Shown piece by piece: positions 1 to 64,000 of a stretch of 64,000 nt of DNA (position 1 is the stretch's first letter; each line of letters starts with the position of its first letter). Both the position numbers and the translations under genes were made by a program. The notes below the pieces were generated by a model. That model searched no databases. It had not been told where the DNA came from and saw only the letters and a list, made by a program, of their open reading frames with translations. The DNA is taken from contig OW569385.1 of NCBI GenBank assembly GCA_937625935.1, positions 365,639-429,638 on the forward strand, in the 5' to 3' direction. The stretch is from Tetramitus jugosus. Lineage: Eukaryota; Heterolobosea; Eutetramitea; Acrasida; Vahlkampfiidae.

Positions 1-126
1 ACATGAAACAACACGATCATGATGAGCTGTCAGGGTATTCCAGTTTCTGCAGAAAAAGAGATGGCATATCACCCCTGATGGTTGAATGACGTTTGAGTGA
101 ATCTCTGATATCTGTTTCTCCTGCAG

Positions 127-803
127 AAATGTTTACAAGTTGTCGAAGGATTAAAAGCAACGAGTGCCAACAATAACTGAAAACTTGGTGTATTTTGGAA
201 TCGTGTGTTATAGAAAAGATGGCACTGAGATCCAATCGTTCCATAATTTAAGGAAAGAAGAGCCCTATTGCATCAAAGAAGTGAGCAATGACAATGGTCA
301 GACAGTCTTCAAGCTATCTGGTACACCTATCTCTTGGTACGGCAATAAATCACTCGGGTACTACAGAGCTCTTGGTATTTATCTGGATGGAGATGTCACC
401 CATGAGCCTGACTATGTGCACTACTTTCATGATCGAGATGCAGATATCAACAGCGGAAGTTATCAGCTGCATGGAGACAGCGTAACGTTGAACAAACAAC
501 TTCCTGATCACATCCTTGCCTTGGTAATCCAAAACATTAGCACGGTTGTCATTATGAACCACCGGTGGTACCTACCATTATGGTGCTGCAGCGAACAAAG
601 CAATCCCAAAGGATAAATGGGAAACTTTGTCCACCAAGTATCAAGGAGAAGCATTCAATGATCTCCCCGGAAAACTTCGCAAGGGCACCGATTCCATCGA
701 AATACTCATTCTTGCCAATTATGGACAAGGAGAAGAGAAAGCCGTTCTAGAAATGAGAAATCCCAGCCTCACAGCAACATTCACCTCTGAAATTATAGCT
801 TGA
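127..803 (+). pseudogene. Frame-disrupted gene of unknown function (left edge)
   Basis: I do not recognise the product. A good 3' splice site (pyrimidine-rich, ending CTCCTGCAG at 126) precedes codons that read KCLQVVEGLKATSA. The same protein-like reading continues one frame later near 173 (ITENLVYFGIVCYRKDG) and again one frame later between about 555 and 563 (GGTYHYGAAANKAIPKD), closing with TGA at 801-803. Both jumps are +1, as if single extra bases were present. An upstream short frame starting at 3 (MKQHDHDELSG) may be a preceding exon. Either this is a decaying gene or the assembly has single-base insertions here. Composition looks globular, with no signal peptide or membrane segment visible. 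The reading frames look authentic because each has protein-like composition only on its own side of a jump. Confidence 0.45.
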
Positions 804-1128
804 AATAAGCGATACAAAAGCAGTGTATTCAACAAACACCATGAATTCGCAGGGGGGAGCGAGTGTGAAATGGAAGTGAAGAAAGTTTCTTTCATCAAAC
901 AAAATAAAATCCATGTAAAAACGTATCTAGATCCTTGTAGCAATGTTCACAGGAAGAGATAGATCATTCAACGAGAGGCAATGCGAATCAACGTCACCCA
1001 AGTCGGCCTGGTGGTTACTCTTGCGGACCAGGGATCAGGGAGCGCAAAAACCTCCAAATCTTTTTTGGAGAGCGAATCATGGCGAGTTCAACCCAAAAAA
1101 CAACCACGAAAAACAAAAGAAAACACCC
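804..1128. other. Intergenic stretch, nothing recognised
   Basis: Spacer between the frame-disrupted left-edge gene and the MIT-like gene. It can be read as an N-terminal extension of the downstream frame from an ATG at 943, but that stretch has no domain-like composition. I treat it as promoter and 5' leader. No RNA gene or repeat is visible. Confidence 0.5.
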
Positions 1129-3100
1129 ATGAGCAGCGACGAGACACAAAACTATACTGCCACCACTACCACTACCACCACCACTACCACCACAACCAAT
1201 GACACAACAAATGAATCAAATTCCTCCTCTACTGATGCTGAGATAACAAAAGCAACAACAACACCATCAACAACATCAACAATAGCAACGCAAGCAAAGC
1301 AAAATAAAAGAGAAAGCAGTGGTGGACAATTATCATCACAACCACTTGTGATCACAACAGAAAACAATGAAACAATCATTGTTGAAAATGTGAGAGATTT
1401 CATATCAGAAGCTGTCGGTTTAGCGCATCAAGCCGTTCAATTTGACCATTATGAACAGAATAAGAATGAGAATCAAAGTAGTAGTATGATGGATAATAAT
1501 AGTAGTGGTAGTGAGCAGCATGGTGACTTGGAAAAGGCAAGGCGGTTGTACATGGAGTGTGCCATTCGGTTAGATGGAATTAAACCACATTTGAATGCGG
1601 AACATGCAGCGAATCTGGACAAGTTTGTAAGTGTCTCCATTGTTCACTTTTTTTTTTATTTTTTGAGTGAGTCTTTGGCCATTTGTTGCAAGCTTTTTGA
1701 GCTTAGCTTTTTTGAGCTTTAGCTTTCGTGCTTTAGCTTTTGTGAATCGCGACAAGAAGAAGCTAACAACCGTGTTGTTTTTTTGGTGGGTTGATTGAAA
1801 TTCCTCCCTATTCCACTCCACGCACACATCACCCACGCAGAGCAAGATTTATCGAGCAAGAGCGATGGCCATTGCACAAATTCTGAGCGAACAAGAACAA
1901 ATCATTCAGAAGCGACAACAAAACGAACAACGGTATCGATTACAAGTGGAAGCTTCGATTGCAACCAAAAAACAAAGAGCACAATCACTGTCTCCAATGT
2001 CTAGTTCTCCACTTACTCCTGCATCGATACTCCACGGTGGAATGGATCACAATAGTTCTTCCTTGACTGGATCCAACAACCGCACTTCTCAGCAATATTC
2101 GCCTGCTGTGGACGAAGAAAAAACCCATTCATCATCAAAATTAAAATTGAGAGGTTCCCTAGGAAAGAAGCGGAGAAGCAATAGCTTTGGTTCCAATAGT
2201 AGTCAGGTGACAGGTGGTGGTAGTAGTGGTAGTAGTGGTGGTGGTGCACTTGGAGAGGGCAAGGAACCAACAACGCATGTGGTCGATAATCAAGGCTTCA
2301 TTGTTCCCACATTCAAAGTCACATTTAAAGAAGAGACTTTGCCGTGTGCGCCATCGAGTATGAACCCACCTGATTGGGCACATCGACCATTCTGGCTCAT
2401 GGCTCACCTGCATCAGACAATGACTGTCGGTGCCTATTTGACACCAGGTCTTTTCATTCCTACGGCAGTGTGGTTCCAACCGGGTGCAAAGTTGCTTGGC
2501 ATACAGGCCAAAATCTCATTCTGTATGGTCATTGCCAGTCTGTTGCAAGATTTGTCTGTTGTGGACCGGAGCAACACAAAGCTGTTGTTGGACACGTTGG
2601 ACGAGTTTATTGAAAGATCGGAACGAGAGAAGACATCACTCATGAAACAACTGCCTCATATGCACAGCAGTCATGGAGGACCTGGAATCATGAATGACAA
2701 GAAAGCTTCAAACAGTGCTGAGCTGTATTCGAACACAACAACCTCTTCCACCAGTAAATACCTGAGTGGAAAATTGTTTGGTCTGGGAAAGTCATTGTAC
2801 AAGAGTGTGTCAGACATGGTTGCATCACAAAAAAAGGAAGAAACAGAGGACAGTCAATATGTGCCATGGGTTGCCTCCGTGCTGCAACAATGTCAGTTTT
2901 TGGACAAGTGGCTCACAGAGTTTGAAAAAGTGGGACCAAAAGCCGTAGTTGACCGCATAGAGAAAATCTCCTTCTTCTTTTACTTTGTCGTGTGTCAGTT
3001 TGTCATGCACGATTTGTCCAGTCTGTTGGACAGGTACATGAAAAAGTCAAGAGAGAGCATATCTCGCCTATTTCCAAAGGATCACAAGCTACCAGTGTAA
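1129..3100 (+). CDS. MIT-domain-like protein, two exons
   Basis: Two exons: 1129-1626 and 1841-3100. The 214-nt intron starts GTAAGT and ends CACGCAG and is phase 0. Residues 1-80 are low complexity with a poly-Thr run. Around residues 90-185 the pattern fits a microtubule-interacting-and-trafficking (MIT) three-helix domain interrupted by an insert: AVGLAHQAVQFDHYEQ, then KARRLYMECAIRLDGIKPHL, then, across the splice, SKIYRARAMAIAQIL. The last block resembles the end of MIT helix 3. After a Ser/Gly-rich linker there is a conserved-looking C-terminal half of about 270 residues (PPDWAHRPFWLMAHLHQTM onward) that I cannot assign. MIT domains usually bind ESCRT-III tails, so an endosomal role is an inference. 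The start at 1129 is chosen because the upstream in-frame extension is not protein-like. Confidence 0.7.
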
Positions 3101-3617
3101 ATTATGTACTTTTTTTTATTGGAGTCCAAATGAATGTGAATAATCAAGGAATCATGATTGTGTAAAATCAATCACCAAAGCAACACATGATCAATTGAGT
3201 TCACACAACAACCATTGAATCAACAACCATTAAATTATTAGAACCTCCAGTTGATGACAGACATCTCATTGCCTTGTTGGTGAAAGACAACTTGACGGAA
3301 GGAACATTTCTCCTCTTCATGAACATTCAATGAATTGGTTGACCCGACAGTCAACTGGTGAAATTTTCGAAAACTGAAAAATCTTGAGAAAACAAACAAC
3401 AACTTCATAACCACACTTGCCATAACACCCATTAGGTATGTTCATCACGAATGCCATCACACAACTGGAACGACCAATCGAAAATGATCTCAACAATCCA
3501 AATTCCTTCTCCACGTGCTCTTTTAAAAAATCTCTCCATTTCTTTTGAATCATCGATTGGTCGTTCTTTCTTACAAAACAACAAAGTGCTTACATTTTTT
3601 AATTTTTGACAGACACA
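3101..3617. other. Intergenic region upstream of RPL21
   Basis: About 517 bp holding the 3' end of the MIT-like gene (a T-rich tract directly after the stop) and the promoter and leader of RPL21. Open frames on the minus strand here are not protein-like in composition. No RNA gene or repeat is recognised. Confidence 0.5.
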
Positions 3618-4103
3618 ATGCCACACGCTTTCGGTTACAGAGCTAGAACTAGACATCTTTTCAAGAGAGGATTCAGACAACATGGTCAACTCAACATGTC
3701 CAACTTCTTGAGAACCTTCAAGTTGGGTGAGTACGTTGATATTGTTGGTAATGGTGCTATCCACAAGGGTATGCCACACAAGTACTATCACGGTAGAACT
3801 GGAAGAATCTGGAACATCACCCCAAGAGCTGTTGGTGTTGAAGTCAACAAGAGAGTCAAGCAAAGAATCATCAGAAAGAGACTCCACGTCAGAATTGAAC
3901 ACGTTAGACCATCCGCCTGTAAGAGAGATTTCTTGGAAAGAATCCAAGCTAACAGAGCCATCTCCGCTCAAAACAAGACTGCTGAAGTCAAGAAGTCTTT
4001 GATCAAGAGATCCGCTGCTCAACCAAGACCTGGCTATTTCTTGCAAGCCAGCAAGCAAGAAATTATGGATATTTCCCCAGAACAATTCGTTGAAGTTGCC
4101 TAA
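3618..4103 (+). CDS. RPL21: 60S ribosomal protein L21 (eL21)
   Basis: A 161-residue protein matching the eL21 family through its whole length. The hallmark block VDIVGNGAIHKGMPHKYYHGRTG is at residues about 40-62, followed by GRIWNITPRAVGVEVNK and the basic RLHVRIEHVRPS segment. It is a structural component of the large cytosolic ribosomal subunit. Start is the ATG at 3618 in the context GACACAATGCC; an upstream in-frame TTG at 3606 is not needed. Codon use is strongly biased (TTG Leu, AGA Arg, AAG Lys, CCA Pro), as in CAND1 downstream and unlike the low-complexity neighbours, consistent with high expression. It converges with the minus-strand gene at 4138, leaving only 34 nt between stops. 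Confidence 0.97.
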   Translation: MPHAFGYRARTRHLFKRGFRQHGQLNMSNFLRTFKLGEYVDIVGNGAIHKGMPHKYYHGRTGRIWNITPRAVGVEVNKRVKQRIIRKRLHVRIEHVRPSACKRDFLERIQANRAISAQNKTAEVKKSLIKRSAAQPRPGYFLQASKQEIMDISPEQFVEVA

Positions 4104-4137
4104 ATCTATTAAACTCTTTTTAAACATGTGAAATTGT

Positions 4138-5388
4138 CTAGTCATCTGTATTTGAATATCTGCTTTGAGGAGTGTTTGACCGAACCCGAAATGCATTCGA
4201 GTTGATTCGCACGATGGATGTCGTCACGCCAAATGGATTGTTGTCAACCAGTTCTCGAACTTGGCTTGGTGTTGGTGAGACTGTATCTTTTCTGGTTTTG
4301 GCCGATGCAGGTCTACTGCTATTTCTGTTCTTTAGCTTGTTCAGTACTCTCGGTTCATTTCGTATGGACGAGAGCTTGCTTTGTGGCGCAGTTTCGATCG
4401 TGGGCCTTCTAGGATTGGCTGACGAAGGTCTTGAATTCGGTGGATGGAACAACCTAGTCGTACTTCTGGTAGTTGAGGAAGAGAGATTGGTGTTCTGGTG
4501 GTCCTTCTTGCTGTTTACTGGGTGCTTATCGTGAACCTTGTGGTGATCATGGTGATCATTGGATATGAATTTCATTGGTTGGTATGCCTTGATTGTCTCT
4601 TTCTTGAGGGTGGAGTGTATTTTGAATGATTGAGCCTTCATTGCTCTATCTTGTTGTCTTCGACTCCTGCTCGTACTTCTTGTTCCATTGTAGGAAGACT
4701 TGGAGCTCGTCAAGCTATTTACACTGGGGCTTCGATAGAGAACAGAGTTGCTCTTCTCTCTTCGAGAGTAGTCTGCGGTGTTGACCATGAATTGATCTCT
4801 ATCACTTCCTCCGTATTGTTCATACTCTTCCTCTTCATCATTGTTATGATAATAAGAAGGATGATCATATATCTTATTCATTCCTCCCTTAACATCAACA
4901 TGGTGATTCTCTTCCCATGCATTCCAAGGGTACCTATTATCCGAGACCATGTACTCAACTGGAAAGTCGTCTTCATTATTCATTGCTCCTCTTTGATTCA
5001 TTAGGGGGATCTGAGTATAGTCATAATACAGATTATTCAGGTTGGTTCTCTCCATTCTCTGATGTAAATCAATTTGTCTCTGCATTTCATCTTCCAAAGC
5101 ATCCGATAAATGTTCTTCTGTTTGAGATGGTCTATCACTTTGTAACGATGGGTGGAATGACGTATGTCGATAGTCGCTCTCATCCTCTTCACCCTCCACT
5201 TGATGAGCAGTCATTCGATAGTCATATCCACTTAGAATCCGTTTTTGTTCTTCAATCAAATTGTCCATCTCGTCCATTAAGTTTGGATACTGATGGACGT
5301 ACCGTTCATTTACAGAATTTTCAAGCTCTCTCAGTTGCACAAAGTTATCATCAATATCTCTTCTCTGAATCGCTGAAACCTTAGACAT
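4138..5388 (-). CDS. Hypothetical hydrophilic protein, 416 aa
   Basis: I do not recognise a family. The N-terminus is helical and probably coiled coil (residues about 8-55, DDNFVQLRELENSVNERY, then DEMDNLIEEQKRILSGY). A His/Asp/Asn-rich middle follows, then a Ser/Arg-rich, Pro-containing C-terminal half (about 210-416) that looks disordered and basic, as in proteins that bind microtubules or nucleic acids. No membrane segment or signal peptide. It is convergent with RPL21 and divergent from BBS2, which begins about 190 nt away, so the two may share a bidirectional promoter. A cytoskeletal or basal-body role would be speculation based only on position and composition. Confidence 0.7.
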   Translation of the reverse strand: MSKVSAIQRRDIDDNFVQLRELENSVNERYVHQYPNLMDEMDNLIEEQKRILSGYDYRMTAHQVEGEEDESDYRHTSFHPSLQSDRPSQTEEHLSDALEDEMQRQIDLHQRMERTNLNNLYYDYTQIPLMNQRGAMNNEDDFPVEYMVSDNRYPWNAWEENHHVDVKGGMNKIYDHPSYYHNNDEEEEYEQYGGSDRDQFMVNTADYSRREKSNSVLYRSPSVNSLTSSKSSYNGTRSTSRSRRQQDRAMKAQSFKIHSTLKKETIKAYQPMKFISNDHHDHHKVHDKHPVNSKKDHQNTNLSSSTTRSTTRLFHPPNSRPSSANPRRPTIETAPQSKLSSIRNEPRVLNKLKNRNSSRPASAKTRKDTVSPTPSQVRELVDNNPFGVTTSIVRINSNAFRVRSNTPQSRYSNTDD

Positions 5389-5579
5389 GATGTTACTTGA
5401 GATGTTCCGTTAGTTATTGATGGTGAGGCGTTCAATTGAATTAAACCACTGTAGAAGGGTTGGGCGCTTCGCAACATGGCGAACTTTGGCATTCAAGCGC
5501 GCCATTCTATGAACAATTCTACGGTTCTCATTACCTAGCAAAGAAATTGTCAATCTGATAGCTGAGAGTAAGAGAAAGG

Positions 5580-7902
5580 ATGAGCTATTCATTGATACCA
5601 GCTTTTCAGCTCCATATGAATCAACCCATAAACAAGGGATTGACAACGATAGGAAAATGTGAGATTTCATCATTGAACCTACCTTTGGAATTTTATTGTT
5701 TTTGCATCATTAACTTAAATTGAATACTTTTCATATTGTTGTAGATGATGGAAAACATCCCATGTTAACAGCTGCTACAAACGCAGGAAAAGTGTTTATT
5801 CACAATCCTTATGAAAAAGATCACAAGAACCAGAGTAAGTACCTATTTTGTCTCCATGAGCTAGTAAAGATGTTGAACTACCTTCCCATTATGTTTTTTG
5901 TAGTTCGTTTCTTGAACATCAATCGTGATGTGAACTGTTTGACATCTGGTCGGTTGAATCCCAAGTCAAAGAAGGATATACTGTTAATTGGAACTCAGAC
6001 CAATCTTTTGGCTTATGATGTAGAGGAGAATGCAGATATTTTCTATAGAGAGGTTTCAGATGGACTGAATACGATCACATTGGGAAAGATTGGAAGTTTG
6101 GAGATGCCATTGGCGATTGTGGGTGGTAATTGCTCACTTCAAGGATACGATCATCAAGGTAATGAACAGTATTGGACAACAACCGGTGGAAATGTGACTG
6201 CAATGGCTGTGATAGATATTGATAATGTAAGTTACGAGACTCCTCTTATGATGTGATTTAGAAACAGTTTTTGTTCACACTTCTCTATCGATAAAAGGAT
6301 GGTCAATCAGAATTGCTAGTGGGATCGGATGACTACACGATTTACATTTACAAGGATGATGAGATTTTCTCTGAAGTGGCCGAGAACGATCAAGTAACGA
6401 GCTTATGTCGATTACGAGATACAAAATATGGTTACTCCCTACAAAATGGTACGGTGGGAGTGTATGATACTAGAGATAGACTTTGGAGATCAAAGTCTAA
6501 AAGTGTAGTGACAGCAATGGAAAGTTATGATCTGGATGGGGATGGAGTACCTGAGTTGATTTTAGGATTTGACAATGGAAAGGTTGAAGTTCGGACAGAG
6601 AACACAGGTTCTGTGATATACAGAGATACAATGTCGGAATCAGTATCTTCTATCTTGAAGGCAGATTACAGAATGGATGGAAAGGAGGAAGTAATATGTT
6701 GTTCGTTCTCAGGAGAAATCAGAGGATATCTACCAGTAGATAATGAGGTACAACAGTCTTTTGATACGAATTTACAGGAGGAAGAACTAATGAAGCTTTC
6801 TCAACGAAAAGAGGAGCTGTTAACCGAGTTGGCGAACTACGAAGAGAATGTCAGGAAGATGAAATCTGGAGAGGTGGATTCTTCGTTGATAAATACAGAC
6901 ACAAAAGTAAATTGTCATTTGGAACCTAATCAAGGAGAGAGAAGGGTGGATGTAGTGTTTGAAACTGCCGAAGAACAAGTGATCAAGTGCGCCATTATTA
7001 CTGCAGAACAATTATTTGAAACGGAGAGTAAGTTCTTATATTCTAAGGAACCGACGAACAAAATTCAAGTGGGTCTTACACCCAAGAAAGACATTCCTAT
7101 TGATTTGAACATTCAAGTTCTAGTTGGTCACAACATGGGGACGAGCTATCATGTTTTTGAGTTGAACTATCAAATGCCCAGATTTTCTCTCTATGTTCCT
7201 GTACAAGAGTTTTCTGAACATCCTCAATCATTTGTCTCATTCCACGTCCATGAAAGAGTTAACCGAATAATTATGTGGTTTAATCAAAGTTTCAACATCA
7301 AGTACAGCGCTCCACCGAACCAAAAGACAATTGAATTTAAATTTATGAGCTTAAGGAACTTTACACCCCTACACTTCAGTTTTAGGGATCAACAAATGAA
7401 TATTTATGTTGATAGCATGGATACAGCTGGTGATATCATTCAAGACTTCACTCAATTTTTAGGAGTGAATCAGTTAGAGTCCACTTGCAACTTTCCAGTG
7501 GAATTCAGCCGATTTGAGCAAGTGTTGAATCAAGTTGAAGAATACAATGCTTCACGGTTAAAGTTAACTGCGGAAATGGCTGACAGTTCCCAAGTCGTGA
7601 AAGCCCTGGTAATCAAAGCAGAGGACTCTCGTCTTCTGTCTAACATGAAGGGAATGAGGGAAGCCTACAATGAACTGTACAGATTGAATAAGGATTTAAT
7701 GAACGAGTATACGAAGAGGAGCAATAATCACAACGAGCTGCTGAGTTCACTAAAGGAAGTGAATCAAATGATACAAAAAGCAGCCAGACTGAGACTAGGA
7801 GACAGCAAAGCTCGCGTCATTGCAGAGTGCAGACAAGCAGTCAAGTCCAACAACATTCATTCTCTATTCAAAATTATTCAATCAGGCAGAGCAGATAAAT
7901 AA
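5580..7902 (+). CDS. BBS2: Bardet-Biedl syndrome 2 protein (BBSome subunit)
   Basis: Four exons rebuilt by alignment to the remembered BBS2 family pattern: 5580-5658, 5745-5834, 5904-6226 and 6298-7902. The introns are 86, 69 and 71 nt, all GT-AG. The spliced product is 698 aa, close to the usual ~720. The first junction gives [25 protein letters not shown], and later blocks include GTQTNLLAYDV, GGNCSLQGYDHQG, ELLVGSDDY, QNGTVGVYD and ADYRMDGKEEVICCSFSGEIRGYLP. These form the N-terminal beta-propeller. The C-terminus (about 540-698) carries the helical hairpin and ends in the family motif SNNIHSLFKIIQSG. BBS2 is part of the octameric BBSome that moves membrane cargo in cilia, so its presence implies a flagellate stage. 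The tiny first exon (26 codons) is easily missed. Confidence 0.96.
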
Positions 7903-7909
7903 CACACAT

Positions 7910-8779
7910 TTACTCAAGATTGATCGACCATTTAATCACGGCTTTCCATTCTGCCAAGAATTGTTCAACGAATCGTTCCATGAACTGATGTCTCGTTTCA
8001 GCAAACTGTCTACCTGATTCCGTTCTCATCAAATCCTTGAGCTTGAACAACTTTTCATAAAAGTGATTGATTGCCGTATCATTGTCCTTTGACTTGTTCA
8101 TGTACTCTTCCTTGCTCATGTTGGTTATTGGCTTAATCTCTGGATCGTACATGGGTCTATTCTTTGCACCAGAGAACACCATGCATCGACCAATACCAAT
8201 CGCACCAATCGCATCCAATCGATCCGCATCTTGAACAATGGCCAACGATTGGTTCCACTCTTCAGGAATCACTTCTTCTTCATCCGCACTCTCTTTCTTC
8301 AACAATTCATTCTTGAATGACAAATTGTTGACAACGTACAAAATTTGTTGGATACGCTGCTCTGGGTACTGATTCTCCTTCAAGAATTGAGTAATGGCAA
8401 TGGCACCAGCCGATTCACTTCCACTGTACTTGTAATCATGAACATCGTGCAACAGAGCAGCAAGATGGATAATTTCGAGATGGGACTCTTCTTGGACACC
8501 TTCTTTTCGAGCAATTTTGATTGCATTGCTCACGACACGCTCAATATGATAAAAATCATGGCTGGCATCGTTTCCGGACAACACTTGTCTCACATAGGTC
8601 TCTGCTTGAGGGATGATATTGGTAGTAGTGGTAGTGGCAGTGGCAGTGGTGGCGGACATACTTTTGTTAAGGATAGCAGACAATTGAGTGGTAAAGTGTC
8701 TTGTTGTGGTTGTCGTTTGTTTCTTTATGAGTTGGTGTGAAAAAGTTTTGAGCAGCGTCATGTTCATTGTTTTGATCAT
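7910..8779 (-). CDS. HD-domain metal-dependent phosphohydrolase
   Basis: A 289-residue protein. After a Thr/Lys/Gln-rich N-terminus (about 1-50, basic and short of acids, possibly a mitochondrial presequence) comes an HD domain. Metal-ligand blocks in order are SHDFYHIERV (about residues 73-82), the HD doublet in HLAALLHDVHDYKYSG (about 105-120) and DADRLDAIGAIGIGR in the second half. This order fits the small single-domain HD hydrolases related to bacterial YedJ, which act on phosphomonoesters or nucleotides; the substrate cannot be read from sequence. Start at 8779 (MIKTMNMTLLK) is chosen over more upstream in-frame sequence, which has no helix or domain character. Only 7 nt separate its stop from that of BBS2, so the genes converge tightly. 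Confidence 0.85.
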   Translation of the reverse strand: MIKTMNMTLLKTFSHQLIKKQTTTTTRHFTTQLSAILNKSMSATTATATTTTTNIIPQAETYVRQVLSGNDASHDFYHIERVVSNAIKIARKEGVQEESHLEIIHLAALLHDVHDYKYSGSESAGAIAITQFLKENQYPEQRIQQILYVVNNLSFKNELLKKESADEEEVIPEEWNQSLAIVQDADRLDAIGAIGIGRCMVFSGAKNRPMYDPEIKPITNMSKEEYMNKSKDNDTAINHFYEKLFKLKDLMRTESGRQFAETRHQFMERFVEQFLAEWKAVIKWSINLE

Positions 8780-9014
8780 GCTGCCAGCGACGTGCAGGAC
8801 TTCAATATTTTTGTCGAACTTTGAAGGGTGAGCTGCGCACAAATCCTGAGCGTTCTGATTGACCTCTGAGGGATGGATGGGATCACGTGTTGTTGCTGCC
8901 CGCGCACACACAAGCCCTATATTCGAAAGTGTGTGGGAAGGGATCCAGCAGGAGCATGTTGACGAATCCAAGGAGTGACAATCAATTGAACAAGTGAGTA
9001 CTCGGAGAATGTGT

Positions 9015-9407
9015 TTAGAAAGATGAGATGTTCGCATCTTCCTTCAATACACCATACTTCTTCATATTTTGGACTAACCCTTGGCTTGTTAACGTTTCAA
9101 AGTGGTCGAAATCTTCAATCCCTTGCACTACAAACACCGGGAAAGAAAAGATGTTCAAGCTTTCTAGGTAGAAGAAATCATCGCCATATTCATCACAGGC
9201 AGCTGAAAGAACTGCCATGCTCATTGTGTGAAATTTACTCGTGGTGGAACATTCACGAGAGATGTGTTCAAACATGCGATTCAGCTCCTTGAACGAAGGC
9301 GCCTCCTCATCGTACATGAACACGACGACTTTGCCCTCTGGATTTACATTGGAGGGTGCGAGAGCTAAACGTAGATCAGTGACAGTGGTGAGTTCGCTTG
9401 TTGGCAT
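9015..9407 (-). CDS. Small thioredoxin-fold-like protein lacking CxxC
   Basis: A 130-residue protein. KVVVFMYDEEAPSFKELN (about 26-43) resembles the first beta strand and helix of a thioredoxin fold but has no CxxC pair at the usual place. Further on, LNIFSFPVFVVQGIEDFDHF (about 84-103) looks like the segment with the cis-proline and following strand. It may be a redox-inactive thioredoxin-like domain, or the similarity may be only general alpha/beta topology. No signal peptide or membrane segment. It lies in a run of three minus-strand genes with the HD hydrolase and the DTD2-like gene. Confidence 0.6.
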   Translation of the reverse strand: MPTSELTTVTDLRLALAPSNVNPEGKVVVFMYDEEAPSFKELNRMFEHISRECSTTSKFHTMSMAVLSAACDEYGDDFFYLESLNIFSFPVFVVQGIEDFDHFETLTSQGLVQNMKKYGVLKEDANISSF

Positions 9408-9530
9408 GACGATCTATTTGTTGTGGATTGTTGTTTGAAAGTGGAATATGGAACAAAAATTGAAATGGAAGAAAAAGTCTGAGTTTGTTCATCTTTTGGT
9501 CGAACTTGAACAGGTATTGAACCGGAGAGC

Positions 9531-10127
9531 TCAGAATTCAATAATGTGTGAGAAAGGACCCAGTTCAGCATCTAGTTTCAGCCCTTGACGGTTGCCATAA
9601 GTTCCACTCACTACTTGGAGAGATTCCTTGTTTGCCAACTGACCCAAAGTAGAGCATTGACTCACAAACTCGTCATAGAGCTTCTTCCCTTCGTCTCTGT
9701 TCACATTGGCATGGTATTGAACAGAGGATCCCTTGATTTTACCACCCATACTCGCTTGAGGAATAATCATGATATTGAACGGTTCATTTTCAGCGAGTTT
9801 TGGGATGGTAAGTGAAGTCACTGGACCATCGAGTGGATCTTTGGCCGATTTGAAGATTTTGACAGAGAATAGAGCTTTGGCTGCGTAACCATTCACAGTA
9901 AAAGAGCTTGTGAGCTCGGGAAGCCCGCCAAAACGACATGCACCAGTAAAAACGGAGAATTACTTACCCGCCTTTTCCACTTCAACAGAAGTGCAATCTT
10001 TCAAGAAACAGACATAAACAACGACTCCAAAACCAATTTGTTTCCATTCTTCCTTATTGTCAATCAAAAGCTCAGCACTGTGCACTCTTTGTAATACACA
10101 TCTTATCCGATTTGCCGCCGTACTCAT
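9531..10127 (-). CDS. DTD2: D-aminoacyl-tRNA deacylase, DTD2/ATD type
   Basis: Two exons on the minus strand: 10127-9968 and 9880-9531, with an 87-nt intron (GTAAGT, acceptor TTACGCAG). The product is 169 aa, the size of animal DTD2. Matching blocks: RCVLQRVHSAELLI, IGFGVVVYVCFLKDCT, KAAKALFSVKIFKS across the junction, IMIIPQASMGGKIKGSSVQYHAN, and GTYGNRQGLKLDAELGPFSHIIEF. The IIPQAxxGG and GPFxHxIEF blocks, with Gly-Pro directly before F-S/T-H, separate it from canonical DTD1, which has SQFTL and NSGPVT motifs. The enzyme removes wrongly attached amino acids from tRNA; DTD2 is credited with relaxed chirality and clearing L-Ala from mischarged tRNA-Thr in animals, or aldehyde-modified D-aminoacyl-tRNA in plants. 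Cytosolic by lack of signals. Confidence 0.9.
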
Positions 10128-10251
10128 TTTTTGTTTGTTCAGTTGATTTGTTGAACATGACATCGGGAAAAATAAATTTTTTTCACAAGCGGGAATTATC
10201 AACCTGAAGCTTCAGGTTCAAAGCAAAAACAAAATTGAAAAAAGTCAAAAA

Positions 10252-12843
10252 ATGCGAAGGGCATGGAACCACAACAGAACGACCGCAACACGGACGAATT
10301 TCATTTTATTTTCCAACCATCTTCACCACTCTCGCAATAACTTTATTCCCACCACCACCACCATAAGCTCTCTCGAAACATGTCCCATTCGTTACTTTTC
10401 TCATTCGTTGCTTTCGCGCCATTTTGACAATGGGTCAAAAAAATTTCGCGGGAAAGGAAATCAACGTGGTCCATCTACAGCTAACAACACTCACAACAAG
10501 TTTAGATCTCCATCATCACCATCATCATTAGCTAACAACAAGGACAACAACAACAACAACAATAGCTCTAGTGCTTCTTCATCATCATCATCATCATCAT
10601 CACAACAACAACAACATAAGAAACAACCTCCATTTGCTAAACTAGTTGAAATTCTAGTCAATGCACCTCCAGCACCACGAAAAATCTCCAAAGCTACAGC
10701 AAAGATCAATGAACTTGCCAATCAACGCTCAAAAAATCCAACTAAACCTCTATCATCTTTTGCATCCAACTCTGCACCATTTGTTGCTTTTGGCACTCCA
10801 TCATCATCAACTCCTAAATCTACAACAACACCTACAACAACTACACCTACAACAACATCAAAACCACCTACTGCTGCACAATTGGAAAAATTGAGTAGAG
10901 ATGAATTTTATGATCATATTATTGGATTGGCATCCATGATTACTCCATTGAATCAGAGAGAAAAGAACTCTACTGTTTCATCATCATCATCATCATCACC
11001 TGCCACCACTACATCAATGTTGAAACAGAGCATGAGTGATATTATGAGTGGAAAGATGAGTGATTCTAGTACAAGTAGTAGTAGTAGTGGTAGTGGTGGT
11101 AGTAGTAGTCGCACAACTCTTGCTCGCAACACTCCAGGCTCATTATCATCAACAGCGAGTGCTTCAATGAACAATAGTGATCTACGATCGATGAGTAGTA
11201 TGATGGCGAATCGATCCAATTCAAGAACTTCACCTGTTGCAACAGCAGGTGGTGTGACGACAAGCAGCACCAGCACCACCACCACTACTGGTATGAGCAG
11301 TGCAGCGTTACACAACAAGGCAATTGCTGATATGAAAAACAGGGCGAATGATATGGTACGATTGGTGAATCAGCACACAGCAACAACAGCTGCTGCTGCT
11401 GCTGCTGCGAGTGATCGATTTGGATCATTGGTAATCAAGAGTGCAACAGCGAATCATCGTTCATCAGTGAGTGGTGCCACTGGAAAATCAGTCCATCAAC
11501 GAAATCAACCTGGAGTCGGCAATCACCGTGGAAACCACACTGAAGAAGACGAATTAGATTTGGATCATGGTTTATTGGATGGTTCAAGTTCGAGTCAACA
11601 GGGATTTTCGTCGGCTGATGTGTTGGTCAAGAGAGCCATCAAGGTGATGATCAAGAATAGTGAAAAGGTGATGAAGCAAATGTATCCGATTCGATTGAAT
11701 GACATTACGCCAATTTCGATCGACAAGGGAGCTACAATTATATTGGATGATGCCATTGCGTTGAACTCAAAGGGTGAACTATTGAGTTTAATTGCTGACC
11801 CGAGTGCATTCATCGATAAGAAGACACCTCTCTGGGTGTTTGCCAAACAGAGACTTCAATCACTGTATTTGGACGATATGGAGACATCGTGGATGTTGCC
11901 ACTGGAAGCAGCTCAGTTCTTGAGTCTCAGTGATACCAAAATGAACTATTGCATGGTTGTGAATCTGTCAACTGGTGACATGTTTAGAGCGGTGGCACCT
12001 CCTGTGCGTCGATTAACATTCTCTCAGGCTGATGCTGTGATACGATCCAAGAAAAAGGACAATCGCACCAGCGCTGCACTGTTGAGCATGTACGAAAAAT
12101 TCCCATTGGCCAACTCGATTGATGATACCGTGTCAGCATCCACTGCGATGCTGCGTTATTTCATGATCCGAACAAATACGATTGCCACGCGCTTTATCAC
12201 GACCAACAAGTTGAAGAGATATGTAGTGTGGAATGAGATGGAGCAAAGTGTGAAGATATCAAGTCCTCTGCGTAGATTCAGCGACTGGATTGCTCAGGAA
12301 GTCATTCTAAAGTATCTGGATCAGAAGACAAAGGATAACAAGTCACTGCCTAAAACGAAATTGAGCTCCTTGGAGAATGAGAAGAGTTGGTTCACCTCAC
12401 CATACAACTCGCAAGAGATTTTCCATATTCAGACTGAATTCACGGCCTATCTCGGCTACTCTGAGGAAATTGGAGAAGGAAAGGAAGATAACCAACGAAT
12501 CATACAGGCACTAGAACGCCGAGGCTCCGACAAGGTGATTGCTCGTATTGTGGATGTAGATCCACAATTATCAACAGTCGAGCTTCAAATTTCACCCAGC
12601 CAGCTCTACACGACAAAGTTGCACTTGGTTTCTCTTGAGGAAGCAATGTACATCCAAACGCTGCACAACTACAAGCGTTCCCCTCTGGGCCGTTTAGTGA
12701 ATTTGGAAAAGGTGAGAAAGTCTGGGGATCTGGTACCTGGAGCTTATGTCCAATTGCGAATTCGAGCTGCCGAATCGAGAACTGGTGTCATTGCTCTTTC
12801 TCATGTTTGGGACACTGAATGTTTTGTTCTCTCTGAAAAGTAA
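10252..12843 (+). CDS. Probable mitochondrial RNB-family (RNase II/Dss1-like) exoribonuclease
   Basis: An intronless 863-residue protein. Residues 1-60 are Arg/His/Ser-rich without acids (RRAWNHNRTTATRTNF, then IRYFSHSLLSRHF), a typical mitochondrial presequence. Residues 60-450 are Ser/Thr/Asn low complexity. The RNB-like catalytic region spans about 480-800: TIILDDAIALNSKGELLSLIADPSAFI corresponds to the RNase II active-site stretch and following strand; MNYCMVVNLSTGDM, ADAVIRSKKK and RRFSDWIAQEVI (the SPLRRYxD equivalent, about residue 672) follow in family order. RNB enzymes degrade RNA 3' to 5' using four Asp. Here the DD pair is present but the usual more N-terminal Asp (DxxDxDDA) is replaced, so catalysis may be weakened. 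A C-terminal S1-like end (VDVDPQLSTVELQISPSQLY) is possible. Confidence 0.78.
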   Translation: MRRAWNHNRTTATRTNFILFSNHLHHSRNNFIPTTTTISSLETCPIRYFSHSLLSRHFDNGSKKFRGKGNQRGPSTANNTHNKFRSPSSPSSLANNKDNNNNNNSSSASSSSSSSSSQQQQHKKQPPFAKLVEILVNAPPAPRKISKATAKINELANQRSKNPTKPLSSFASNSAPFVAFGTPSSSTPKSTTTPTTTTPTTTSKPPTAAQLEKLSRDEFYDHIIGLASMITPLNQREKNSTVSSSSSSSPATTTSMLKQSMSDIMSGKMSDSSTSSSSSGSGGSSSRTTLARNTPGSLSSTASASMNNSDLRSMSSMMANRSNSRTSPVATAGGVTTSSTSTTTTTGMSSAALHNKAIADMKNRANDMVRLVNQHTATTAAAAAAASDRFGSLVIKSATANHRSSVSGATGKSVHQRNQPGVGNHRGNHTEEDELDLDHGLLDGSSSSQQGFSSADVLVKRAIKVMIKNSEKVMKQMYPIRLNDITPISIDKGATIILDDAIALNSKGELLSLIADPSAFIDKKTPLWVFAKQRLQSLYLDDMETSWMLPLEAAQFLSLSDTKMNYCMVVNLSTGDMFRAVAPPVRRLTFSQADAVIRSKKKDNRTSAALLSMYEKFPLANSIDDTVSASTAMLRYFMIRTNTIATRFITTNKLKRYVVWNEMEQSVKISSPLRRFSDWIAQEVILKYLDQKTKDNKSLPKTKLSSLENEKSWFTSPYNSQEIFHIQTEFTAYLGYSEEIGEGKEDNQRIIQALERRGSDKVIARIVDVDPQLSTVELQISPSQLYTTKLHLVSLEEAMYIQTLHNYKRSPLGRLVNLEKVRKSGDLVPGAYVQLRIRAAESRTGVIALSHVWDTECFVLSEK

Positions 12844-12874
12844 AGCAATTCTTTTTGTATCAAATTTTGTTTAT

Positions 12875-15337
12875 TTACAAACCAAGATCCATTGATTCAT
12901 TTTGCTCGTCGCCCACATCTTCTGTGGAAGTGTTTTGGGCTTCTTCGACCGCATCTGTCGTTGACTCCGACTTCTCCGTGGTTTCTTTGTCATCATGTGA
13001 CTTTTGAGAAGACGCCTTCTTGTCTTGTGACTTTTGGGAAGACTTGGCACCTTGTGAGCCGTCCTGGGACTTCCGCGTTTTGTCTTCAGCTGGGCTAGTG
13101 GGTATAATTTCTGCTGAAGGCTTGTCCTCGGTTTCTTCAGGTTGTGGACTTTCCTCTTTCTTTGGTTCTTGGGAGTCCTTCTTTTTGGTTGCTGGACTCT
13201 TGTTGGTTTCTGTTGTTTCATCATCTCCTGTTGGTGTCTTTGCCTTCTTCTTTCCCTTCTTATCAGCATCTTTGTCCGGAGTAGAAGCAGATGCCTTCTT
13301 CTTACCGGCGGCCTTCTTTGTTGTATCAATTTTCTCTGGAGCCTTACTCGTCTTAGGCTTAGGGCTCTTTGTTATCAACTCAACCTTCTTGACAAAGTCC
13401 TCTTCCTTTGCCAAGTACTGCTTTGTTTTGGCTAGTTCATAATTCTGAATTGAGTCAAGCAACCAAGCAACAGTCACACAATCTGTCTTGTCAATCTTGA
13501 TGTTTTCGTTTGACTTGTCCACGAACTCAATCTTTTCATGCTTGAATGCAGAAGCAGGAGCACCTACACCAACGATGCAAATCTCAGCAGCTCTTGGTGT
13601 GTTGACCCAAATACCACCACATTCCTTGACCAACGCTTGGAGAACATCAACACCTGGGTCAGTCTCTCCAACAGCGGTAATCTTCTTGTTATGAAATAGT
13701 GGTTGAATAATTTCAAGAGTACTCTTGTCAATCTCCACATCTTCGCCCTCTTGATCCATCTTTGCTTTCATTGCCAACTTCACTCTTTGATTATAAGTCA
13801 GCTTTGCAGTCCTAGATTTTGCGCATGCTTCCTTATACTTTTCAACCAAGTAGGTTTCTTCTCCAGCAGGAAACTCCTTGTTTGCCTTAGAAGATCCAGT
13901 GGAAGCATTACCACCGTGCTCAATGTAGTTATAAATCCAGTCTTTGCTGACCACGTGAGCTCCAAATGCAACTGCAAATAATGCTTTGATCGATCTTCCT
14001 GCATACTTTGCAGGAACAATCAAATGAGTAAATCTACCACCGTTGTACTCCTCGAGAATATCTGTACACTGTTTCATTTGTTTCGATTGATTCACAACTT
14101 CAACAACTAAGCTTCTTTCTTCAATTGGCAATGCAGTTTGTTCGATGATAAACTTTGCACGCTTATTGGATGGAGGATTGTGAATCGTGAAGCCTCTGCT
14201 CACAAACTTTTGAACAGTATTGATATCTTCTTCTTCCTCATCGGAGTCTGAGTCATAAATTCCTTCATCATCTTCATCGGATTCATCGTCATCTTCCAGT
14301 GGAAGATCCATTTGAGATTCATCTTCATCGTCGATATCCATTTCTTCTTCATCATCTTCTTCGTTCTTGGTCTTCTTCTTCTTTGCTGCAGCTGCTTTCT
14401 TCTTCTTATCTTCATCTGCCTTTTTCTTGGAAGAAGCAGCAGTTGTTGTTGTATTCTTTGTTGTCTTAGGTGCAGTGGTAGTGGTAGTCTTCTTTACACC
14501 TGCGGTGGAAGTAGTGCCAGCCTTCTTTGTTGTAGAGAGCGATGCTTTAGATGCAGTTGTAGATGTCTTGCCTTTTGTTGAATCAGACCTCTTTGATGCA
14601 TCCTTTGAGGCAGTAGTGGTTGTTTTTGTCTTGGGTTTTGCATCTTCCTTCTTTTCATCATCCTTATTCTTTTCGTCAGCCTTATTCTTTTCATCAGCCT
14701 TCTTAGTGGGACCCTTTTTAACTGTAGACGAGGATGTGGTCTTTGCAATGGTAGTAGATGTTTTCTTTGGAGCAGCAATTGTCTTCTTCTTGTTAGACTT
14801 TGACTTATCGTCTTCCTCCTTTTCCTCCTTGTCATCATCGTCTGCAACTTCATTGTCTTCTGATTCCTTCTTGGACTTGCCCTTGGTAGTTGTAGTTTTT
14901 GTTTCAGATTTCTTAGTTTCTTTTGCCTTGTCAGCAGCAGTAGTTTTTGCAACAGCAGGTTTGGCTAATTTTTGTACAGTTCTCTTCTTTGCGATAGTGG
15001 ACGAAGCAGTACTTGAAGATGACTTTTTAGTATCAGGCATTTGACTATCCTCAACAACATCAGTCATTTTGGAATCGTCATCTTCTTCACCTTCGTCATT
15101 AGTCTTCTTAGTGTTCTTCTTGGAAGTTTTGGTGGTTGTAGCACTTGTTGTTTTCTTGTTGGTTGTTTTGGCCTTCTTTGATTTTGGAGTGGAGTCCTCT
15201 TGTTCTTCTTCTTGATCAACTGTAGTTTCTTCTTCTTGATGGTCTGGTTCCTCTTCTTCTTCAGAGGACTTTTTTCTCTTCTTGCCAGTGAGAGCTTTGG
15301 AAGCGGTTTCCTTTGTTGATTTCTTTGTAGCTGCCAT
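12875..15337 (-). CDS. Lys-rich nuclear protein with tandem BRCT domains
   Basis: An 820-residue protein. Residues 1-360 are Lys/Thr/Ser/Glu-rich low complexity with acidic runs near 325-370, typical of a disordered chromatin-associated tail. A globular centre of about 370-640 holds two BRCT-like units. The first includes GGRFTHLIVPAKYAGRSIKALFAVAFGAHVVSKDWIYNYIEHGG, with the Trp of the last BRCT helix. The second runs from FHNKKITAVGET through ALVKECGGIWVNTPR to DCVTVAWLLDSIQNYELA, again with the helix Trp. The C-terminus is again Lys/Ser/Glu-rich with repeated SQKSQ-type motifs that could be SQ/TQ kinase targets. BRCT pairs bind phosphopeptides in DNA-damage signalling; the exact orthology is not clear. 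Convergent with the RNB gene (31 nt apart). Confidence 0.82.
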   Translation of the reverse strand: MAATKKSTKETASKALTGKKRKKSSEEEEEPDHQEEETTVDQEEEQEDSTPKSKKAKTTNKKTTSATTTKTSKKNTKKTNDEGEEDDDSKMTDVVEDSQMPDTKKSSSSTASSTIAKKRTVQKLAKPAVAKTTAADKAKETKKSETKTTTTKGKSKKESEDNEVADDDDKEEKEEDDKSKSNKKKTIAAPKKTSTTIAKTTSSSTVKKGPTKKADEKNKADEKNKDDEKKEDAKPKTKTTTTASKDASKRSDSTKGKTSTTASKASLSTTKKAGTTSTAGVKKTTTTTAPKTTKNTTTTAASSKKKADEDKKKKAAAAKKKKTKNEEDDEEEMDIDDEDESQMDLPLEDDDESDEDDEGIYDSDSDEEEEDINTVQKFVSRGFTIHNPPSNKRAKFIIEQTALPIEERSLVVEVVNQSKQMKQCTDILEEYNGGRFTHLIVPAKYAGRSIKALFAVAFGAHVVSKDWIYNYIEHGGNASTGSSKANKEFPAGEETYLVEKYKEACAKSRTAKLTYNQRVKLAMKAKMDQEGEDVEIDKSTLEIIQPLFHNKKITAVGETDPGVDVLQALVKECGGIWVNTPRAAEICIVGVGAPASAFKHEKIEFVDKSNENIKIDKTDCVTVAWLLDSIQNYELAKTKQYLAKEEDFVKKVELITKSPKPKTSKAPEKIDTTKKAAGKKKASASTPDKDADKKGKKKAKTPTGDDETTETNKSPATKKKDSQEPKKEESPQPEETEDKPSAEIIPTSPAEDKTRKSQDGSQGAKSSQKSQDKKASSQKSHDDKETTEKSESTTDAVEEAQNTSTEDVGDEQNESMDLGL

Positions 15338-15788
15338 GATTGTTTTTTTGAATTTACAGGTTAGTGATTGGGATAGAGCTGTTCTATGAGTTCGATCAAA
15401 CTTGTTGTTTTGCTTTGGGGATTTGGAGATTGGTGGTCGGTTGATTGGAAAGCTTATGAATTGACAAAAAGTTCAAGCCATCCTTCACATTTCGACCAAA
15501 TTGTGGAATTGAGGCGCTTCCAGCAGCGGATGGAATTTGTCAAGCGGGGTAATCAACTTCAACGAAAGAGAGAATGAATTTTTATTGTAAAGATGTTGTA
15601 AGGTTCGTCTTGGCAAGTTCGTGTCGCTCGAACAGTGAACTTCACTTGATCGGAATGAATGGAAGCAAGAATAAGCTTTTTGACGCATCAAACATCGAGC
15701 GAAGCAAACAACATTTTTTTTTGTTCTCGAAACCAAAAAGAAAAAAACCATACACAATCAATTGTAGCCAGTTAGTTGTTCAACAAAA
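15338..15788. other. Bidirectional promoter region between BRCT gene and CAND1
   Basis: About 450 bp separating two divergently transcribed genes. Short frames on either strand are not protein-like. The last 60 nt before CAND1 are A-rich (AAACAACA-type leader). No RNA gene or repeat is recognised. Confidence 0.5.
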
Positions 15789-18700
15789 ATGTCCTTCTCC
15801 GTCTCTGCCATCATTGAAAAATCAGAAAATAGAGATAAGGATCTTCGTCACATGGCGATGTACGATCTATCTCAAGAATTGTTGAAAGAAAATGTCAAAC
15901 TGGACGAAACAAGTCAAAGACAATTGACTGACGTTGTGCTAAAGCTCTTGAACGATAATGTCAGTGAAGTTCAAGGTGCTGCAGTCAAATGTTTGGCACC
16001 ATTGGTCAAGAAGATGAACAAAACACAAATTGAAAACTCTGTTGCCAATTTGTGTAAGACCATTGTATCAAAGGAAGATGAAAAGAGAGATATTGCAACA
16101 ATTGCACTAAAGACTGTTGTCTCTGAGATTCCAGCTGAGATGGCTTCTGAACCAATTCAAAAGATTGTTGATCCATTGTTGCAAGCTTTGAAGAGTGGTA
16201 GTCAAGATGTTCAATTGGATGCATTGGATGTGTTTAATGATGTTTTGGCTAGATTTGGTTCCCTTGTCTCCTCTCAACACAAAGCTATTCAAGCAGCATT
16301 CATCTCACAATTGCAAGCCAGTAGACCAACATTGAGAAAGCGAGCAATCGTTGGTCTTTCAGCCCTCTCTCAATACTCTAACGAAGAATTGTTCAATCAA
16401 TTGATGGAACATGTGTTGAAAGAGATTAAGAAGTCTTCTGGTGGTGGTGAAGATTTGAGAACATTTATTCAATTGACTAGTGCCATCTCTAAGACTGCTG
16501 GTAACAGAATGGGTAAATATTTGTCCGATATTATCAATTTGTTGATGCAAGCCAATGAGGATATTGCTGAGAGTGAAGGTGAGGATGAAGTGAGAGAATA
16601 TATTGTACAGGCTTTTGAATCTTTTGTTACACGTTGTCCTGATGAGGTCACCGACTACATAGAATTGATTCTGATTATCTGTAAGGAATATTTGGAATAT
16701 GATCCAAATTATTCTTATGATGTTTCAGACGATGAAGAAGAAGAAGATGAGGATGAGACTATGGGTGAGGGCGAAGAAGAAGATGAGGGTGATGACGCTG
16801 ATGGTGTCAGTGATGATGATGATAGCAGCTGGAAGGTCAGAAGATCTGCTGCCAAGTGTGTTGGATCAATTATCAGATCTAGACCTGAATTGTTGGAGCT
16901 TTTGTACACTGAGTTGAATACTGAAGAAGAACACATTTTGATCAGCAGATTCAAGGAAAGAGAAGAACAAGTCAAATTGGATGTCTTCAATGTTTTCATT
17001 GATTTGTTGACTCAAACCATCAACACTACAACATCTTCCACTGGTCACGTTACTGTTACTCAACGTGAAGAAATCAAATATGTCAAGGATACCAAGGCAT
17101 TGATCATGAACAGAATTAAGAAGCAATTGAAGTCTAGCAATCAAAGAACCAAGATTGGTATCTTTAGAGTATTGAAGGCTCTCACTGTTGTTCTCCAAGG
17201 AGGTTTGGATGATTATGCAAAGGTCATTATTCCTTCCGTTGTTTCTGCCTTGAATGAAAAGGGAGAGGCATCTACTCTCAAATTGGAAGCATTGAGCTTC
17301 TTGAGAACATTCCTCCCATTGCACGATCCAAGCAAGATTGCACCTTATGCTGACAAGTTATGCAAGGCTGTCTTCGAACGTGTCAGTGACAAGTACTACA
17401 AGATTATCGCTGAAGGATTGAGAGTCTGTGGTGAACTCGTTCCTGTTGTTGCTGTTGTAAACAAGGATCAACTCACAAAGGATTTATTCAAGACCGTTTT
17501 CGATAGATTGAGCATTCAAGATATCGATCAAGATGTTAAGGATAGTGCCATTAGAACTACTGGTATTATTATTGCCAAGCTTGGATCCAAATTGCAAGAT
17601 AACATCAAGGAAACTTTGACCATTTTGGTTGACAGACTCAAGAACGAAATTACTAGATTGACTACATGCAAGGCATTCATTACCATTGCTGAAGCCAAGA
17701 TTGACATTTCTTGTGTGTTGAACGAAGCTGTCACCAAGATGTCTTCATTCCTCAAGAAGATTAATCGTGCCTTGAAGCAAACTACTTTGCAAACATTGAC
17801 AACATTTGTTCAATCTTATGGTAGCTCCATTGATCAAAAGTTGTACACTACCATTATCAATGATTCTGCTTCATTGGTCAGTGATAGTGATCTCCACTTG
17901 GCTCATTTGACCCTTCAATTGATTCAACACATTTTGCGCATCAACTCTGGTGTTGCCTCAACTGTTCAACAAGTCATTCTACCAAAGGTTTTGACCATGT
18001 TGGAAAGTTCTACATTGCAAGGTGGTGCTTTGACATCTGTCTTGGATTTAATTACCACTTTGTTGCCAACTGCTGGATTCAACACCCTCTTCAATTCAGT
18101 TTTGTCTATTCAAAAGGACTCCAAACAAGTTTATATTAACGTTGGTAAGTCTGTTGCTGCTCTTTGCTTGAAGGCAGGTGGAAAGGACTCTGAAAATACC
18201 ATCAACAAGTTTGCTAAGGATTTGAAGAGCACTGACGAAACAACTAAGATGCTCGCTCTTTTCACTTTGGGTGAAATCGGCAGAAACATTGACTTGAGCT
18301 CTAACAAGACTGTTAGATCCGACATTGAAGCATGTTTCGAATCTGATGCTTCTGAACAATTGAAGAATGCTGCTTCTTATGCTTTGGGTAATGTTTCAGT
18401 TGGTAACTTGAAGGAATTCTTGCCTTTGATTATCAAGGGTATTCGTGAGAACAACAAGACCAAGTACTTGTTGATTCACTCTTTGAAGGAAATTATTACT
18501 GAAGCTGATGAAAGCAAGTTGAAGCCATTCATTAATGATACTGTTCCTTTGTTGTTCGAAAACTGTGACAATGAAGAAGAAGGTATTAGAAATGTCGTTG
18601 CTGAATGTTTGGGTAAGCTCGCCATGGTTGACTACAGCAATGTCATGCCAAAGTTGAAGGCTCTCTTGAAGGAGTCTGAAGTCAAGAGAGCAACTGTTAT

Positions 18701-19442
18701 CTCTGCTGTCAAGTACACCATTACTGAACAACCAAAGGAGATTGATGCAAGCTTGAAGGTTGACTTGCAAGACTTCTTGTCCATGTTGAACAAGACGCAA
18801 AATGTTGCAGTCAGACGTGCTTGTGTCTTGTTGTTGAACTCTGCAGCTCACAACAAGCCAAAGCTTGTTCAAGATTCATTGGACAAGATTTTGCCAAACT
18901 TGTATGCTGAGTGCGTGTTTGATGAGTCTTTGGTCAGAACCATTCAATTGGGTCCTTTCAAGCACAAGATCGATGATGGTTTGGAGTTGAGAAAGTCTGC
19001 ATTCGAATGTTTGGACACCATTTTGGATCAATTCAAGTCCAGAATCGATCCAAACAAATTCATTGCCCAAATTCCAAACGGTTTGGATGATGAAAACAAC
19101 GACATTAAGATTTTGACTTACTTGATTATCGGCAAGCTCGCTGTCAGATTCCCAGCTGATTTGTTGTCTGCTATTGACGCAATTGTACCACCATTGAGCA
19201 AGACCCTTAAGAAGAAGGAAAAGGAGAACGCTGTGGCACAAGAGAAGGAAAGACATCAAGAGTTGTTGAAGGCTGCTTTGAAGGCTGTTGCAGCATTGAA
19301 GAATCTGTCTGGTATTGAAGATGTTGCTTCGTTCCAAGACATGTTCACTAAGGTGATTGCTGCTGATCCAAAGTTGAAGACTGCATTCGATGAAGTTGCC
19401 AGCTCTGAAGGCTTTAAGGATGCAATGGATCTCTCTGCCTAA
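15789..19442 (+). CDS. CAND1: Cullin-associated NEDD8-dissociated protein 1
   Basis: An intronless 1217-residue HEAT-repeat protein, very close to the usual ~1230. The N-terminal block (MSFSVSAIIEKSENRDKDLR, then MAMYDLSQELLKENVKLDE and EVQGAAVKCLAPLV) matches CAND1 almost position by position. An acidic loop (DDEEEEDEDETMGEGEEEDE region, about 312-350) sits where CAND1 has one, followed by WKVRRSAAKC. The C-terminal half keeps KMLALFTLGEIGRNIDL, the ASYALGNVSVGN block and the DGLELRKSAFECLDTILD segment. CAND1 binds un-neddylated cullin-RBX1 and exchanges substrate-receptor modules of SCF and related ligases, in cytosol and nucleus. Codon use is strongly biased as in RPL21, so it is probably well expressed. 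Start is the ATG after an AACAAAA leader. Confidence 0.97.
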   Translation: MSFSVSAIIEKSENRDKDLRHMAMYDLSQELLKENVKLDETSQRQLTDVVLKLLNDNVSEVQGAAVKCLAPLVKKMNKTQIENSVANLCKTIVSKEDEKRDIATIALKTVVSEIPAEMASEPIQKIVDPLLQALKSGSQDVQLDALDVFNDVLARFGSLVSSQHKAIQAAFISQLQASRPTLRKRAIVGLSALSQYSNEELFNQLMEHVLKEIKKSSGGGEDLRTFIQLTSAISKTAGNRMGKYLSDIINLLMQANEDIAESEGEDEVREYIVQAFESFVTRCPDEVTDYIELILIICKEYLEYDPNYSYDVSDDEEEEDEDETMGEGEEEDEGDDADGVSDDDDSSWKVRRSAAKCVGSIIRSRPELLELLYTELNTEEEHILISRFKEREEQVKLDVFNVFIDLLTQTINTTTSSTGHVTVTQREEIKYVKDTKALIMNRIKKQLKSSNQRTKIGIFRVLKALTVVLQGGLDDYAKVIIPSVVSALNEKGEASTLKLEALSFLRTFLPLHDPSKIAPYADKLCKAVFERVSDKYYKIIAEGLRVCGELVPVVAVVNKDQLTKDLFKTVFDRLSIQDIDQDVKDSAIRTTGIIIAKLGSKLQDNIKETLTILVDRLKNEITRLTTCKAFITIAEAKIDISCVLNEAVTKMSSFLKKINRALKQTTLQTLTTFVQSYGSSIDQKLYTTIINDSASLVSDSDLHLAHLTLQLIQHILRINSGVASTVQQVILPKVLTMLESSTLQGGALTSVLDLITTLLPTAGFNTLFNSVLSIQKDSKQVYINVGKSVAALCLKAGGKDSENTINKFAKDLKSTDETTKMLALFTLGEIGRNIDLSSNKTVRSDIEACFESDASEQLKNAASYALGNVSVGNLKEFLPLIIKGIRENNKTKYLLIHSLKEIITEADESKLKPFINDTVPLLFENCDNEEEGIRNVVAECLGKLAMVDYSNVMPKLKALLKESEVKRATVISAVKYTITEQPKEIDASLKVDLQDFLSMLNKTQNVAVRRACVLLLNSAAHNKPKLVQDSLDKILPNLYAECVFDESLVRTIQLGPFKHKIDDGLELRKSAFECLDTILDQFKSRIDPNKFIAQIPNGLDDENNDIKILTYLIIGKLAVRFPADLLSAIDAIVPPLSKTLKKKEKENAVAQEKERHQELLKAALKAVAALKNLSGIEDVASFQDMFTKVIAADPKLKTAFDEVASSEGFKDAMDLSA

Positions 19443-19508
19443 ATGTAGAATACTTAATTATAATAAAACAATATCACAACAATCCTTGTATCAAAAACAT
19501 CAACTTAT

Positions 19509-20447
19509 TTACATCTCATGTTTATCGTCTTGCTTGTCCCCTGATCGCAGAGAGGATTCCAACAAAAGAGTTGCTGTCATCTTCTCCTTCAACCCCAAAC
19601 GCAACACTTTGGGTTCTTCTTTCGCCCTCAACTGTTGTTGTTCAATGCGACGCCGTTCCTCTAGCTTGTTGAGTCTGTTTTGCTCATTTCTCTGCCTTTC
19701 TCTTTCAGCAGGAGACAGGTATGAATCTTCGAGAATGGGTCTTGAGGAACTCTTCTTCCTCGACAAACTCTTCCGTGTGTTCATGGTGGCATTGTGGATC
19801 AAGGTTGACTCCATTTCATCTTTCAACTTGCGATCAAACTCCGTTGTTCGGTTCCAGTCAGGTTTCCCTGCTAACATTTGATCCTTCTCTTCTTCCAACA
19901 GCATATTTCTCTCATGTCTTACCACAATATTGTGATTGGTCACCATTCTTGAGTTCAGTTTTCCTCGCGACTCCATTTGGATAAACTTCTCTTCGTCCAC
20001 TTGAAACTTGTTCTTCTTTGGGACATAAACTACATTTCTGTACACTTGAGAAACTGAGGGAGCTCTAAAGTCATACTCGATCTTTTCACTTTGAAACTAT
20101 TCGCAGATAAATTTGAGTTAGTCGAAGAGCCACAGTAACTGGATTGAGGAGTGAGAATTTACCTCTGACAATGCTCTCATCTTACTTCGTTCCTTGACAA
20201 ATGGTGTTGTGAAGGTTGAACTGTTCCATTCTGGTTTCGTTCCTATTCTACTCCTGTTCTTCAACTGGGTCACCTGCTCCTTGGCTTCTTTGACCTTGTT
20301 TGACGTGAGTTGCGATGGAATAAAGGCTGTTGACTTTGGGTCGTAGTCCAATTGTTTGGTATGAAGAGAACCAGGCTGAGCATGATATTTACTTTTATTG
20401 GTTGATTGGATTGTGTCGTCTAGTCCAAACTGACTCGCCACCATCAT
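19509..20447 (-). CDS. Unknown 290-aa protein with repeated KP-[ED]-WN motif, two exons
   Basis: Exons on the minus strand are 20447-20163 and 20096-19509, with a 66-nt phase-0 intron (GTAAAT, acceptor TGCGAATAG). Joining gives MRALSE followed by FQSEKIEYDFRAPSVSQV. I do not recognise the family. It is hydrophilic and rich in Lys, Glu, Gln and Ser, with no membrane segments. A short motif recurs: GTKPEWNSSTF (about residue 70) and AGKPDWNRTTEF (about 160), each followed by a charged helix. The C-terminus is a long Arg/Glu/Gln helix (PAERERQRNEQNRLNKLEERRR). Short repeated Trp motifs plus helices are common in axonemal or cytoskeletal proteins, but that is only a suggestion. The stop is 66 nt from the CAND1 stop (convergent). 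Confidence 0.75.
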
Positions 20448-21259
20448 TTCTGTTCAAGTGAGACAGACAACTTTCTTGGTGATGAGAAAGTGCAAGCCGT
20501 AAATGTCGGGAAACTGAACGCCGTAAACCTTACCGACTCGCGTGTCACGGATCCGCATTCTTTCGAGACACACTGTCCTTCAAATACGGCAAGAGTATAA
20601 ATACTGAATCTAGACAATCGAAAGATGATCGACTATTATTATCATAATCAACCTTGGCAGTTATTCAGTGGCAAAATCCTGGGTGAATCATATTCTGCAC
20701 TCAAGCACAATCGAGATTACAAACCTCGATCCGTTATCTGCATCCTTTTGAACGCACATCACAGAATAAAATTAAAAGTGATGCCGTAGACGAGCGATAT
20801 ATTTGTCTGACGTATGAGACGAAGGTTTCCTTATCAGTCCTCGCCCGACAAAGTTTTTTTGTTAGAGCGGAGCGCTCCATTATGCTCCGTTTCTCCTGCT
20901 GAGCTCGGCCTTAAAATAATAAGATACGCCGCATACGTGGTCGAATTACAAAGTTATACTTAGGTCGGTACCCCTTCTGCCCCACTAAGCAGATGATTCC
21001 TGTGGACCCCCAATCGTCCGTTTCTTGCTGACTCGGCGCTACTTCTCAGAGCTTTTGCCCAATCAATGCAAAACAGACCACACCAAAGCACAGACACTAT
21101 ACCCCATCTCTGTTTTTTCTCAGCTGTTTTCTCAAAGGCCAAATCTCTCTATTTCCCACTATTTCTCTCAGAGTATTTTCATTATCACATTTTTCTCTCC
21201 CAAATCTCCATCATTACCCACTCATCATTATCCAAAAGCACGATTCATTACCAATAACC
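20448..21259. other. 812-bp intergenic region between divergent genes
   Basis: Unusually long for this window and higher in GC than its flanks. It contains a perfect 10-bp palindrome GGAGCGCTCC at 20869-20878 and a TATA-like ATAAATAC near 20600. The 3' third (21,060-21,259) is a pyrimidine-rich leader of the downstream gene. I looked for tRNA boxes and U-snRNA signatures and saw none that hold up. Confidence 0.45.
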
Positions 21260-22453
21260 ATGAACGATCCAACGACTCCCATCTCCAACCAATGCTCTTT
21301 CACCAACTACCAATATGCCGATAGCTTCTACGACATGTCCTACTCGGCCAACAATCCAATGAAAATGACTCCACAGCAGAATGAATTCTTTGACTTGGAT
21401 GAAGAATGCCCTGCTACACCAGGAACAGCCACCATGACCAAAGCATGCACTGAAATGATGTTTGATTTTGTTGGTTTGTTGAACTCCTCTGCTGATGATA
21501 CCTCATCTCCATCATCTCAATCCATGGATGCAAGTGAGGATCTCCAACCTACATCATCCACTCCACAGAATCCTCCCCCTACTGTTCAGGTTCATTCCAA
21601 TCCAGTGGTTCTAGCTCTTCCACCAAAAAAGTCTCAATCTAAAAAATTATCCATTCGTACTTGTGCTGCTTCTTCCACTCAGAATGGTGGTGCGAGTGCT
21701 CCTATTCGTCCTACTCCAGCCGCCACTTCCCTCTCTCCATCTATTACTCCGCCATGCGGACAATTTAGAAAGGAAAGCGACTACGGTAGGCCACAACTAG
21801 GCGGTACTCAACAACACACAACCTCATCATCATCCCATCTCACTTCACCAGTGATCCAGCAGCAACAGCAGCAGCAACGGCGCTCTCCAAGCTCCACCTG
21901 TGCTGGTGTAAAGAGCTTGTGTTCAGTGCCACTTCGCAGCGCAAGCAGCAGACGATCTGCTCACTCGCGTCATCTCAGCAGTGGCACCGTCGAGGGAGCC
22001 ATTGGCAAATCACCCTATGTGAGACCAGTGGATCACTCTTGTGTGACCTCTCAGGCCGTTTGCAAAATTTTGAATGGTGCGTTGACCAAGAGAGACGAAT
22101 TGATCAAACACAGAAGCTGTGGCACACCTCCATCTGCCACCTCTTCTCAGGTTTCATCCATGTTCTCCCATGGTGGTCGCACCAACAGTGATCATCACTA
22201 TTCGGATCAAAGTCTTGATGAAGGACTATCATCTGCCATGATGATGCTGGTGATGAGTGGTACGAGTACATCTCTGCCTACTTCACCTATTGGTACATCC
22301 AATCATCATCATCATGCTGGCAACAATAACAGCAATCACACAAGTGGTAATAACTCTAGAAAGAACATTTTGGCGAATCGGAGAGCAGCTGCCATGGCAA
22401 GAAGGTCCATGTCTCTCTCGGTTGTTACTTGTCAACATTCAATTGATGTCTAA
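21260..22453 (+). CDS. Low-complexity Ser/Thr/Pro-rich protein, 397 aa
   Basis: I do not recognise a family. The first 80 residues (NQCSFTNYQYADSFYDM, then FFDLDEECPATPGTATMTK and MMFDFVGLLNSS) are the most protein-like part. The rest is Ser/Thr/Pro/Gln/His-rich with Ser-Pro and Thr-Pro sites, consistent with a disordered regulatory protein, for example a transcriptional co-factor. Near the C-terminus a basic patch (SRKNILANRRAAAMARRSMS) could be a nuclear signal or helix. A long, pyrimidine-rich leader precedes the ATG. The +1 and +2 frames are also open for part of the length, but their composition is frame-shadow-like. Confidence 0.6.
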   Translation: MNDPTTPISNQCSFTNYQYADSFYDMSYSANNPMKMTPQQNEFFDLDEECPATPGTATMTKACTEMMFDFVGLLNSSADDTSSPSSQSMDASEDLQPTSSTPQNPPPTVQVHSNPVVLALPPKKSQSKKLSIRTCAASSTQNGGASAPIRPTPAATSLSPSITPPCGQFRKESDYGRPQLGGTQQHTTSSSSHLTSPVIQQQQQQQRRSPSSTCAGVKSLCSVPLRSASSRRSAHSRHLSSGTVEGAIGKSPYVRPVDHSCVTSQAVCKILNGALTKRDELIKHRSCGTPPSATSSQVSSMFSHGGRTNSDHHYSDQSLDEGLSSAMMMLVMSGTSTSLPTSPIGTSNHHHHAGNNNSNHTSGNNSRKNILANRRAAAMARRSMSLSVVTCQHSIDV

Positions 22454-23163
22454 TTGTTCATTATTATCTACTCGTCTTCCTGCAAAGGTATTTTTGATAG
22501 GTATGGAGGTCTAGTCACAACCATGATTATCAAACAACATGTGCCGGCAGTCGGGTAGATATGCTACAACAACGCATCAAGTGAAGACAAGTAGTAGTCT
22601 GGAGGGTCAATGGATCCGAGTTTCTTCAAGAGGGAGTTGTTGATGAACAACTCTTGTTTCTTTCAAGCCCTTCTTGGCCCTTCTTGCTTGTTTTCGCTGA
22701 TGTATTATTTCAGAGTGTTATTACTTGTGTGTGCGTTCACAGTGTACTGACAGAGTGAGTCAAATGACTCTTATGGGGAAGATTGTATCGTTCTGCATCG
22801 ATTAATGATGAACCAAAAGAAGAAGTGAAGGAGTCGGTAGTTGAATGGAGACTGGGAAAATCCATTCAAAGCTATCACTTGCCTGAACTCTCGTCATGAT
22901 GCAGTTACCAAATGGACTTGTTGTGTTTATGTCTCATTATTGGTTCTTTGATTGAATGAATGGTCTCATAGAACCACAGCTTAATTTACATGACTATCAA
23001 TTGAAATGCGAAAAAGAATAATGTATTGTCTACAATAGTGTTTGCATAAATTATTTACAGTTATTAATCATGACTCAGAGTTGCTCAAGTTATTAAGTCC
23101 TCTGAAGCATTAAGGTGAAATTCATACTTTTTACAAGTGTTTGGTGGCACCACAGTGCCCACC
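22454..23163. other. 710-bp intergenic region, convergent
   Basis: Lies between the stops of a plus-strand and a minus-strand gene and so holds two 3' ends. It is AT-rich toward 23,000. Open frames here (for example 23,115-23,349) lack protein-like composition. No RNA gene, repeat or terminator structure is recognised. Confidence 0.5.
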
Positions 23164-24102
23164 TTAATCATAGTAGTAATCAACAACAATTGGTTGTTCG
23201 TCTGTGTCTACTGCGGCGTTTATGCTCAATCGATTGCATGTCTCATTCATCTCGTATCCATAACCCATATGCACGTGACCAAAGCAATGAATTCTAACAT
23301 CGGACAACTGAGTAAGTCTGGAGCTCAGCTCAGGACAACCAAACTTTGAAACTCCATCGCGAACATTTCTTGGAGGAGTGTGCGTCATCAAGATGTGGGT
23401 ATTATCCGGAATCTGACGCCACTTTTCAGCCAATGCAACTTCACTTCGGTAGAACATTTTGTTATCCCAATACTTCATGTGGCTCTCGTGCTTTTGATAG
23501 CTCATATTCGGTACCCATGGTGTTCCATACACAACAATCTTATCATCCAATACAATGGATGAATCGTGCAGATAAGTTGCATTACTAAACAACTTTTGAA
23601 TTTCCGAGGGAGTCATATGTGCTATTCTCTCTTCGTGATTGCCACAAATGACATAAATGCCCATTTTGTACTTGTGCTTCACTCGACCCAGAAATTCATT
23701 GAATTTTCGAACTTCATCTACAGAGCCACAATCAGTCATATCCCCACAATGAAGAAGCACATCTCCTTCTGGCATCTCAAGGTGATCATGAGAGTTGTGG
23801 GAGTCACTCACAATTACGAAGCGAATTTTCTTCAGTTGACTCTTGGGTAAGTCTTTACAACGAGGTTCATGGAAGATATCTTGTTGGACAAAGATTGGCT
23901 CTCGCTTATTAAGAGCAGCAGAATTCCTTTCAAGTAAACGGGCCAAGGATGAACTTACGCGTGTAGAGTTATTCCCTCCGGAATTAGAAAGATTGGAGAT
24001 TGGGTTAGTTCCAACATGTGGTTTTGGGAAAGTATTGGTCATCGCAACAGCTGGTGGAGGTGGTGGAAGTTTGCTCATATTTGTGTTGTTGTTCAGCAGC
24101 AT
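23164..24102 (-). CDS. MPPED-type calcineurin-like metallophosphoesterase
   Basis: A 312-residue protein. After a Pro/Asn-rich N-terminus the metallophosphoesterase fold runs from about residue 90 to the end with all metal-ligand blocks: IVSDSHNSHDHLEMPEGD (D-x-H), LLHCGDMTDCG (GD), VICGNHEERI (GNHE), ILMTHTPPRNVRDG (H) and HCFGHVHMGYG (GHxH). The THTPP and GHVHxxYG variants fit the MPPED1/MPPED2 (239AB/239FB) subgroup, cyclic-nucleotide phosphodiesterases found from bacteria to animals. The activity is probably on 2',3'- or 3',5'-cyclic nucleotides, but the substrate is an inference. ATG at 24102 is the first; MSKLPPPPP eight residues on is an alternative. Confidence 0.92.
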   Translation of the reverse strand: MLLNNNTNMSKLPPPPPAVAMTNTFPKPHVGTNPISNLSNSGGNNSTRVSSSLARLLERNSAALNKREPIFVQQDIFHEPRCKDLPKSQLKKIRFVIVSDSHNSHDHLEMPEGDVLLHCGDMTDCGSVDEVRKFNEFLGRVKHKYKMGIYVICGNHEERIAHMTPSEIQKLFSNATYLHDSSIVLDDKIVVYGTPWVPNMSYQKHESHMKYWDNKMFYRSEVALAEKWRQIPDNTHILMTHTPPRNVRDGVSKFGCPELSSRLTQLSDVRIHCFGHVHMGYGYEMNETCNRLSINAAVDTDEQPIVVDYYYD

Positions 24103-24467
24103 TCAACAAGAACACCAAAGTGTCATTAAGTACCTCCAACAAAGCGAACCCACCTGGTTTTTTGAGTGACAGTTCTACAGATGTTCCAATCGACAGTTAC
24201 AACTAAAAATTACCGCCAAAAATGAACTGTTCCTGAATTTGCTCGAACGAAAAATGAGTCCACAACCACCGGTGAAGGAAAACGAGATCAACAAACCAAG
24301 TCAATCCCCACGTACACACAATAAAAAGTGTTTCAAAGGGACCTAACCAACCACCCACAAACAAACAACCTTTGTTCGCCGTTTCAAAAAAGCTAAAAGT
24401 GAAACATACGACAATCATCACAATACAAGCCTTAACCCTTAATTATTGACATCAATTTGTTGTTACA
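24103..24467. other. Divergent promoter region, nothing further seen
   Basis: About 365 bp between the MPPED-type gene (minus) and the RING-BRCT gene (plus). The strand asymmetry (C/A-rich on plus) resembles the leader regions elsewhere in the window. No gene or repeat recognised. Confidence 0.45.
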
Positions 24468-26444
24468 ATGAATTTATGTTTGGAAGATCTTGAGCCCATG
24501 GAAAAAGAGCTCACATGTGTGATTTGGTATGTTTTTTTTGTATGTCTTTCTCACACAACATTTTGACCCACTCACACCACCACCTATTATTCAAGCATGG
24601 AGATTTGGAAGGATCCAACTTCACTACCGTGCAGTCACACATTTTGCACAACATGTATCACTCAGAGCTTGCGTAACAAGTATGAGTGTCCTCTGTGTAA
24701 GCGTCATTTGACACGAAGAGAATTGAACAAGATGACTGTTTTGCGCAACGTTGCAGATGAATTTGAAAAGCTAAGAGATAAGTTAGAGGAGATGATTCAA
24801 GCCAAATTACGTGGTTCTGCGATAATTGGAGAAGCATCCATGGATCTCATTGTGCCATCTCCGTCCATTTCTTGTGCCCCGACGCCTATTCGACCACGCA
24901 CAGATCAAGAATTGGATGAGATGTATGATAAAGTTGAAAAACCAAACAATTCCAATGCGTCGTCCTCCATGTCTGGCTTGCCTGTGCAAGAAGAGGAACA
25001 AGACTCAATTACGGAGGGAGATGCCGATACAGAGTCTCCTCATTCGGTTGATCCCATCACTCCTCTCCAACAATCTCGGAGAAGGCGAAAGAAAAGATCT
25101 GATTCGGCATCTTCCGCCGTTGTCAGCGGAGGTGAAGCTAATGGAAGCAGCTCTAATAACATCTCTCCAAGTCCTACTTTCTCCTCTGGTAGTAGCAGAA
25201 GAGTCAAGAGAAGATCACCCAATGAGACACCAGGCAGCAGATCATCTCTGCACAGAACACCATCCTCTGTCATGTCCGTAAGTGATAGTGACAAGGAGAA
25301 TGAAGATTCATCATCCAGGATCAGTTCAAGAAGAATGAGGGAAGGCATTCTTGCTGTACAGAATAGTGATTCGGAGTATGATATGGAGACTTGTGTGCTG
25401 GAGTTGGAACGCAAGGAACAAACTGTACAGGCTGTTGAAAGCGCCATGAAAGATATTTCAAACAGAGGAGTGACCGCCTTGTCATTTGAGGAACATCCCA
25501 TTCTAGAGTCTGCCCTCTTGTACAAAAATCAAGAGCTAGCTACAACACCTAAGCCTACGATTACCCACACATCTTCGTCTACTGGATCTAGCAGTACTTC
25601 TAAGAAAGGCAAAGTTGCTGTTTCATCCTCAAAGAAGCCTCAAAGCAGCAGAAAGAGGAAGACGCGCAGTGAAGACTCAGACTTTGTTCCTGATAGTTCC
25701 GAGGTGAAACGCAAAACAAGAACCATCAGGAAACGGAAACGTATTGTATACAAAGAGAGCTCTGATGCTGAAACAGAGGACAATTTTGAAGACGAAGAAG
25801 AACAAGAACAAAAATCATTTGTTCTATGTGCTACTGGATTAACTCCTGAGGAGCTCTCTAAGATGAAGGATATGGGCAAGGTGCTCAAAGCACGTGTAGT
25901 AGAGAAGATTAGCACCCAAGTCACACATGTTATTGCTGGATCAAACAAAGAAAACAGATCAAAGAGAACACTAAAATTTGCCTCCGGTGTGATATGTGGA
26001 GCTTGGATTGTGGGATATCAATGGGTGAAACAATGCCTGGAATATAAGCGTTTTGTGGAGGAAGCACCATTTGAAATTAGTGGTGATATGTATGGGTTGG
26101 GAGCTCCAAAGAAGGGCCGAGAAGCAAGGGAAAATGAAGCATCTGCCTTGTTTTCCGATATGACTGTATATGTACTAGGCGATTACGACGACGGAAAGCA
26201 CCCATCTCAACTAGAGTTAATTAATTTATGCCGGTGGGGAGGGGCAACAGCATACAAGAGCCCTCCAAAGAAGAATATCTCAGAGAAGAAGAATACCTTT
26301 GTTGTGGTGGATAAGCTACAAAATGAGGAATACTTGAAGCGCATCGAATCTGTCAGTGGGCTGAAACCTATTTATTTTACATGGCTACTCGAATGTGTCA
26401 GCCATTACAAGGTTCTCCATCCGGATAAGTATTACGCAGCATAA
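24468..26444 (+). CDS. RING-BRCT-BRCT protein, BRCA1/BARD1-like E3 ubiquitin ligase
   Basis: Two exons: 24468-24526 and 24596-26444. The 69-nt intron begins GTATGT, ends TTCAAG, and splits the fourth Cys-containing codon of the RING. The joined RING (residues 15-60) reads KELTCVICMEIWKDPTSLPC, SHTFCTTCI and YECPLCKRHL, a complete C3HC4 set. The middle (about 120-395) is Ser-rich and basic with probable nuclear signals. The C-terminus holds two BRCT units: FVLCATGLTPEELSKMKDMG through GAWIVGYQWVKQCLEYKRFV, and LFSDMTVYVLGDYDD through IYFTWLLECVSHYKVL, each with the structural Trp. This order is that of BRCA1/BARD1, which ubiquitinate H2A and act in homologous recombination. At 635 aa it is nearer BARD1 in size but has no ankyrin repeats, so which partner it represents is open. 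Confidence 0.92.
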
Positions 26445-26472
26445 ATAGGAATAGTAAAGAAAGCTGGAATCA

Positions 26473-28083
26473 TCAGTTTTTGTCCTGTAGATTTTTAGAT
26501 TCGACCATTCTTGACACAGTCTCCAACTGTTTTCGCACATTGTCAATCTCTTCCGAGCATTGTGTGCATGTTGTCGATTGGGGACAATCGGTCCATTCCT
26601 GTCTTGATGATAGATATAATTGCTTGATTCGCTTAGCATTGTCAATGTCCTTGGCTTCACTCTCTCTGAATAATGTCATTGGAATACCAAGGAATAGAAC
26701 AGACAATAGAATGGCCCTCACATCCTCAGATGATGAGATGCCTGCGTTGAGAGAACGTGCTTTCGAACAACAAGTCTTCTTGCAATCCACTGCAGAGTTT
26801 GTCACATTCGTGCTATTGTTACCTCGAATATATTGAAACACTTCGGTCTTCTTAATCTGATAAAATAGATCACCCAATGCACTCATGTGCTCTTGATTCA
26901 ATGTCTCCTCTTGACCATCAGAAGTCACCTGGCTTCCATCACCGTTGTTAGAGGATTGATTCACGAGAGGTGACAGAGATGAGAATGGTTGAATAATGTT
27001 CGTGACATTGGTTTCCAATTGTTGCACAAACAACTTGACGAGATCAGTCAAATCAGTTGCATCACTCTCCAACAGGACTCGAACCACATGTCTAATATTC
27101 TCCACCAAGTCTTGCCACGAGTGTTTTGGATAAATTTGACAGAATGCAGGGTACAATGCCGAACGACAACTCTTACCTACTCTGTGCAGAACCAAGTAAC
27201 CTCTAGATTTGTTCGTCACTGGATCAACAGGCTTCAACGAATCAAACAATAGCTTCAAATCGACCCAATAGCACGGATATTTGAATCGAGCCGAGTCCAA
27301 CACGAGAGCTAGGTCTCTCTTTCGATGATATCCACCAATTGGTGAAAAATGACCAGTTCCTGTTTGCATGAGAACACTGCGATCAAACGACACGACAACA
27401 AATGGACCTGGTAATGCATTATTTTTGCTACTCATATTGTTCTCATCATCATCGTTTTCATCATTGTTATTATTGTCACCAGTTGGTGGCTCTTCCACAC
27501 AATTGTGTCTTCCACTCTGTTGCTTGGACACCTCTTCTGCCATTGAATGATCACCGCTATTTGTCATACTCTTCAAAATACATGCTCTAAAATGTTCCAA
27601 GCTCTTTTCTTCTTCTTTATCATTCTGTTTCTTCTTTTCTTCATTCAGATCATTTCCACCATCTTCAGCTCCACTACTACTACTACTATCATTTTCATCA
27701 CTCGTCTTCAATAAAGGTCTATATAGATCACAACGAACAGCATTACACTGAGCCAAACATTGAAACTCATCCAATGAAATGCCCTGCTTCTGCACAGTCT
27801 CCAACGGCACACAACAGTCCAACAATTCCTCAGCGTACCATCTCCAAGGTCCCTTCCAACGTCTATTAGGATCGAGACCAAGTGCATTCAGTACGGTAGC
27901 CAACGTGGACAATCCACAATACGCAGGCTCTTGTTGCGTATTCAATTGTTCAATCAAGGGGAAAAAGCCGTTCATGGTACCATCGAGCAGGGCCTCAGTA
28001 AAAATTTGTTTACCTTCCGTAGAGCAGAATGGAATGAGATGGGGTGGTAGTGGACGCTTGTAGAAGGATATGGGAGTGGACAT
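26473..28083 (-). CDS. PCS: Phytochelatin synthase
   Basis: A 536-residue protein of the glutathione gamma-glutamylcysteinyltransferase family, which builds metal-binding phytochelatins from glutathione. The opening FYKRPLPPHLIPFCSTEGK and EPAYCGLSTLATVLNALGLDP are diagnostic. The catalytic Cys is at residue 56, exactly the plant number. The catalytic His is in GTGHFSPIGGYH (residue 245) and the Asp in VLDSARFKYPCYW (residue 263); their 18-residue spacing equals the plant one. The 83 extra residues between Cys and His relative to the plant enzyme are an acidic, Asn/Ser-rich insert. The C-terminal half has CxxC-like pairs (KKTCCSK, DCPQSTTCTQC) suited to heavy-metal sensing. Cytosolic. It converges with the RING-BRCT gene (28 nt). 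Confidence 0.96.
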   Translation of the reverse strand: MSTPISFYKRPLPPHLIPFCSTEGKQIFTEALLDGTMNGFFPLIEQLNTQQEPAYCGLSTLATVLNALGLDPNRRWKGPWRWYAEELLDCCVPLETVQKQGISLDEFQCLAQCNAVRCDLYRPLLKTSDENDSSSSSGAEDGGNDLNEEKKKQNDKEEEKSLEHFRACILKSMTNSGDHSMAEEVSKQQSGRHNCVEEPPTGDNNNNDENDDDENNMSSKNNALPGPFVVVSFDRSVLMQTGTGHFSPIGGYHRKRDLALVLDSARFKYPCYWVDLKLLFDSLKPVDPVTNKSRGYLVLHRVGKSCRSALYPAFCQIYPKHSWQDLVENIRHVVRVLLESDATDLTDLVKLFVQQLETNVTNIIQPFSSLSPLVNQSSNNGDGSQVTSDGQEETLNQEHMSALGDLFYQIKKTEVFQYIRGNNSTNVTNSAVDCKKTCCSKARSLNAGISSSEDVRAILLSVLFLGIPMTLFRESEAKDIDNAKRIKQLYLSSRQEWTDCPQSTTCTQCSEEIDNVRKQLETVSRMVESKNLQDKN

Positions 28084-28283
28084 CTTCTTGAGTTATTGGC
28101 TTTCTTCTTGGAAGCTTTTTAGCTCAATTTTGTTTTTTGGTTTGGTTGAGCTTAAAAAAAATCCGCAATAGACGGAGTTGTATTTTCCCTCCAAAAATCC
28201 AATCAAGAAATTGTGTTCCTCAATTTGCTCGAACAACTGCAAAGCAATCAAGAAGTAGCAAACAAACAACAATAGAGAGAAAC

Positions 28284-29147
28284 ATGAGTGGCGGTGGTGC
28301 ACCAAACACTATGAGAACACAGAGAATGATGCGTGAGCTTCAACTGCTCCAATCACCTCCACAAGGTATCCAAGCTTACCCCAAATCCACTAACAACAAC
28401 AACAACAATAGTAATAGTCATAACATGTTTGAACTAGAAGGTCTCATTCGTGGTGCAGCTGACACACCCTATGAAAATGGCATATTCAAGATGGATATAT
28501 CCATACCTGATCGATACCCTATTGAACCACCCAACATTCGCTTCGTCACACCCATCTATCATCCCAACATTGATGACAGAGGTAGAATTTGTCTCGATAT
28601 TTTGAATATGCCACCAAAGGGAGCATGGAAACCATCACTCAACATCTCTACGGTGCTTACATCGTTGTTGAGTCTGATGAGTGAACCGAATCCGGATGAT
28701 GGTCTCATGAGTAACATTACGGAGCAGTACAGGAACAGTAGGAGTCAGTTTGAGAGAGTAGCGAGAGAGTATACGAAAAAGTATGCCATGTCTGATGTGA
28801 TCAAGAGCAGTAAACAAGAACAAAAAAGTCAAGTGGACAGTGAGGATGAAGAGTCGTCTTCTGATGATGATGATGAATCGGATGGGGAGACTGAAAGCAA
28901 CAAGAAGGGCACTCATGGAGGAGTGAAGGAACAAGAAACTGTAGAAGGCAACGCAGCCGAATCTACGAGCACAATTACAGCAGAGAAAGCGGATCACTGC
29001 AGCGCGGCATCCCCTGGCGATCAGAATTATGGTGAAACCTCTGATGGGGCGCAGTCATCGACTGCAAAAACAAGCAAGCGAACGTTGTCTTTGAAGCGGA
29101 CATCCACGGCAAAGGACAGAGATGACGCCAAAAGAATAAAGTTGTGA
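28284..29147 (+). CDS. UBE2T: Ubiquitin-conjugating enzyme E2 T-like
   Basis: A 287-residue protein. Its UBC fold (about residues 9-175) matches UBE2T: MMRELQLLQSPPQGI, AADTPYENGIFKMDISIPDRYP, the YHPNID block and GRICLDILNMPPKGAWKPS with catalytic Cys103, then LLSLMSEPNPDDGLM. PPKGAW after the active site and the NPDDGL ending set UBE2T apart from generic E2s. A short Asn-rich insertion sits in the N-terminal half. The C-terminal tail (about 176-287) is long, acidic and then basic, ending SLKRTSTAKDRDDAKRIKL, a probable nuclear signal. UBE2T is the E2 for FANCD2/FANCI monoubiquitination in crosslink repair. The leader before the ATG is of the AACAAACAACAATAG type. Confidence 0.94.
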   Translation: MSGGGAPNTMRTQRMMRELQLLQSPPQGIQAYPKSTNNNNNNSNSHNMFELEGLIRGAADTPYENGIFKMDISIPDRYPIEPPNIRFVTPIYHPNIDDRGRICLDILNMPPKGAWKPSLNISTVLTSLLSLMSEPNPDDGLMSNITEQYRNSRSQFERVAREYTKKYAMSDVIKSSKQEQKSQVDSEDEESSSDDDDESDGETESNKKGTHGGVKEQETVEGNAAESTSTITAEKADHCSAASPGDQNYGETSDGAQSSTAKTSKRTLSLKRTSTAKDRDDAKRIKL

Positions 29148-29555
29148 AGGGAGTGAACAGTGCGCTCACCCGCAAAATGTGACGCTTTTGTCGTTCGGAT
29201 CTAATAATGATCGAAACTCCGTGTTTCAGTGCCCCAGCGGGCATGCAAACTCCCCGACGAATGTCGTCCTCACCCCAACCAACAAGGACTGCAAACCAAA
29301 AAATTTTTTTGCGTGGAAGAATTCAGCCCAATTCAATTTAATTTTTTTGTTTGTGTGTGTTGGCAAAAAACATCCTCAACAACAAACACACCAACACTGT
29401 GTACTCACAATCTCTTCTTCTCCACACACACATCCACAATAAAAAAATAACATCTCCACCATCATCTCATCATCCAATCCAACCAAACACCCACTCACTC
29501 ACAACATCAACCAACAGCTTTTTTTTTCTCGATCGAAATTCTTTTTTTTTTCGAC
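29148..29555. other. Intergenic leader region with long A/C-rich tract
   Basis: About 408 bp before the RGS gene. From about 29,350 it is strongly A/C-rich on the plus strand (CAACAAACACACC, CACAATCTC, CATCCAACC types) and ends with two T runs at about 29,520 and 29,542. This looks like a long 5' leader. No gene recognised. Confidence 0.5.
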
Positions 29556-31847
29556 ATGTCCCTTCAACAGTCATCATCTCTCCACATTGACTTGAATGTT
29601 ACACCAACAACACCAACAACAACACCAACAACTACATCTACAGAAGAACAAATTGAATTGGACACCACAAGAAACAACTCAACAACAACAACTACACAAC
29701 CAACAGTAACACCAACAGCTACTCATCATCATCATCATCATCATTCACAAACAATAGTGGACGAACTGTCTCGTTTCATCGTTTACAACCACCCTCAAAA
29801 ACAAGACATTGTTCAACTCTCTCTCAAACACAAAATTCTCATCTTGTTTGTTCCACTTTTCATTCATGTCGACAACAACAACAACAACAACACGAGTGAA
29901 AATAATGAAAATAATGATGATGATGATGAACAATTGAAAAAAGTGATACAAAAAGCTCATGAGCGCAACGAACAACTCATGATCAAAATTTGTCAATTAT
30001 TTGTCAGAATGGTTCAACTCAACACGATACCCATTATTATTACAACAGTCATTGATGATCATTTTTTACATGAACAACAACAACAGCAACAGCAACAACC
30101 ATATTATCATCAACAATCAGAAGAAACTAGAAAACAAGTCATGAGTTGTTATCAAGCAAAAATTGATGAATTTTTCTGTGCCAACAGACAACAACAACAA
30201 CAACAACAGTCAAATCTTCCAATGAACCTTGTTGATGAACCGTTGAGTCAAGATACCACTTCTACCACTGACAATACTAATACTACTAATGCTGATAATA
30301 CTACTAATAATAATAATAATGAAATGAGTGCATATAATCAATGGTCACCTCTCATTTCTTCACTCTATCGTGTCTGTGATATTGCAGCTCTATATCCACA
30401 ACCACCACAACCACAACCACCTCCAACAACAACAACTACTACGACTACTACAGTACCTCAACAACAACAGCAAGTTCAAGAACAATCGCAACAACAACCA
30501 CAACAACCACAACAGGAAAGAGTGAGAAGAACGAGTCGAATTGGAAAATTCATTAAACGATGGTCCAATAGTATCACTAGTAGCAGTAATAGCAGTAATA
30601 GTAGTAGTAGTAGTAATAATGGTGATATGGAGAGTAGTAGTGGTGGTGGTGAACAACAATATTATCGACCGATTCGTCATCGACACTCTGTGCCCTATGG
30701 CACCATTGATTTTCAACAGTTGCAACATTTACAGTACCTCCATCATCAAAAAAAGCAACAATTTTTGCGACAACAACAACAAAAAAATCAACAACAACAA
30801 CAACAACAAAAAATTCATCAACAACAACAACAACAACAATTATTGTTGTTGTACAGTGGTGTCAATCAAACAAGAATCAATGAATTGTTGCAACTACCCA
30901 ATGATTTATTCCTATTGGACAATGGTATCGTCACTGCACACTCTTCTTCTCACTATTTGGATGATTCACAAGCATTGATGAAATTGTTGATTGGTAGTGG
31001 TAGTGCGAAAAGTGCTCATGGTGGTGCCAACAATGGTAGTGATCAAGAAACAAGGTGTAGTCTGGATCTGGGGTATGACACTGCTCAACAATTACAAGAT
31101 TTTTTCTTGTTGGCTCGTGCGTTGCTTGAACAACAGGGAACAGACATGTCGGTACCTAGTAGACAATCGATTGATGCGGGAGAGAAACTTGTGTCTCGGT
31201 TGATTCCTGGTAGGAGACGAATGAAGAGAGCCAGTTGTGATGTAGATGGTGCTAGTAGTAGTAGTAGTAGTAGTAACAGTGGTTATAATGGTAGTAGTCT
31301 CAGGCGTTACCATAGTAGTGGTAGTAGGAGTAGAGGTGATCGAAATAGTCTTGGTGCAGTGTGTTGTTTCCAGTCGGCCGATATGGATCAAGTGCACGCG
31401 AGAATGTTGGCAGCCAGACTCACGGTGGGCGACGTGTTGCAAGACAATACTCTGCGGCAGTACTTGAAACTCTTTTGTACAAATGATTTATCACTGGAGA
31501 ATATCATGTTCTATGAGGCAGTGAGAGTGTACAAGAAGGGCTTTGTGCGGTCATCTGACGAAGGAGAAGAAGACTTGGCCATACAAGAGGAAAATCGAGC
31601 CAATTTGGCCATTATGGCCGGTCAGATGATGCTCGTGTTCTTTGGAAAGGGATCCTGTAATGAATTGAACATTTCTGAGGCCCTGATCAATCAAACAAAG
31701 GAGAAGTTTGAGAAGAAGGGAGCAACCAAGACACTGTTCGATTCCGTGTGGTGCGTGATCCAATCTGATCAAATGAAAGCCACGTTCCTCAGATTCAGGA
31801 AGAGCCAAGAGTATGCAGATATGATTAACTACATGCTGCAACGATAA
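29556..31847 (+). CDS. RGS-domain protein with poly-Gln/Asn/Ser tracts
   Basis: A 763-residue protein. Most of the first 600 residues is repetitive: Thr runs, a poly-His stretch, several poly-Gln blocks (CAA codons) and Ser/Asn runs. A helical island near residues 65-165 (SRFIVYNHPQKQDIVQLSLKH) is more globular. The RGS domain is at about 605-763: ARLTVGDVLQDNTLRQYLKLFCTNDLSLENIMFYEAVRVYK, then LIDQ-equivalent residues and FDSVWCVIQSDQMKATFLRFRKSQEY. RGS domains accelerate GTP hydrolysis by G-alpha subunits. The homopolymeric codon runs make the tract lengths prone to slippage between strains. Convergent with the TauE-like gene (19 nt between stops). Confidence 0.88.
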   Translation: MSLQQSSSLHIDLNVTPTTPTTTPTTTSTEEQIELDTTRNNSTTTTTQPTVTPTATHHHHHHHSQTIVDELSRFIVYNHPQKQDIVQLSLKHKILILFVPLFIHVDNNNNNNTSENNENNDDDDEQLKKVIQKAHERNEQLMIKICQLFVRMVQLNTIPIIITTVIDDHFLHEQQQQQQQQPYYHQQSEETRKQVMSCYQAKIDEFFCANRQQQQQQQSNLPMNLVDEPLSQDTTSTTDNTNTTNADNTTNNNNNEMSAYNQWSPLISSLYRVCDIAALYPQPPQPQPPPTTTTTTTTTVPQQQQQVQEQSQQQPQQPQQERVRRTSRIGKFIKRWSNSITSSSNSSNSSSSSNNGDMESSSGGGEQQYYRPIRHRHSVPYGTIDFQQLQHLQYLHHQKKQQFLRQQQQKNQQQQQQQKIHQQQQQQQLLLLYSGVNQTRINELLQLPNDLFLLDNGIVTAHSSSHYLDDSQALMKLLIGSGSAKSAHGGANNGSDQETRCSLDLGYDTAQQLQDFFLLARALLEQQGTDMSVPSRQSIDAGEKLVSRLIPGRRRMKRASCDVDGASSSSSSSNSGYNGSSLRRYHSSGSRSRGDRNSLGAVCCFQSADMDQVHARMLAARLTVGDVLQDNTLRQYLKLFCTNDLSLENIMFYEAVRVYKKGFVRSSDEGEEDLAIQEENRANLAIMAGQMMLVFFGKGSCNELNISEALINQTKEKFEKKGATKTLFDSVWCVIQSDQMKATFLRFRKSQEYADMINYMLQR

Positions 31848-31866
31848 AATTAAAGGTTTTACTTTT

Positions 31867-33399
31867 TTACAACTGTCCTTCCACTGTTATCACAATGCCC
31901 AGGACCAATAGAACTGCACTAATTGTGAAGAAGGTTGCCATGTTGCTGATACGCAACGATAGGAATGCACCAACAACAGCACCAACAAAGCAACAAGGAA
32001 TTCCCACCGCAATAAAGTACAGCGTAGACATGGTGTAAACGGAAGCCGTGCCAATAAACGTCAACGACAGCCCAAACATGCACAGCAGTGTACAGAAACA
32101 TCCAGTGGCAGTTGCCACCTTTTGATCCACTTTCCAACATGCGACGAGCACAACATTAATAATCATACCACCTCCCACGTACACCAATCCACTAATACCA
32201 CCAACCATTGCCATAATGACACATGTAATAATCGTTCTAATAATTTTCTGTTTTGTCGAGAAATCAGTCGAAAGAATCATATCGTTTCCAAATCCACTCT
32301 CCACTGCAAATCTCTGCGTCAAATAATACTTCCATGCTGGTTGTCCCAGAGGTCTCAAATATTGACTATCGCCCATGACACTGCCATGACTATTCGAATC
32401 AACCATCATCATCGCATTCATATCACTATGGAACACTGCGTCATCATTGAGATTAATTCGGTAATTGTGTGGATCCGTTCCATCATTCTCCAGTGGTGCA
32501 ACTGACTTTTTGATTGGCATTCCTTCACCTGATCCATTCTCAACATCTTCATCATCAACAACATGACCATGATTGTGACTCGCGTTGACACGAGAGACAA
32601 GTTGATTTGCTGTTGCAGTTGGCGATTGCACAGATGATTGTTGATGACCATGATGATGGTGGTGGTGGTGTGAAGCACTCTTTGACAATTGTGAAAAATC
32701 ATCACCAACATCAGCAAACGTGTCTTCTTCACCACCTTCCTCTCCATACTCATTTCCAACAGCAACTTGGTTCATTCTGTGATGAGAAAGAGAGTGATTC
32801 ATGTGAGAGAGAGATGAGATGCTAGATCCAATGACCTCTTGATTAGAGCTACTCATCATACTATGGTCGACATCTCCTTCTTCTTCGTCATCAATCTCAT
32901 CGAGCTCTCTCTGATCCAAATGAGCACTATCTCTAATGTTTTCCATAGCTTTCCATTTGGCTTGTTCACCACGTTGTTTCTTTGCCTTGTAGTCCTTGAT
33001 GAGTGTAACGACACCACGAATAAAAAAGACGACAGCAAGAATGAATGGCAGGTAACCGACACCACCTTCCAAATATTTTTGATTGTCCAATAGCAAATGT
33101 CCCGTCGATAAGCTCACAATCAGAGCTACAGGTGCACTCACCAAACTGAAAATGAGTCCGCTGGAGAAACTAATTTTCCGATGATAACCGTAAAAAACTG
33201 TCAAAATTATGGAATTGACAAAATCGAGGCAAACGCTGATAAAAAGAGCGGGAAAGAGTTCAATCTGAAAAAATTTGAGGAGAAGTGGAAGAACGAGATT
33301 CCATGCGGTGAATGAAATGGTGGCACCACTGAATCCAACCATGATGGCAGAGCACGCATAAAGTGGCCACAGAACAAGTCCACTAAACGCTGCGGTCAT
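31867..33399 (-). CDS. TauE/SafE-family membrane permease
   Basis: A 510-residue membrane protein. An N-terminal block of four helices (from GLVLWPLYACSAIMVGFSGATISF, then VLPLLLKFFQIELFPALFIS, to YLPFILAVVFFIRGVVTL) is followed by a cytosolic loop of about 200 residues. A second block of four helices begins IRTIITCVIMAMVGGISGL and ends MATFFTISAVLLVLGIVITV. The glycine-rich helices VGFSGATIS and GGISGLVYVGGGMI are the duplicated TauE/SafE (DUF81) signature, associated with export of sulfite or organosulfur anions. The loop contains a seven-His run plus further His, so metal binding or pH sensing is possible. No cleavable signal peptide is evident, and the target membrane cannot be told. Confidence 0.88.
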   Translation of the reverse strand: MTAAFSGLVLWPLYACSAIMVGFSGATISFTAWNLVLPLLLKFFQIELFPALFISVCLDFVNSIILTVFYGYHRKISFSSGLIFSLVSAPVALIVSLSTGHLLLDNQKYLEGGVGYLPFILAVVFFIRGVVTLIKDYKAKKQRGEQAKWKAMENIRDSAHLDQRELDEIDDEEEGDVDHSMMSSSNQEVIGSSISSLSHMNHSLSHHRMNQVAVGNEYGEEGGEEDTFADVGDDFSQLSKSASHHHHHHHGHQQSSVQSPTATANQLVSRVNASHNHGHVVDDEDVENGSGEGMPIKKSVAPLENDGTDPHNYRINLNDDAVFHSDMNAMMMVDSNSHGSVMGDSQYLRPLGQPAWKYYLTQRFAVESGFGNDMILSTDFSTKQKIIRTIITCVIMAMVGGISGLVYVGGGMIINVVLVACWKVDQKVATATGCFCTLLCMFGLSLTFIGTASVYTMSTLYFIAVGIPCCFVGAVVGAFLSLRISNMATFFTISAVLLVLGIVITVEGQL

Positions 33400-33794
33400 C
33401 TCTATCGGACTATTTGTTTTGTTGTCTGTTGTTCTTGTTTGTTGTTTGGTGGTTGTTTTTTGCTTCTGATTTTTTTCTGGTTCGCGATAACTCTCTGTCG
33501 GAGATTCATTGTAATTCCCTTCCAGAAAAGATTCATGCGTGTCAAGTGTCTTCTTGGTTCAATGATCTGATTGGACACAAAGTTCACTAACAAGACTTTA
33601 CCATATGGCACCTATGCAGTCATAATGCTTGTGGACCTGAATCTGTTAGTTACTACGCATGGGTCAAATGACCAAGTTAACTATGAACCACGAACAACAA
33701 CGCTGAACAATAAAGATTCTCCTCTCTTATTACTTGGCGCCAAAAATCCGACAGTGGAAAAATTGTTGTCACTCAAAATTGATCAAACAACAAA
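33400..33794. other. Divergent promoter region
   Basis: About 395 bp between the TauE-like gene (minus) and the protease-like gene (plus). It is rich in short AAC repeats on the minus strand next to the TauE start. A 63-codon plus frame crossing it is not protein-like. Nothing else recognised. Confidence 0.45.
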
Positions 33795-34679
33795 ATGCAC
33801 ATTCAGAGAAGAGCGATCAACTTGGCCTTGACCTCCTGGTTCAGAGTACCGGAACAAGGAATGGAAACATTTGACATCATGTCTCGAGCATCTGTCGTTC
33901 CTGTTCGTGTAGGCCAACAACCGTTGAAAAATGTTTTGGCGCCAAAAACGATCATATTTACGAGCCAGCATGTGACTCATCCGATGCGTTGGGAGAATTG
34001 CTATCCCAGAGACCAGTATCCATGGCTCGAGTTCGTTCATGACCATCACATGAAATATCAATTAGAGGTAAGAGATTCTGACAATGGAAAGCTCTATCGG
34101 CACTTTCCTGTCTCCATTATGGATATTCATCCTGTGAGAGACATGTCTTTGCTGCGGATCGACAATGAACAATCATTTTTCGATTACTTAGAAAGTGAAG
34201 ATTACAAACGATACATGGTGACTGAGGTTGATGATCTATTGCTTGATCTGTATCCGCACCAAGTCCACGAGGATCAATACGTGCAATTTAAGGGATTTGA
34301 GCTGGCAGTGAGTGATGATGAAAAATCGATGGAGGACACGTTGGATGATGCGACCACGACCGAGGATAGCATGGGCGAAACAGATCAAGAAAATCTTTTG
34401 CCAAAGTTGGTTCATGGTCATGTGAATATGATTGATATAGGAAAGAATAGGGTGTTCGCCCGAACGGCCAATGAATCTGTGAGTATGGGAATGTGTGGTG
34501 GGCCTGTTCTCGTGAGAGATGAATCACATGGTGGTAAAATGATGTGTGCGGGCATGATTGAAGGATTGGTCAGTGGTATAAATGATCCAAAGCTGAATCA
34601 TCTCCAAGGAAATGCTGTGTTCATTCCATCAACCGAAATGAAGCTGTTCATGGAACAGACATTGATGTTTATCAAATAA
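33795..34679 (+). CDS. Trypsin-fold protease-like protein with Cys nucleophile
   Basis: A 294-residue protein whose motifs fit a chymotrypsin/HtrA-type fold. TIIFTSQHVTHP carries a His (H59) where trypsins have TAAHC. VRDMSLLRID carries an Asp (D116) in the D-[IM]-[AS]-L-L context. SVSMGMCGGPVLV carries a Cys (C234) in place of the serine of GNSGGP. Later GNAVFIPSTEMKLFM resembles the final strand and helix (G-x-A-I-P in HtrA-like proteins). The His-Asp-Cys spacing (57 and 118 residues) is plausible for the fold. No signal peptide is visible; the basic N-terminus could be organellar. It could be a cysteine-type peptidase, or an inactive or binding relative. Family assignment rests on motif reading only. 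Confidence 0.65.
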   Translation: MHIQRRAINLALTSWFRVPEQGMETFDIMSRASVVPVRVGQQPLKNVLAPKTIIFTSQHVTHPMRWENCYPRDQYPWLEFVHDHHMKYQLEVRDSDNGKLYRHFPVSIMDIHPVRDMSLLRIDNEQSFFDYLESEDYKRYMVTEVDDLLLDLYPHQVHEDQYVQFKGFELAVSDDEKSMEDTLDDATTTEDSMGETDQENLLPKLVHGHVNMIDIGKNRVFARTANESVSMGMCGGPVLVRDESHGGKMMCAGMIEGLVSGINDPKLNHLQGNAVFIPSTEMKLFMEQTLMFIK

Positions 34680-35106
34680 GGAGATTGAAACTTGAGAATA
34701 TCTTCGCGTTGTTCGGTGAAGAGACCAGTTCACTGATTCTTCAAAAGTAAACTAGCTGTTCGAACTTAGAACCATAACGACTGTAAGGTTGAGGTTTCTT
34801 GCGCACCCAATTATACAATTACTCGTTTCGTACGCTGTATCGTAGTAATCAGTTAAAGAACATCATCCGCAGTTCAAATCATCAAGAAAATATCAGTACT
34901 GTAGTGTCCTTCCAATCAGGGCGATACCCTATCGACTCTCGATTGACAAAACAATCTGGGAGCTGCGCGTCCAATTTCGGTCATAAGGTATATGATGAAC
35001 TCAGACTTGAGGGCTTTGTTGTGTACGTATCCATCACAATAGGACCCTCCACAGACGAAACAAAAACCGAATTGGCCACTACACCCAATCCAACAAAACA
35101 AACAAC
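34680..35106. other. Intergenic region, nothing recognised
   Basis: About 427 bp between two plus-strand genes. A GTTCAAATC near 34,875 resembles a tRNA B box, but no matching A box or acceptor stem is present. The last 30 nt before the next ATG are A/C-rich (CAACAAAACAAACAAC). Confidence 0.5.
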
Positions 35107-35838
35107 ATGAAGAAATCAGATATATCAACACTACCAACACTACCCGAATATACGCATTTTCAATCTGAGCTACTATCAAGACGTGATAGACCATCGCCAT
35201 CCGCCATTCTCCCTCTATTTCTTTCTTCTCGCTCCTGTAGTGCGCTTTTTAGCTCGGGTCGAAGCTCCCCCGTAGAAGTTCCAAAACTACAGCTAAACGA
35301 AAATACTTTGGATATCTTTAGAAAATTGGGAGAACAAGCAAAACGAGAAGAATATGAACGAAATGGTTGTTCCTATTGGCCAAGTCATGATACGGATGAG
35401 TGCGCAAATAGTGAAAGTTATCTCAAGGATCCGATTGCCACTGTACCCATCAGTCCAACCTATCGGAAATCTCCAAAGAATTGTACATCCAAAACATGTT
35501 CTTATAATCATCAAATTGGTACCCCTAGTCCGAACGTGAGTCCCAAGAACGCTGACAGGCGGCACTGTCACAACTTTGATCTCAAACCTATCCGGCAATC
35601 CAATGAAAAAACTCCACTGTCGTCCATCTCTTCAAAGCCTCAGACAAAATCAAAGAGATCTGACAGGTCATCCTCTGCACCATCCTCTCACAGAAGAAGC
35701 TGTAGCTTGAATGCTATGCTATCTTTGCCTCACTTGGGTAAAATACTGAACACACGACAGAAACAACGGCAAAAAGAGATGGATGTATTGAACAAGAAGC
35801 TCGAAATTACAAGTCAAAAAGTAAAATCCATTTGGTAA
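35107..35838 (+). CDS. Hypothetical Ser/Pro-rich protein, 243 aa
   Basis: I do not recognise a family. Most of the protein is Ser/Thr/Pro/Lys-rich and looks disordered, with several Ser-Pro sites (SSPVEV, ISPTYRKSPK, TPSPNVSPK) that suit proline-directed kinases. A helical piece at about residues 65-85 (DIFRKLGEQAKREEYERNG) and a basic C-terminal coiled-coil-like helix (GKILNTRQKQRQKEMDVLNKK, about 215-235) are the only structured-looking parts. A short Cys/His stretch (KNCTSKTCSYNHQ) is present but is not a clear zinc finger. The leader before the ATG is A/C-rich like the neighbours'. Confidence 0.6.
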   Translation: MKKSDISTLPTLPEYTHFQSELLSRRDRPSPSAILPLFLSSRSCSALFSSGRSSPVEVPKLQLNENTLDIFRKLGEQAKREEYERNGCSYWPSHDTDECANSESYLKDPIATVPISPTYRKSPKNCTSKTCSYNHQIGTPSPNVSPKNADRRHCHNFDLKPIRQSNEKTPLSSISSKPQTKSKRSDRSSSAPSSHRRSCSLNAMLSLPHLGKILNTRQKQRQKEMDVLNKKLEITSQKVKSIW

Positions 35839-35957
35839 TCTGTTTTTCAATTGAGATCGACACTTCAGATGTTGAACGACAGTTCATTGTAGTTGACAGA
35901 TAGAAACATTGTTCGCCGTGTGCCTTGAATTTTTCAAGAAGAAAAAAAGCGCGCAAA

Positions 35958-36405
35958 ATGGCATCGAGAGGAACAAAGAGAGGACCGTCGAAAAACGAAG
36001 ATTTGATCTCTCATGAAGGGGCACAATTCATAAAGGCAGTCTCAGAGGATGGAATGGAATTCTTGGTTGATGCGAGATGCTTTGAATCATCCAAACCCAT
36101 CACTGAACGTACGTCCGTGATTTGATTTTACTTTTGGTGATATTGGGAACAATGTTAGTGACTTAACTATGAGCTATAATTTTTGTTGTCATGTATCTAC
36201 AGTGATTAGCAAATCAAGAATCAAAGATGAGAACGGCCTTGCTGTGATCCATTTAGAAGCAGATGGCGAAGTGTTGGAGAAGATGATACAGTACTTTTAC
36301 TATAAGACAAGGTGGGACAAGAATCCAGATGAGAGACCTGCATTTCACATTGACCCTACTCTGGCTCTCAATCTCATGGTTTGTTCGTACAAGTACGGAG
36401 CATGA
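35958..36405 (+). CDS. ELOC: Elongin C, two exons
   Basis: Exons 35958-36108 and 36203-36405, with a 94-nt GT-AG intron (GTACGT, acceptor TGTATCTACAG). The product is 117 aa; animal elongin C is 112. The BTB/POZ fold of the Skp1 type reads in order: KAVSEDGMEFLVDARCFESSKPI (equivalent to [21 protein letters not shown]), a shortened loop, AVIHLEADGEVLEKMIQYFYYKTRW (equivalent to [22 protein letters not shown]) and PAFHIDPTLALNLMVCSYKYGA (equivalent to [22 protein letters not shown]). The last Cys of the family is replaced by Ala. Elongin C is the adaptor joining BC-box receptors to cullin-2/5 ligases and a subunit of the elongin transcription factor. CAND1 and an F-box protein in this window belong to the same ligase system. 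Confidence 0.88.
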
Positions 36406-36684
36406 GTTGTTTTGTTTCTTCGAGAGTTATTATTTCGCTTTAGCTTTACGGTCAGTGAAGAATTTGTTAATATACAAGGTCATACAAGCCCTTCCATGTC
36501 TGACAACAACAGTTCTCACATGTGTATTCACCACCAACCTTTAAAAAGTCTTGTTGTGTTCGGTGTTGTTACAATAAAAATATTTTTCGCGTCGCGGTCA
36601 ACCAATCGGTAAAACGCCGCCTAGGCAAATTTCACCCAACAAAAAAACCATCATCACGAGCAACAACGTAATCATCAACACAAA

Positions 36685-37173
36685 ATGTCATCTTTTATTC
36701 AAGAAGCAGTAGACCGCAAGTACAGCAAATTTGAGGAAGGTTTGAAGGAAACCTACAAAGCAGAAACAAGCAAGACCCTTACCGGTGAACAACTTGGCGA
36801 GCAATTGAGAGAAATGAGATCTGTCGAGAAGCCAACCAACTGGTTCATGTGGATGAGAGCACACAAGGGTAGAGGTGTTGCTGCCACATGGAAGGACTTG
36901 TCCTTCTTCCCATACATTCTCAAGGAATTGCCAAAGAGCAGAACTGCTCCATGGGTTTGGGGAGGTGTGTCCACATTTGTCTTTGGATACTTGGCATTCA
37001 ACAGACCAAGAAGCGAACACGTTGAATCCATCAACTTTTATCCTCATGGTAGTCCACCAGGTTCTAAGTTGAATGCTCACTACGAACACTTGATTCACAT
37101 TGATCTTGGTGAGCCAGTTTTGCACAAGAACCCAAGTGGTATCTCCACTGCCAACAAGCATCACGGTCATTAA
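36685..37173 (+). CDS. Small single-pass membrane protein, possibly mitochondrial
   Basis: A 162-residue protein. The N-terminal half is helical and charged (EAVDRKYSKFEEGLKETYKA, TGEQLGEQLREMRSVEKP). It is followed by WFMWMRAHKGRGVAATWKD and one membrane span APWVWGGVSTFVFGYLAF at about residues 92-110. The C-terminal 50 residues are soluble and His-rich (HYEHLIHIDLGEP). Codon bias is strong, similar to RPL21, so it is probably abundant. An abundant small protein with one span and a WKDLSFFPYILKELPK-type stretch would suit an accessory subunit of an inner-membrane respiratory complex, but I cannot assign one. ATG at 36685 follows CATCAACACAAA. Confidence 0.7.
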   Translation: MSSFIQEAVDRKYSKFEEGLKETYKAETSKTLTGEQLGEQLREMRSVEKPTNWFMWMRAHKGRGVAATWKDLSFFPYILKELPKSRTAPWVWGGVSTFVFGYLAFNRPRSEHVESINFYPHGSPPGSKLNAHYEHLIHIDLGEPVLHKNPSGISTANKHHGH

Positions 37174-37789
37174 ATTTGCTATCAATCCAATATATATATA
37201 ACTATATCTATATAGATGCATGTCTGATATCCAATCTCAACAGAGTATCTTTGCAGATGAACTACGCGCAGTATGACGATGACGTGGAATGATAAATATC
37301 AACGGGATACATATGTGATGATATTGAACGATGAAATCCTGATTATTTGCGTGTACTATGTGCGTGTCTGTGTGAGTCATGAGATGATTATCCTATCGAA
37401 CAGGAAAAAGCATGCATGTATGGGATTCGAAAAGCGACTTTTGATCATTGTGGCGTGATCATCCATTTTTATTTTGTAGAAACGTAGAACGTTAGGGACT
37501 TGTGTACCATTGTAAATGACAATATTTCAAATAGCTGTGTCTTGTGTGTTGTATTTGTGCACGACCTTCTTGCTTGTGTGATACAATTGGTTTTCCTCAA
37601 AGCAGTTCTTGTCTTTAGCCATCGGAAAAATGTTTGGTTGTAATTCAGGAAAAGTGATATTTTTAGTTTCTTAACTGTGATCTCCAAAACTCCTTCCATC
37701 TTTGTTTTCACAACAGGAGGACCGAATTTGATCCACACACAAACAACACAACACAACACGCACAACATACAGCTTGTACATATCATCAG
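37174..37789. other. 616-bp intergenic region with short TA-rich tract
   Basis: A TA-rich tract (ATATATATATAACTATATC) lies just after the stop at about 37,189-37,215. The right end (37,730-37,789) is the A/C-rich leader of the NPL4 gene (ACACAACACAACACGC type). Minus-strand frames are not protein-like. No RNA gene recognised. Confidence 0.5.
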
Positions 37790-39163
37790 ATGAGCGCTGC
37801 AAAAGGAATTACCATACGAGTGCGCGGAAGAGATGGCACATTTCGCTATGACAACAACGACCCAAACACAGTCACCATTCTCCAACTGAAGCAATTGATT
37901 GAGAAGGACACGGGTATACCACCTGAATTACAAACTCTTTCACTTGCTCCCCCATCTACCACCACCACCAATACTCTACTCAACAATGATTCACTAACGT
38001 TGAATCAGGCCAAACTACAGCACGGAACCATGCTTCTCATGACATACAATGCACAAGAGCACAAGAGTAAGCAAGACATTGAGTCGGAACAAAAGAGAGA
38101 ACAAATCAAGAAGGAGGTGGGTGAGATGGACGATTTGAAGAACCTCGGTCTCAAATATCGATCAAAGAATTGGACATTGGAAACATATTCACAATTGGTT
38201 GAAAAGTACAAGATTAGAATCAGGCATCAGACGTATGCGGTAGCAAGAACTGCGATTGTAGATCGATTGGCAGGTCAAAACTTTCAACAATTTCTCGTTG
38301 ATTACGCCTTCCAGTTACAAAGAGTCGGTTACCTGTACGGAACGACGGTACCAGCGGAGAAACCAGTTTTGGACGAAAAGACAAAAAAGTCCGACATGGA
38401 GTATTATGATGAGAATGAGTTGTATGAGGATGTTCAAATTAAGGTTATTTATGAACCGAAGCAGCATGGTACTCCAACAGAGTTTGTTGAAGATGTGAAT
38501 GATGCAGAGGAGAAAATGATACACAATCGTGCAGATATTTTGGCGAGTATGCTGGGAATGAAGCCAGTGGGTTGGATCTTCTCGCACAATGGTGACCGAG
38601 AAGTACCATTGTTGGCCAGTGAAGTGTTGAGAGCAGCAGAGTTGCAGAGTAAGCACGGAAAGGCATTTGTGACTGTTTCGGTGTCTCCAAACGAGGAGGG
38701 AAGACTTGAGTTTGAGGCTTATCAGGCCAGTAAGCAGTGTGTCGATTTGTATGAGAAGGGACTGTTGTCTCCGCATCCAACCAATCCCGAAATTATTGTT
38801 TGTAAGAAGGAAGTGGAAGTCGAGAGAAAGATGACAACTCAAATTGATTGTTTGTTGTTGACATGTAATGTGGCCATTAGCTCTGCCGAGTATGGTTATC
38901 AAGTCGGATTCCCTGTTCGCAACAGACCCGGACCCGAACACATTCAGAGTCTGCTCCGAGTCAAAGATGTCTTGTTGGAGAGAAGGAAGAAGAAGCAGAC
39001 TTTTGTGCAGCAAGTCAATGATTTCCATCTCTTGCTCTTCCTGACCGAGTTCTTGAGTCTGGATTCTGATTTCCCAACATTGTGCGAGGCAATTGTCAAG
39101 AAGAACAATGGAATGGCTCAGGCATATGAGACTTTGATCGAATCTTACGCAGGAATACAATAG
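37790..39163 (+). CDS. NPL4: NPL4-like ubiquitin-recognition cofactor of p97/Cdc48
   Basis: A 457-residue intronless protein. Residues 1-90 form a ubiquitin-like UBX-type domain (ITIRVRGRDGTFRYD, then TILQLKQLIEKDTGIP and NQAKLQHGTMLLMTY). The MPN/NPL4 core follows: FQQFLVDYAFQLQRVGYLYG, IYEPKQHGTPTEFVED, ILASMLGMKPVGWIFSHNGDREVPLLASEV, KAFVTVSVSPNEEGRLEFEAYQASKQ and GYQVGFPVRNRPGPEHIQSLL. The MPN metal-binding HxH/D set is absent, as in the family, so it is a ubiquitin-binding rather than deubiquitinating module. The zinc fingers of animal NPL4 are missing, which resembles the plant NPL4-like form. With UFD1 it recruits ubiquitinated substrates to Cdc48 in ER-associated and replisome protein extraction. 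Confidence 0.95.
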   Translation: MSAAKGITIRVRGRDGTFRYDNNDPNTVTILQLKQLIEKDTGIPPELQTLSLAPPSTTTTNTLLNNDSLTLNQAKLQHGTMLLMTYNAQEHKSKQDIESEQKREQIKKEVGEMDDLKNLGLKYRSKNWTLETYSQLVEKYKIRIRHQTYAVARTAIVDRLAGQNFQQFLVDYAFQLQRVGYLYGTTVPAEKPVLDEKTKKSDMEYYDENELYEDVQIKVIYEPKQHGTPTEFVEDVNDAEEKMIHNRADILASMLGMKPVGWIFSHNGDREVPLLASEVLRAAELQSKHGKAFVTVSVSPNEEGRLEFEAYQASKQCVDLYEKGLLSPHPTNPEIIVCKKEVEVERKMTTQIDCLLLTCNVAISSAEYGYQVGFPVRNRPGPEHIQSLLRVKDVLLERRKKKQTFVQQVNDFHLLLFLTEFLSLDSDFPTLCEAIVKKNNGMAQAYETLIESYAGIQ

Positions 39164-39288
39164 AGTCATAAATATCTTGTATCATTATTTTCAAATTGAA
39201 CGTGTTGTACATTTGTAGTTAAGACAATGTTTCAAAAACAGCAAAGCTTTTATTTGATTGGATGGGAAGGTGCAATTGTTGCTTGTCA

Positions 39289-41622
39289 TTAGAACAGATG
39301 ATTTGTTTCGTCATATCTAACCTTCAACATGTATGCCTGACTCAGAATAGTTGCAATCTCTTTGAACGTCCATGACTGCGTTGGCAGATGTTGAATAAAT
39401 ATGACCATTTCTGTAAAATCTAGTTTTCGCAATCGTTCTGACCAGCTCTTCAAAAAGGTGGCACAGACATAAACGTGCAAAATTTCAAAATTGTCTCCCT
39501 CAGCCAAATAGGCATCAAAGATACGGATGATTAGCTTGAGAGATAATTCTCTCATCAGTAGACAGTTCATCCAACGGAATGCAAACTGTATAAACGATAG
39601 ACCTTGGTTTTGAATATGGTTGTACAGTGGTTCATCAATCTTTCGCGTAATTTCCTCCAATTTGTGCACCATGCGCTGAATTCCTGGCTGGGCAAACGTG
39701 TAATGATCCTGAATAAAGTCCAAGAATTGAGTAAAGCACCAGAAGCTATCAGCTTCCATATTGTCAAACGATTCATCATCAATCGTGCTGGCATCCATGT
39801 CCAACACATTGCTCACCACTTCATCACTGCCTCCTCTCCTGTACAGTTCATCTCTCAGGAACACAATCATGAATGGTGTAACCATATCGTTGATACCCTG
39901 AACGTATCCACTCGCAGGATGTCTCACACTCCAAACATACAATATTCGTTCCAGTGCCTCCTGAATCTTCTCTTGTTGGAACAGTGTGACATCAGGATTG
40001 GTTCTCGGAACATCAATATGTATTTGACGCTGCAAAGAATTTTCATACTCTGTCTTTTTCATTGTTCCTTCATTGAAGAACCGTTCTACCATTTGTTTGT
40101 ACTCTGATCTCTTTTTTTGAAGCAATGATTCTCTTCTTGCAGCATTACAATTGGCATATCCCAACAAGAGTTTCCACGTGAGAGCTCTCACTGATGCAGG
40201 CACACCGTTCCACGACAATTTTCTCAATTGATCCAAATCAACATCATGTTGATTGAGCAATACGTGAAATTTGTGAAGCTTATTCTGATTCAACACTTGA
40301 TCATATTCATCTCTGTTGCTACTGTCGTCCAAATCTGATGAATTCATGTTTCGAGAGCTCTTTGACCCAGTGTTCATCATTTCGACAATTGCCTCTGGTG
40401 AGAATGAATCGTTGCTTGATGATGATGAACCATCGACTACATAGTTGAATGAATCAGGTGTCATGTGACTGTTATTATTACTATTATTATTATTGTTGTT
40501 ACTATTATTATTGTTATTGTTATTGTTACTACCACTAGAGGCAATCCGTTTAATGTTACCAATCAAGTCCAACTCTGCTAATGCATTGGTTGTTTTTTTC
40601 AGTTTTTGATTCATGTTGGACAAGTCATCTAGAATGGAACTTGATGAAACAGTGGAAAGTGATGATGTATTTGCACTATGACTCGTACTTGTAGTACTAG
40701 TACTGTTAGTAGTACTGTTAATAGTATTGGTATTAATAGTATTAGAGGTGTGATGTACATTTTGAATTTGTTGTTGCAATTTCATTTCATCGACTTGTAA
40801 TACGCGATTCTTGTTTGTTTCAATAGAAACTCTTTTTGATTTTTGTTGTTGTTGTTGATCAGAGGTAGTGTGGGTAGTAGGTGTTGCAGATGATTCATCA
40901 TCATTCGATAATGTTGATAATGAATCATTGTTATGATGACTAGTAGCAGTAGTAGCAGTAGCAGTGACAGTAGCAGTAGTAGAAAAATGACTCATGGGTG
41001 ATGGTTGTTGAGCAATGTGATTCATGGGTAATGAGTATTGTGCTCCTCTGACTTTTGTAATTGTTCCTGGTTTATGGTGAGAAGAATGATGTTGTTGCAG
41101 AGGTGAATTCAAATAAGGTTCATGATGATGATTGCCCGTTGCATTGACAATGGAAGAAGTCGGAGAATTGAGGGCGGGAGAAGGAAAAGCTCCGACAGTA
41201 GAGAGAGAAGCGGAGGAGGAGGAGGAGGCAGGATTGGAACTAGAAAAAAATTTTCGTCTCTTGTTGGCTTGAGCTTGCTGTTTCTTCAATTGTTCTTGTT
41301 TTTGTTGATAGTAAGTGTATGAATTTTGTGTTTTTTCGATTGGTGATGTGAGTTCATCATCTGTAGAGTCACTACTATTGGTGTTGTTAGAAGCAGTAGT
41401 CGTTGGTTTGATGAGAGAGGATAAAAGTTGAGATGTCTTGGACAGAATACTGTTTCCACTACTACTGCTCTCAAGCGACATGTTTTTCTGGTGTGCTGTT
41501 GATTTTTTAGGTTTTTTTTTGCGCGGAGATGGAAAAATAATGTGATGTGCTAGAGTTCTGCGTTGAGCGGGGTTTCGAAGACGAATTGCTGGACGGAGAC
41601 ATCTGGTGAATCCTGTCGCCAT
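39289..41622 (-). CDS. TBC1D22: TBC-domain Rab GTPase-activating protein, TBC1D22-like
   Basis: A 777-residue protein. Residues 50-430 are Ser/Thr/Asn/Gln low complexity. From about 445 it matches TBC1D22: FHVLLNQHDVDLDQLRKLSWNGVPASVR, WKLLLGYANCNAARRES, QRQIHIDVPRTNPD (the arginine finger of IxxDxxR), RHPASGYVQGINDMVTPF (the glutamine finger in YVQG), EADSFWCFTQFLDFIQDHYTFAQPGIQ and FAFRWMNCLLMREL. Both catalytic fingers are present, so an active RabGAP (family target Rab33/Golgi) is expected. The N-terminus MATGFTRCLRPAIRLRNPAQRRTLAH is basic and unusual; a later start at MSLESSSSGN (about residue 47) is possible. It diverges from the gene at 41663 with only 40 nt between ATGs. Confidence 0.92.
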   Translation of the reverse strand: MATGFTRCLRPAIRLRNPAQRRTLAHHIIFPSPRKKKPKKSTAHQKNMSLESSSSGNSILSKTSQLLSSLIKPTTTASNNTNSSDSTDDELTSPIEKTQNSYTYYQQKQEQLKKQQAQANKRRKFFSSSNPASSSSSASLSTVGAFPSPALNSPTSSIVNATGNHHHEPYLNSPLQQHHSSHHKPGTITKVRGAQYSLPMNHIAQQPSPMSHFSTTATVTATATTATSHHNNDSLSTLSNDDESSATPTTHTTSDQQQQQKSKRVSIETNKNRVLQVDEMKLQQQIQNVHHTSNTINTNTINSTTNSTSTTSTSHSANTSSLSTVSSSSILDDLSNMNQKLKKTTNALAELDLIGNIKRIASSGSNNNNNNNNSNNNNNNSNNNSHMTPDSFNYVVDGSSSSSNDSFSPEAIVEMMNTGSKSSRNMNSSDLDDSSNRDEYDQVLNQNKLHKFHVLLNQHDVDLDQLRKLSWNGVPASVRALTWKLLLGYANCNAARRESLLQKKRSEYKQMVERFFNEGTMKKTEYENSLQRQIHIDVPRTNPDVTLFQQEKIQEALERILYVWSVRHPASGYVQGINDMVTPFMIVFLRDELYRRGGSDEVVSNVLDMDASTIDDESFDNMEADSFWCFTQFLDFIQDHYTFAQPGIQRMVHKLEEITRKIDEPLYNHIQNQGLSFIQFAFRWMNCLLMRELSLKLIIRIFDAYLAEGDNFEILHVYVCATFLKSWSERLRKLDFTEMVIFIQHLPTQSWTFKEIATILSQAYMLKVRYDETNHLF

Positions 41623-41662
41623 CCTTTTGGAATAACAAAAATTGAAGAGAGCTGACTAAGCG

Positions 41663-42221
41663 ATGGCACGCACAAGAAAAGTCGTCAAATCTCGAGACAT
41701 ACCAGACGAAGAAGCAGAAAGAAAAGAAAAGAGAAAGAGAGAGATTGAGTTGCAATATGAACAGGCTGCCAAGAAGCAACACAGAGATACCTGTCGTGTG
41801 ATCCCAGAAGCGCCTGTGACCTATCGCGAGATTTGCAAGATTCACGATTTTTCACAATTCCTGAAACGCGGAGATGCCTTTCAGTTAATTTTGGATAAGT
41901 TGGAAGGGAGAGCTGGCTGATTTGGTCAACAGAGAGGTCGTTCAGCAAAAGAAGGCATTTGAAGAGACTGAAGAACCGGAGATCGACATCGAACCTGAAA
42001 GATTTCCACAAGATTATTGTTACTGTGTGTTCACAACAAACGAGTATGGCTCTTTCTGGGTGGAGAAAGAAGATGAAGCTATCATTGGGCGAGATCAATC
42101 AGAGAAGAGATACCACGAAAGAAAAGAGAGAATCAGGAAATCCAAATTGATTATTCACTTGCTATTCTCGAATGTTCTCCCTCGAGAACTCTCCTCTTCT
42201 GTTGCTGACTTTGTGATCTAA
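41663..42221 (+). CDS. Small charged helical protein, interrupted by one +1 frame change
   Basis: Not recognised. The first frame (85 codons from ATG 41663) begins MARTRKVVKSRDIPDEEAERKEK and stops at TGA 41918-41920. The next frame continues without loss of composition to 42221. If one G of the GGG at about 41,905 is removed, the text reads LDKLEGELADLVNREVVQ, a good heptad pattern, and the whole protein is about 185 aa, charged and helical with a hydrophobic C-terminal patch (KLIIHLLFSNVLPRELSSS). A 34-nt GT-AG intron (41,897-41,930, joining D-K to E-V-V-Q) would also restore the frame but is shorter than any other intron here. An extra base in the assembly or allele is the simpler explanation. 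Confidence 0.6.
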
Positions 42222-42329
42222 GATTGGTTGTCTGACTCGAGTGTTTTCAATTGATAAAGGATATAAACAAGATGCATAGAATACAATCAACAATTCACAT
42301 ATATCCAAATTTTATTTCAATAATGTCAC

Positions 42330-42887
42330 TCAACATGTGCCACACGCATTCAAGCGTTTGTCAAGAAGATCAGTGACAGTTGAGCCACTACCCTTGGATA
42401 GGTATGGGTACTGTTTATGCTTGCAGTCGATTTGTAAGCATCCAAGACCGCTACGCAAACAGATCTTGCCGCCAATATCAATATCATTAAACACACAGAG
42501 GTTTGGATTCTGAAAAGCACTTTGAGGTGTCATTTGATAAAATCTTGCTCCTTCATCTCCAGACTCTGCACAGATATAAGCATCTGGAAAACGATTGTAG
42601 ATGTCAGTTAAAACCAAGTTCTGTCCATCGTAGCGAAAGTAAGCAACGACTCGCTCATACATTCCACAGGAGGTCTGTCCAAGTGCACAACCAAAAGCTT
42701 GCATATTGTTTGCACAGCCGTAACTTGTGCACTTTGTGGAATTGTCACCTGACAGGTAATATCTCACCTTGCCACATTGTGGTTGGAGAGCCCACTCCAC
42801 TTGAATGTTCTTTCCCTCGAAGTATCTGGCATTCACGAACGCAAGAGTGGAGAACAAAAGGATAAGCAAAAGAATTGTGAGTCGCAT
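42330..42887 (-). CDS. Secreted Cys-rich protein, 185 aa
   Basis: The start at MRLTILLLILLFSTLAFVNA (42887) gives a textbook signal peptide with cleavage after about residue 20. An in-frame upstream extension would bury it and is rejected. The mature protein has about 14 Cys, many spaced in pairs (KCTSYGCANN, GCALGQTSCGMYE, CLRSGLGCLQIDCK, LNACGTC), implying a disulfide-stabilised extracellular or lysosomal protein. I do not recognise the family. It lies next to a PDI-type gene on the same strand. A secreted role in feeding or the cell surface is plausible but not shown. Confidence 0.75.
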   Translation of the reverse strand: MRLTILLLILLFSTLAFVNARYFEGKNIQVEWALQPQCGKVRYYLSGDNSTKCTSYGCANNMQAFGCALGQTSCGMYERVVAYFRYDGQNLVLTDIYNRFPDAYICAESGDEGARFYQMTPQSAFQNPNLCVFNDIDIGGKICLRSGLGCLQIDCKHKQYPYLSKGSGSTVTDLLDKRLNACGTC

Positions 42888-43112
42888 GTTGGATGTTTTG
42901 TGCTTTCTATTTGCTTCTTGTTTTTCTTGGAGTTGCGGGGTGAACTTGAACCAGAAGGGGAAAGCGCACCACGCGTTTTTGAACCAGATCAATTCACGTC
43001 AACGGGGTGCCCTGAGAAGGAGAAGTAGCAGTTACTGATGTGGAAGTTGAAAATTTGCTGCCTGGCAGCACTTTATTGTCAATGATGCAACACGGTGGAG
43101 ATTCAACAAGGT

Positions 43113-43982
43113 TTAGAATCTGTTTGTCCCAGCAGCCTCATTAACAAATTTGACGAGTCCTTCATAACTGTAACCTCCTGTGTACTCTTTGGCTTCCTTC
43201 TCAGTGGATTCAGACTTGTCAAAGAGCTTCAAGGTTGGATAGCCTTGGATTCCATACTTGTCACCAAGATCCGTATACTTGGCAGCATCAATCAGCGCAA
43301 AAATGATATCCTTGTCATTCTTGAAAAGCTCTGCAGCCTTTTCAAAATAAGGAGCATACTTCTTGCAGTATCCGCACCAAGGAGCATAGAAAGCAACGAG
43401 AACAGCCTTATCGGACTGCATGACAACACTGTCAAAATTAGCATCAGTCAATTCAACAGTATAGCTTGCTTGTGGAGTGAGTTCCAGAGAAGATCCAGTC
43501 TTCTCATTCAAAAATCGAACAAAGTCTTCCAATTTTCTCCCGCGAGAATATCTCTCGTAGCTGGCACCTCTTTTTGCAGATCCCGTGGTCGTTTCAGACT
43601 CTTTTTGCTTGTTGGCCAATTCCTTGGACGGTACGAACAAAATGGTTGGATATCCAGAAATGTCATAATTGGCACAAATTTCTCTCTCTTGTTGACAGTT
43701 GACCTTGGCGACTTGAACCAGGCTCTTGTCTTGTTCAGATGCTTGACTCAGAGCCATTCCCAATTTTGTCATCTCAGGAACCATGTTTTGACAGTGACTG
43801 CACCATGGTGCATAGAATTCAACAAGAGTCGATTTGGAGTCATCGAGCACATCAGGCACATTATCATTGGTGATATCAATGATACCTACAATGGGGGATT
43901 CAGGAGAATGAGCCAACACCAAGCTAATCAATAGAATAAAGGATAGCAACAGAGACAATCTGCGACAAGATGAATGGATCAT
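43113..43982 (-). CDS. Protein disulfide isomerase-like protein with two thioredoxin domains
   Basis: A 289-residue protein. The signal peptide is MIHSSCRRLSLLLSFILLISLVLA (residues 1-24). Domain a1 contains TLVEFYAPWCSHCQNMVPEM and SGYPTILFVP. Domain a2 contains VLVAFYAPWCGYCKKYAPYFEKA and QGYPTLKLF. Both have an active CxxC (CSHC, CGYC) and the cis-Pro. It catalyses thiol-disulfide exchange in the secretory pathway. It ends GTNRF with no KDEL/HDEL-type retrieval signal, so ER retention must use another means, or the protein may travel further. In size and architecture it resembles the small two-domain PDI-D/ERp38 or TMX-less forms. The start at 43982 is chosen for the signal peptide. Short spacing to the gene at 44103. 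Confidence 0.93.
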   Translation of the reverse strand: MIHSSCRRLSLLLSFILLISLVLAHSPESPIVGIIDITNDNVPDVLDDSKSTLVEFYAPWCSHCQNMVPEMTKLGMALSQASEQDKSLVQVAKVNCQQEREICANYDISGYPTILFVPSKELANKQKESETTTGSAKRGASYERYSRGRKLEDFVRFLNEKTGSSLELTPQASYTVELTDANFDSVVMQSDKAVLVAFYAPWCGYCKKYAPYFEKAAELFKNDKDIIFALIDAAKYTDLGDKYGIQGYPTLKLFDKSESTEKEAKEYTGGYSYEGLVKFVNEAAGTNRF

Positions 43983-44102
43983 GACTATAGATGAATAGGT
44001 TATTGTGTGAGTTTTTTGTTGTTGTTGTTTTGGAAGAGAATCAAAAACTTTTTTGTGAACATTGGAGATCAACGAACATCGAATCTACGAAAAACTGAAA
44101 CT

Positions 44103-45890
44103 TTATTCACTTTCTTGTTGATGATGATTCCGGACAGTGTCGTCTGGTTTCTTTGTGTCACTCAAAAAGTACTTGTCAGCAATGGATTGGTTTTTTTCTC
44201 GAGTTTCGAACCGTTTGAATCCGTCTCCCAGCTGAGGCCGACCTGCTTCAGTGTACCATTCGAGGGCAGTGTTGTAATTTCGAGCAATCTTGGTCATGAC
44301 ACCTTTGCATACCTTTTTGAATGTCCATGATGAGATAGCATTGTCGCCATCTAATCTTCCTCCCATATTCGAGGCAATGATATGAGTGATATGACACTTG
44401 CTCTCTTCTACCGTTTCAATGGTCGTCCAAGCATAGTTTCTCATCGTGATAACCTTTTCGTTTGTTGGTTCTGGTCTGTTCACCAACCCAAAATACTTGC
44501 TCCTTATAACTGGCTTATTCAATTCATAGTATGTCTTGGTGGATGGGTCGTAGATTGATGAGGAGCAAAAGTAGGATATCCGATCTTTCACAAAGGGCAG
44601 AGTAATATGTGTCGTGTGATTGAGGAGGATACTATGGAACATTTCTTGATTTCTAACCTCTTCTTCCTGGGGATCGTATACAGTATTCATATTGTCGTTG
44701 TCACCAATAGTCTGAAGATCATCATCTTCGCCAATATCATCCATTTCACCACATTCTCTCTTGCTATCCTTTCTATTTCCGAATATATCCATGTCTTCTT
44801 TGGGTTCCAGCAATAACATGTCAGCATATTCAGTTTCCAGAGAGAAAATCATGGCATGCTTTTCTGTACTGTACGTCAGATGATGTGCATCATAGGCAGA
44901 ACAATCGATATTGAAAAACACCTTGGTCAGTTTCATTTTCCCATACAGGTTCTCTGATTCTGTGTCTGCAACTCTCAGTTGACCTAAGAACAACATGATT
45001 GATTTCACATATTTTCCTTCAATTCTCTCTGTGTGAAACAATTCCCATTCAACCCCATCTCTGGATAAATTCTTAGCCATAACCACGTCTTTGCTTGAAA
45101 TGAACACTCTTTCTTCGTCCTTAACATTCAGTACGATTTGCTTTTGTTGAGACTTGTGTGTAGCAATTCTGTCTAAGTCACTCGGTTTCTTATATGTTTT
45201 ACGGGCGAACACCAGCCATGCTTCACTTCTCACAAACCGAACAAATGAGTCCTTTTCCATCGTTCTTAGAGTAGATGCCAATGCTGGTTGGAATATTTGA
45301 AAGGCTTCCATTGACAATGGATCGATAATACGATCTTTGTTCTCGTTCAATGCGGTCGAAGAAGAGGAAGACGACCCAGAGGTGTTCGAAATCGATAGAG
45401 AGACCCCACCCAGAATCAAAGGAAAATAGTACTGCCTATGGAGATTGAGCATCGTAGTTGTTGATGTATTGGTGTTAGATGTTGTGTTGTTCGTGGTATG
45501 ACGATTATCCGAAACGTTTGATGTCATTGATGTTTCACCATCGGCATCATGGTCATTTCCACCATAATTAGTGGTTATTTCGTCATTATTCATTACCAAG
45601 AACAAGTTTAATGCTTGTTCCACTGTTTTGCTCGTCTCTGCACTGACATTGATCTGTTGTCTGCTCAGATGAGAAAAGAATGTAGAGAAAATGGTCTTTG
45701 TCAACTGCCTTAGTACAGCCTTCTTATTTTCAAAGAGTATCGATTGGCAGCTCTCCCAGAACAACAGGCCCTCACTGTTGAATTCTCTCTGAAGAAATAG
45801 TTTGTACTGTTGCCGAGCGACAGAGTCACAAAGAATTTCGTTGAAATGGAACTGATATTCATGGATTTTTAGTTTCTTTTGCTTTACCAT
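44103..45890 (-). CDS. RGS protein with C-terminal START-like domain
   Basis: A 595-residue protein from MVKQKKLKIHEYQ. The N-terminal RGS domain (about 8-240, with a Ser/Thr/Asn insert) includes FNEILCDSVARQQYKLFLQREFNSEGLLFWESCQSI and ends LRTMEKDSFVRFVRSEAWLVF. Residues about 275-560 resemble a START/Bet-v1 lipid-binding fold: FISSKDVVMAKNLSRDGVEWELFHTE, VFFNIDCSAYDAHH, ITMRNYAWTTIETVEESKCHITHI and the terminal helix NAISSWTFKKVCKGVMTKIARNY. An RGS-START combination could couple G-alpha inactivation to lipid binding; the second assignment is by pattern only. A further in-frame start 49 codons upstream exists but adds no domain. It is followed on the same strand by another RGS gene 341 nt away. 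Confidence 0.75.
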   Translation of the reverse strand: MVKQKKLKIHEYQFHFNEILCDSVARQQYKLFLQREFNSEGLLFWESCQSILFENKKAVLRQLTKTIFSTFFSHLSRQQINVSAETSKTVEQALNLFLVMNNDEITTNYGGNDHDADGETSMTSNVSDNRHTTNNTTSNTNTSTTTMLNLHRQYYFPLILGGVSLSISNTSGSSSSSSTALNENKDRIIDPLSMEAFQIFQPALASTLRTMEKDSFVRFVRSEAWLVFARKTYKKPSDLDRIATHKSQQKQIVLNVKDEERVFISSKDVVMAKNLSRDGVEWELFHTERIEGKYVKSIMLFLGQLRVADTESENLYGKMKLTKVFFNIDCSAYDAHHLTYSTEKHAMIFSLETEYADMLLLEPKEDMDIFGNRKDSKRECGEMDDIGEDDDLQTIGDNDNMNTVYDPQEEEVRNQEMFHSILLNHTTHITLPFVKDRISYFCSSSIYDPSTKTYYELNKPVIRSKYFGLVNRPEPTNEKVITMRNYAWTTIETVEESKCHITHIIASNMGGRLDGDNAISSWTFKKVCKGVMTKIARNYNTALEWYTEAGRPQLGDGFKRFETREKNQSIADKYFLSDTKKPDDTVRNHHQQESE

Positions 45891-46231
45891 CTCTCGGTGA
45901 GTGATGTTTGTGTTGTTTTGTAGTTTGTGTGGTTTGGGTTTGCCCTGTCCTGATTTTGATCGAATTTGGTGAAATCCCTCGAGATACCCTGTTTTGGATT
46001 GGTGTAGAATATGGCAACTTGTCTTAGAATAACACACGACATCTTTCGCGAGAACACCGATTGAAGCAATAGATTTCGTTCATGAAACTTTCGCTGTACG
46101 AAACAAGTTATTCTTTTCCTGTGACGGAAAGTGGTTTGCTATATGAATGCATGACGAAAAGAGAAACAAGGAAGGAGGATTAATTTCATGGTGGTTCTTG
46201 CAAATGCTGTGTCTGCAACAGAATTATATTT

Positions 46232-48040
46232 TCAGGTATCCCTGGTTAAGGAGCTGTCTTCTCTCTTTAGGCCAGTTGTTTTATCTCTCGATGGTTGACG
46301 CAAGAATCTGAAGTGGCTATCATACAGTATCTCTTGTACTCGTACCTCCAATGTATCAAAAAGATCTGGTTGACCATATCCAGAAGAAATTTCAATTACT
46401 GCTTGTTGGAGTACAGATTCAGGCAAGTTAAGCTGCTTCGGTGATCCTTTCTTCAAATATGTATCCACAATCAACATTTGTTGTTCGACACGCTTCAGAA
46501 TATCTCCTCCCCTCTTGTATTCTCTCACGCTTAATACAAACTCCATATTTTCGTCACACATCTCTTTCTTGCAGAATAATCTAAAGTCCGATGCAAGTTC
46601 ACCATTTGCTAACGTTTCCTCGAGTAACGCAGCTTGTTTGTTTTGAAGGAATGGTTGGTTTTCAGTGTCTCGTTGACGGCCATTCTGATGATTCCTCGGA
46701 TTTTCGTGAAGAAGCGAGCCACTCTTTAGCACTAGTATGCAGAATGTAGTGTTGCATTCCTCTACACTGGAGCTAATTTCAACTTCGACGGAGCCCCATA
46801 TCTTATTGTCCAGAGCTGCTTTGAATTTGTTCGTCTTTGACTGGAATATTTCGTTCAAGTCGAGTGGAAGGTAATGGGAAAGATTCAGAGACTGACTGTT
46901 CAGCGAGCATATTTTCTCGAACGTAGTATTCCACTTCAAAATTTGTCCCTCTTTGTTAATAATGCATACTCCATCAGAAACCAAATTCAGAACTCTTCGA
47001 GTTTGGTGCTCTTCAAAAGATATTCTTTTGATCAGGCTGCTTAATTTATCGACAGAAGTTTGACTAACTTCCACTTTCTTCTTCTCATCATCCAGTTCCA
47101 AAGTGGTCTTTGCGATTAACAATAGTCTTTTTCGATTGGAAATGCTGGAAACCATTAACATGACAAAGCATGTAATCGTAGTGGCCAGTGTGACAACCAG
47201 GGTGATTTCATAGTTCGAGAGGGTGCTATTCTTGGAAAATGTTGTATCAGTGGGAACTGGCTTGTATGTGGCTGAAACCATTCCTATGTAATGGGTTCCA
47301 CAGATTGCTACTGCCGCTACCAAAGCACTCAAGGCTTGCTGATATTCGTTGGTCATGTTCATTGCTAACCACAAGCCCACACATGACACGATATAACCTG
47401 TAATAATGGAAGCGATTACCACACCTGGATTATACATAGCTTTTGCATTCTGTATTTCCATGGACATCATTCCAAGATAGTGCATAACTACTATTCCAGC
47501 TGTGCAGAAGAAGGCACCAAAAGCAATTTGAATGAAATGAGGTTTCGTCTCGTTTCCAAATATACTGTCCAACACTGCTTGTTTGGGAGGAATCATCTTT
47601 TCAATTCCTTTTCTTTCCTCTTTGTTATTCTGCTCAGTATTGGAATCAGATTTACAACGTAGGTACTTGGTTATCATGGGAAGAAATAGATGTATCGTTG
47701 TGATGAGTAGCCCACAGAAGCACAGCACAATTGCAGCTATAGCACTAGCAATTGTTAAGCCAACATGATAGTTTACAGATAGTGACTTCTTCTCTTTTGT
47801 CACAGAGTCGACCATTGTCATAGCAAAGCAAATACTGCCCACAAAATGCATAGAAAATACTGCGCATCCTCCGAAAGCTACACTGGAGAAAACGAGGTAG
47901 ATTAACTTGAGAATCTTTGACTGAATGTGTTTCATCTCCAGCATGAAAGAAAAGGTGGTGAACGCGCCTAGTACACTAATGAAATAACTCATTGTGACAA
48001 AGAGACCATTCGTGCTCACAGCAATAGAACTACTGGACAT
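46232..48040 (-). CDS. MHYT-PAS-RGS membrane sensor
   Basis: A 602-residue protein. Residues 1-300 carry about seven membrane helices with the repeated MHYT signature: AVFSMHFVGSICFAM, GIVVMHYLGMMSMEI and AICGTHYIGMVSATYKP. After the last helix (LVVTLATTITCFVMLMVSSI) a helical linker leads to a PAS-like segment (about 345-425: RRVLNLVSDGVCIINKEGQILKWNTTFEKICSLN). The C-terminal RGS domain (about 465-585) reads LANGELASDFRLFCKKEMCDENMEFVLSVREYKR and FDTLEVRVQEILYDSHFRFLRQ. MHYT domains are known mainly from bacteria as proposed sensors of oxygen, CO or NO through bound copper. Here the bacterial-style input module is joined to a eukaryotic G-protein output. It probably lies in the plasma membrane. 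Confidence 0.88.
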   Translation of the reverse strand: MSSSSIAVSTNGLFVTMSYFISVLGAFTTFSFMLEMKHIQSKILKLIYLVFSSVAFGGCAVFSMHFVGSICFAMTMVDSVTKEKKSLSVNYHVGLTIASAIAAIVLCFCGLLITTIHLFLPMITKYLRCKSDSNTEQNNKEERKGIEKMIPPKQAVLDSIFGNETKPHFIQIAFGAFFCTAGIVVMHYLGMMSMEIQNAKAMYNPGVVIASIITGYIVSCVGLWLAMNMTNEYQQALSALVAAVAICGTHYIGMVSATYKPVPTDTTFSKNSTLSNYEITLVVTLATTITCFVMLMVSSISNRKRLLLIAKTTLELDDEKKKVEVSQTSVDKLSSLIKRISFEEHQTRRVLNLVSDGVCIINKEGQILKWNTTFEKICSLNSQSLNLSHYLPLDLNEIFQSKTNKFKAALDNKIWGSVEVEISSSVEECNTTFCILVLKSGSLLHENPRNHQNGRQRDTENQPFLQNKQAALLEETLANGELASDFRLFCKKEMCDENMEFVLSVREYKRGGDILKRVEQQMLIVDTYLKKGSPKQLNLPESVLQQAVIEISSGYGQPDLFDTLEVRVQEILYDSHFRFLRQPSRDKTTGLKREDSSLTRDT

Positions 48041-48649
48041 TTGGTTTGGCGTGTTTGGGTGTTTGGAATCTCTTTGGAGGTATATGTTGGACTATTCTTT
48101 GGTTATCTGTTCAGGAGAGTTACTTTTTTTTATCCCATGATGACCCCCATCAACAACATCAACAACCACAAAAAAAGAAGCAACCATCAAGACGTCAGGG
48201 CTGTTAACCAGAAAGGAATGGATTTCTATGACCAAGAGGAGTAGTTATCTTCCATTTGGAATACCTGCGCACTCAGTGAATTGACCTCAGAAGGTTTATG
48301 GTCAAAACTTCTGATGTACTCTTTTCCCCTTCGCCATATTTCTTGGCACATCAAGAACTTGGCGGTTACTCAGTAGTGCTTTCACCAGTTGTCACTCGCA
48401 ATCATGAATGTGTTAATGTCAGCCCAACTTCCACTCCACTACTCACTCCTCGTTTTTATTGCGTCCAATTCAGTCGTTATTTGTTAGTCTATAGGCGATA
48501 AGTTTTTGGAGGATTGAGACCTTCTATTCCGCCATCAAATGATTCTCAAGCAATGTTGCATTTCTTCTCACAGAGCAACACAACGAACATTCCTCTATCT
48601 GACATTCCCTCCATTGTGCAAGATTTTTACTCTCTTGCCACACGGTTGG
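48041..48649. other. Gene-free stretch after the MHYT gene
   Basis: Promoter side of the MHYT-PAS-RGS gene followed by sequence with only short open frames. A 67-codon plus frame (48,514-48,717) has fairly protein-like composition (LSDIPSIVQDFYSLATRLGY) but no start context or neighbours that make it a gene. No RNA gene recognised. Confidence 0.4.
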
Positions 48650-49069
48650 GATACAGACACAACCAAACGACAGTATCGTTCGAAGAATATCCATACAAGT
48701 ATAGACTATTGGGATGACGTAAACACTGTAGAATTGAAACTTCTCTGACAAACGATTCATCGGCCGACCTTCTTCTTTTCCCCCGCCACACAGTTACTCT
48801 TCCACTCTCCCTTGAATACAACGCCTAATGCTCCTAAAAAGTGAGTTTGTGAACATGGATATCATGGTGATATTAGGACCTTGACATGTTCCATGCGATG
48901 AACATATCCTTTTATCAATGCTTGAATATCCGTGACAAAGATGATGCGAACAATTCATACCAGTATATCCTTCATTATATTTGCACGTATTTAAATCAAC
49001 ACATATCCCATGTCCAGAGCAAATGATTTCTTGATTCTTGGAATCTATGTCATAGCAGTTAAAAAGCCC
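48650..49069 (-). pseudogene. Relic of an EGF-repeat receptor kinase
   Basis: On the minus strand, 49,069 to about 48,870 reads as EGF/tenascin-type repeats (NCYDIDSKNQEIICSGHG, then ICVDLNTCKYNEGYTGMNC and ICSSHGTCQGPN). The frame then stops at a TAG that is part of a good 3' splice site (48,834). Immediately after it a second piece reads GALGVVFKGEWKSN, a kinase glycine loop. One frame shift later (about 48,775) it continues DESFVREVSILQCLRHPN and SLYLYGYSSNDTVV, the alpha-C/beta-4 region of a tyrosine-kinase-like (TKL) kinase. No catalytic loop follows. The order (EGF repeats then kinase) is that of a receptor kinase, here reduced to under 450 bp with a stop and a frameshift. Confidence 0.6.
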
Positions 49070-49189
49070 TTACTCGCATGTTACTCCAAGGAACCCCATT
49101 GTATACAAATAAACTTGTTATACCCTGCTCGGTATCAACACTACATATTTACTGGTCCACCAAAATATGTAATGAAACAGAGGAATCAT

Positions 49190-49389
49190 CTGAATTCCAT
49201 GTCTGCATTTACATGGTGTAGTGATCCATCTACATACAACACATGTACCAGATATTGCTCACCTAACTAACAGATACCAGACTTTTGTGTGATAGATCCA
49301 GTTGTTACCAACTGGGAAAACGGTAAAGCCAGTGGTCAAGGTATCTGGACAGATTGTTATTGCGAAATGAGCTACTCTGTCTGTAAGTA
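49190..49389 (+). pseudogene. Cys-rich coding fragment with in-frame stop
   Basis: In one plus frame the text CSDPSTYNTCTRYCSPN is followed by TAA (49,268-49,270), then continues DFCVIDPVVTNWENGKA and GIWTDCYCEMSYSVCK to the stop at 49,387-49,389. The stop may lie in a short intron (an acceptor-like CTAACTAACAG ends at 49,273), and a GTAAGT donor-like site follows the last Cys. I cannot name a family. It overlaps the edge of the EGF-kinase relic on the other strand, so this whole 1-kb patch appears to be rearranged gene debris. Confidence 0.35.
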
Positions 49390-49526
49390 ACATTCAATAT
49401 TTAGTAGTATGGGATGAAACAGCAAACGCGAATCGTCATAGCTTTGGACAGATTTTTTTTTTCACTTTTTGCAACCTGATGAGATACTCCGGTTCTATTA
49501 CCAACGCATCCAAACATACCTTTTAA

Positions 49527-51521
49527 ATGAACATCATGGCAGAGAATCAGCAGAACGGAGAGAGAAACAACATTGGTCAGGACCCTGACTTTTTTGAAAT
49601 TATTCCGAGAGACATGTTTCATTTGATTATGCAGTTCATTCCAGCTTTTCCCTTTTATTTCATGTTGAGGTCTGTGTGTCGACAATGGCTCTCTGAATTT
49701 CAAGACCATATTTATGCAAATGTTGATCATTTGAGTTTGGTGGATGATGGAAAGCCAAAGTATTATTTTAGAGTGGACAATGGTGGTCAACCGTCATTGG
49801 TGCAATTTAAACCAATTGCCTATATTGGAACAAATGTTCAATTGACTGATCAGTCATTGGACGATTCTCTTAATATTGATAAAACAGGTCTGTTTGAGAA
49901 ATTGGCCAATTTGTTTCCCAATGTGAAGCGCCTTCGATTGGGTCTGAGTTCTCTAGAATTGCCACATTTTGAACAATGTGTGAAGACAATGTTGCCAAAG
50001 TTTACTCAACTTGAAACATTGGATATTTTAGGAACTGTGAATTATAGTTCTCGAAATTTATATCAAGCAGTGCAGGCTGGACTTAAACTGGAGATGATTG
50101 TATGTTCGTTATCAAGTTCGACTCGTAACCTAAACCTCATTGGTATTTCGTTTGATGATACTGATGATGCATTGGGGAGGTTAAAGAAGTTTTCGGACAA
50201 GGGAAGACGATCAATGGCAGAATCGATGTCTCTCCCTTCAACATTGCAAAACAATGCACCATCTGTGAATATTCAGAAATTATCTGTGTCTTACCTGTTC
50301 TTGGATCAAATGAGTGTTGGTTTCAACATCAATGATTGGGAGTCTATCCAGGAGATGTACTCGCACTTTGATGTGTCAGTGGTTGAGTATTATCAACATT
50401 CATCGATCCTACCAGTTGAATCCTATGTTGATTATTTAGATTACATATCAAAGAAGGAAGAAGTGGTATGCAATCAACATTCATTGAGTCTACCAGTTGA
50501 AGAATCCTATGTCGATTACTTAAATTATATGTCAAAGAAGGAACAAGTGGTATTGTCCCACATAGGACACATCATTCGAAGAAACTCTGATGAAATCATT
50601 CAAGCAGTGATTGATATAACGGTGCGAGAGTATTCGCTTTTCCAACCACTTTTCTCTCTTTCAACAGCAACAAAAGTGGTGTTTCAACTCGCACCACGAA
50701 CCATTTTGAAATCAATGTTTGTGTTACAGCATATATTCTGGCCGAGTACACTTAGGTTGTTGACAGACCCGAGTCGAATGAGATATCCTGAATTGGTATT
50801 CAACATTGACAGTACCGTGGGGAGTGGATACTTGCTGTCATCTCTTCTCCGGAGGCTAATCTCACGATGTTTAATTGTTCAAATGTTGGATGTGATCAAG
50901 ACGACCATAGACACTTACAAAGCTTCTATGGCCATTAATGGTGTGCAAAACTATCTTGTGTCTGCGATTACTTATCTTCCATTCTCTCCTCTCCGAACTG
51001 ACTTGATGAAGTACTTGTTGTCAAAGGATCCCGAGTTAATCACTCTCGGAGATTTGAATGGAATCATTCGTGATGATCAAAAAGATTGTCCAATTATTCA
51101 AATGCTCCTCTCTCAATCTTACTCAGAAGAGTGTTTGGAGGATATAAAGTTCTTGGTATCAGCAGGAGCTTCACTCACACAAGCAGATAAGAATGGAAAC
51201 AATGTTCTTCACTCAGCTTGTCGAATGGCTGATATCAATTTATTGGAGTATCTCGCTTCAGTTTGTCCTGAGAGCTTAATGTTCGAAAGAAATAATAAGG
51301 GCGAAACTCCAATCGAGCTAATATTTTCAGGAAACTCTCATGATGGCGATGTCCAATTATTGTTCCTTCGAAAAGTTGTCAATCTACCTTTCTTCAATGA
51401 TGAAACGCTAAAAGATTATCAAACATCGCTTAGTGCTTTACTGAAAATTGCCTCTGATAGTCCTCATCTCGAAACAATCCAGTTGCTCCTGAAGAATGGT
51501 TTAGATACCAATGTGGAATGA
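49527..51521 (+). CDS. F-box-like and ankyrin-repeat protein
   Basis: A 664-residue intronless protein. Residues about 20-60 (DFFEIIPRDMFHLIMQFIP, then FYFMLRSVCRQWLSEFQDHI) fit an F-box, which would bind Skp1 in an SCF ligase. The middle has Leu-rich segments (LFPNVKRLRLGLSSLELPHFE, LETLDILGTVNY). The C-terminus has at least two ankyrin units: DIKFLVSAGASLTQADKNGNN with VLHSACRMADINLLEYLAS, and FERNNKGETPIELIFS; the last (LETIQLLLKNGLDTNVE) is cut short by the stop. Residues 290-345 hold an exact-length tandem duplication. Lineage-expanded F-box/ankyrin proteins usually recruit substrates. ATG at 49527 precedes a second in-frame ATG four codons on. Confidence 0.78.
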   Translation: MNIMAENQQNGERNNIGQDPDFFEIIPRDMFHLIMQFIPAFPFYFMLRSVCRQWLSEFQDHIYANVDHLSLVDDGKPKYYFRVDNGGQPSLVQFKPIAYIGTNVQLTDQSLDDSLNIDKTGLFEKLANLFPNVKRLRLGLSSLELPHFEQCVKTMLPKFTQLETLDILGTVNYSSRNLYQAVQAGLKLEMIVCSLSSSTRNLNLIGISFDDTDDALGRLKKFSDKGRRSMAESMSLPSTLQNNAPSVNIQKLSVSYLFLDQMSVGFNINDWESIQEMYSHFDVSVVEYYQHSSILPVESYVDYLDYISKKEEVVCNQHSLSLPVEESYVDYLNYMSKKEQVVLSHIGHIIRRNSDEIIQAVIDITVREYSLFQPLFSLSTATKVVFQLAPRTILKSMFVLQHIFWPSTLRLLTDPSRMRYPELVFNIDSTVGSGYLLSSLLRRLISRCLIVQMLDVIKTTIDTYKASMAINGVQNYLVSAITYLPFSPLRTDLMKYLLSKDPELITLGDLNGIIRDDQKDCPIIQMLLSQSYSEECLEDIKFLVSAGASLTQADKNGNNVLHSACRMADINLLEYLASVCPESLMFERNNKGETPIELIFSGNSHDGDVQLLFLRKVVNLPFFNDETLKDYQTSLSALLKIASDSPHLETIQLLLKNGLDTNVE

Positions 51522-51898
51522 ACGAATCGATAACAAAAAAGATACCAAGTCCATATCTCCAAAATTGGAATGGAAGAGAAATGTGATTCATGTACGTTAC
51601 GACTCTTACCACATTAATCTGATGCAGAAGCAGCGACACACCAATATGTTTTACTTGTCGTAGATGAAAACATCCTGGCACACTCCATTACAACGAAATG
51701 AAAAAAGTTTTGTGACTCTTCGCAACAGATTTGCCATTACGATAATGCCCAGGATTGGAAACGCGATTTTGCTTTTTGGATCATGCGTCCTGTGCAGATG
51801 AGCTCATTGTTGATTTAAAAGCGACCATTCAAAGGGTTCTGAATCGACAATAACAACAAACTAACATAATCCAATCTCAATACATACATATACGAATC
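51522..51898. other. Intergenic region, nothing recognised
   Basis: About 377 bp between two plus-strand genes. A minus frame overlapping the F-box gene end is not protein-like. The 50 nt before the next ATG are A/C-rich (CAATAACAACAAACTAACATAATCC type), the leader style seen throughout. Confidence 0.45.
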
Positions 51899-53939
51899 AT
51901 GTCCACTAACATGAAGAAACATATTATTACTGTGGTGATGACCATTATGGCTTCACTCTTGCTCTTCTCTGTCACTTCCATCAATGCACAGTGCATTGGT
52001 GTCGCTGGTTACACTTCTGCCGACTGCCCTCAAGGAACTCTTCCAAACTCCACAACCATTATTGGATACTTTTCTGGTGATGCCTTCTATGAAGCTGGAA
52101 CGAGTACTACCACTATTCCAGGTGCCAGTATCTCTGCAGGTGGTAAGATTGGCAATTACTTCCACTCACAAGGAGCTCTGGTCTTGGACTTTGGACCTTC
52201 TTTCGTAGATGATGATGGAATCAATACCATCTCCTTCTTTGCAAAGGTTGAATCTGTACATAACTGGACCGCGAATCCAACAGTCCCGGTGGCTACTTTC
52301 AAAGCAGATGCCGGAACTCGTAGCATCACTATTCAATTGGTCTCTGCGACCCCCAACATCAATTTAGTTGTCAGTTACATTTCTGCAGTCAATGCTCATT
52401 ACAGATGGTGATGCACTACAGAGAATATTTGCCATTGATGCAACTGGTCACTTGTTTGGAGGTGATTTTGCCTACATTGATGAAGTTTCCGTTTGGAGCA
52501 ACTCTGTGCTCGAAGTCGATGTTCCAACTATTGCGGGTATCTATGCGAATGGTTATTGCACAGGTTGGGAATCACAATATGGTGGTCCAGATCCAATTTT
52601 CGCTGCTTCATATACCAATGATGTTCTTACCATTGATGTCACTGTTCCAAAGAACTCATATCAAACAGTGCTGTACAGAATTGACAACACACCTAACCTG
52701 AGAGATGTGTGTTTGACAAATGCAGACAGTTTTACAACCAGTGCTGGTGCTAGCTGGGCTGCTGATCCAGAGCAAAAGTGTAGTCAAACATTCTCTTTGA
52801 ATCAAACTCTGACTCAAATATACACTGGTGCTGCACCAAATCAGTGGGTTGTCTCTCTGACACAAGGAGGTAGAACCATTGATCAGAGATTGGATATTTA
52901 TGTCACGTACTCTGTCATCAACCCCAATGCATGTTACACTGTGTCTTCAAAGGTTACCATTACTCTTCAGACATATCTGACTGCCCAAGCCTCCACAAAC
53001 TTTACCACTTTGGATGATCAAGCATCATTTTCGATTACCAACATGTTCATCAACCAAAATAATCAATTGGAAATTGATAGTGCTCTGGTAAGGAAGCTTC
53101 CAGGTATCTCCTTCAACAACATTCTCCTCACTAGGATGGCCAATAGCATTTCATATACTGGTTCAAGCACTCAGTGTACCTATCCAACTGGAAACTCTTG
53201 TGCTCTGACATTCACCAAGGACTGGACACTGTTGAACAGTGGCCAGAGAGGTGTTGGTGGAGATCACTCTTTGACCTTTAACAGAGTGAATGGTGGTACC
53301 CTCGAGATTGATTTCACAATGAGCTACACTGTTCCAGCCCAACCTGCTATTATCTCAGGAGACACACTCTCCTCTGTCATCACATTCTCTGCTCCTGATT
53401 CTATTTTCAGAACACAGGACACAATGCATTTGACAAACCAATTGGATGGAACACCTACGCTGCCAACAAACTATGATTTCACCTTTGTTGAAGGATACTT
53501 TTGCTGTGTTCGTTCTCCAAATGCGTTGCCAGTTTATGGGGTGAATGGAAATGGTTGTCAAAGTGCAATCCTTGGTAGAAACAACATTGTTGAGAAGACA
53601 CATTTGCTCCTTGGTTCCACTGGTCTAACTGTGACACAAAAGGTCATTCAAAGATCATATTCTCTGGACCTGGTTTTGAACAACATGATCACAATGAGCA
53701 GAAAACCTTTGCAAAATCCATTACTTCTCTTCTCCAATTTCACTGACACTACACTGGCTAGATCTGTCAAAATGGTAGCCGATATTGATTTGCGTAGAGC
53801 CACTGTGACTACCACAAGTATTCTACTGCTTCATGACGATAAAACTACCAAATCCAACAACAGTAGCAAGGACAAGATCAATGCTTTATTGATTGCTATT
53901 TTGTCCGTTGTCTGTTCTGTTGCATCAATGTGGCTCTGA
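51899..53939 (+). CDS. Secreted, probably GPI-anchored surface protein, with one frame change
   Basis: About 679 residues if the frame break near 52,400 is ignored. The signal peptide is MKKHIITVVMTIMASLLLFS-VTSINA. The first frame runs to a TGA at 52,409-52,411. The second opens before it and continues DGDALQRIFAIDATGH to 53939. An extra base in CATTACAGATGG explains it. The ectodomain is beta-rich, with many Thr/Ser/Asn and potential N-glycosylation sites, and Cys in CYTVSSKV, STQCTYPTGNSC and GYFCCVRS contexts. The C-terminus SKDKINALLIAILSVVCSVASMWL is a typical GPI-attachment signal (small residues, spacer, hydrophobic end with no basic tail). I do not recognise the family; adhesion or surface coat is an inference. 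Confidence 0.7.
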
Positions 53940-54020
53940 TCTTCACCAGAAAAACCAGCAGTGAGCCATCCAGCTTTAGAGACTGTTGAGATATGAAAAT
54001 GTTGTACAAAGGGTAGGATA

Positions 54021-54314
54021 TTAAAACTTATAATAATTCAATTTAAAAGGTAAATATTTTCTGGTTTCGTCGTTACTTCTGCCTCGATATGATTCTCCAT
54101 GCAATGAGGTCCTGTTTTGAGGGCTTGATTCGTCTGGGCTTTGTAGGTATGGCTTGTACTCTGAGCTTCTTGCTCTTTTGGCCGGTTGTTCATTGGTTGA
54201 ATGGGTATACACTTGTTGAAACCAAATGGCGGGTCCCATGTTATGCTGGTTATTATTAAATGAATAGACAATGTCATGTACAAATCTAGTGTCAAAATAC
54301 AAACTAATTTTCAT
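54021..54314 (-). CDS. Doubtful small ORF, 97 aa
   Basis: The frame starts MKISLYFDTRFVHDIVYSFN and continues AIWFQQVYTHSTNEQPAKRARSSEY, with reasonable composition and a polar C-terminus. A second minus frame over the same bases is also open for 85 codons with similar composition, so coding cannot be decided by reading. No domain recognised. Confidence 0.3.
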   Translation of the reverse strand: MKISLYFDTRFVHDIVYSFNNNQHNMGPAIWFQQVYTHSTNEQPAKRARSSEYKPYLQSPDESSPQNRTSLHGESYRGRSNDETRKYLPFKLNYYKF

Positions 54315-54515
54315 TCCAGATGATGATTTGCACTTATGGGGTCATCATCATGAACTATATTGTTTTACTTGGTGAAAAGTTGATGGACAGCTGAGAGGAG
54401 AGACTGGAGCAACAGCAGCAGCACATCGCAAAACGCGTTACGACAAAGTCACAGGTCAGAAGATGTGTACATGAATGGTACTTACTTGAAGCGGGAAATT
54501 GTTGAGTACATGATT

Positions 54516-54692
54516 TTATTGATTAAAGAGGGTTGCTTCTAAACTACCAAGAGTCATTCTCTTCCCAATAACGAAAAAACCCATTCCTACACTCTTCAAC
54601 AATATCTCTCGTGCTTGCTTAGCTGCTTCTTGAGTCTCTTTCAGTGACGCGTTTGTCTGTGGAATCCATTTGTTTTGGTGTTGTTTACTCAT
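54516..54692 (-). CDS. Short helical ORF, 58 aa
   Basis: The ATG at 54692 opens a 58-codon frame: MSKQHQNKWIPQTNASLKET, then EAAKQAREILLKSVGMGFFV and IGKRMTLGSLEATL. It is predicted to be one long amphipathic helix followed by a hydrophobic turn. It ends TAA at 54,516-54,518. The composition is protein-like and the ATG is followed by natural codons, but there is no homology I can name. It may be a first exon. Confidence 0.35.
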   Translation of the reverse strand: MSKQHQNKWIPQTNASLKETQEAAKQAREILLKSVGMGFFVIGKRMTLGSLEATLFNQ

Positions 54693-54881
54693 TGTAGTTC
54701 ACGTTAAATTCATGTACGGTTCCACAAATCAACAAATTTTCTAAAATTCAACAAACAACAATAATTCTATAAATCCATGGCTACCCTCTTCAAGTACTTA
54801 TTCTATCCGGTTCCTATCCCCTTCTCTGTGTTTGGATTTTCAAGCCAGTCATTGAGATGCTAATAACGGGCTCTGTCTGCA

Positions 54882-55162
54882 ATGGCAATTTTAACTGTAC
54901 CCAACACTGTTCATATAAAACATTTCGATGAGAGCTTATTGTCAATTCTACCAAATAATGAACAGATCAAGATTGAAATCTTATCTATACTCTCATTAGT
55001 TGTGAAAGGAAGAGAGAGTATTGCATATTGAACCTACAATGTGCATACAACGACCTCAGACACTTAATTTTATACCGTTACATAGTAGAATACGTTTATG
55101 TATTGAGTTTAAAGGCTTTTGGGAGTTGTATGATATTAATCAGTCATGTGATATCTCCATAG
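54882..55162 (+). pseudogene. Broken coding fragment, unknown family
   Basis: The ATG at 54882 opens MAILTVPNTVHIKHFDESLL, then SILPNNEQIKIEILSILSLV, closing at TGA 55,029-55,031. In another frame the text goes on as CILNLQCAYNDLRHLILYRY and VEYVYVLSLKAFGSC to about 55,162. The break falls in a GAGAGAGAG run at about 55,010-55,018, a natural slippage site. The first part (LPNNEQIKIEILSIL) resembles the start of F-box-like proteins of the kind at 49.5 kb, so this may be a decayed relative. Confidence 0.4.
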
Positions 55163-55324
55163 AAATGCAAACATTAGAAGAGTTCAATGGAGTAGTATGT
55201 GATTAGTCCAATGTATTTACTTTGATTTGTGCAATAGTGCTTGATCATACTCTCTTGATCAAATAAAAAAAATAGCTTGGACAAATTTAGAAAACAGTAA
55301 ACTATTTACAATGTGATGTTTAAT

Positions 55325-56335
55325 CTAAACGTATCTACAAACTAATTCAACATAATTCTGACCTGCTAAGTTATGTCTGTTGAATCTCCATTGTCCCAAA
55401 TTGTTATCCCAAACAACATAGTCCCCCAATTCAGCACCGTTATATCGCTTTAGGGCCACAGCATCTTTAATATTGTGTGCTCCAGTGTCACTAAAGAGAC
55501 AGTTGCCTACTCTCTCATCAGGAACAGGAACTGTTTTACCCATTTGGTCTTTTGCTTCTTTTCTTCGACGTGCCATGACATTTTCAGCTTCTTTTAATTT
55601 TCCCATTATTCTCCTTATTCCTTCATCAACATTCTTTTTCCAATTCCACTTCTGCACAGCTGTTGGTGGTGGATTTGTGAGTTGGAAAATACCATAACCA
55701 CCATCGTCTGACCTATCTGGCATACCTGTTTTATCAAACTGTCGATATTCATTTTCCTGCATTGCAATTGCCTGTGCAAACCAGATCGTCTCACCAATGT
55801 AGGAGCGTACTGTTTTGGGTGATGGTTGACTTCCACGAACTTCGAATCGTTTCACCATTATTTCTTCTAACGTTTTTATAGTTAAAGTGGCATCTCCACC
55901 AATTATGTTATCATCCCTAACAATAGGTATCCAATGCTTTCCAAGTGGAATAGTATCCTTACCAAGCACATAAGTAGCGCCCTCATATGTCACACTCAAC
56001 TCCCACGAAGCAGCATCAGCAGATGAAGACAAGTTACATAGTTGTAACTCTAGTTGAGGGAAAGTACCTTGTTCGCTTATATACACAATTTCAGGGAAGT
56101 TCTCTAGACGTAGTCCATCGACATGGACCACTAAGTCTTTGTCACAGACACGACAAATTTGACAACAACTATATAAGCTTGAGGCACAACACCATAATCC
56201 ATTCTCACAATCTTCAAATGGACTACAAGCAAATGATTTTTTGCCACAATTAACGCATTCAGCCTTACACTCTTTCTGATAAGTAGCGATGATAGTAATT
56301 GTAGACAATAAGAATAACGTTAGTAGTAGCTTCAT
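55325..56335 (-). CDS. Secreted Cys-rich protein with lytic-transglycosylase/lysozyme-like domain
   Basis: A 336-residue protein. Signal peptide MKLLLTLFLLSTITIIA. A Cys-rich segment (residues 22-66, CVNCGKKSFACSPFEDCENG, then LWCCASSLYSCCQICRVCDKD) is followed by a beta-sandwich-like region (70-170). From about 175 comes a goose-lysozyme/soluble-lytic-transglycosylase-like fold: GETIWFAQAIAMQENEYRQF, with Q193-E194 placed like the catalytic Glu of the A-x-x-x-QES motif, then DDGGYGIFQLTNP (residues 211-222), the G-x-G-x-x-Q-[LI]-T motif. These enzymes cleave peptidoglycan. In an amoeba it would help digest bacteria in phagosomes or outside the cell. Bacterial or phage ancestry is likely for this fold, but transfer is unproven. 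Confidence 0.72.
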   Translation of the reverse strand: MKLLLTLFLLSTITIIATYQKECKAECVNCGKKSFACSPFEDCENGLWCCASSLYSCCQICRVCDKDLVVHVDGLRLENFPEIVYISEQGTFPQLELQLCNLSSSADAASWELSVTYEGATYVLGKDTIPLGKHWIPIVRDDNIIGGDATLTIKTLEEIMVKRFEVRGSQPSPKTVRSYIGETIWFAQAIAMQENEYRQFDKTGMPDRSDDGGYGIFQLTNPPPTAVQKWNWKKNVDEGIRRIMGKLKEAENVMARRRKEAKDQMGKTVPVPDERVGNCLFSDTGAHNIKDAVALKRYNGAELGDYVVWDNNLGQWRFNRHNLAGQNYVELVCRYV

Positions 56336-56442
56336 GTCGTTTGATTGTTAAGATCTTGATGATGTAGATCAATGCTTAAAATATACCGCATAGAATTATT
56401 CCTGAATGTCTACCCGATTTGGGGAGCCGGTCAATTGTAAAA

Positions 56443-56640
56443 ATGCATCACCACAAAATGAATTCATTGAAGATTGTTCACTATGACATCGATGATTCAG
56501 CAATCATCAAAGAGGCTGTATTCCAGCTACCTCTCAAGGAAGATGATATAATGAAAGTTTTCGATGTGAAGAGCTTCTATTTGCAGACCTCTAACCCTGA
56601 CATTCTGGAAGTTACTAATTCTATTGTCATTAATCAGTAC
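56443..56640 (+). pseudogene. N-terminal gene fragment, unknown
   Basis: The ATG at 56443 starts MHHHKMNSLKIVHYDIDDSA, then IIKEAVFQLPLKEDDIMKVF and DVKSFYLQTSNPDILEV. Composition is strongly protein-like until about codon 66. Beyond that the same frame reads through the reverse strand of a Cys-rich relic and loses character. It looks like a gene start joined to unrelated debris. Confidence 0.4.
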
Positions 56641-56865
56641 GTACTTGATCCATGTAACTGTAATAGCAGTCATGACATGTCATATCTCCTCCAGCAAAGT
56701 AGTGTTTTGCACAACCAGTACATGCCATATTCTCGCAGTCAGTGCATTCAGAACTACAGTCTTCACATACTCAGCAGAAGTTCTGGTCTCATTGACAGCA
56801 TATATGTGTTATATCTACATTCATAGGAGCAGGGCAAGTACATGTTTCACAGTGTTTCATTTTTA
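56630..56865 (-). pseudogene. Cys-rich repeat fragment with two in-frame TGA codons
   Basis: On the minus strand from an ATG near 56,860: MKHCETCTCPAPMNVDITHI-CCQ, TGA, DQNFC, TGA, VCEDCSSECTDCENMACTGC, then AKHYFAGGDMTCHDC and on to TAA near 56,632. The Cys spacing is that of furin-like/EGF-related repeats. Two TGA codons within six positions make a functional reading unlikely. The style recalls the Cys-rich segment of the gene at 55,325-56,335, so it may be a duplicated and decayed piece of a relative. Confidence 0.5.
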
Positions 56866-56875
56866 TTTTTTTGTC

Positions 56876-57395
56876 CAAAAACCCAAAATCGTGGAATTGC
56901 AAGTTTTTGATAGTATAAGTGACAATAACCGTTACGCAACAGAAGAGTTCCTAGTAGCTCTCAAACTGTTGGCTGGTTGTAATATTGCATCTCCGGAAGG
57001 GGCCAAAAACTGATGTATCCATTATTTCTCAAAGTACAGGGAACTCACTGTCGGGAACGTTGATTGGCAATGACAACTCACTCTTATCGGTCTATAAATG
57101 GTGTTTCTATCTTCTACAATGACACGGTCTGTAACCATCAGCTCCATATCACAAGGAAAGTTACTGTGCGATGTAACTGATATCTCCAACAGGAGCAAAA
57201 AGCTGCTGCTGAATTCAAAACTGGTCGAAAACCCAAAATCACGGAATTGCAAGTTTCTGATAGTCTCCAGAGTTGATAACGGGAATTTCCAACGAATAGT
57301 CTACAACGAAATTCGACATTGGCGAGCCATAGTTCATCTACTTTCTCCTTCGCCAAAAACTGATGTATGCATTTTCTCAAACAAAACAGACTATT
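56876..57395. repeat. Two diverged direct repeats about 350 bp apart
   Basis: The segment AAAACCCAAAATCGTGGAAT at 56,876 recurs at 57,231 with two changes and continues TGCAAGTTTTTGATAGT versus TGCAAGTTTCTGATAGT. A second pair, GCCAAAAACTGATGTAT, is at 57,002 and 57,352. Offsets are 355 and 350 nt, so the block 56,876-57,045 was duplicated to 57,231-57,395 with small indels. In one frame both copies encode KPKI-[VT]-ELQV-[FS]-DS, suggesting a once-coding repeat domain. The sequence between carries a further similar motif (SPTGAK against SPEGAK). No intact ORF spans both. Confidence 0.65.
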
Positions 57396-57561
57396 GCTAT
57401 AGCGTCAGAACAAATGACTGGTCATTGTGTTTTTCATACAGACAGCTTCTTTAGACATAGTAGTCAACGGTGGTAGGAACATGTGAATTTGAGAATGCAA
57501 AGTGAAATAAATTGGCAAGCATTATCACAAACAACACACAACAACAAAAGAATACACATTC

Positions 57562-57816
57562 ATGGTTGAAGCAATAGTCGGGGGAGGAAAGTCTACGGTA
57601 TGTCATAAGCTGGCTAAAGCAGACAATGCCTTTTGTGAACAACAGAAGCTTCAAGAATGGAATAAGGTATTGAAGAAGTTCTACAAGGAGAGCTCCAAGG
57701 ATAACTCTTATGATCTCCAGATGGTTGTTCACAAGTCATACATGAAGCATTACAACAAGTATCCACTACCAAAACCTCATGCTTGGCAATATCCTCATAT
57801 CAAAGCATTGGTGTGA
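57562..57816 (+). pseudogene. Truncated deoxynucleoside-kinase-like ORF
   Basis: An 84-codon ORF from an ATG preceded by an A/C-rich leader (AACAACACACAACAACAAAAG). MVEAIVGGGKSTVCHKLAK is a P-loop like the VEGNIGAGKST of deoxynucleoside kinases. Then LQEWNKVLKKFYKESSKDNS and YDLQMVVHKSYMKHY match the W-x-x-x-L-x-x-F-Y and T-x-Q-x-x-V-x-x-[SR]-x-x segments that follow in that family. The lid and C-terminal half are missing; full enzymes are about 200 aa. Similar kinases occur in cells and in large DNA viruses, so the source is open. The first-motif Asn/Ala of the P-loop is altered, so activity is doubtful. Confidence 0.45.
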
Positions 57817-57980
57817 TAATAGTATCTTCCTGTTTTGAGTTCGCCTTGTACTTTGGCTTCCTTGTCGTCCACCCATCTACCTGTTAATACTGGCACTCCA
57901 AGTAACTGGGCCATATCAACTTGAACATTGGCAAAGGTAGAGGAATTTTATCAGGCTCAATCACGAGAGTTTTCGCGCAG
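57795..57980 (-). pseudogene. Protein-like minus-strand fragment, unknown family
   Basis: Reading the minus strand from about 57,980: AKTLVIEPDKIPLPLPM in one frame, then, after a shift near 57,930, VDMAQLLGVPVLTGRWVDDK and EAKVQGELKTGRYYYHTNAL to the TGA at 57,795-57,797. Both pieces have natural composition and adjoin exactly, so this looks like one coding sequence with a frameshift. No family recognised. It overlaps the end of the truncated kinase ORF on the other strand. Confidence 0.35.
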
Positions 57981-58083
57981 ATGATCGCGATTGTTGTGTT
58001 TGGTAGAATTTACAGTGCAACAAGTGTATTTTTGGAATTTCCGTATTAAGGAAACTTTGACTGGGTTGCGGACGCACATCTCA

Positions 58084-58952
58084 TCAACAAAAGCTGAACG
58101 AAGCAATGAGATGAATCGTGTTGAATGTAACTATTGTATTAGGGTAACCAATGTTGATGTAACAGAACATCAAGAAGATGAGATTGTATTCATCATTGCT
58201 GTATACGTCCACATACGCAACGTCATGTGCTGATAGTTGTACTTCATCATAAGCATCACGATTATGCCAACGCCAGAATACTCTTAATGTAAAGACTCCT
58301 TGAGTATCGAACGTATAAATGTTTGTTGTTTCCGACTCTCTGAGCTTGACTGGTTCCTCTATACCATACTTTGTCAATTCAATAGTGATGTATTCTCTTG
58401 CTTGTCTGGTAGTACACTAGCTCCAGTATAACTCTTGTTTACTACTGTAATACCATCATGCTTAGAATAGATCTCTGTTGACTCTTCACATCTGGCAACT
58501 ATACCACTAGGACTGATCACTCTCATGTTTCCATCTAATAGTTGTATACCAATGTCATGAGGAGTCAAGTTAATGTACTGCATTGATCTTGGCTTATATA
58601 GTTCATGTCTCACGTCTTCATCCAATCCATACTCTACTAGACTTGACCATTCTTTAGCTAGAACAACATTTGCCCAACCTTGACAATCAAATCCAGTATC
58701 ATCACATGATGATTCAAAGTAGAAATAGAGACCAGACTGTAATTTACCTACTACATTCCATGATTCCTCGTCTTTGGTTCCATTGTGGAAAAAATATACT
58801 TCTGTAATAGTATCTGGATCGAAAGAGAAACTTACTGCATCAACAACCCATTTAACCTCCAGATCATCTGGTTCGTATTCAAACCCATAGAAATCAAAGT
58901 CATTCCTGAAGTTATCAATGATGTTTGGAGGTAGAGTGATAATGTCTTTCAT
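58084..58952 (-). CDS. Composite protein with phage/bacteria-like motifs, one frame change
   Basis: The ATG at 58952 opens a 192-codon frame with YEPDDLEVKWVVDAVSFSFD, GLYFYFESSCDDTGFDCQGW (about residues 75-95) and YINLTPHDIGIQLLDGNMRV with ISPSGIVARCEES (about 135-168). It stops at 58,374-58,376. The next frame overlaps and continues AREYITIELTKYGIEEPVKL, then FTLRVFWRWHNRDAYDEVQL to 58084; a missing base near 58,400 would join them (about 290 aa). [FY]INLTPH-x-I and PSG-x-VAR are motifs I associate with small phage and bacterial proteins, and TGFDCQG with prokaryotic or viral hypotheticals. Function unknown. Only 24 nt separate it from the small ORF upstream on the same strand. Confidence 0.5.
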
Positions 58953-58976
58953 TTGTTTTTTTGGGTTGTGTTTTAT

Positions 58977-59153
58977 TTAGACTTGCTCTTCTTTATCGTG
59001 TGATTCTTCTCTTGTACTAACAAGCTCTACTCTGATGATGAATGTTCTGGAAACTTCGCCTTGCACAAACTTTTCTACTTGAGCCATTGTCTGAAACTCA
59101 TAACAACCAAATTCACCCAAACCAGCATAAATCAGAGACACTTCGTATGGCAT
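58977..59153 (-). CDS. Small conserved-looking ORF, 58 aa, paired with downstream gene
   Basis: The ATG at 59153 reads MPYEVSLIYAGLGEFGCYEF, then QTMAQVEKFVQGEVSRTFII and RVELVSTREESHDKEEQV, ending TAA at 58,977-58,979. Alternating hydrophobic residues suggest a small alpha/beta protein. Both this ORF and the next on the same strand (start 58952) have A/C-rich leaders; the spacing of 24 nt is far below normal for this window and resembles a prokaryotic or viral gene pair. Family unknown. Confidence 0.5.
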   Translation of the reverse strand: MPYEVSLIYAGLGEFGCYEFQTMAQVEKFVQGEVSRTFIIRVELVSTREESHDKEEQV

Positions 59154-59218
59154 GTTCTTGTTTCGTTTTGTTTACTTATGATTACAGATCTTACATGCAC
59201 ACTTATCACAGGGTGGAG

Positions 59219-59280
59219 TTTGGGTTTGGGTTTGGGGACTCATTGCTTACATATACCAGATCAGGGGTTGGGTTTGGGTT
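59219..59280 (+). repeat. Interstitial telomere-like repeats
   Basis: Two clusters of TTTGGG-type units in the same orientation as the chromosome-end repeat: three units plus one G at 59,219-59,237 (TTTGGG x3, then G), and GGGG-TTGGG-TTTGGG-TT at 59,264-59,280. Between them are 26 nt of non-repeat. They lie 4.0 kb inside the terminal array and mark the inner border of the two-gene recombinase module. Confidence 0.85.
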
Positions 59281-59906
59281 ATCACGTAAGCCATGGCCCT
59301 TTTGACTCTGGAGCAAACAACAACTCAATCTCTCGATGGAGATCCTTTGTCATTTGTCCTCTAGATCTATGTTTAAGCTTTCATTCCGTTCATTGTTCAT
59401 GATTTATGAATTCAGATCCCAACCATCGTTTGAACAGGGTGAATGTTCAACAAAACTAAAAAGAAAAACAAACAAAAAGATCATTGGGTATGTTTTTATT
59501 CAACAAAATGTTTTTGATAGTCACTCAATAACTTTCTTCCCTTGACTGCGAGCGAACGCTTCTCAAACCCTTGTCGAGACTGTGGCACAAGTGGATTGGT
59601 ATGTGAGTTTTTGTCTTCATTTCACACACGTTATTCACACACAGTTCGTATGAAAAATTATAGGCGAAACTCAAAAGAGTGAAACGTGAACGTGTGGCCA
59701 AAAAGTGGTCAGACATGAGAAACGTGAACGTGTGACCAAAAGGAGGTCAAACAAGAGAAACGTGAACGTTTAGCAAAGAAAGTACTTTCACACACTAGTA
59801 AACAAAATCTTTCAACAAAAACAAACAACAACACAAGCAAATAAAAAATTGTATGTACATTTGTTGTTTCTTCAACCAACACGCTAACACAACATCCAAT
59901 AGAGTC
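59281..59906. other. Subtelomeric spacer upstream of the recombinase module
   Basis: About 626 bp without a credible gene. It holds the 38-bp tandem repeat (listed separately) and, from about 59,800, the A/C-rich leader of ORF1 (CTTTCAACAAAAACAAACAAC). Short open frames here are not protein-like. Confidence 0.5.
59681..59776 (+). repeat. 38-bp tandem repeat, about 2.5 copies
   Basis: GAAACGTGAACGTG begins at 59,681, 59,719 and 59,757, exactly 38 nt apart. The first two units share GAAACGTGAACGTGTG-[AG]-CCAAAA with small changes after it; the third diverges after GAAACGTGAACGTT. Each unit contains a GTGAACGT near-palindrome. It sits about 130 nt before the ORF1 leader and could be a recombinase or regulator binding array; that is inference. 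Confidence 0.8.
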
Positions 59907-60818
59907 ATGGAAAATTCAACTACTCTACCTTGTATCCTTTCTCCATCACTTGAGTCTGTACTTCCACACACCAACGGTACAATAAAAGCTTGCGTTATTA
60001 TCACAAGGGACGAGATAGGGCTCCACATCCATGATGATGTAGAAAATCCTGTGCTGGTACTCCAAGCAAAACTGGATCAAGAAAAACAGGACAACTCACA
60101 ACTTCAAAACAAGTTGAAGGAAGCAAAAGACACAATCCTAAAGAAGAATCAAGAAATTTCCTCACTTCAAGAACAATGCGAAAGACTCAGTGCTCAAGTG
60201 GGTCCAGATGATGCAACTAAAAAAACCCTAGCATGGTTACAGAAAGCCCTCTTCAAACTCGACACCAATGGAGTTGTGACCGAAACCAGTACCCAGGTTA
60301 AAAATTTGGCTTCATTACCGGACGAAGAGTTTGAATCTTTGACCAAGACCATTGATCATGTTGCGTGTATGCGCTACGCCATACGCAAGAAGCAAACAAG
60401 GAAAGAAGGACAAGAACTATTCAAGGCCATCAAGGCAAGAGATCCTGTGGGTTCCGAAATCAATTCCTTCTCAAGGGAGATTCGGATCGGAGAATTCTTA
60501 GTGAATCTCACCTATGCCTACAATAAGGAATGTTCAGCTATGGAGATGTCATCCATATTGAGAAACAACACCATTTTGGTCCAGGAGTTAGAAGATCTGG
60601 AAAGGCTCCCCTTTTGGATTATCTCCAAATATAAACCAGCCACCATGGATACCTACATTAAACAAGACCTTTGGACTATAGATGGAGTAGCAGCGATGAT
60701 GTGTGATATTTTACGCAGAATTCGAGTTACAGCAACCGAATCCCCAAAGAACAACAAGAGGACTGGACCTACTGGTTCATCGTCAAATGGGACAAGAAAA
60801 AAACAACGCAACAACTGA
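59907..60818 (+). CDS. ORF1 of subtelomeric recombinase module: coiled-coil protein
   Basis: A 303-residue protein from MENSTTLPCILSPSLES (an ATG 18 codons upstream adds an unnatural Cys/Phe-rich start). Residues about 45-100 form a coiled coil (LVLQAKLDQEKQDNSQLQNK, then LKEAKDTILKKNQEISSLQE). A globular helical region follows (about 110-280: KTLAWLQKALFKLDTNGVVT, ELFKAIKARDPVGSEINSFS, GEFLVNLTYAYNKECSAMEM, LPFWIISKYKPATMDTYIKQ). The tail is basic (NNKRTGPTGSSSNGTRKKQR), perhaps nuclear or DNA-binding. I do not recognise the family. Its stop is 29 nt from the start of the tyrosine recombinase, same strand, which suggests functional linkage, for example an accessory DNA-binding or oligomerisation factor. 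Confidence 0.75.
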   Translation: MENSTTLPCILSPSLESVLPHTNGTIKACVIITRDEIGLHIHDDVENPVLVLQAKLDQEKQDNSQLQNKLKEAKDTILKKNQEISSLQEQCERLSAQVGPDDATKKTLAWLQKALFKLDTNGVVTETSTQVKNLASLPDEEFESLTKTIDHVACMRYAIRKKQTRKEGQELFKAIKARDPVGSEINSFSREIRIGEFLVNLTYAYNKECSAMEMSSILRNNTILVQELEDLERLPFWIISKYKPATMDTYIKQDLWTIDGVAAMMCDILRRIRVTATESPKNNKRTGPTGSSSNGTRKKQRNN

Positions 60819-60847
60819 GTGGTAATTTAACTTGCAAACAACCAACA

Positions 60848-63193
60848 ATGACAACCATAGAGGTTGAATACACTAGCTATCTGAATAAAATAGAAGCTTC
60901 ACCTGTTCATCCTCTGGTTGCAAGTGGATTCATATCTATTGATGAGTCAGTGGAGAGCCAATGTTTGGACGGAACAGCCATGGAGGATATTGATATTGAG
61001 TTGGCCACACTACTTGGAGGTAGAGCTAAGCAGTTAAAACAAAAAAGAATAACAGATGAAGTGATAGTCGAACCAATCAAGAGAATGGAGAAGCATAAGG
61101 AGGAACAGGACTTCTGCAGGCAAGTCACTGTAAACCTAGTAGAAACTCAATCATTGGACAGGCAGATGGAAGAGTTGATTAATATTATGCAACTCTCTCA
61201 AGCTCCTGGTACCAAGCTTGTTCAAGATTATGCTTGGAGGAGTTGGATGGGGTGGTTAGAACAACAAAAGCAAACTCATGAAGAGTTGAAGACGATTGAC
61301 CATTACAACCCCGGTAAGCATGTAGTTGGGCTCTATCTGCTACACATGAGGGTGCTCTATCAGTACAGTCATAGTACTGTGGTGAATTGTTTCTGGAATC
61401 AGCTGTGCGCTGTCCTCAAAGAGGAAAGAGGAATTGATTTGAAGAAGGAGATGGGAGAGTTTATCAAGAAGTTGTTCCGAGCCTTAATCAGGAAGTATGG
61501 AAACTCAAAGTTTAAGGTTTTCCCACTGTTGAATCACGATTTAGCAAGATGGCAACGAGCCCTATCCAAGAAGGACAATAGAGAGCCTCAAGTGAGATTG
61601 AGAGCAATTATCATGTTTGGCCGGCATGTTGGTTGGAGAGGGGATACTTTGTCCTATATGAAGCTGAAAGATATGACATTTACCTCTGTGAAGAGTGATG
61701 AATATACCTACTTGGTAGTTCAAAATGTTGGATACAAGAACAAGGGTATAGGTGGTCAGGAGCTTCGCAACACAGTGTATGGATCAAGTGATTTCAATGA
61801 GTGTCCCGTTTTTGCTCTATTATGGTATCTATTTCACATGAGAGGTGTGTTCGAGGCTGAATCACTCCAAGATATGATTGATCGGAACAAATTTACTTTG
61901 AAAACTGGTGCTCAAGAAGAATATCTATTCACACAGGCAACAACGGAGCAACCCATGACTTCTAAAGATATGTCGAACCTGATGAAAACAAGTTCTGCTG
62001 AGATACTCAAATGTCGATACACAATGAGATCACTAAGGAGTGGCCATATTTGCCAAGCATTGCTCACAAGCATTTTACGGTACGGTATTATAAAAGATAG
62101 CATAAGACAAGCAATTAAGAGACATGTCGGGTGGAGCAATGATGAATCAATTGATGCCTATGAGCGAATGTCAATTTTTTGCTCACAAAATGTTGCAAGC
62201 TTGCAAGATTTACAGCAACATACAGGGGCTCAAAATATTGTGAAAGCTTTCTGGCAGATGGATTCAGATCAACAATCAACACCCACCACACCAGTACGAA
62301 CAACGTTGAGGGAGATACGAAGATCCAGCTCCCACCCAAAAAAATCACCCTCCTCTGTTAAAAAGTTTGTTTCGTTTCGTCAAGTAAAGAAGAGAATTTT
62401 AGAACTGAGGCCAAACCTCAGCAAAGCATGTCGTGAAGAGGACGAGAAAACCGTAGGAAAAAATCACCAAACAACATGGTCTGTCTATCATCAGAAGTAT
62501 ATTAAGCAGTGGGCAGAGAATTCTAACGAATGCCAAGAAGTGCTGAATGGAAATCAAGAATATATCAAAGGCAGTACCGACCAGAGGTCATCTATTCTAC
62601 TGAATGTTGGGAAGAGTATGTTCGTTAAACTTGCTGTTGGTCCTAAACGAGATGAATACATTAACAAGGTGTTCTATGAAGACTATGCTTCAAAGAAAAA
62701 CCCAAATGAAAGTGGGAGCGCAGCGAAACGTTTTCTTCCTAGAGGGATGAAAAGAAAACTTGATTTAACGTGGGAAAAGGATGTTGAACAGCCCGAACTC
62801 AAATTTCATACTCCAAACAGGATTACAATACCAGAAACAACCAACGACAACCTAGATTCCTTTTCATTGTCTCAACTCGTTACTCAAGAGTTTGATGAAA
62901 TGGACACCGCAACAATGAATAGTATGATTGAGGATTATTGGAACAGAAATGAAGACAATCAACATGGTATTTCTTTTGCTTACTCATCAACCAACACAAG
63001 TCTGATGGATAATGATCCAAGTTTACTCTGTCCGAATGTGTTCAATCAAGAAACTGAAGGAATAGTGACGCAAGACACGAACAATCAGATAGAAGAAACC
63101 AAAACGAAAGACACAAACCAGCCAAGAGGAGATGAAGAAAATATAAAGAAAGAGAGGGAGTATTTGTTGTCCTTAGACTTTGAATCATTGTGA
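60848..63193 (+). CDS. ORF2: tyrosine-recombinase-like protein (Crypton-like)
   Basis: A 781-residue intronless protein. The core-binding-like part (about 115-235) includes YAWRSWMGWLEQQKQTHEEL and HMRVLYQYSHSTVVNCFWNQ. The catalytic domain (about 240-450) shows IIMFGRHVGWRGDTLSYMKL with Arg264 (box I), VVQNVGYKNKGIGGQ with Lys297/Lys299 on the beta hairpin, YTMRSLRSGHICQALLTSIL with Arg397 (box II; the usual His three residues before this Arg is a Ser-containing position), IKRHVGWSNDESIDAYERMS with Trp429 at the His/Trp site and Tyr438 as nucleophile. GW..S.....Y is typical of eukaryotic YR elements (DIRS, Crypton). The C-terminal 330 residues hold a second basic domain (FRQVKKRILELRPNLSKACR, TTWSVYHQKYIKQWAENSNE) and an acidic tail. 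It ends 107 nt before the telomere. Confidence 0.82.
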   Translation: MTTIEVEYTSYLNKIEASPVHPLVASGFISIDESVESQCLDGTAMEDIDIELATLLGGRAKQLKQKRITDEVIVEPIKRMEKHKEEQDFCRQVTVNLVETQSLDRQMEELINIMQLSQAPGTKLVQDYAWRSWMGWLEQQKQTHEELKTIDHYNPGKHVVGLYLLHMRVLYQYSHSTVVNCFWNQLCAVLKEERGIDLKKEMGEFIKKLFRALIRKYGNSKFKVFPLLNHDLARWQRALSKKDNREPQVRLRAIIMFGRHVGWRGDTLSYMKLKDMTFTSVKSDEYTYLVVQNVGYKNKGIGGQELRNTVYGSSDFNECPVFALLWYLFHMRGVFEAESLQDMIDRNKFTLKTGAQEEYLFTQATTEQPMTSKDMSNLMKTSSAEILKCRYTMRSLRSGHICQALLTSILRYGIIKDSIRQAIKRHVGWSNDESIDAYERMSIFCSQNVASLQDLQQHTGAQNIVKAFWQMDSDQQSTPTTPVRTTLREIRRSSSHPKKSPSSVKKFVSFRQVKKRILELRPNLSKACREEDEKTVGKNHQTTWSVYHQKYIKQWAENSNECQEVLNGNQEYIKGSTDQRSSILLNVGKSMFVKLAVGPKRDEYINKVFYEDYASKKNPNESGSAAKRFLPRGMKRKLDLTWEKDVEQPELKFHTPNRITIPETTNDNLDSFSLSQLVTQEFDEMDTATMNSMIEDYWNRNEDNQHGISFAYSSTNTSLMDNDPSLLCPNVFNQETEGIVTQDTNNQIEETKTKDTNQPRGDEENIKKEREYLLSLDFESL

Positions 63194-63300
63194 GAAGGAC
63201 AACCAAACATTTTATGCATAAATATACATCACAATAAGATCATGAATCATTTTTCCGAAACAATTTTTGAACGAACACAAGTCACTCTTCAATTTTCCGA
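63194..63300. other. Spacer between recombinase gene and telomere
   Basis: 107 nt of unique AT-rich sequence, with an AATAAGATC-like stretch near 63,233 that could serve 3' end formation. No other subtelomeric repeat intervenes between the gene and the terminal array. Confidence 0.6.
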
Positions 63301-64000
63301 TTTGGGTTTGGGTTTGGGTTTGGGTTTGGGTTTGGGTTTGGGTTTGGGTTTGGGTTTGGGTTTGGGTTTGGGTTTGGGTTTGGGTTTGGGTTTGGGTTTG
63401 GGTTTGGGTTTGGGTTTGGGTTTGGGTTTGGGTTTGGGTTTGGGTTTGGGTTTGGGTTTGGGTTTGGGTTTGGGTTTGGGTTTGGGTTTGGGTTTGGGTT
63501 TGGGTTTGGGTTTGGGTTTGGGTTTGGGTTTGGGTTTGGGTTTGGGTTTGGGTTTGGGTTTGGGTTTGGGTTTGGGTTTGGGTTTGGGTTTGGGTTTGGG
63601 TTTGGGTTTGGGTTTGGGTTTGGGTTTGGGTTTGGGTTTGGGTTTGGGTTTGGGTTTGGGTTTGGGTTTGGGTTTGGGTTTGGGTTTGGGTTTGGGTTTG
63701 GGTTTGGGTTTGGGTTTGGGTTTGGGTTTGGGTTTGGGTTTGGGTTTGGGTTTGGGTTTGGGTTTGGGTTTGGGTTTGGGTTTGGGTTTGGGTTTGGGTT
63801 TGGGTTTGGGTTTGGGTTTGGGTTTGGGTTTGGGTTTGGGTTTGGGTTTGGGTTTGGGTTTGGGTTTGGGTTTGGGTTTGGGTTTGGGTTTGGGTTTGGG
63901 TTTGGGTTTGGGTTTGGGTTTGGGTTTGGGTTTGGGTTTGGGTTTGGGTTTGGGTTTGGGTTTGGGTTTGGGTTTGGGTTGGGTTTGGGTTTGGGTTTGG
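63301..64000 (+). repeat. Telomeric repeat array (TTTGGG)n
   Basis: 700 nt of perfect TTTGGG hexamer from 63,301, about 116 copies, with one 5-nt variant (TTGGG) at 63,979-63,983. The G-rich strand runs 5' to 3' toward the right end of the window, the orientation of a right-hand chromosome end. It reaches the last base, so the true array may be longer. Confidence 0.96.

Follow-up and report, generated by a model that had tools for sequence, protein, structure and literature searches.

The window analysed here, a stretch of 64,000 nucleotides, makes up the right-hand end of contig C42 (429,638 bp) in the 26.35-Mb, 56-contig genome of Tetramitus jugosus, and it finishes in a forward-strand (TTTGGG)n array at 63301–64000 (99% matches). 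Next to the array lies an element of 4,020 bp (59281–63300, + strand) with telomeric tracts on both sides. On the inner side, the TTTGGG sequence, also on the + strand, forms two tracts separated by 26 bp, the first of 20 nt (59218–59237) and the second of 17 nt (59264–59280), the latter having an irregular first unit (GGGGTTGGG) and standing immediately 5' of the element. The first tract is probably an older healed end, and the 26-bp stretch between the two (59238–59263, + strand) may be the first part of an earlier element that was truncated. The sequence TTTGGGTTTGGG occurs 115 times in the window, with 2 copies at 59219–59236 and 113 in the terminal array, compared with 0.05 expected from shuffles. 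The longest TTTGGG-phase run in positions 1–59000 is a single one of 12 nt (45931–45942), and runs of 13 nt or more are absent from that region on both strands as well as from 20 simulated sequences of equal length. A minus-strand ORF of 192 aa at 58374–58952 has a sub-threshold match to Mu-transpos_C (E 0.021).

The element, all of whose features lie on the + strand, begins with a 5' terminal motif of about 25 bp (59281–59305), which is kept in seven copies despite diverged downstream sequence and has nine matches genome-wide. Two intact genes are read toward the telomere, namely ORF1 (59853–60818, 321 aa) and ORF2 (60848–63193, 781 aa), a tyrosine recombinase (YR) gene. The 3' terminus CAATTTTCCGA (63290–63300) has the identical position at the left ends of contigs C41 and C15 (C41L and C15L) and runs into perfect array. 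The intact two-gene module between short TTTGGG tracts and the terminal array, as proposed by the sequence-only reading, was confirmed with these limits. The 38-bp tandem repeat that had been counted among its features is real (59681–59769), but among seven related 5' regions scanned it is found only in the window and at C1L; with five of the seven lacking it, we rejected it as a family feature.

ORF1 has only coiled-coil-like matches and no Pfam family above cut-off, and its product would be an accessory protein. Between the window and C41L, dS is 1.87 for ORF1 and 0.29 for ORF2, and because these values disagree between the same two copies, the copies are mosaics, with a recombination boundary, as judged from the divergence, separating ORF1 from ORF2. 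At the left end of C41 (L010 1032–4355) the two genes are fused into a single open frame of 1,107 aa, while P0010, an ORF1 from another source that is by eye near-identical to that of C41L, stops before the YR. At least three ORF1 relatives outside this genome were found in a set of 5.8 billion proteins, searched with a word-sharing limit; P0011 and P0012, with 94–96% identity to parts of ORF1, are probably from other strains.

No significant YR match to ORF2 emerged from searches by sequence alone (Pfam, PHROGs, PDB sequences), the best Pfam hint among its relatives being PF13495 (E 0.019, in 2 of 17), and the identity of ORF2 was obtained from motif alignment and fold comparison. The active-site residues R264, K297/K299, R394xxR397, W429 and Y438 are invariant in 17/17 aligned rows (C50R left out) and agree with the R - K - (H/K/R)xxR - (H/W) - Y pattern of the YR superfamily, Arg replacing the usual His of the HxxR motif in box II. 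The active-site spacing of Cre serves as reference, and box II of YRs tolerates R. A structure model of residues 111–461 (pLDDT 76, pTM 0.65) resembles Cre and Xer, and its top Foldseek and VIA matches are YRs, with topoisomerase I and Ndc10 ranked below them; for a first, weak model (pLDDT 55.6) the best 40 Foldseek rows were still all YRs. The conserved R-K-RxxR-W-Y residues and the predicted Cre/Xer-like fold bear out the original assignment, placing ORF2 in the tyrosine recombinase superfamily, with strand exchange as its predicted activity. The YR copy at the right end of C50 (L020) has an open frame without the RxxR box and is probably inactive.

No GCR1_C / DUF3504 (Crypton-type) Pfam match was found in 17 ORF2 family members at E up to 10, and two peptide patterns each for viral contigs and for prokaryote genomes retrieved no ORF2 relatives. 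At least eight relatives outside this genome were present in the 5.8-billion-protein set, searched with limits on word sharing and on candidates scored, and the relatives P0003 and P0004, from other sources, continue into telomere-repeat-coded, TTTGGG-type stretches. The dN/dS of ORF2 is 0.128 (window versus C41L) and 0.088 (window versus C15L), that of ORF1 0.16–0.18 and that of the remote YR family 0.21–0.24, with dS above 1, and the ratio hence rough, in every pair except window versus C41L for ORF2. Judging by these ratios, purifying selection has kept ORF1, ORF2 and the remote YR genes.

Several chromosome ends have the ORF1–ORF2 pair and most ends have related elements, in one orientation and with junctions at TTTGGG, which is what the sequence-only reading had predicted for a telomere-associated element. 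Of 37 genome matches to ORF2, the distance to a contig end is at most 12.5 kb for 35, and the same holds for 29 of the 35 matches to ORF1. Every one of the nine ORF2 matches that reach at least 58% identity across 260 or more residues is directed toward the telomere, and remote matches (about 30% identity) read in both directions; the YR points toward the telomere in Fam1, C24L and C51R and away from it in C18R, C19L, C21R, C25R, C28R and C50R. Many YR copies are truncated. On C35, a short decayed ORF2 piece (68% identity, with stops) reads away from the telomere.

To describe the elements, we read 37 merged segments, mostly near ends but including three interior ones, and 20 further left ends picked by contig number. 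Complete elements measure about 0.15–4.2 kb, and an inner stretch of 5.1 kb at C21R stands apart from these. Complete gene-bearing types are the 4.0–4.2-kb ORF1–ORF2 elements (C42R, C41L, C15L) and the 2.85-kb YR-only elements (C18R, C25R, C28R); 20 further element stretches were checked, and their longest M-started ORFs measure 28–93 aa. There are several families, of which the two-gene unit is one; others carry a YR alone or no long ORF. YR-bearing and YR-less elements have only their 5' termini, about 29–35 bp, in common, which points to mobility acting on the termini. Near the 5' end of YR-only elements there is a 26-bp near-palindrome with exact matches in 5/88 loci, two of them on the same contig (L021 1405–1430; L022 and L023 734–759; L028; L036); it is possibly a recombinase binding site, and an exact-match search placed it in none of the Fam1 loci.

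Five terminal motifs of related elements gave 132 genome matches, of which 131 are at contig ends in a single orientation, 17 right-end matches being assigned to the end by high coordinate alone. Three TTTGGG-free 5' motifs account for 39, 9 and 22 matches, 69/70 of them within 20 kb of a contig end on the strand toward the telomere, and two 3' termini for 24 and 38, all at contig ends, the 3' patterns containing TTTGGG and so favouring ends by construction. The lone interior match is a CTGTC 5' terminus at C44:79087, far inside the contig, which may be a former chromosome end. At least 83/112 contig ends carry one of the five markers in a scan that misses mismatched or lost copies, and with ends read directly or having ORF2 matches the number rises to 96/112. 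At the right end of C14, a contig of exactly 555,000 bp, a CTGTC terminus stops 67 bp from the contig end, and the contig apparently breaks off within an element and lacks a telomere.

The ends follow a common plan. Going outward, older sequence is cut at an arbitrary point and followed by a TTTGGG tract, the 5' terminus, the body and the 3' terminus of an element, and then by the array or by a new cut and tract. All 56 inner tracts are 13–43 nt long. Tracts of 12 nt or more are all telomere-directed in the 37 segments, and a single opposite 12-nt run was seen in the 20 further ends. The hexamer phase is fixed per family, with GGGTT, TTTGG or TTTGGG before the 5' end and TTTGGG, TTGGG or TGGG after the 3' end. 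At the left end of C12 (L078), an inverted element fragment lies just inside the tract and can be aligned in reverse to C51R, C6L and C14L.

A break is documented where a relative elsewhere extends past the cut with different sequence. This was so at 24 inner junctions, 22 of them distinct, and at 5 terminal junctions, 4 of them distinct; any relative was available for 58/94 junctions. At distinct inner breaks, read by eye, irregular units (e.g. GGGTTGGG or GGGG) precede regular TTTGGG in 14/22, regular repeats start at once in 6/22 and 2/22 are ambiguous; the genome encodes TERT. The original suggestion of addition at a healed end is in keeping with these arbitrary breaks and irregular G-rich units. 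C13 has a plain healed end, where ORF2 is cut off near residue 494 and GGGGTGTGGGTTGGG opens a long array; the two ends of this contig agree at 100% over 3,867 bp, truncated ORF2 and telomere repeats included. Of the 38 terminal arrays, 27 adjoin an intact terminus that recurs at some other end, and none of these 27 opens with irregular units. Eight more start at a break or irregularly (C50R, C21L and C3L being classed by the irregular start only), and 3 are undecided (C7L, C18R, C24L). An intact terminus precedes only 1/56 inner junctions (C9L 842), some of the 56 being copies of one event, e.g. C13L/C13R and C6L/C22L. With 55/56 at cuts, new elements sit on previously broken ends, C9L 842 excepted.

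Several elements have been copied recently into different surroundings. Near-identical bodies with different inner flanks occur in C28R/C25R (99.97% over 2,873 bp), C2L/C8L (99.8% over 997 bp) and C51R/C22L (98.8% over 1,215 bp), and in each of the three the near-identity begins inside the tract. The tract in common before the element is 11–12 nt in these pairs and in C9L/C9R, the inner remainder being recipient-specific, and 21 nt in C6L/C22L, from which we infer that joining occurs within a few telomere units. In C6L/C22L, two layers are held in common, with 1,877 bp at 100% and different flanks beyond; this is the one two-layer case for testing the copying of distal layers, the other recent pairs having one layer in common. 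The idea that the inner array decayed from a long one did not survive, as pairs with bodies 99.8–100% identical, the youngest copies, have tracts of only about 17–25 nt; inner tracts would seem to have been short when formed. Breakage may still have removed long ones.

We consider it somewhat probable (about 0.58) that the module is a complete copy of a YR-encoding mobile family that is free of reverse transcriptase (RT), bounded by telomere repeats and living almost only at ends, with the YR as mobility enzyme and copying as a second route. As the sequences show, chromosome ends have broken inside older elements, and at the break stands a short TTTGGG tract, often after irregular G-rich units, of the kind expected from healing by telomerase. 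Next comes a new element in fixed hexamer phase, its outer terminus mostly leading into perfect array. The element's YR would recognise the element termini and join them at TTTGGG, and would act in trans for gene-less elements with the same termini. Established copies would also spread between ends by break-induced copying, as the two-layer transfer in C6L/C22L suggests. That the YR makes the joint is suggested by features that its action on termini would explain, i.e. the common 29–35 bp, the Fam1 5' end with its roughly 25 conserved bp, the constant position within the hexamer and the persistence of YR genes. A role for the YR is weakened by the narrow range of inner tract lengths, since recombinase insertion into a long array should leave tracts of any length, by YR orientation varying between families, and by the two-layer identity of C6L/C22L, which copying explains without a recombinase; that no empty/filled site pair at a standing telomere was found also counts against it. 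The reading as a whole loses further strength from the 8/22 distinct inner breaks without a clear irregular unit, from the RT gene at several ends, from the Arg in place of the usual active-site His, from the outcome of the sequence-only searches for a YR match and from the one interior 5' motif.

The strongest competitor, which we regard as unlikely, is a subtelomeric family spread by recombination alone, in which a broken end with few repeats invades an inner tract and break-induced replication proceeds to the tip, the YR being a passenger or having some other job. Yeast Y' elements spread by break-induced replication. The recent pairs speak for such copying: C6L/C22L has two layers in common at 100% with different inner flanks, and in the three single-layer pairs the near-identity starts in the tract. 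The tract portion in common before the element is 11–12 nt in those three and in C9L/C9R, the rest being recipient-specific, and 21 nt in C6L/C22L. The cycle of break, healing and break-induced replication in MoTeRs is a precedent, as given in the available part of that account (PMC7367193). Copying alone, however, leaves unexplained why YR-bearing and YR-less elements resemble each other in their 5' termini only, why about 25 bp is conserved at the Fam1 5' end beside diverged sequence and why diverged YR genes stay intact under selection.

A further proposal, rather doubtful in our view, is end repair or capping run by the recombinase, in which telomerase seeds repeats on a broken end and a YR element, with or without the gene, is joined to the seed, restoring the subtelomere. 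Such a system, if true, would be an RT-free counterpart of HeT-A or terminons, working with telomerase at most ends of the genome.

We give a low probability to terminal retro-addition, in which element RNA would be reverse-transcribed from a TTTGGG-bearing broken end serving as primer, either by TERT or by an endonuclease-free, Penelope/terminon-like RT associated with telomeres, and the YR would be cargo. The genome does contain an RT gene family, matched at 19 places of which 17 are near ends and 2, on C50, are interior, with copies at L070 485–2500 (C3 left end) and C10:605306–607132 and on C17, C9 and C48, and the motifs of this family presumably resemble those of Penelope-like elements. 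The RT reads inward at C3L, C17L, C9L, C10R, C9R and C48R (the last taken as a right end), as terminal priming would give, but outward at C29R and C12R. C3L and C10R carry copies that match at every one of 609 aa, and the short inner tracts would fit priming on a short overhang. Nevertheless, the complete YR elements contain no RT, Fam1 genes read outward so that sense RNA would have the wrong polarity, and outer termini are mostly precise instead of variably truncated. In addition, no Rfam family reached cut-off in the 34 sources searched of 89 (14 at the gathering cut-off, giving none, and 20 at E up to 0.5, giving two below-cut-off matches taken as chance).

Domestication by the host, with recombinase genes kept by host-level selection for end protection or exchange, would suit the presence of such elements at most ends and the purifying selection on ORF2, but it is very improbable given the many truncated YR copies and how common elements without a long ORF are at the ends. 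An assembly artefact or chance TTTGGG runs can be dismissed, since an assembler could have produced the C13L/C13R identity but hardly 131/132 marker matches at ends in one orientation or the TTTGGG-type tails of relatives from other sources, and shuffles and simulations rarely or never yield such runs.

Known mobile elements dwelling at telomeres are mostly retroelements, and the mobile family that we favour may be a manner of dressing chromosome ends by a DNA recombinase instead of a reverse transcriptase. An RT-free, recombinase-encoding family on most ends, accompanied by gene-less elements and by legible traces of breakage and healing, is a natural setting in which to learn if telomere repeats can be the target of a YR, and if such elements damage the ends, like MoTeRs, or contribute to their repair. 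Further, the turnover of ends can be reconstructed from a single assembly, because breaks, first telomeric units and later additions are preserved in order.

HeT-A/TART and the rotifer Athena terminons are RT-based elements added to broken or receding ends, and the elements described here have the addition to broken ends in common with them but are RT-free. The belief that nothing of this form had been described held in part: telomere-repeat YR elements are known (TATE, PMC6681497; nimaviruses, PMC10871703, as far as the available text of each goes), and small RT-free ones were not found. The literature search, which reached few subscription journals, listed no paper on RT-free YR elements at protist telomeres, and among the matches listed the combination of RT-free, small, at most ends and with gene-less followers was not met. 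MoTeR telomeric retrotransposons of Magnaporthe have short interstitial telomere tracts, truncation, de novo telomere addition and break-induced copying between ends, according to the available portion of PMC7367193, which makes them alike in inner tracts, truncation, healing and end-to-end copying; they differ in being retrotransposons for which that portion mentions no YR, while the complete YR elements here have no RT and a separate RT family occupies the ends. Cryptons, in the accessible text of PMC3212892, are RT-free YR DNA elements with short terminal direct repeats in some groups and one non-autonomous derivative. Like them, C42R, C41L, C15L, C18R and C25R have a YR as mobility gene without an RT, with or without ORF1. 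TTTGGG stands in direct orientation on both element sides and may be target sequence. In the absence of a Crypton-type Pfam domain we did not file the family as a Crypton, and that text names no telomere-repeat target for Cryptons. Endogenous nimaviruses of crustacean hosts, the pemoniviruses among them being 300–360 kb, insert in telomere repeats with a YR family, as described in the part of PMC10871703 available; they likewise tie a YR to telomere-repeat insertion without RT, but with a large viral genome and gene set, whereas the elements here are at most 4.2 kb with one, two or no genes. There is also a likeness in organisation to TATE of kinetoplastids (VIPER-like, order DIRS), for which the available text of PMC6681497 gives a YR and an RT/RNase H, tandem clusters at one relative position in the telomeric hexamer and a first ORF without a domain. 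The YR, the fixed hexamer position and a first ORF without known domain are found here too; the likeness concerns organisation, not sequence kinship of the YRs, and the differences are the RT/RNase H of TATE, against no RVT_1 match in the complete elements C42R, C41L, C15L, C18R and C25R, and the frequency here of gene-less elements and healed-break layers. On our best reading, the family occupies TATE's niche without TATE's RT.
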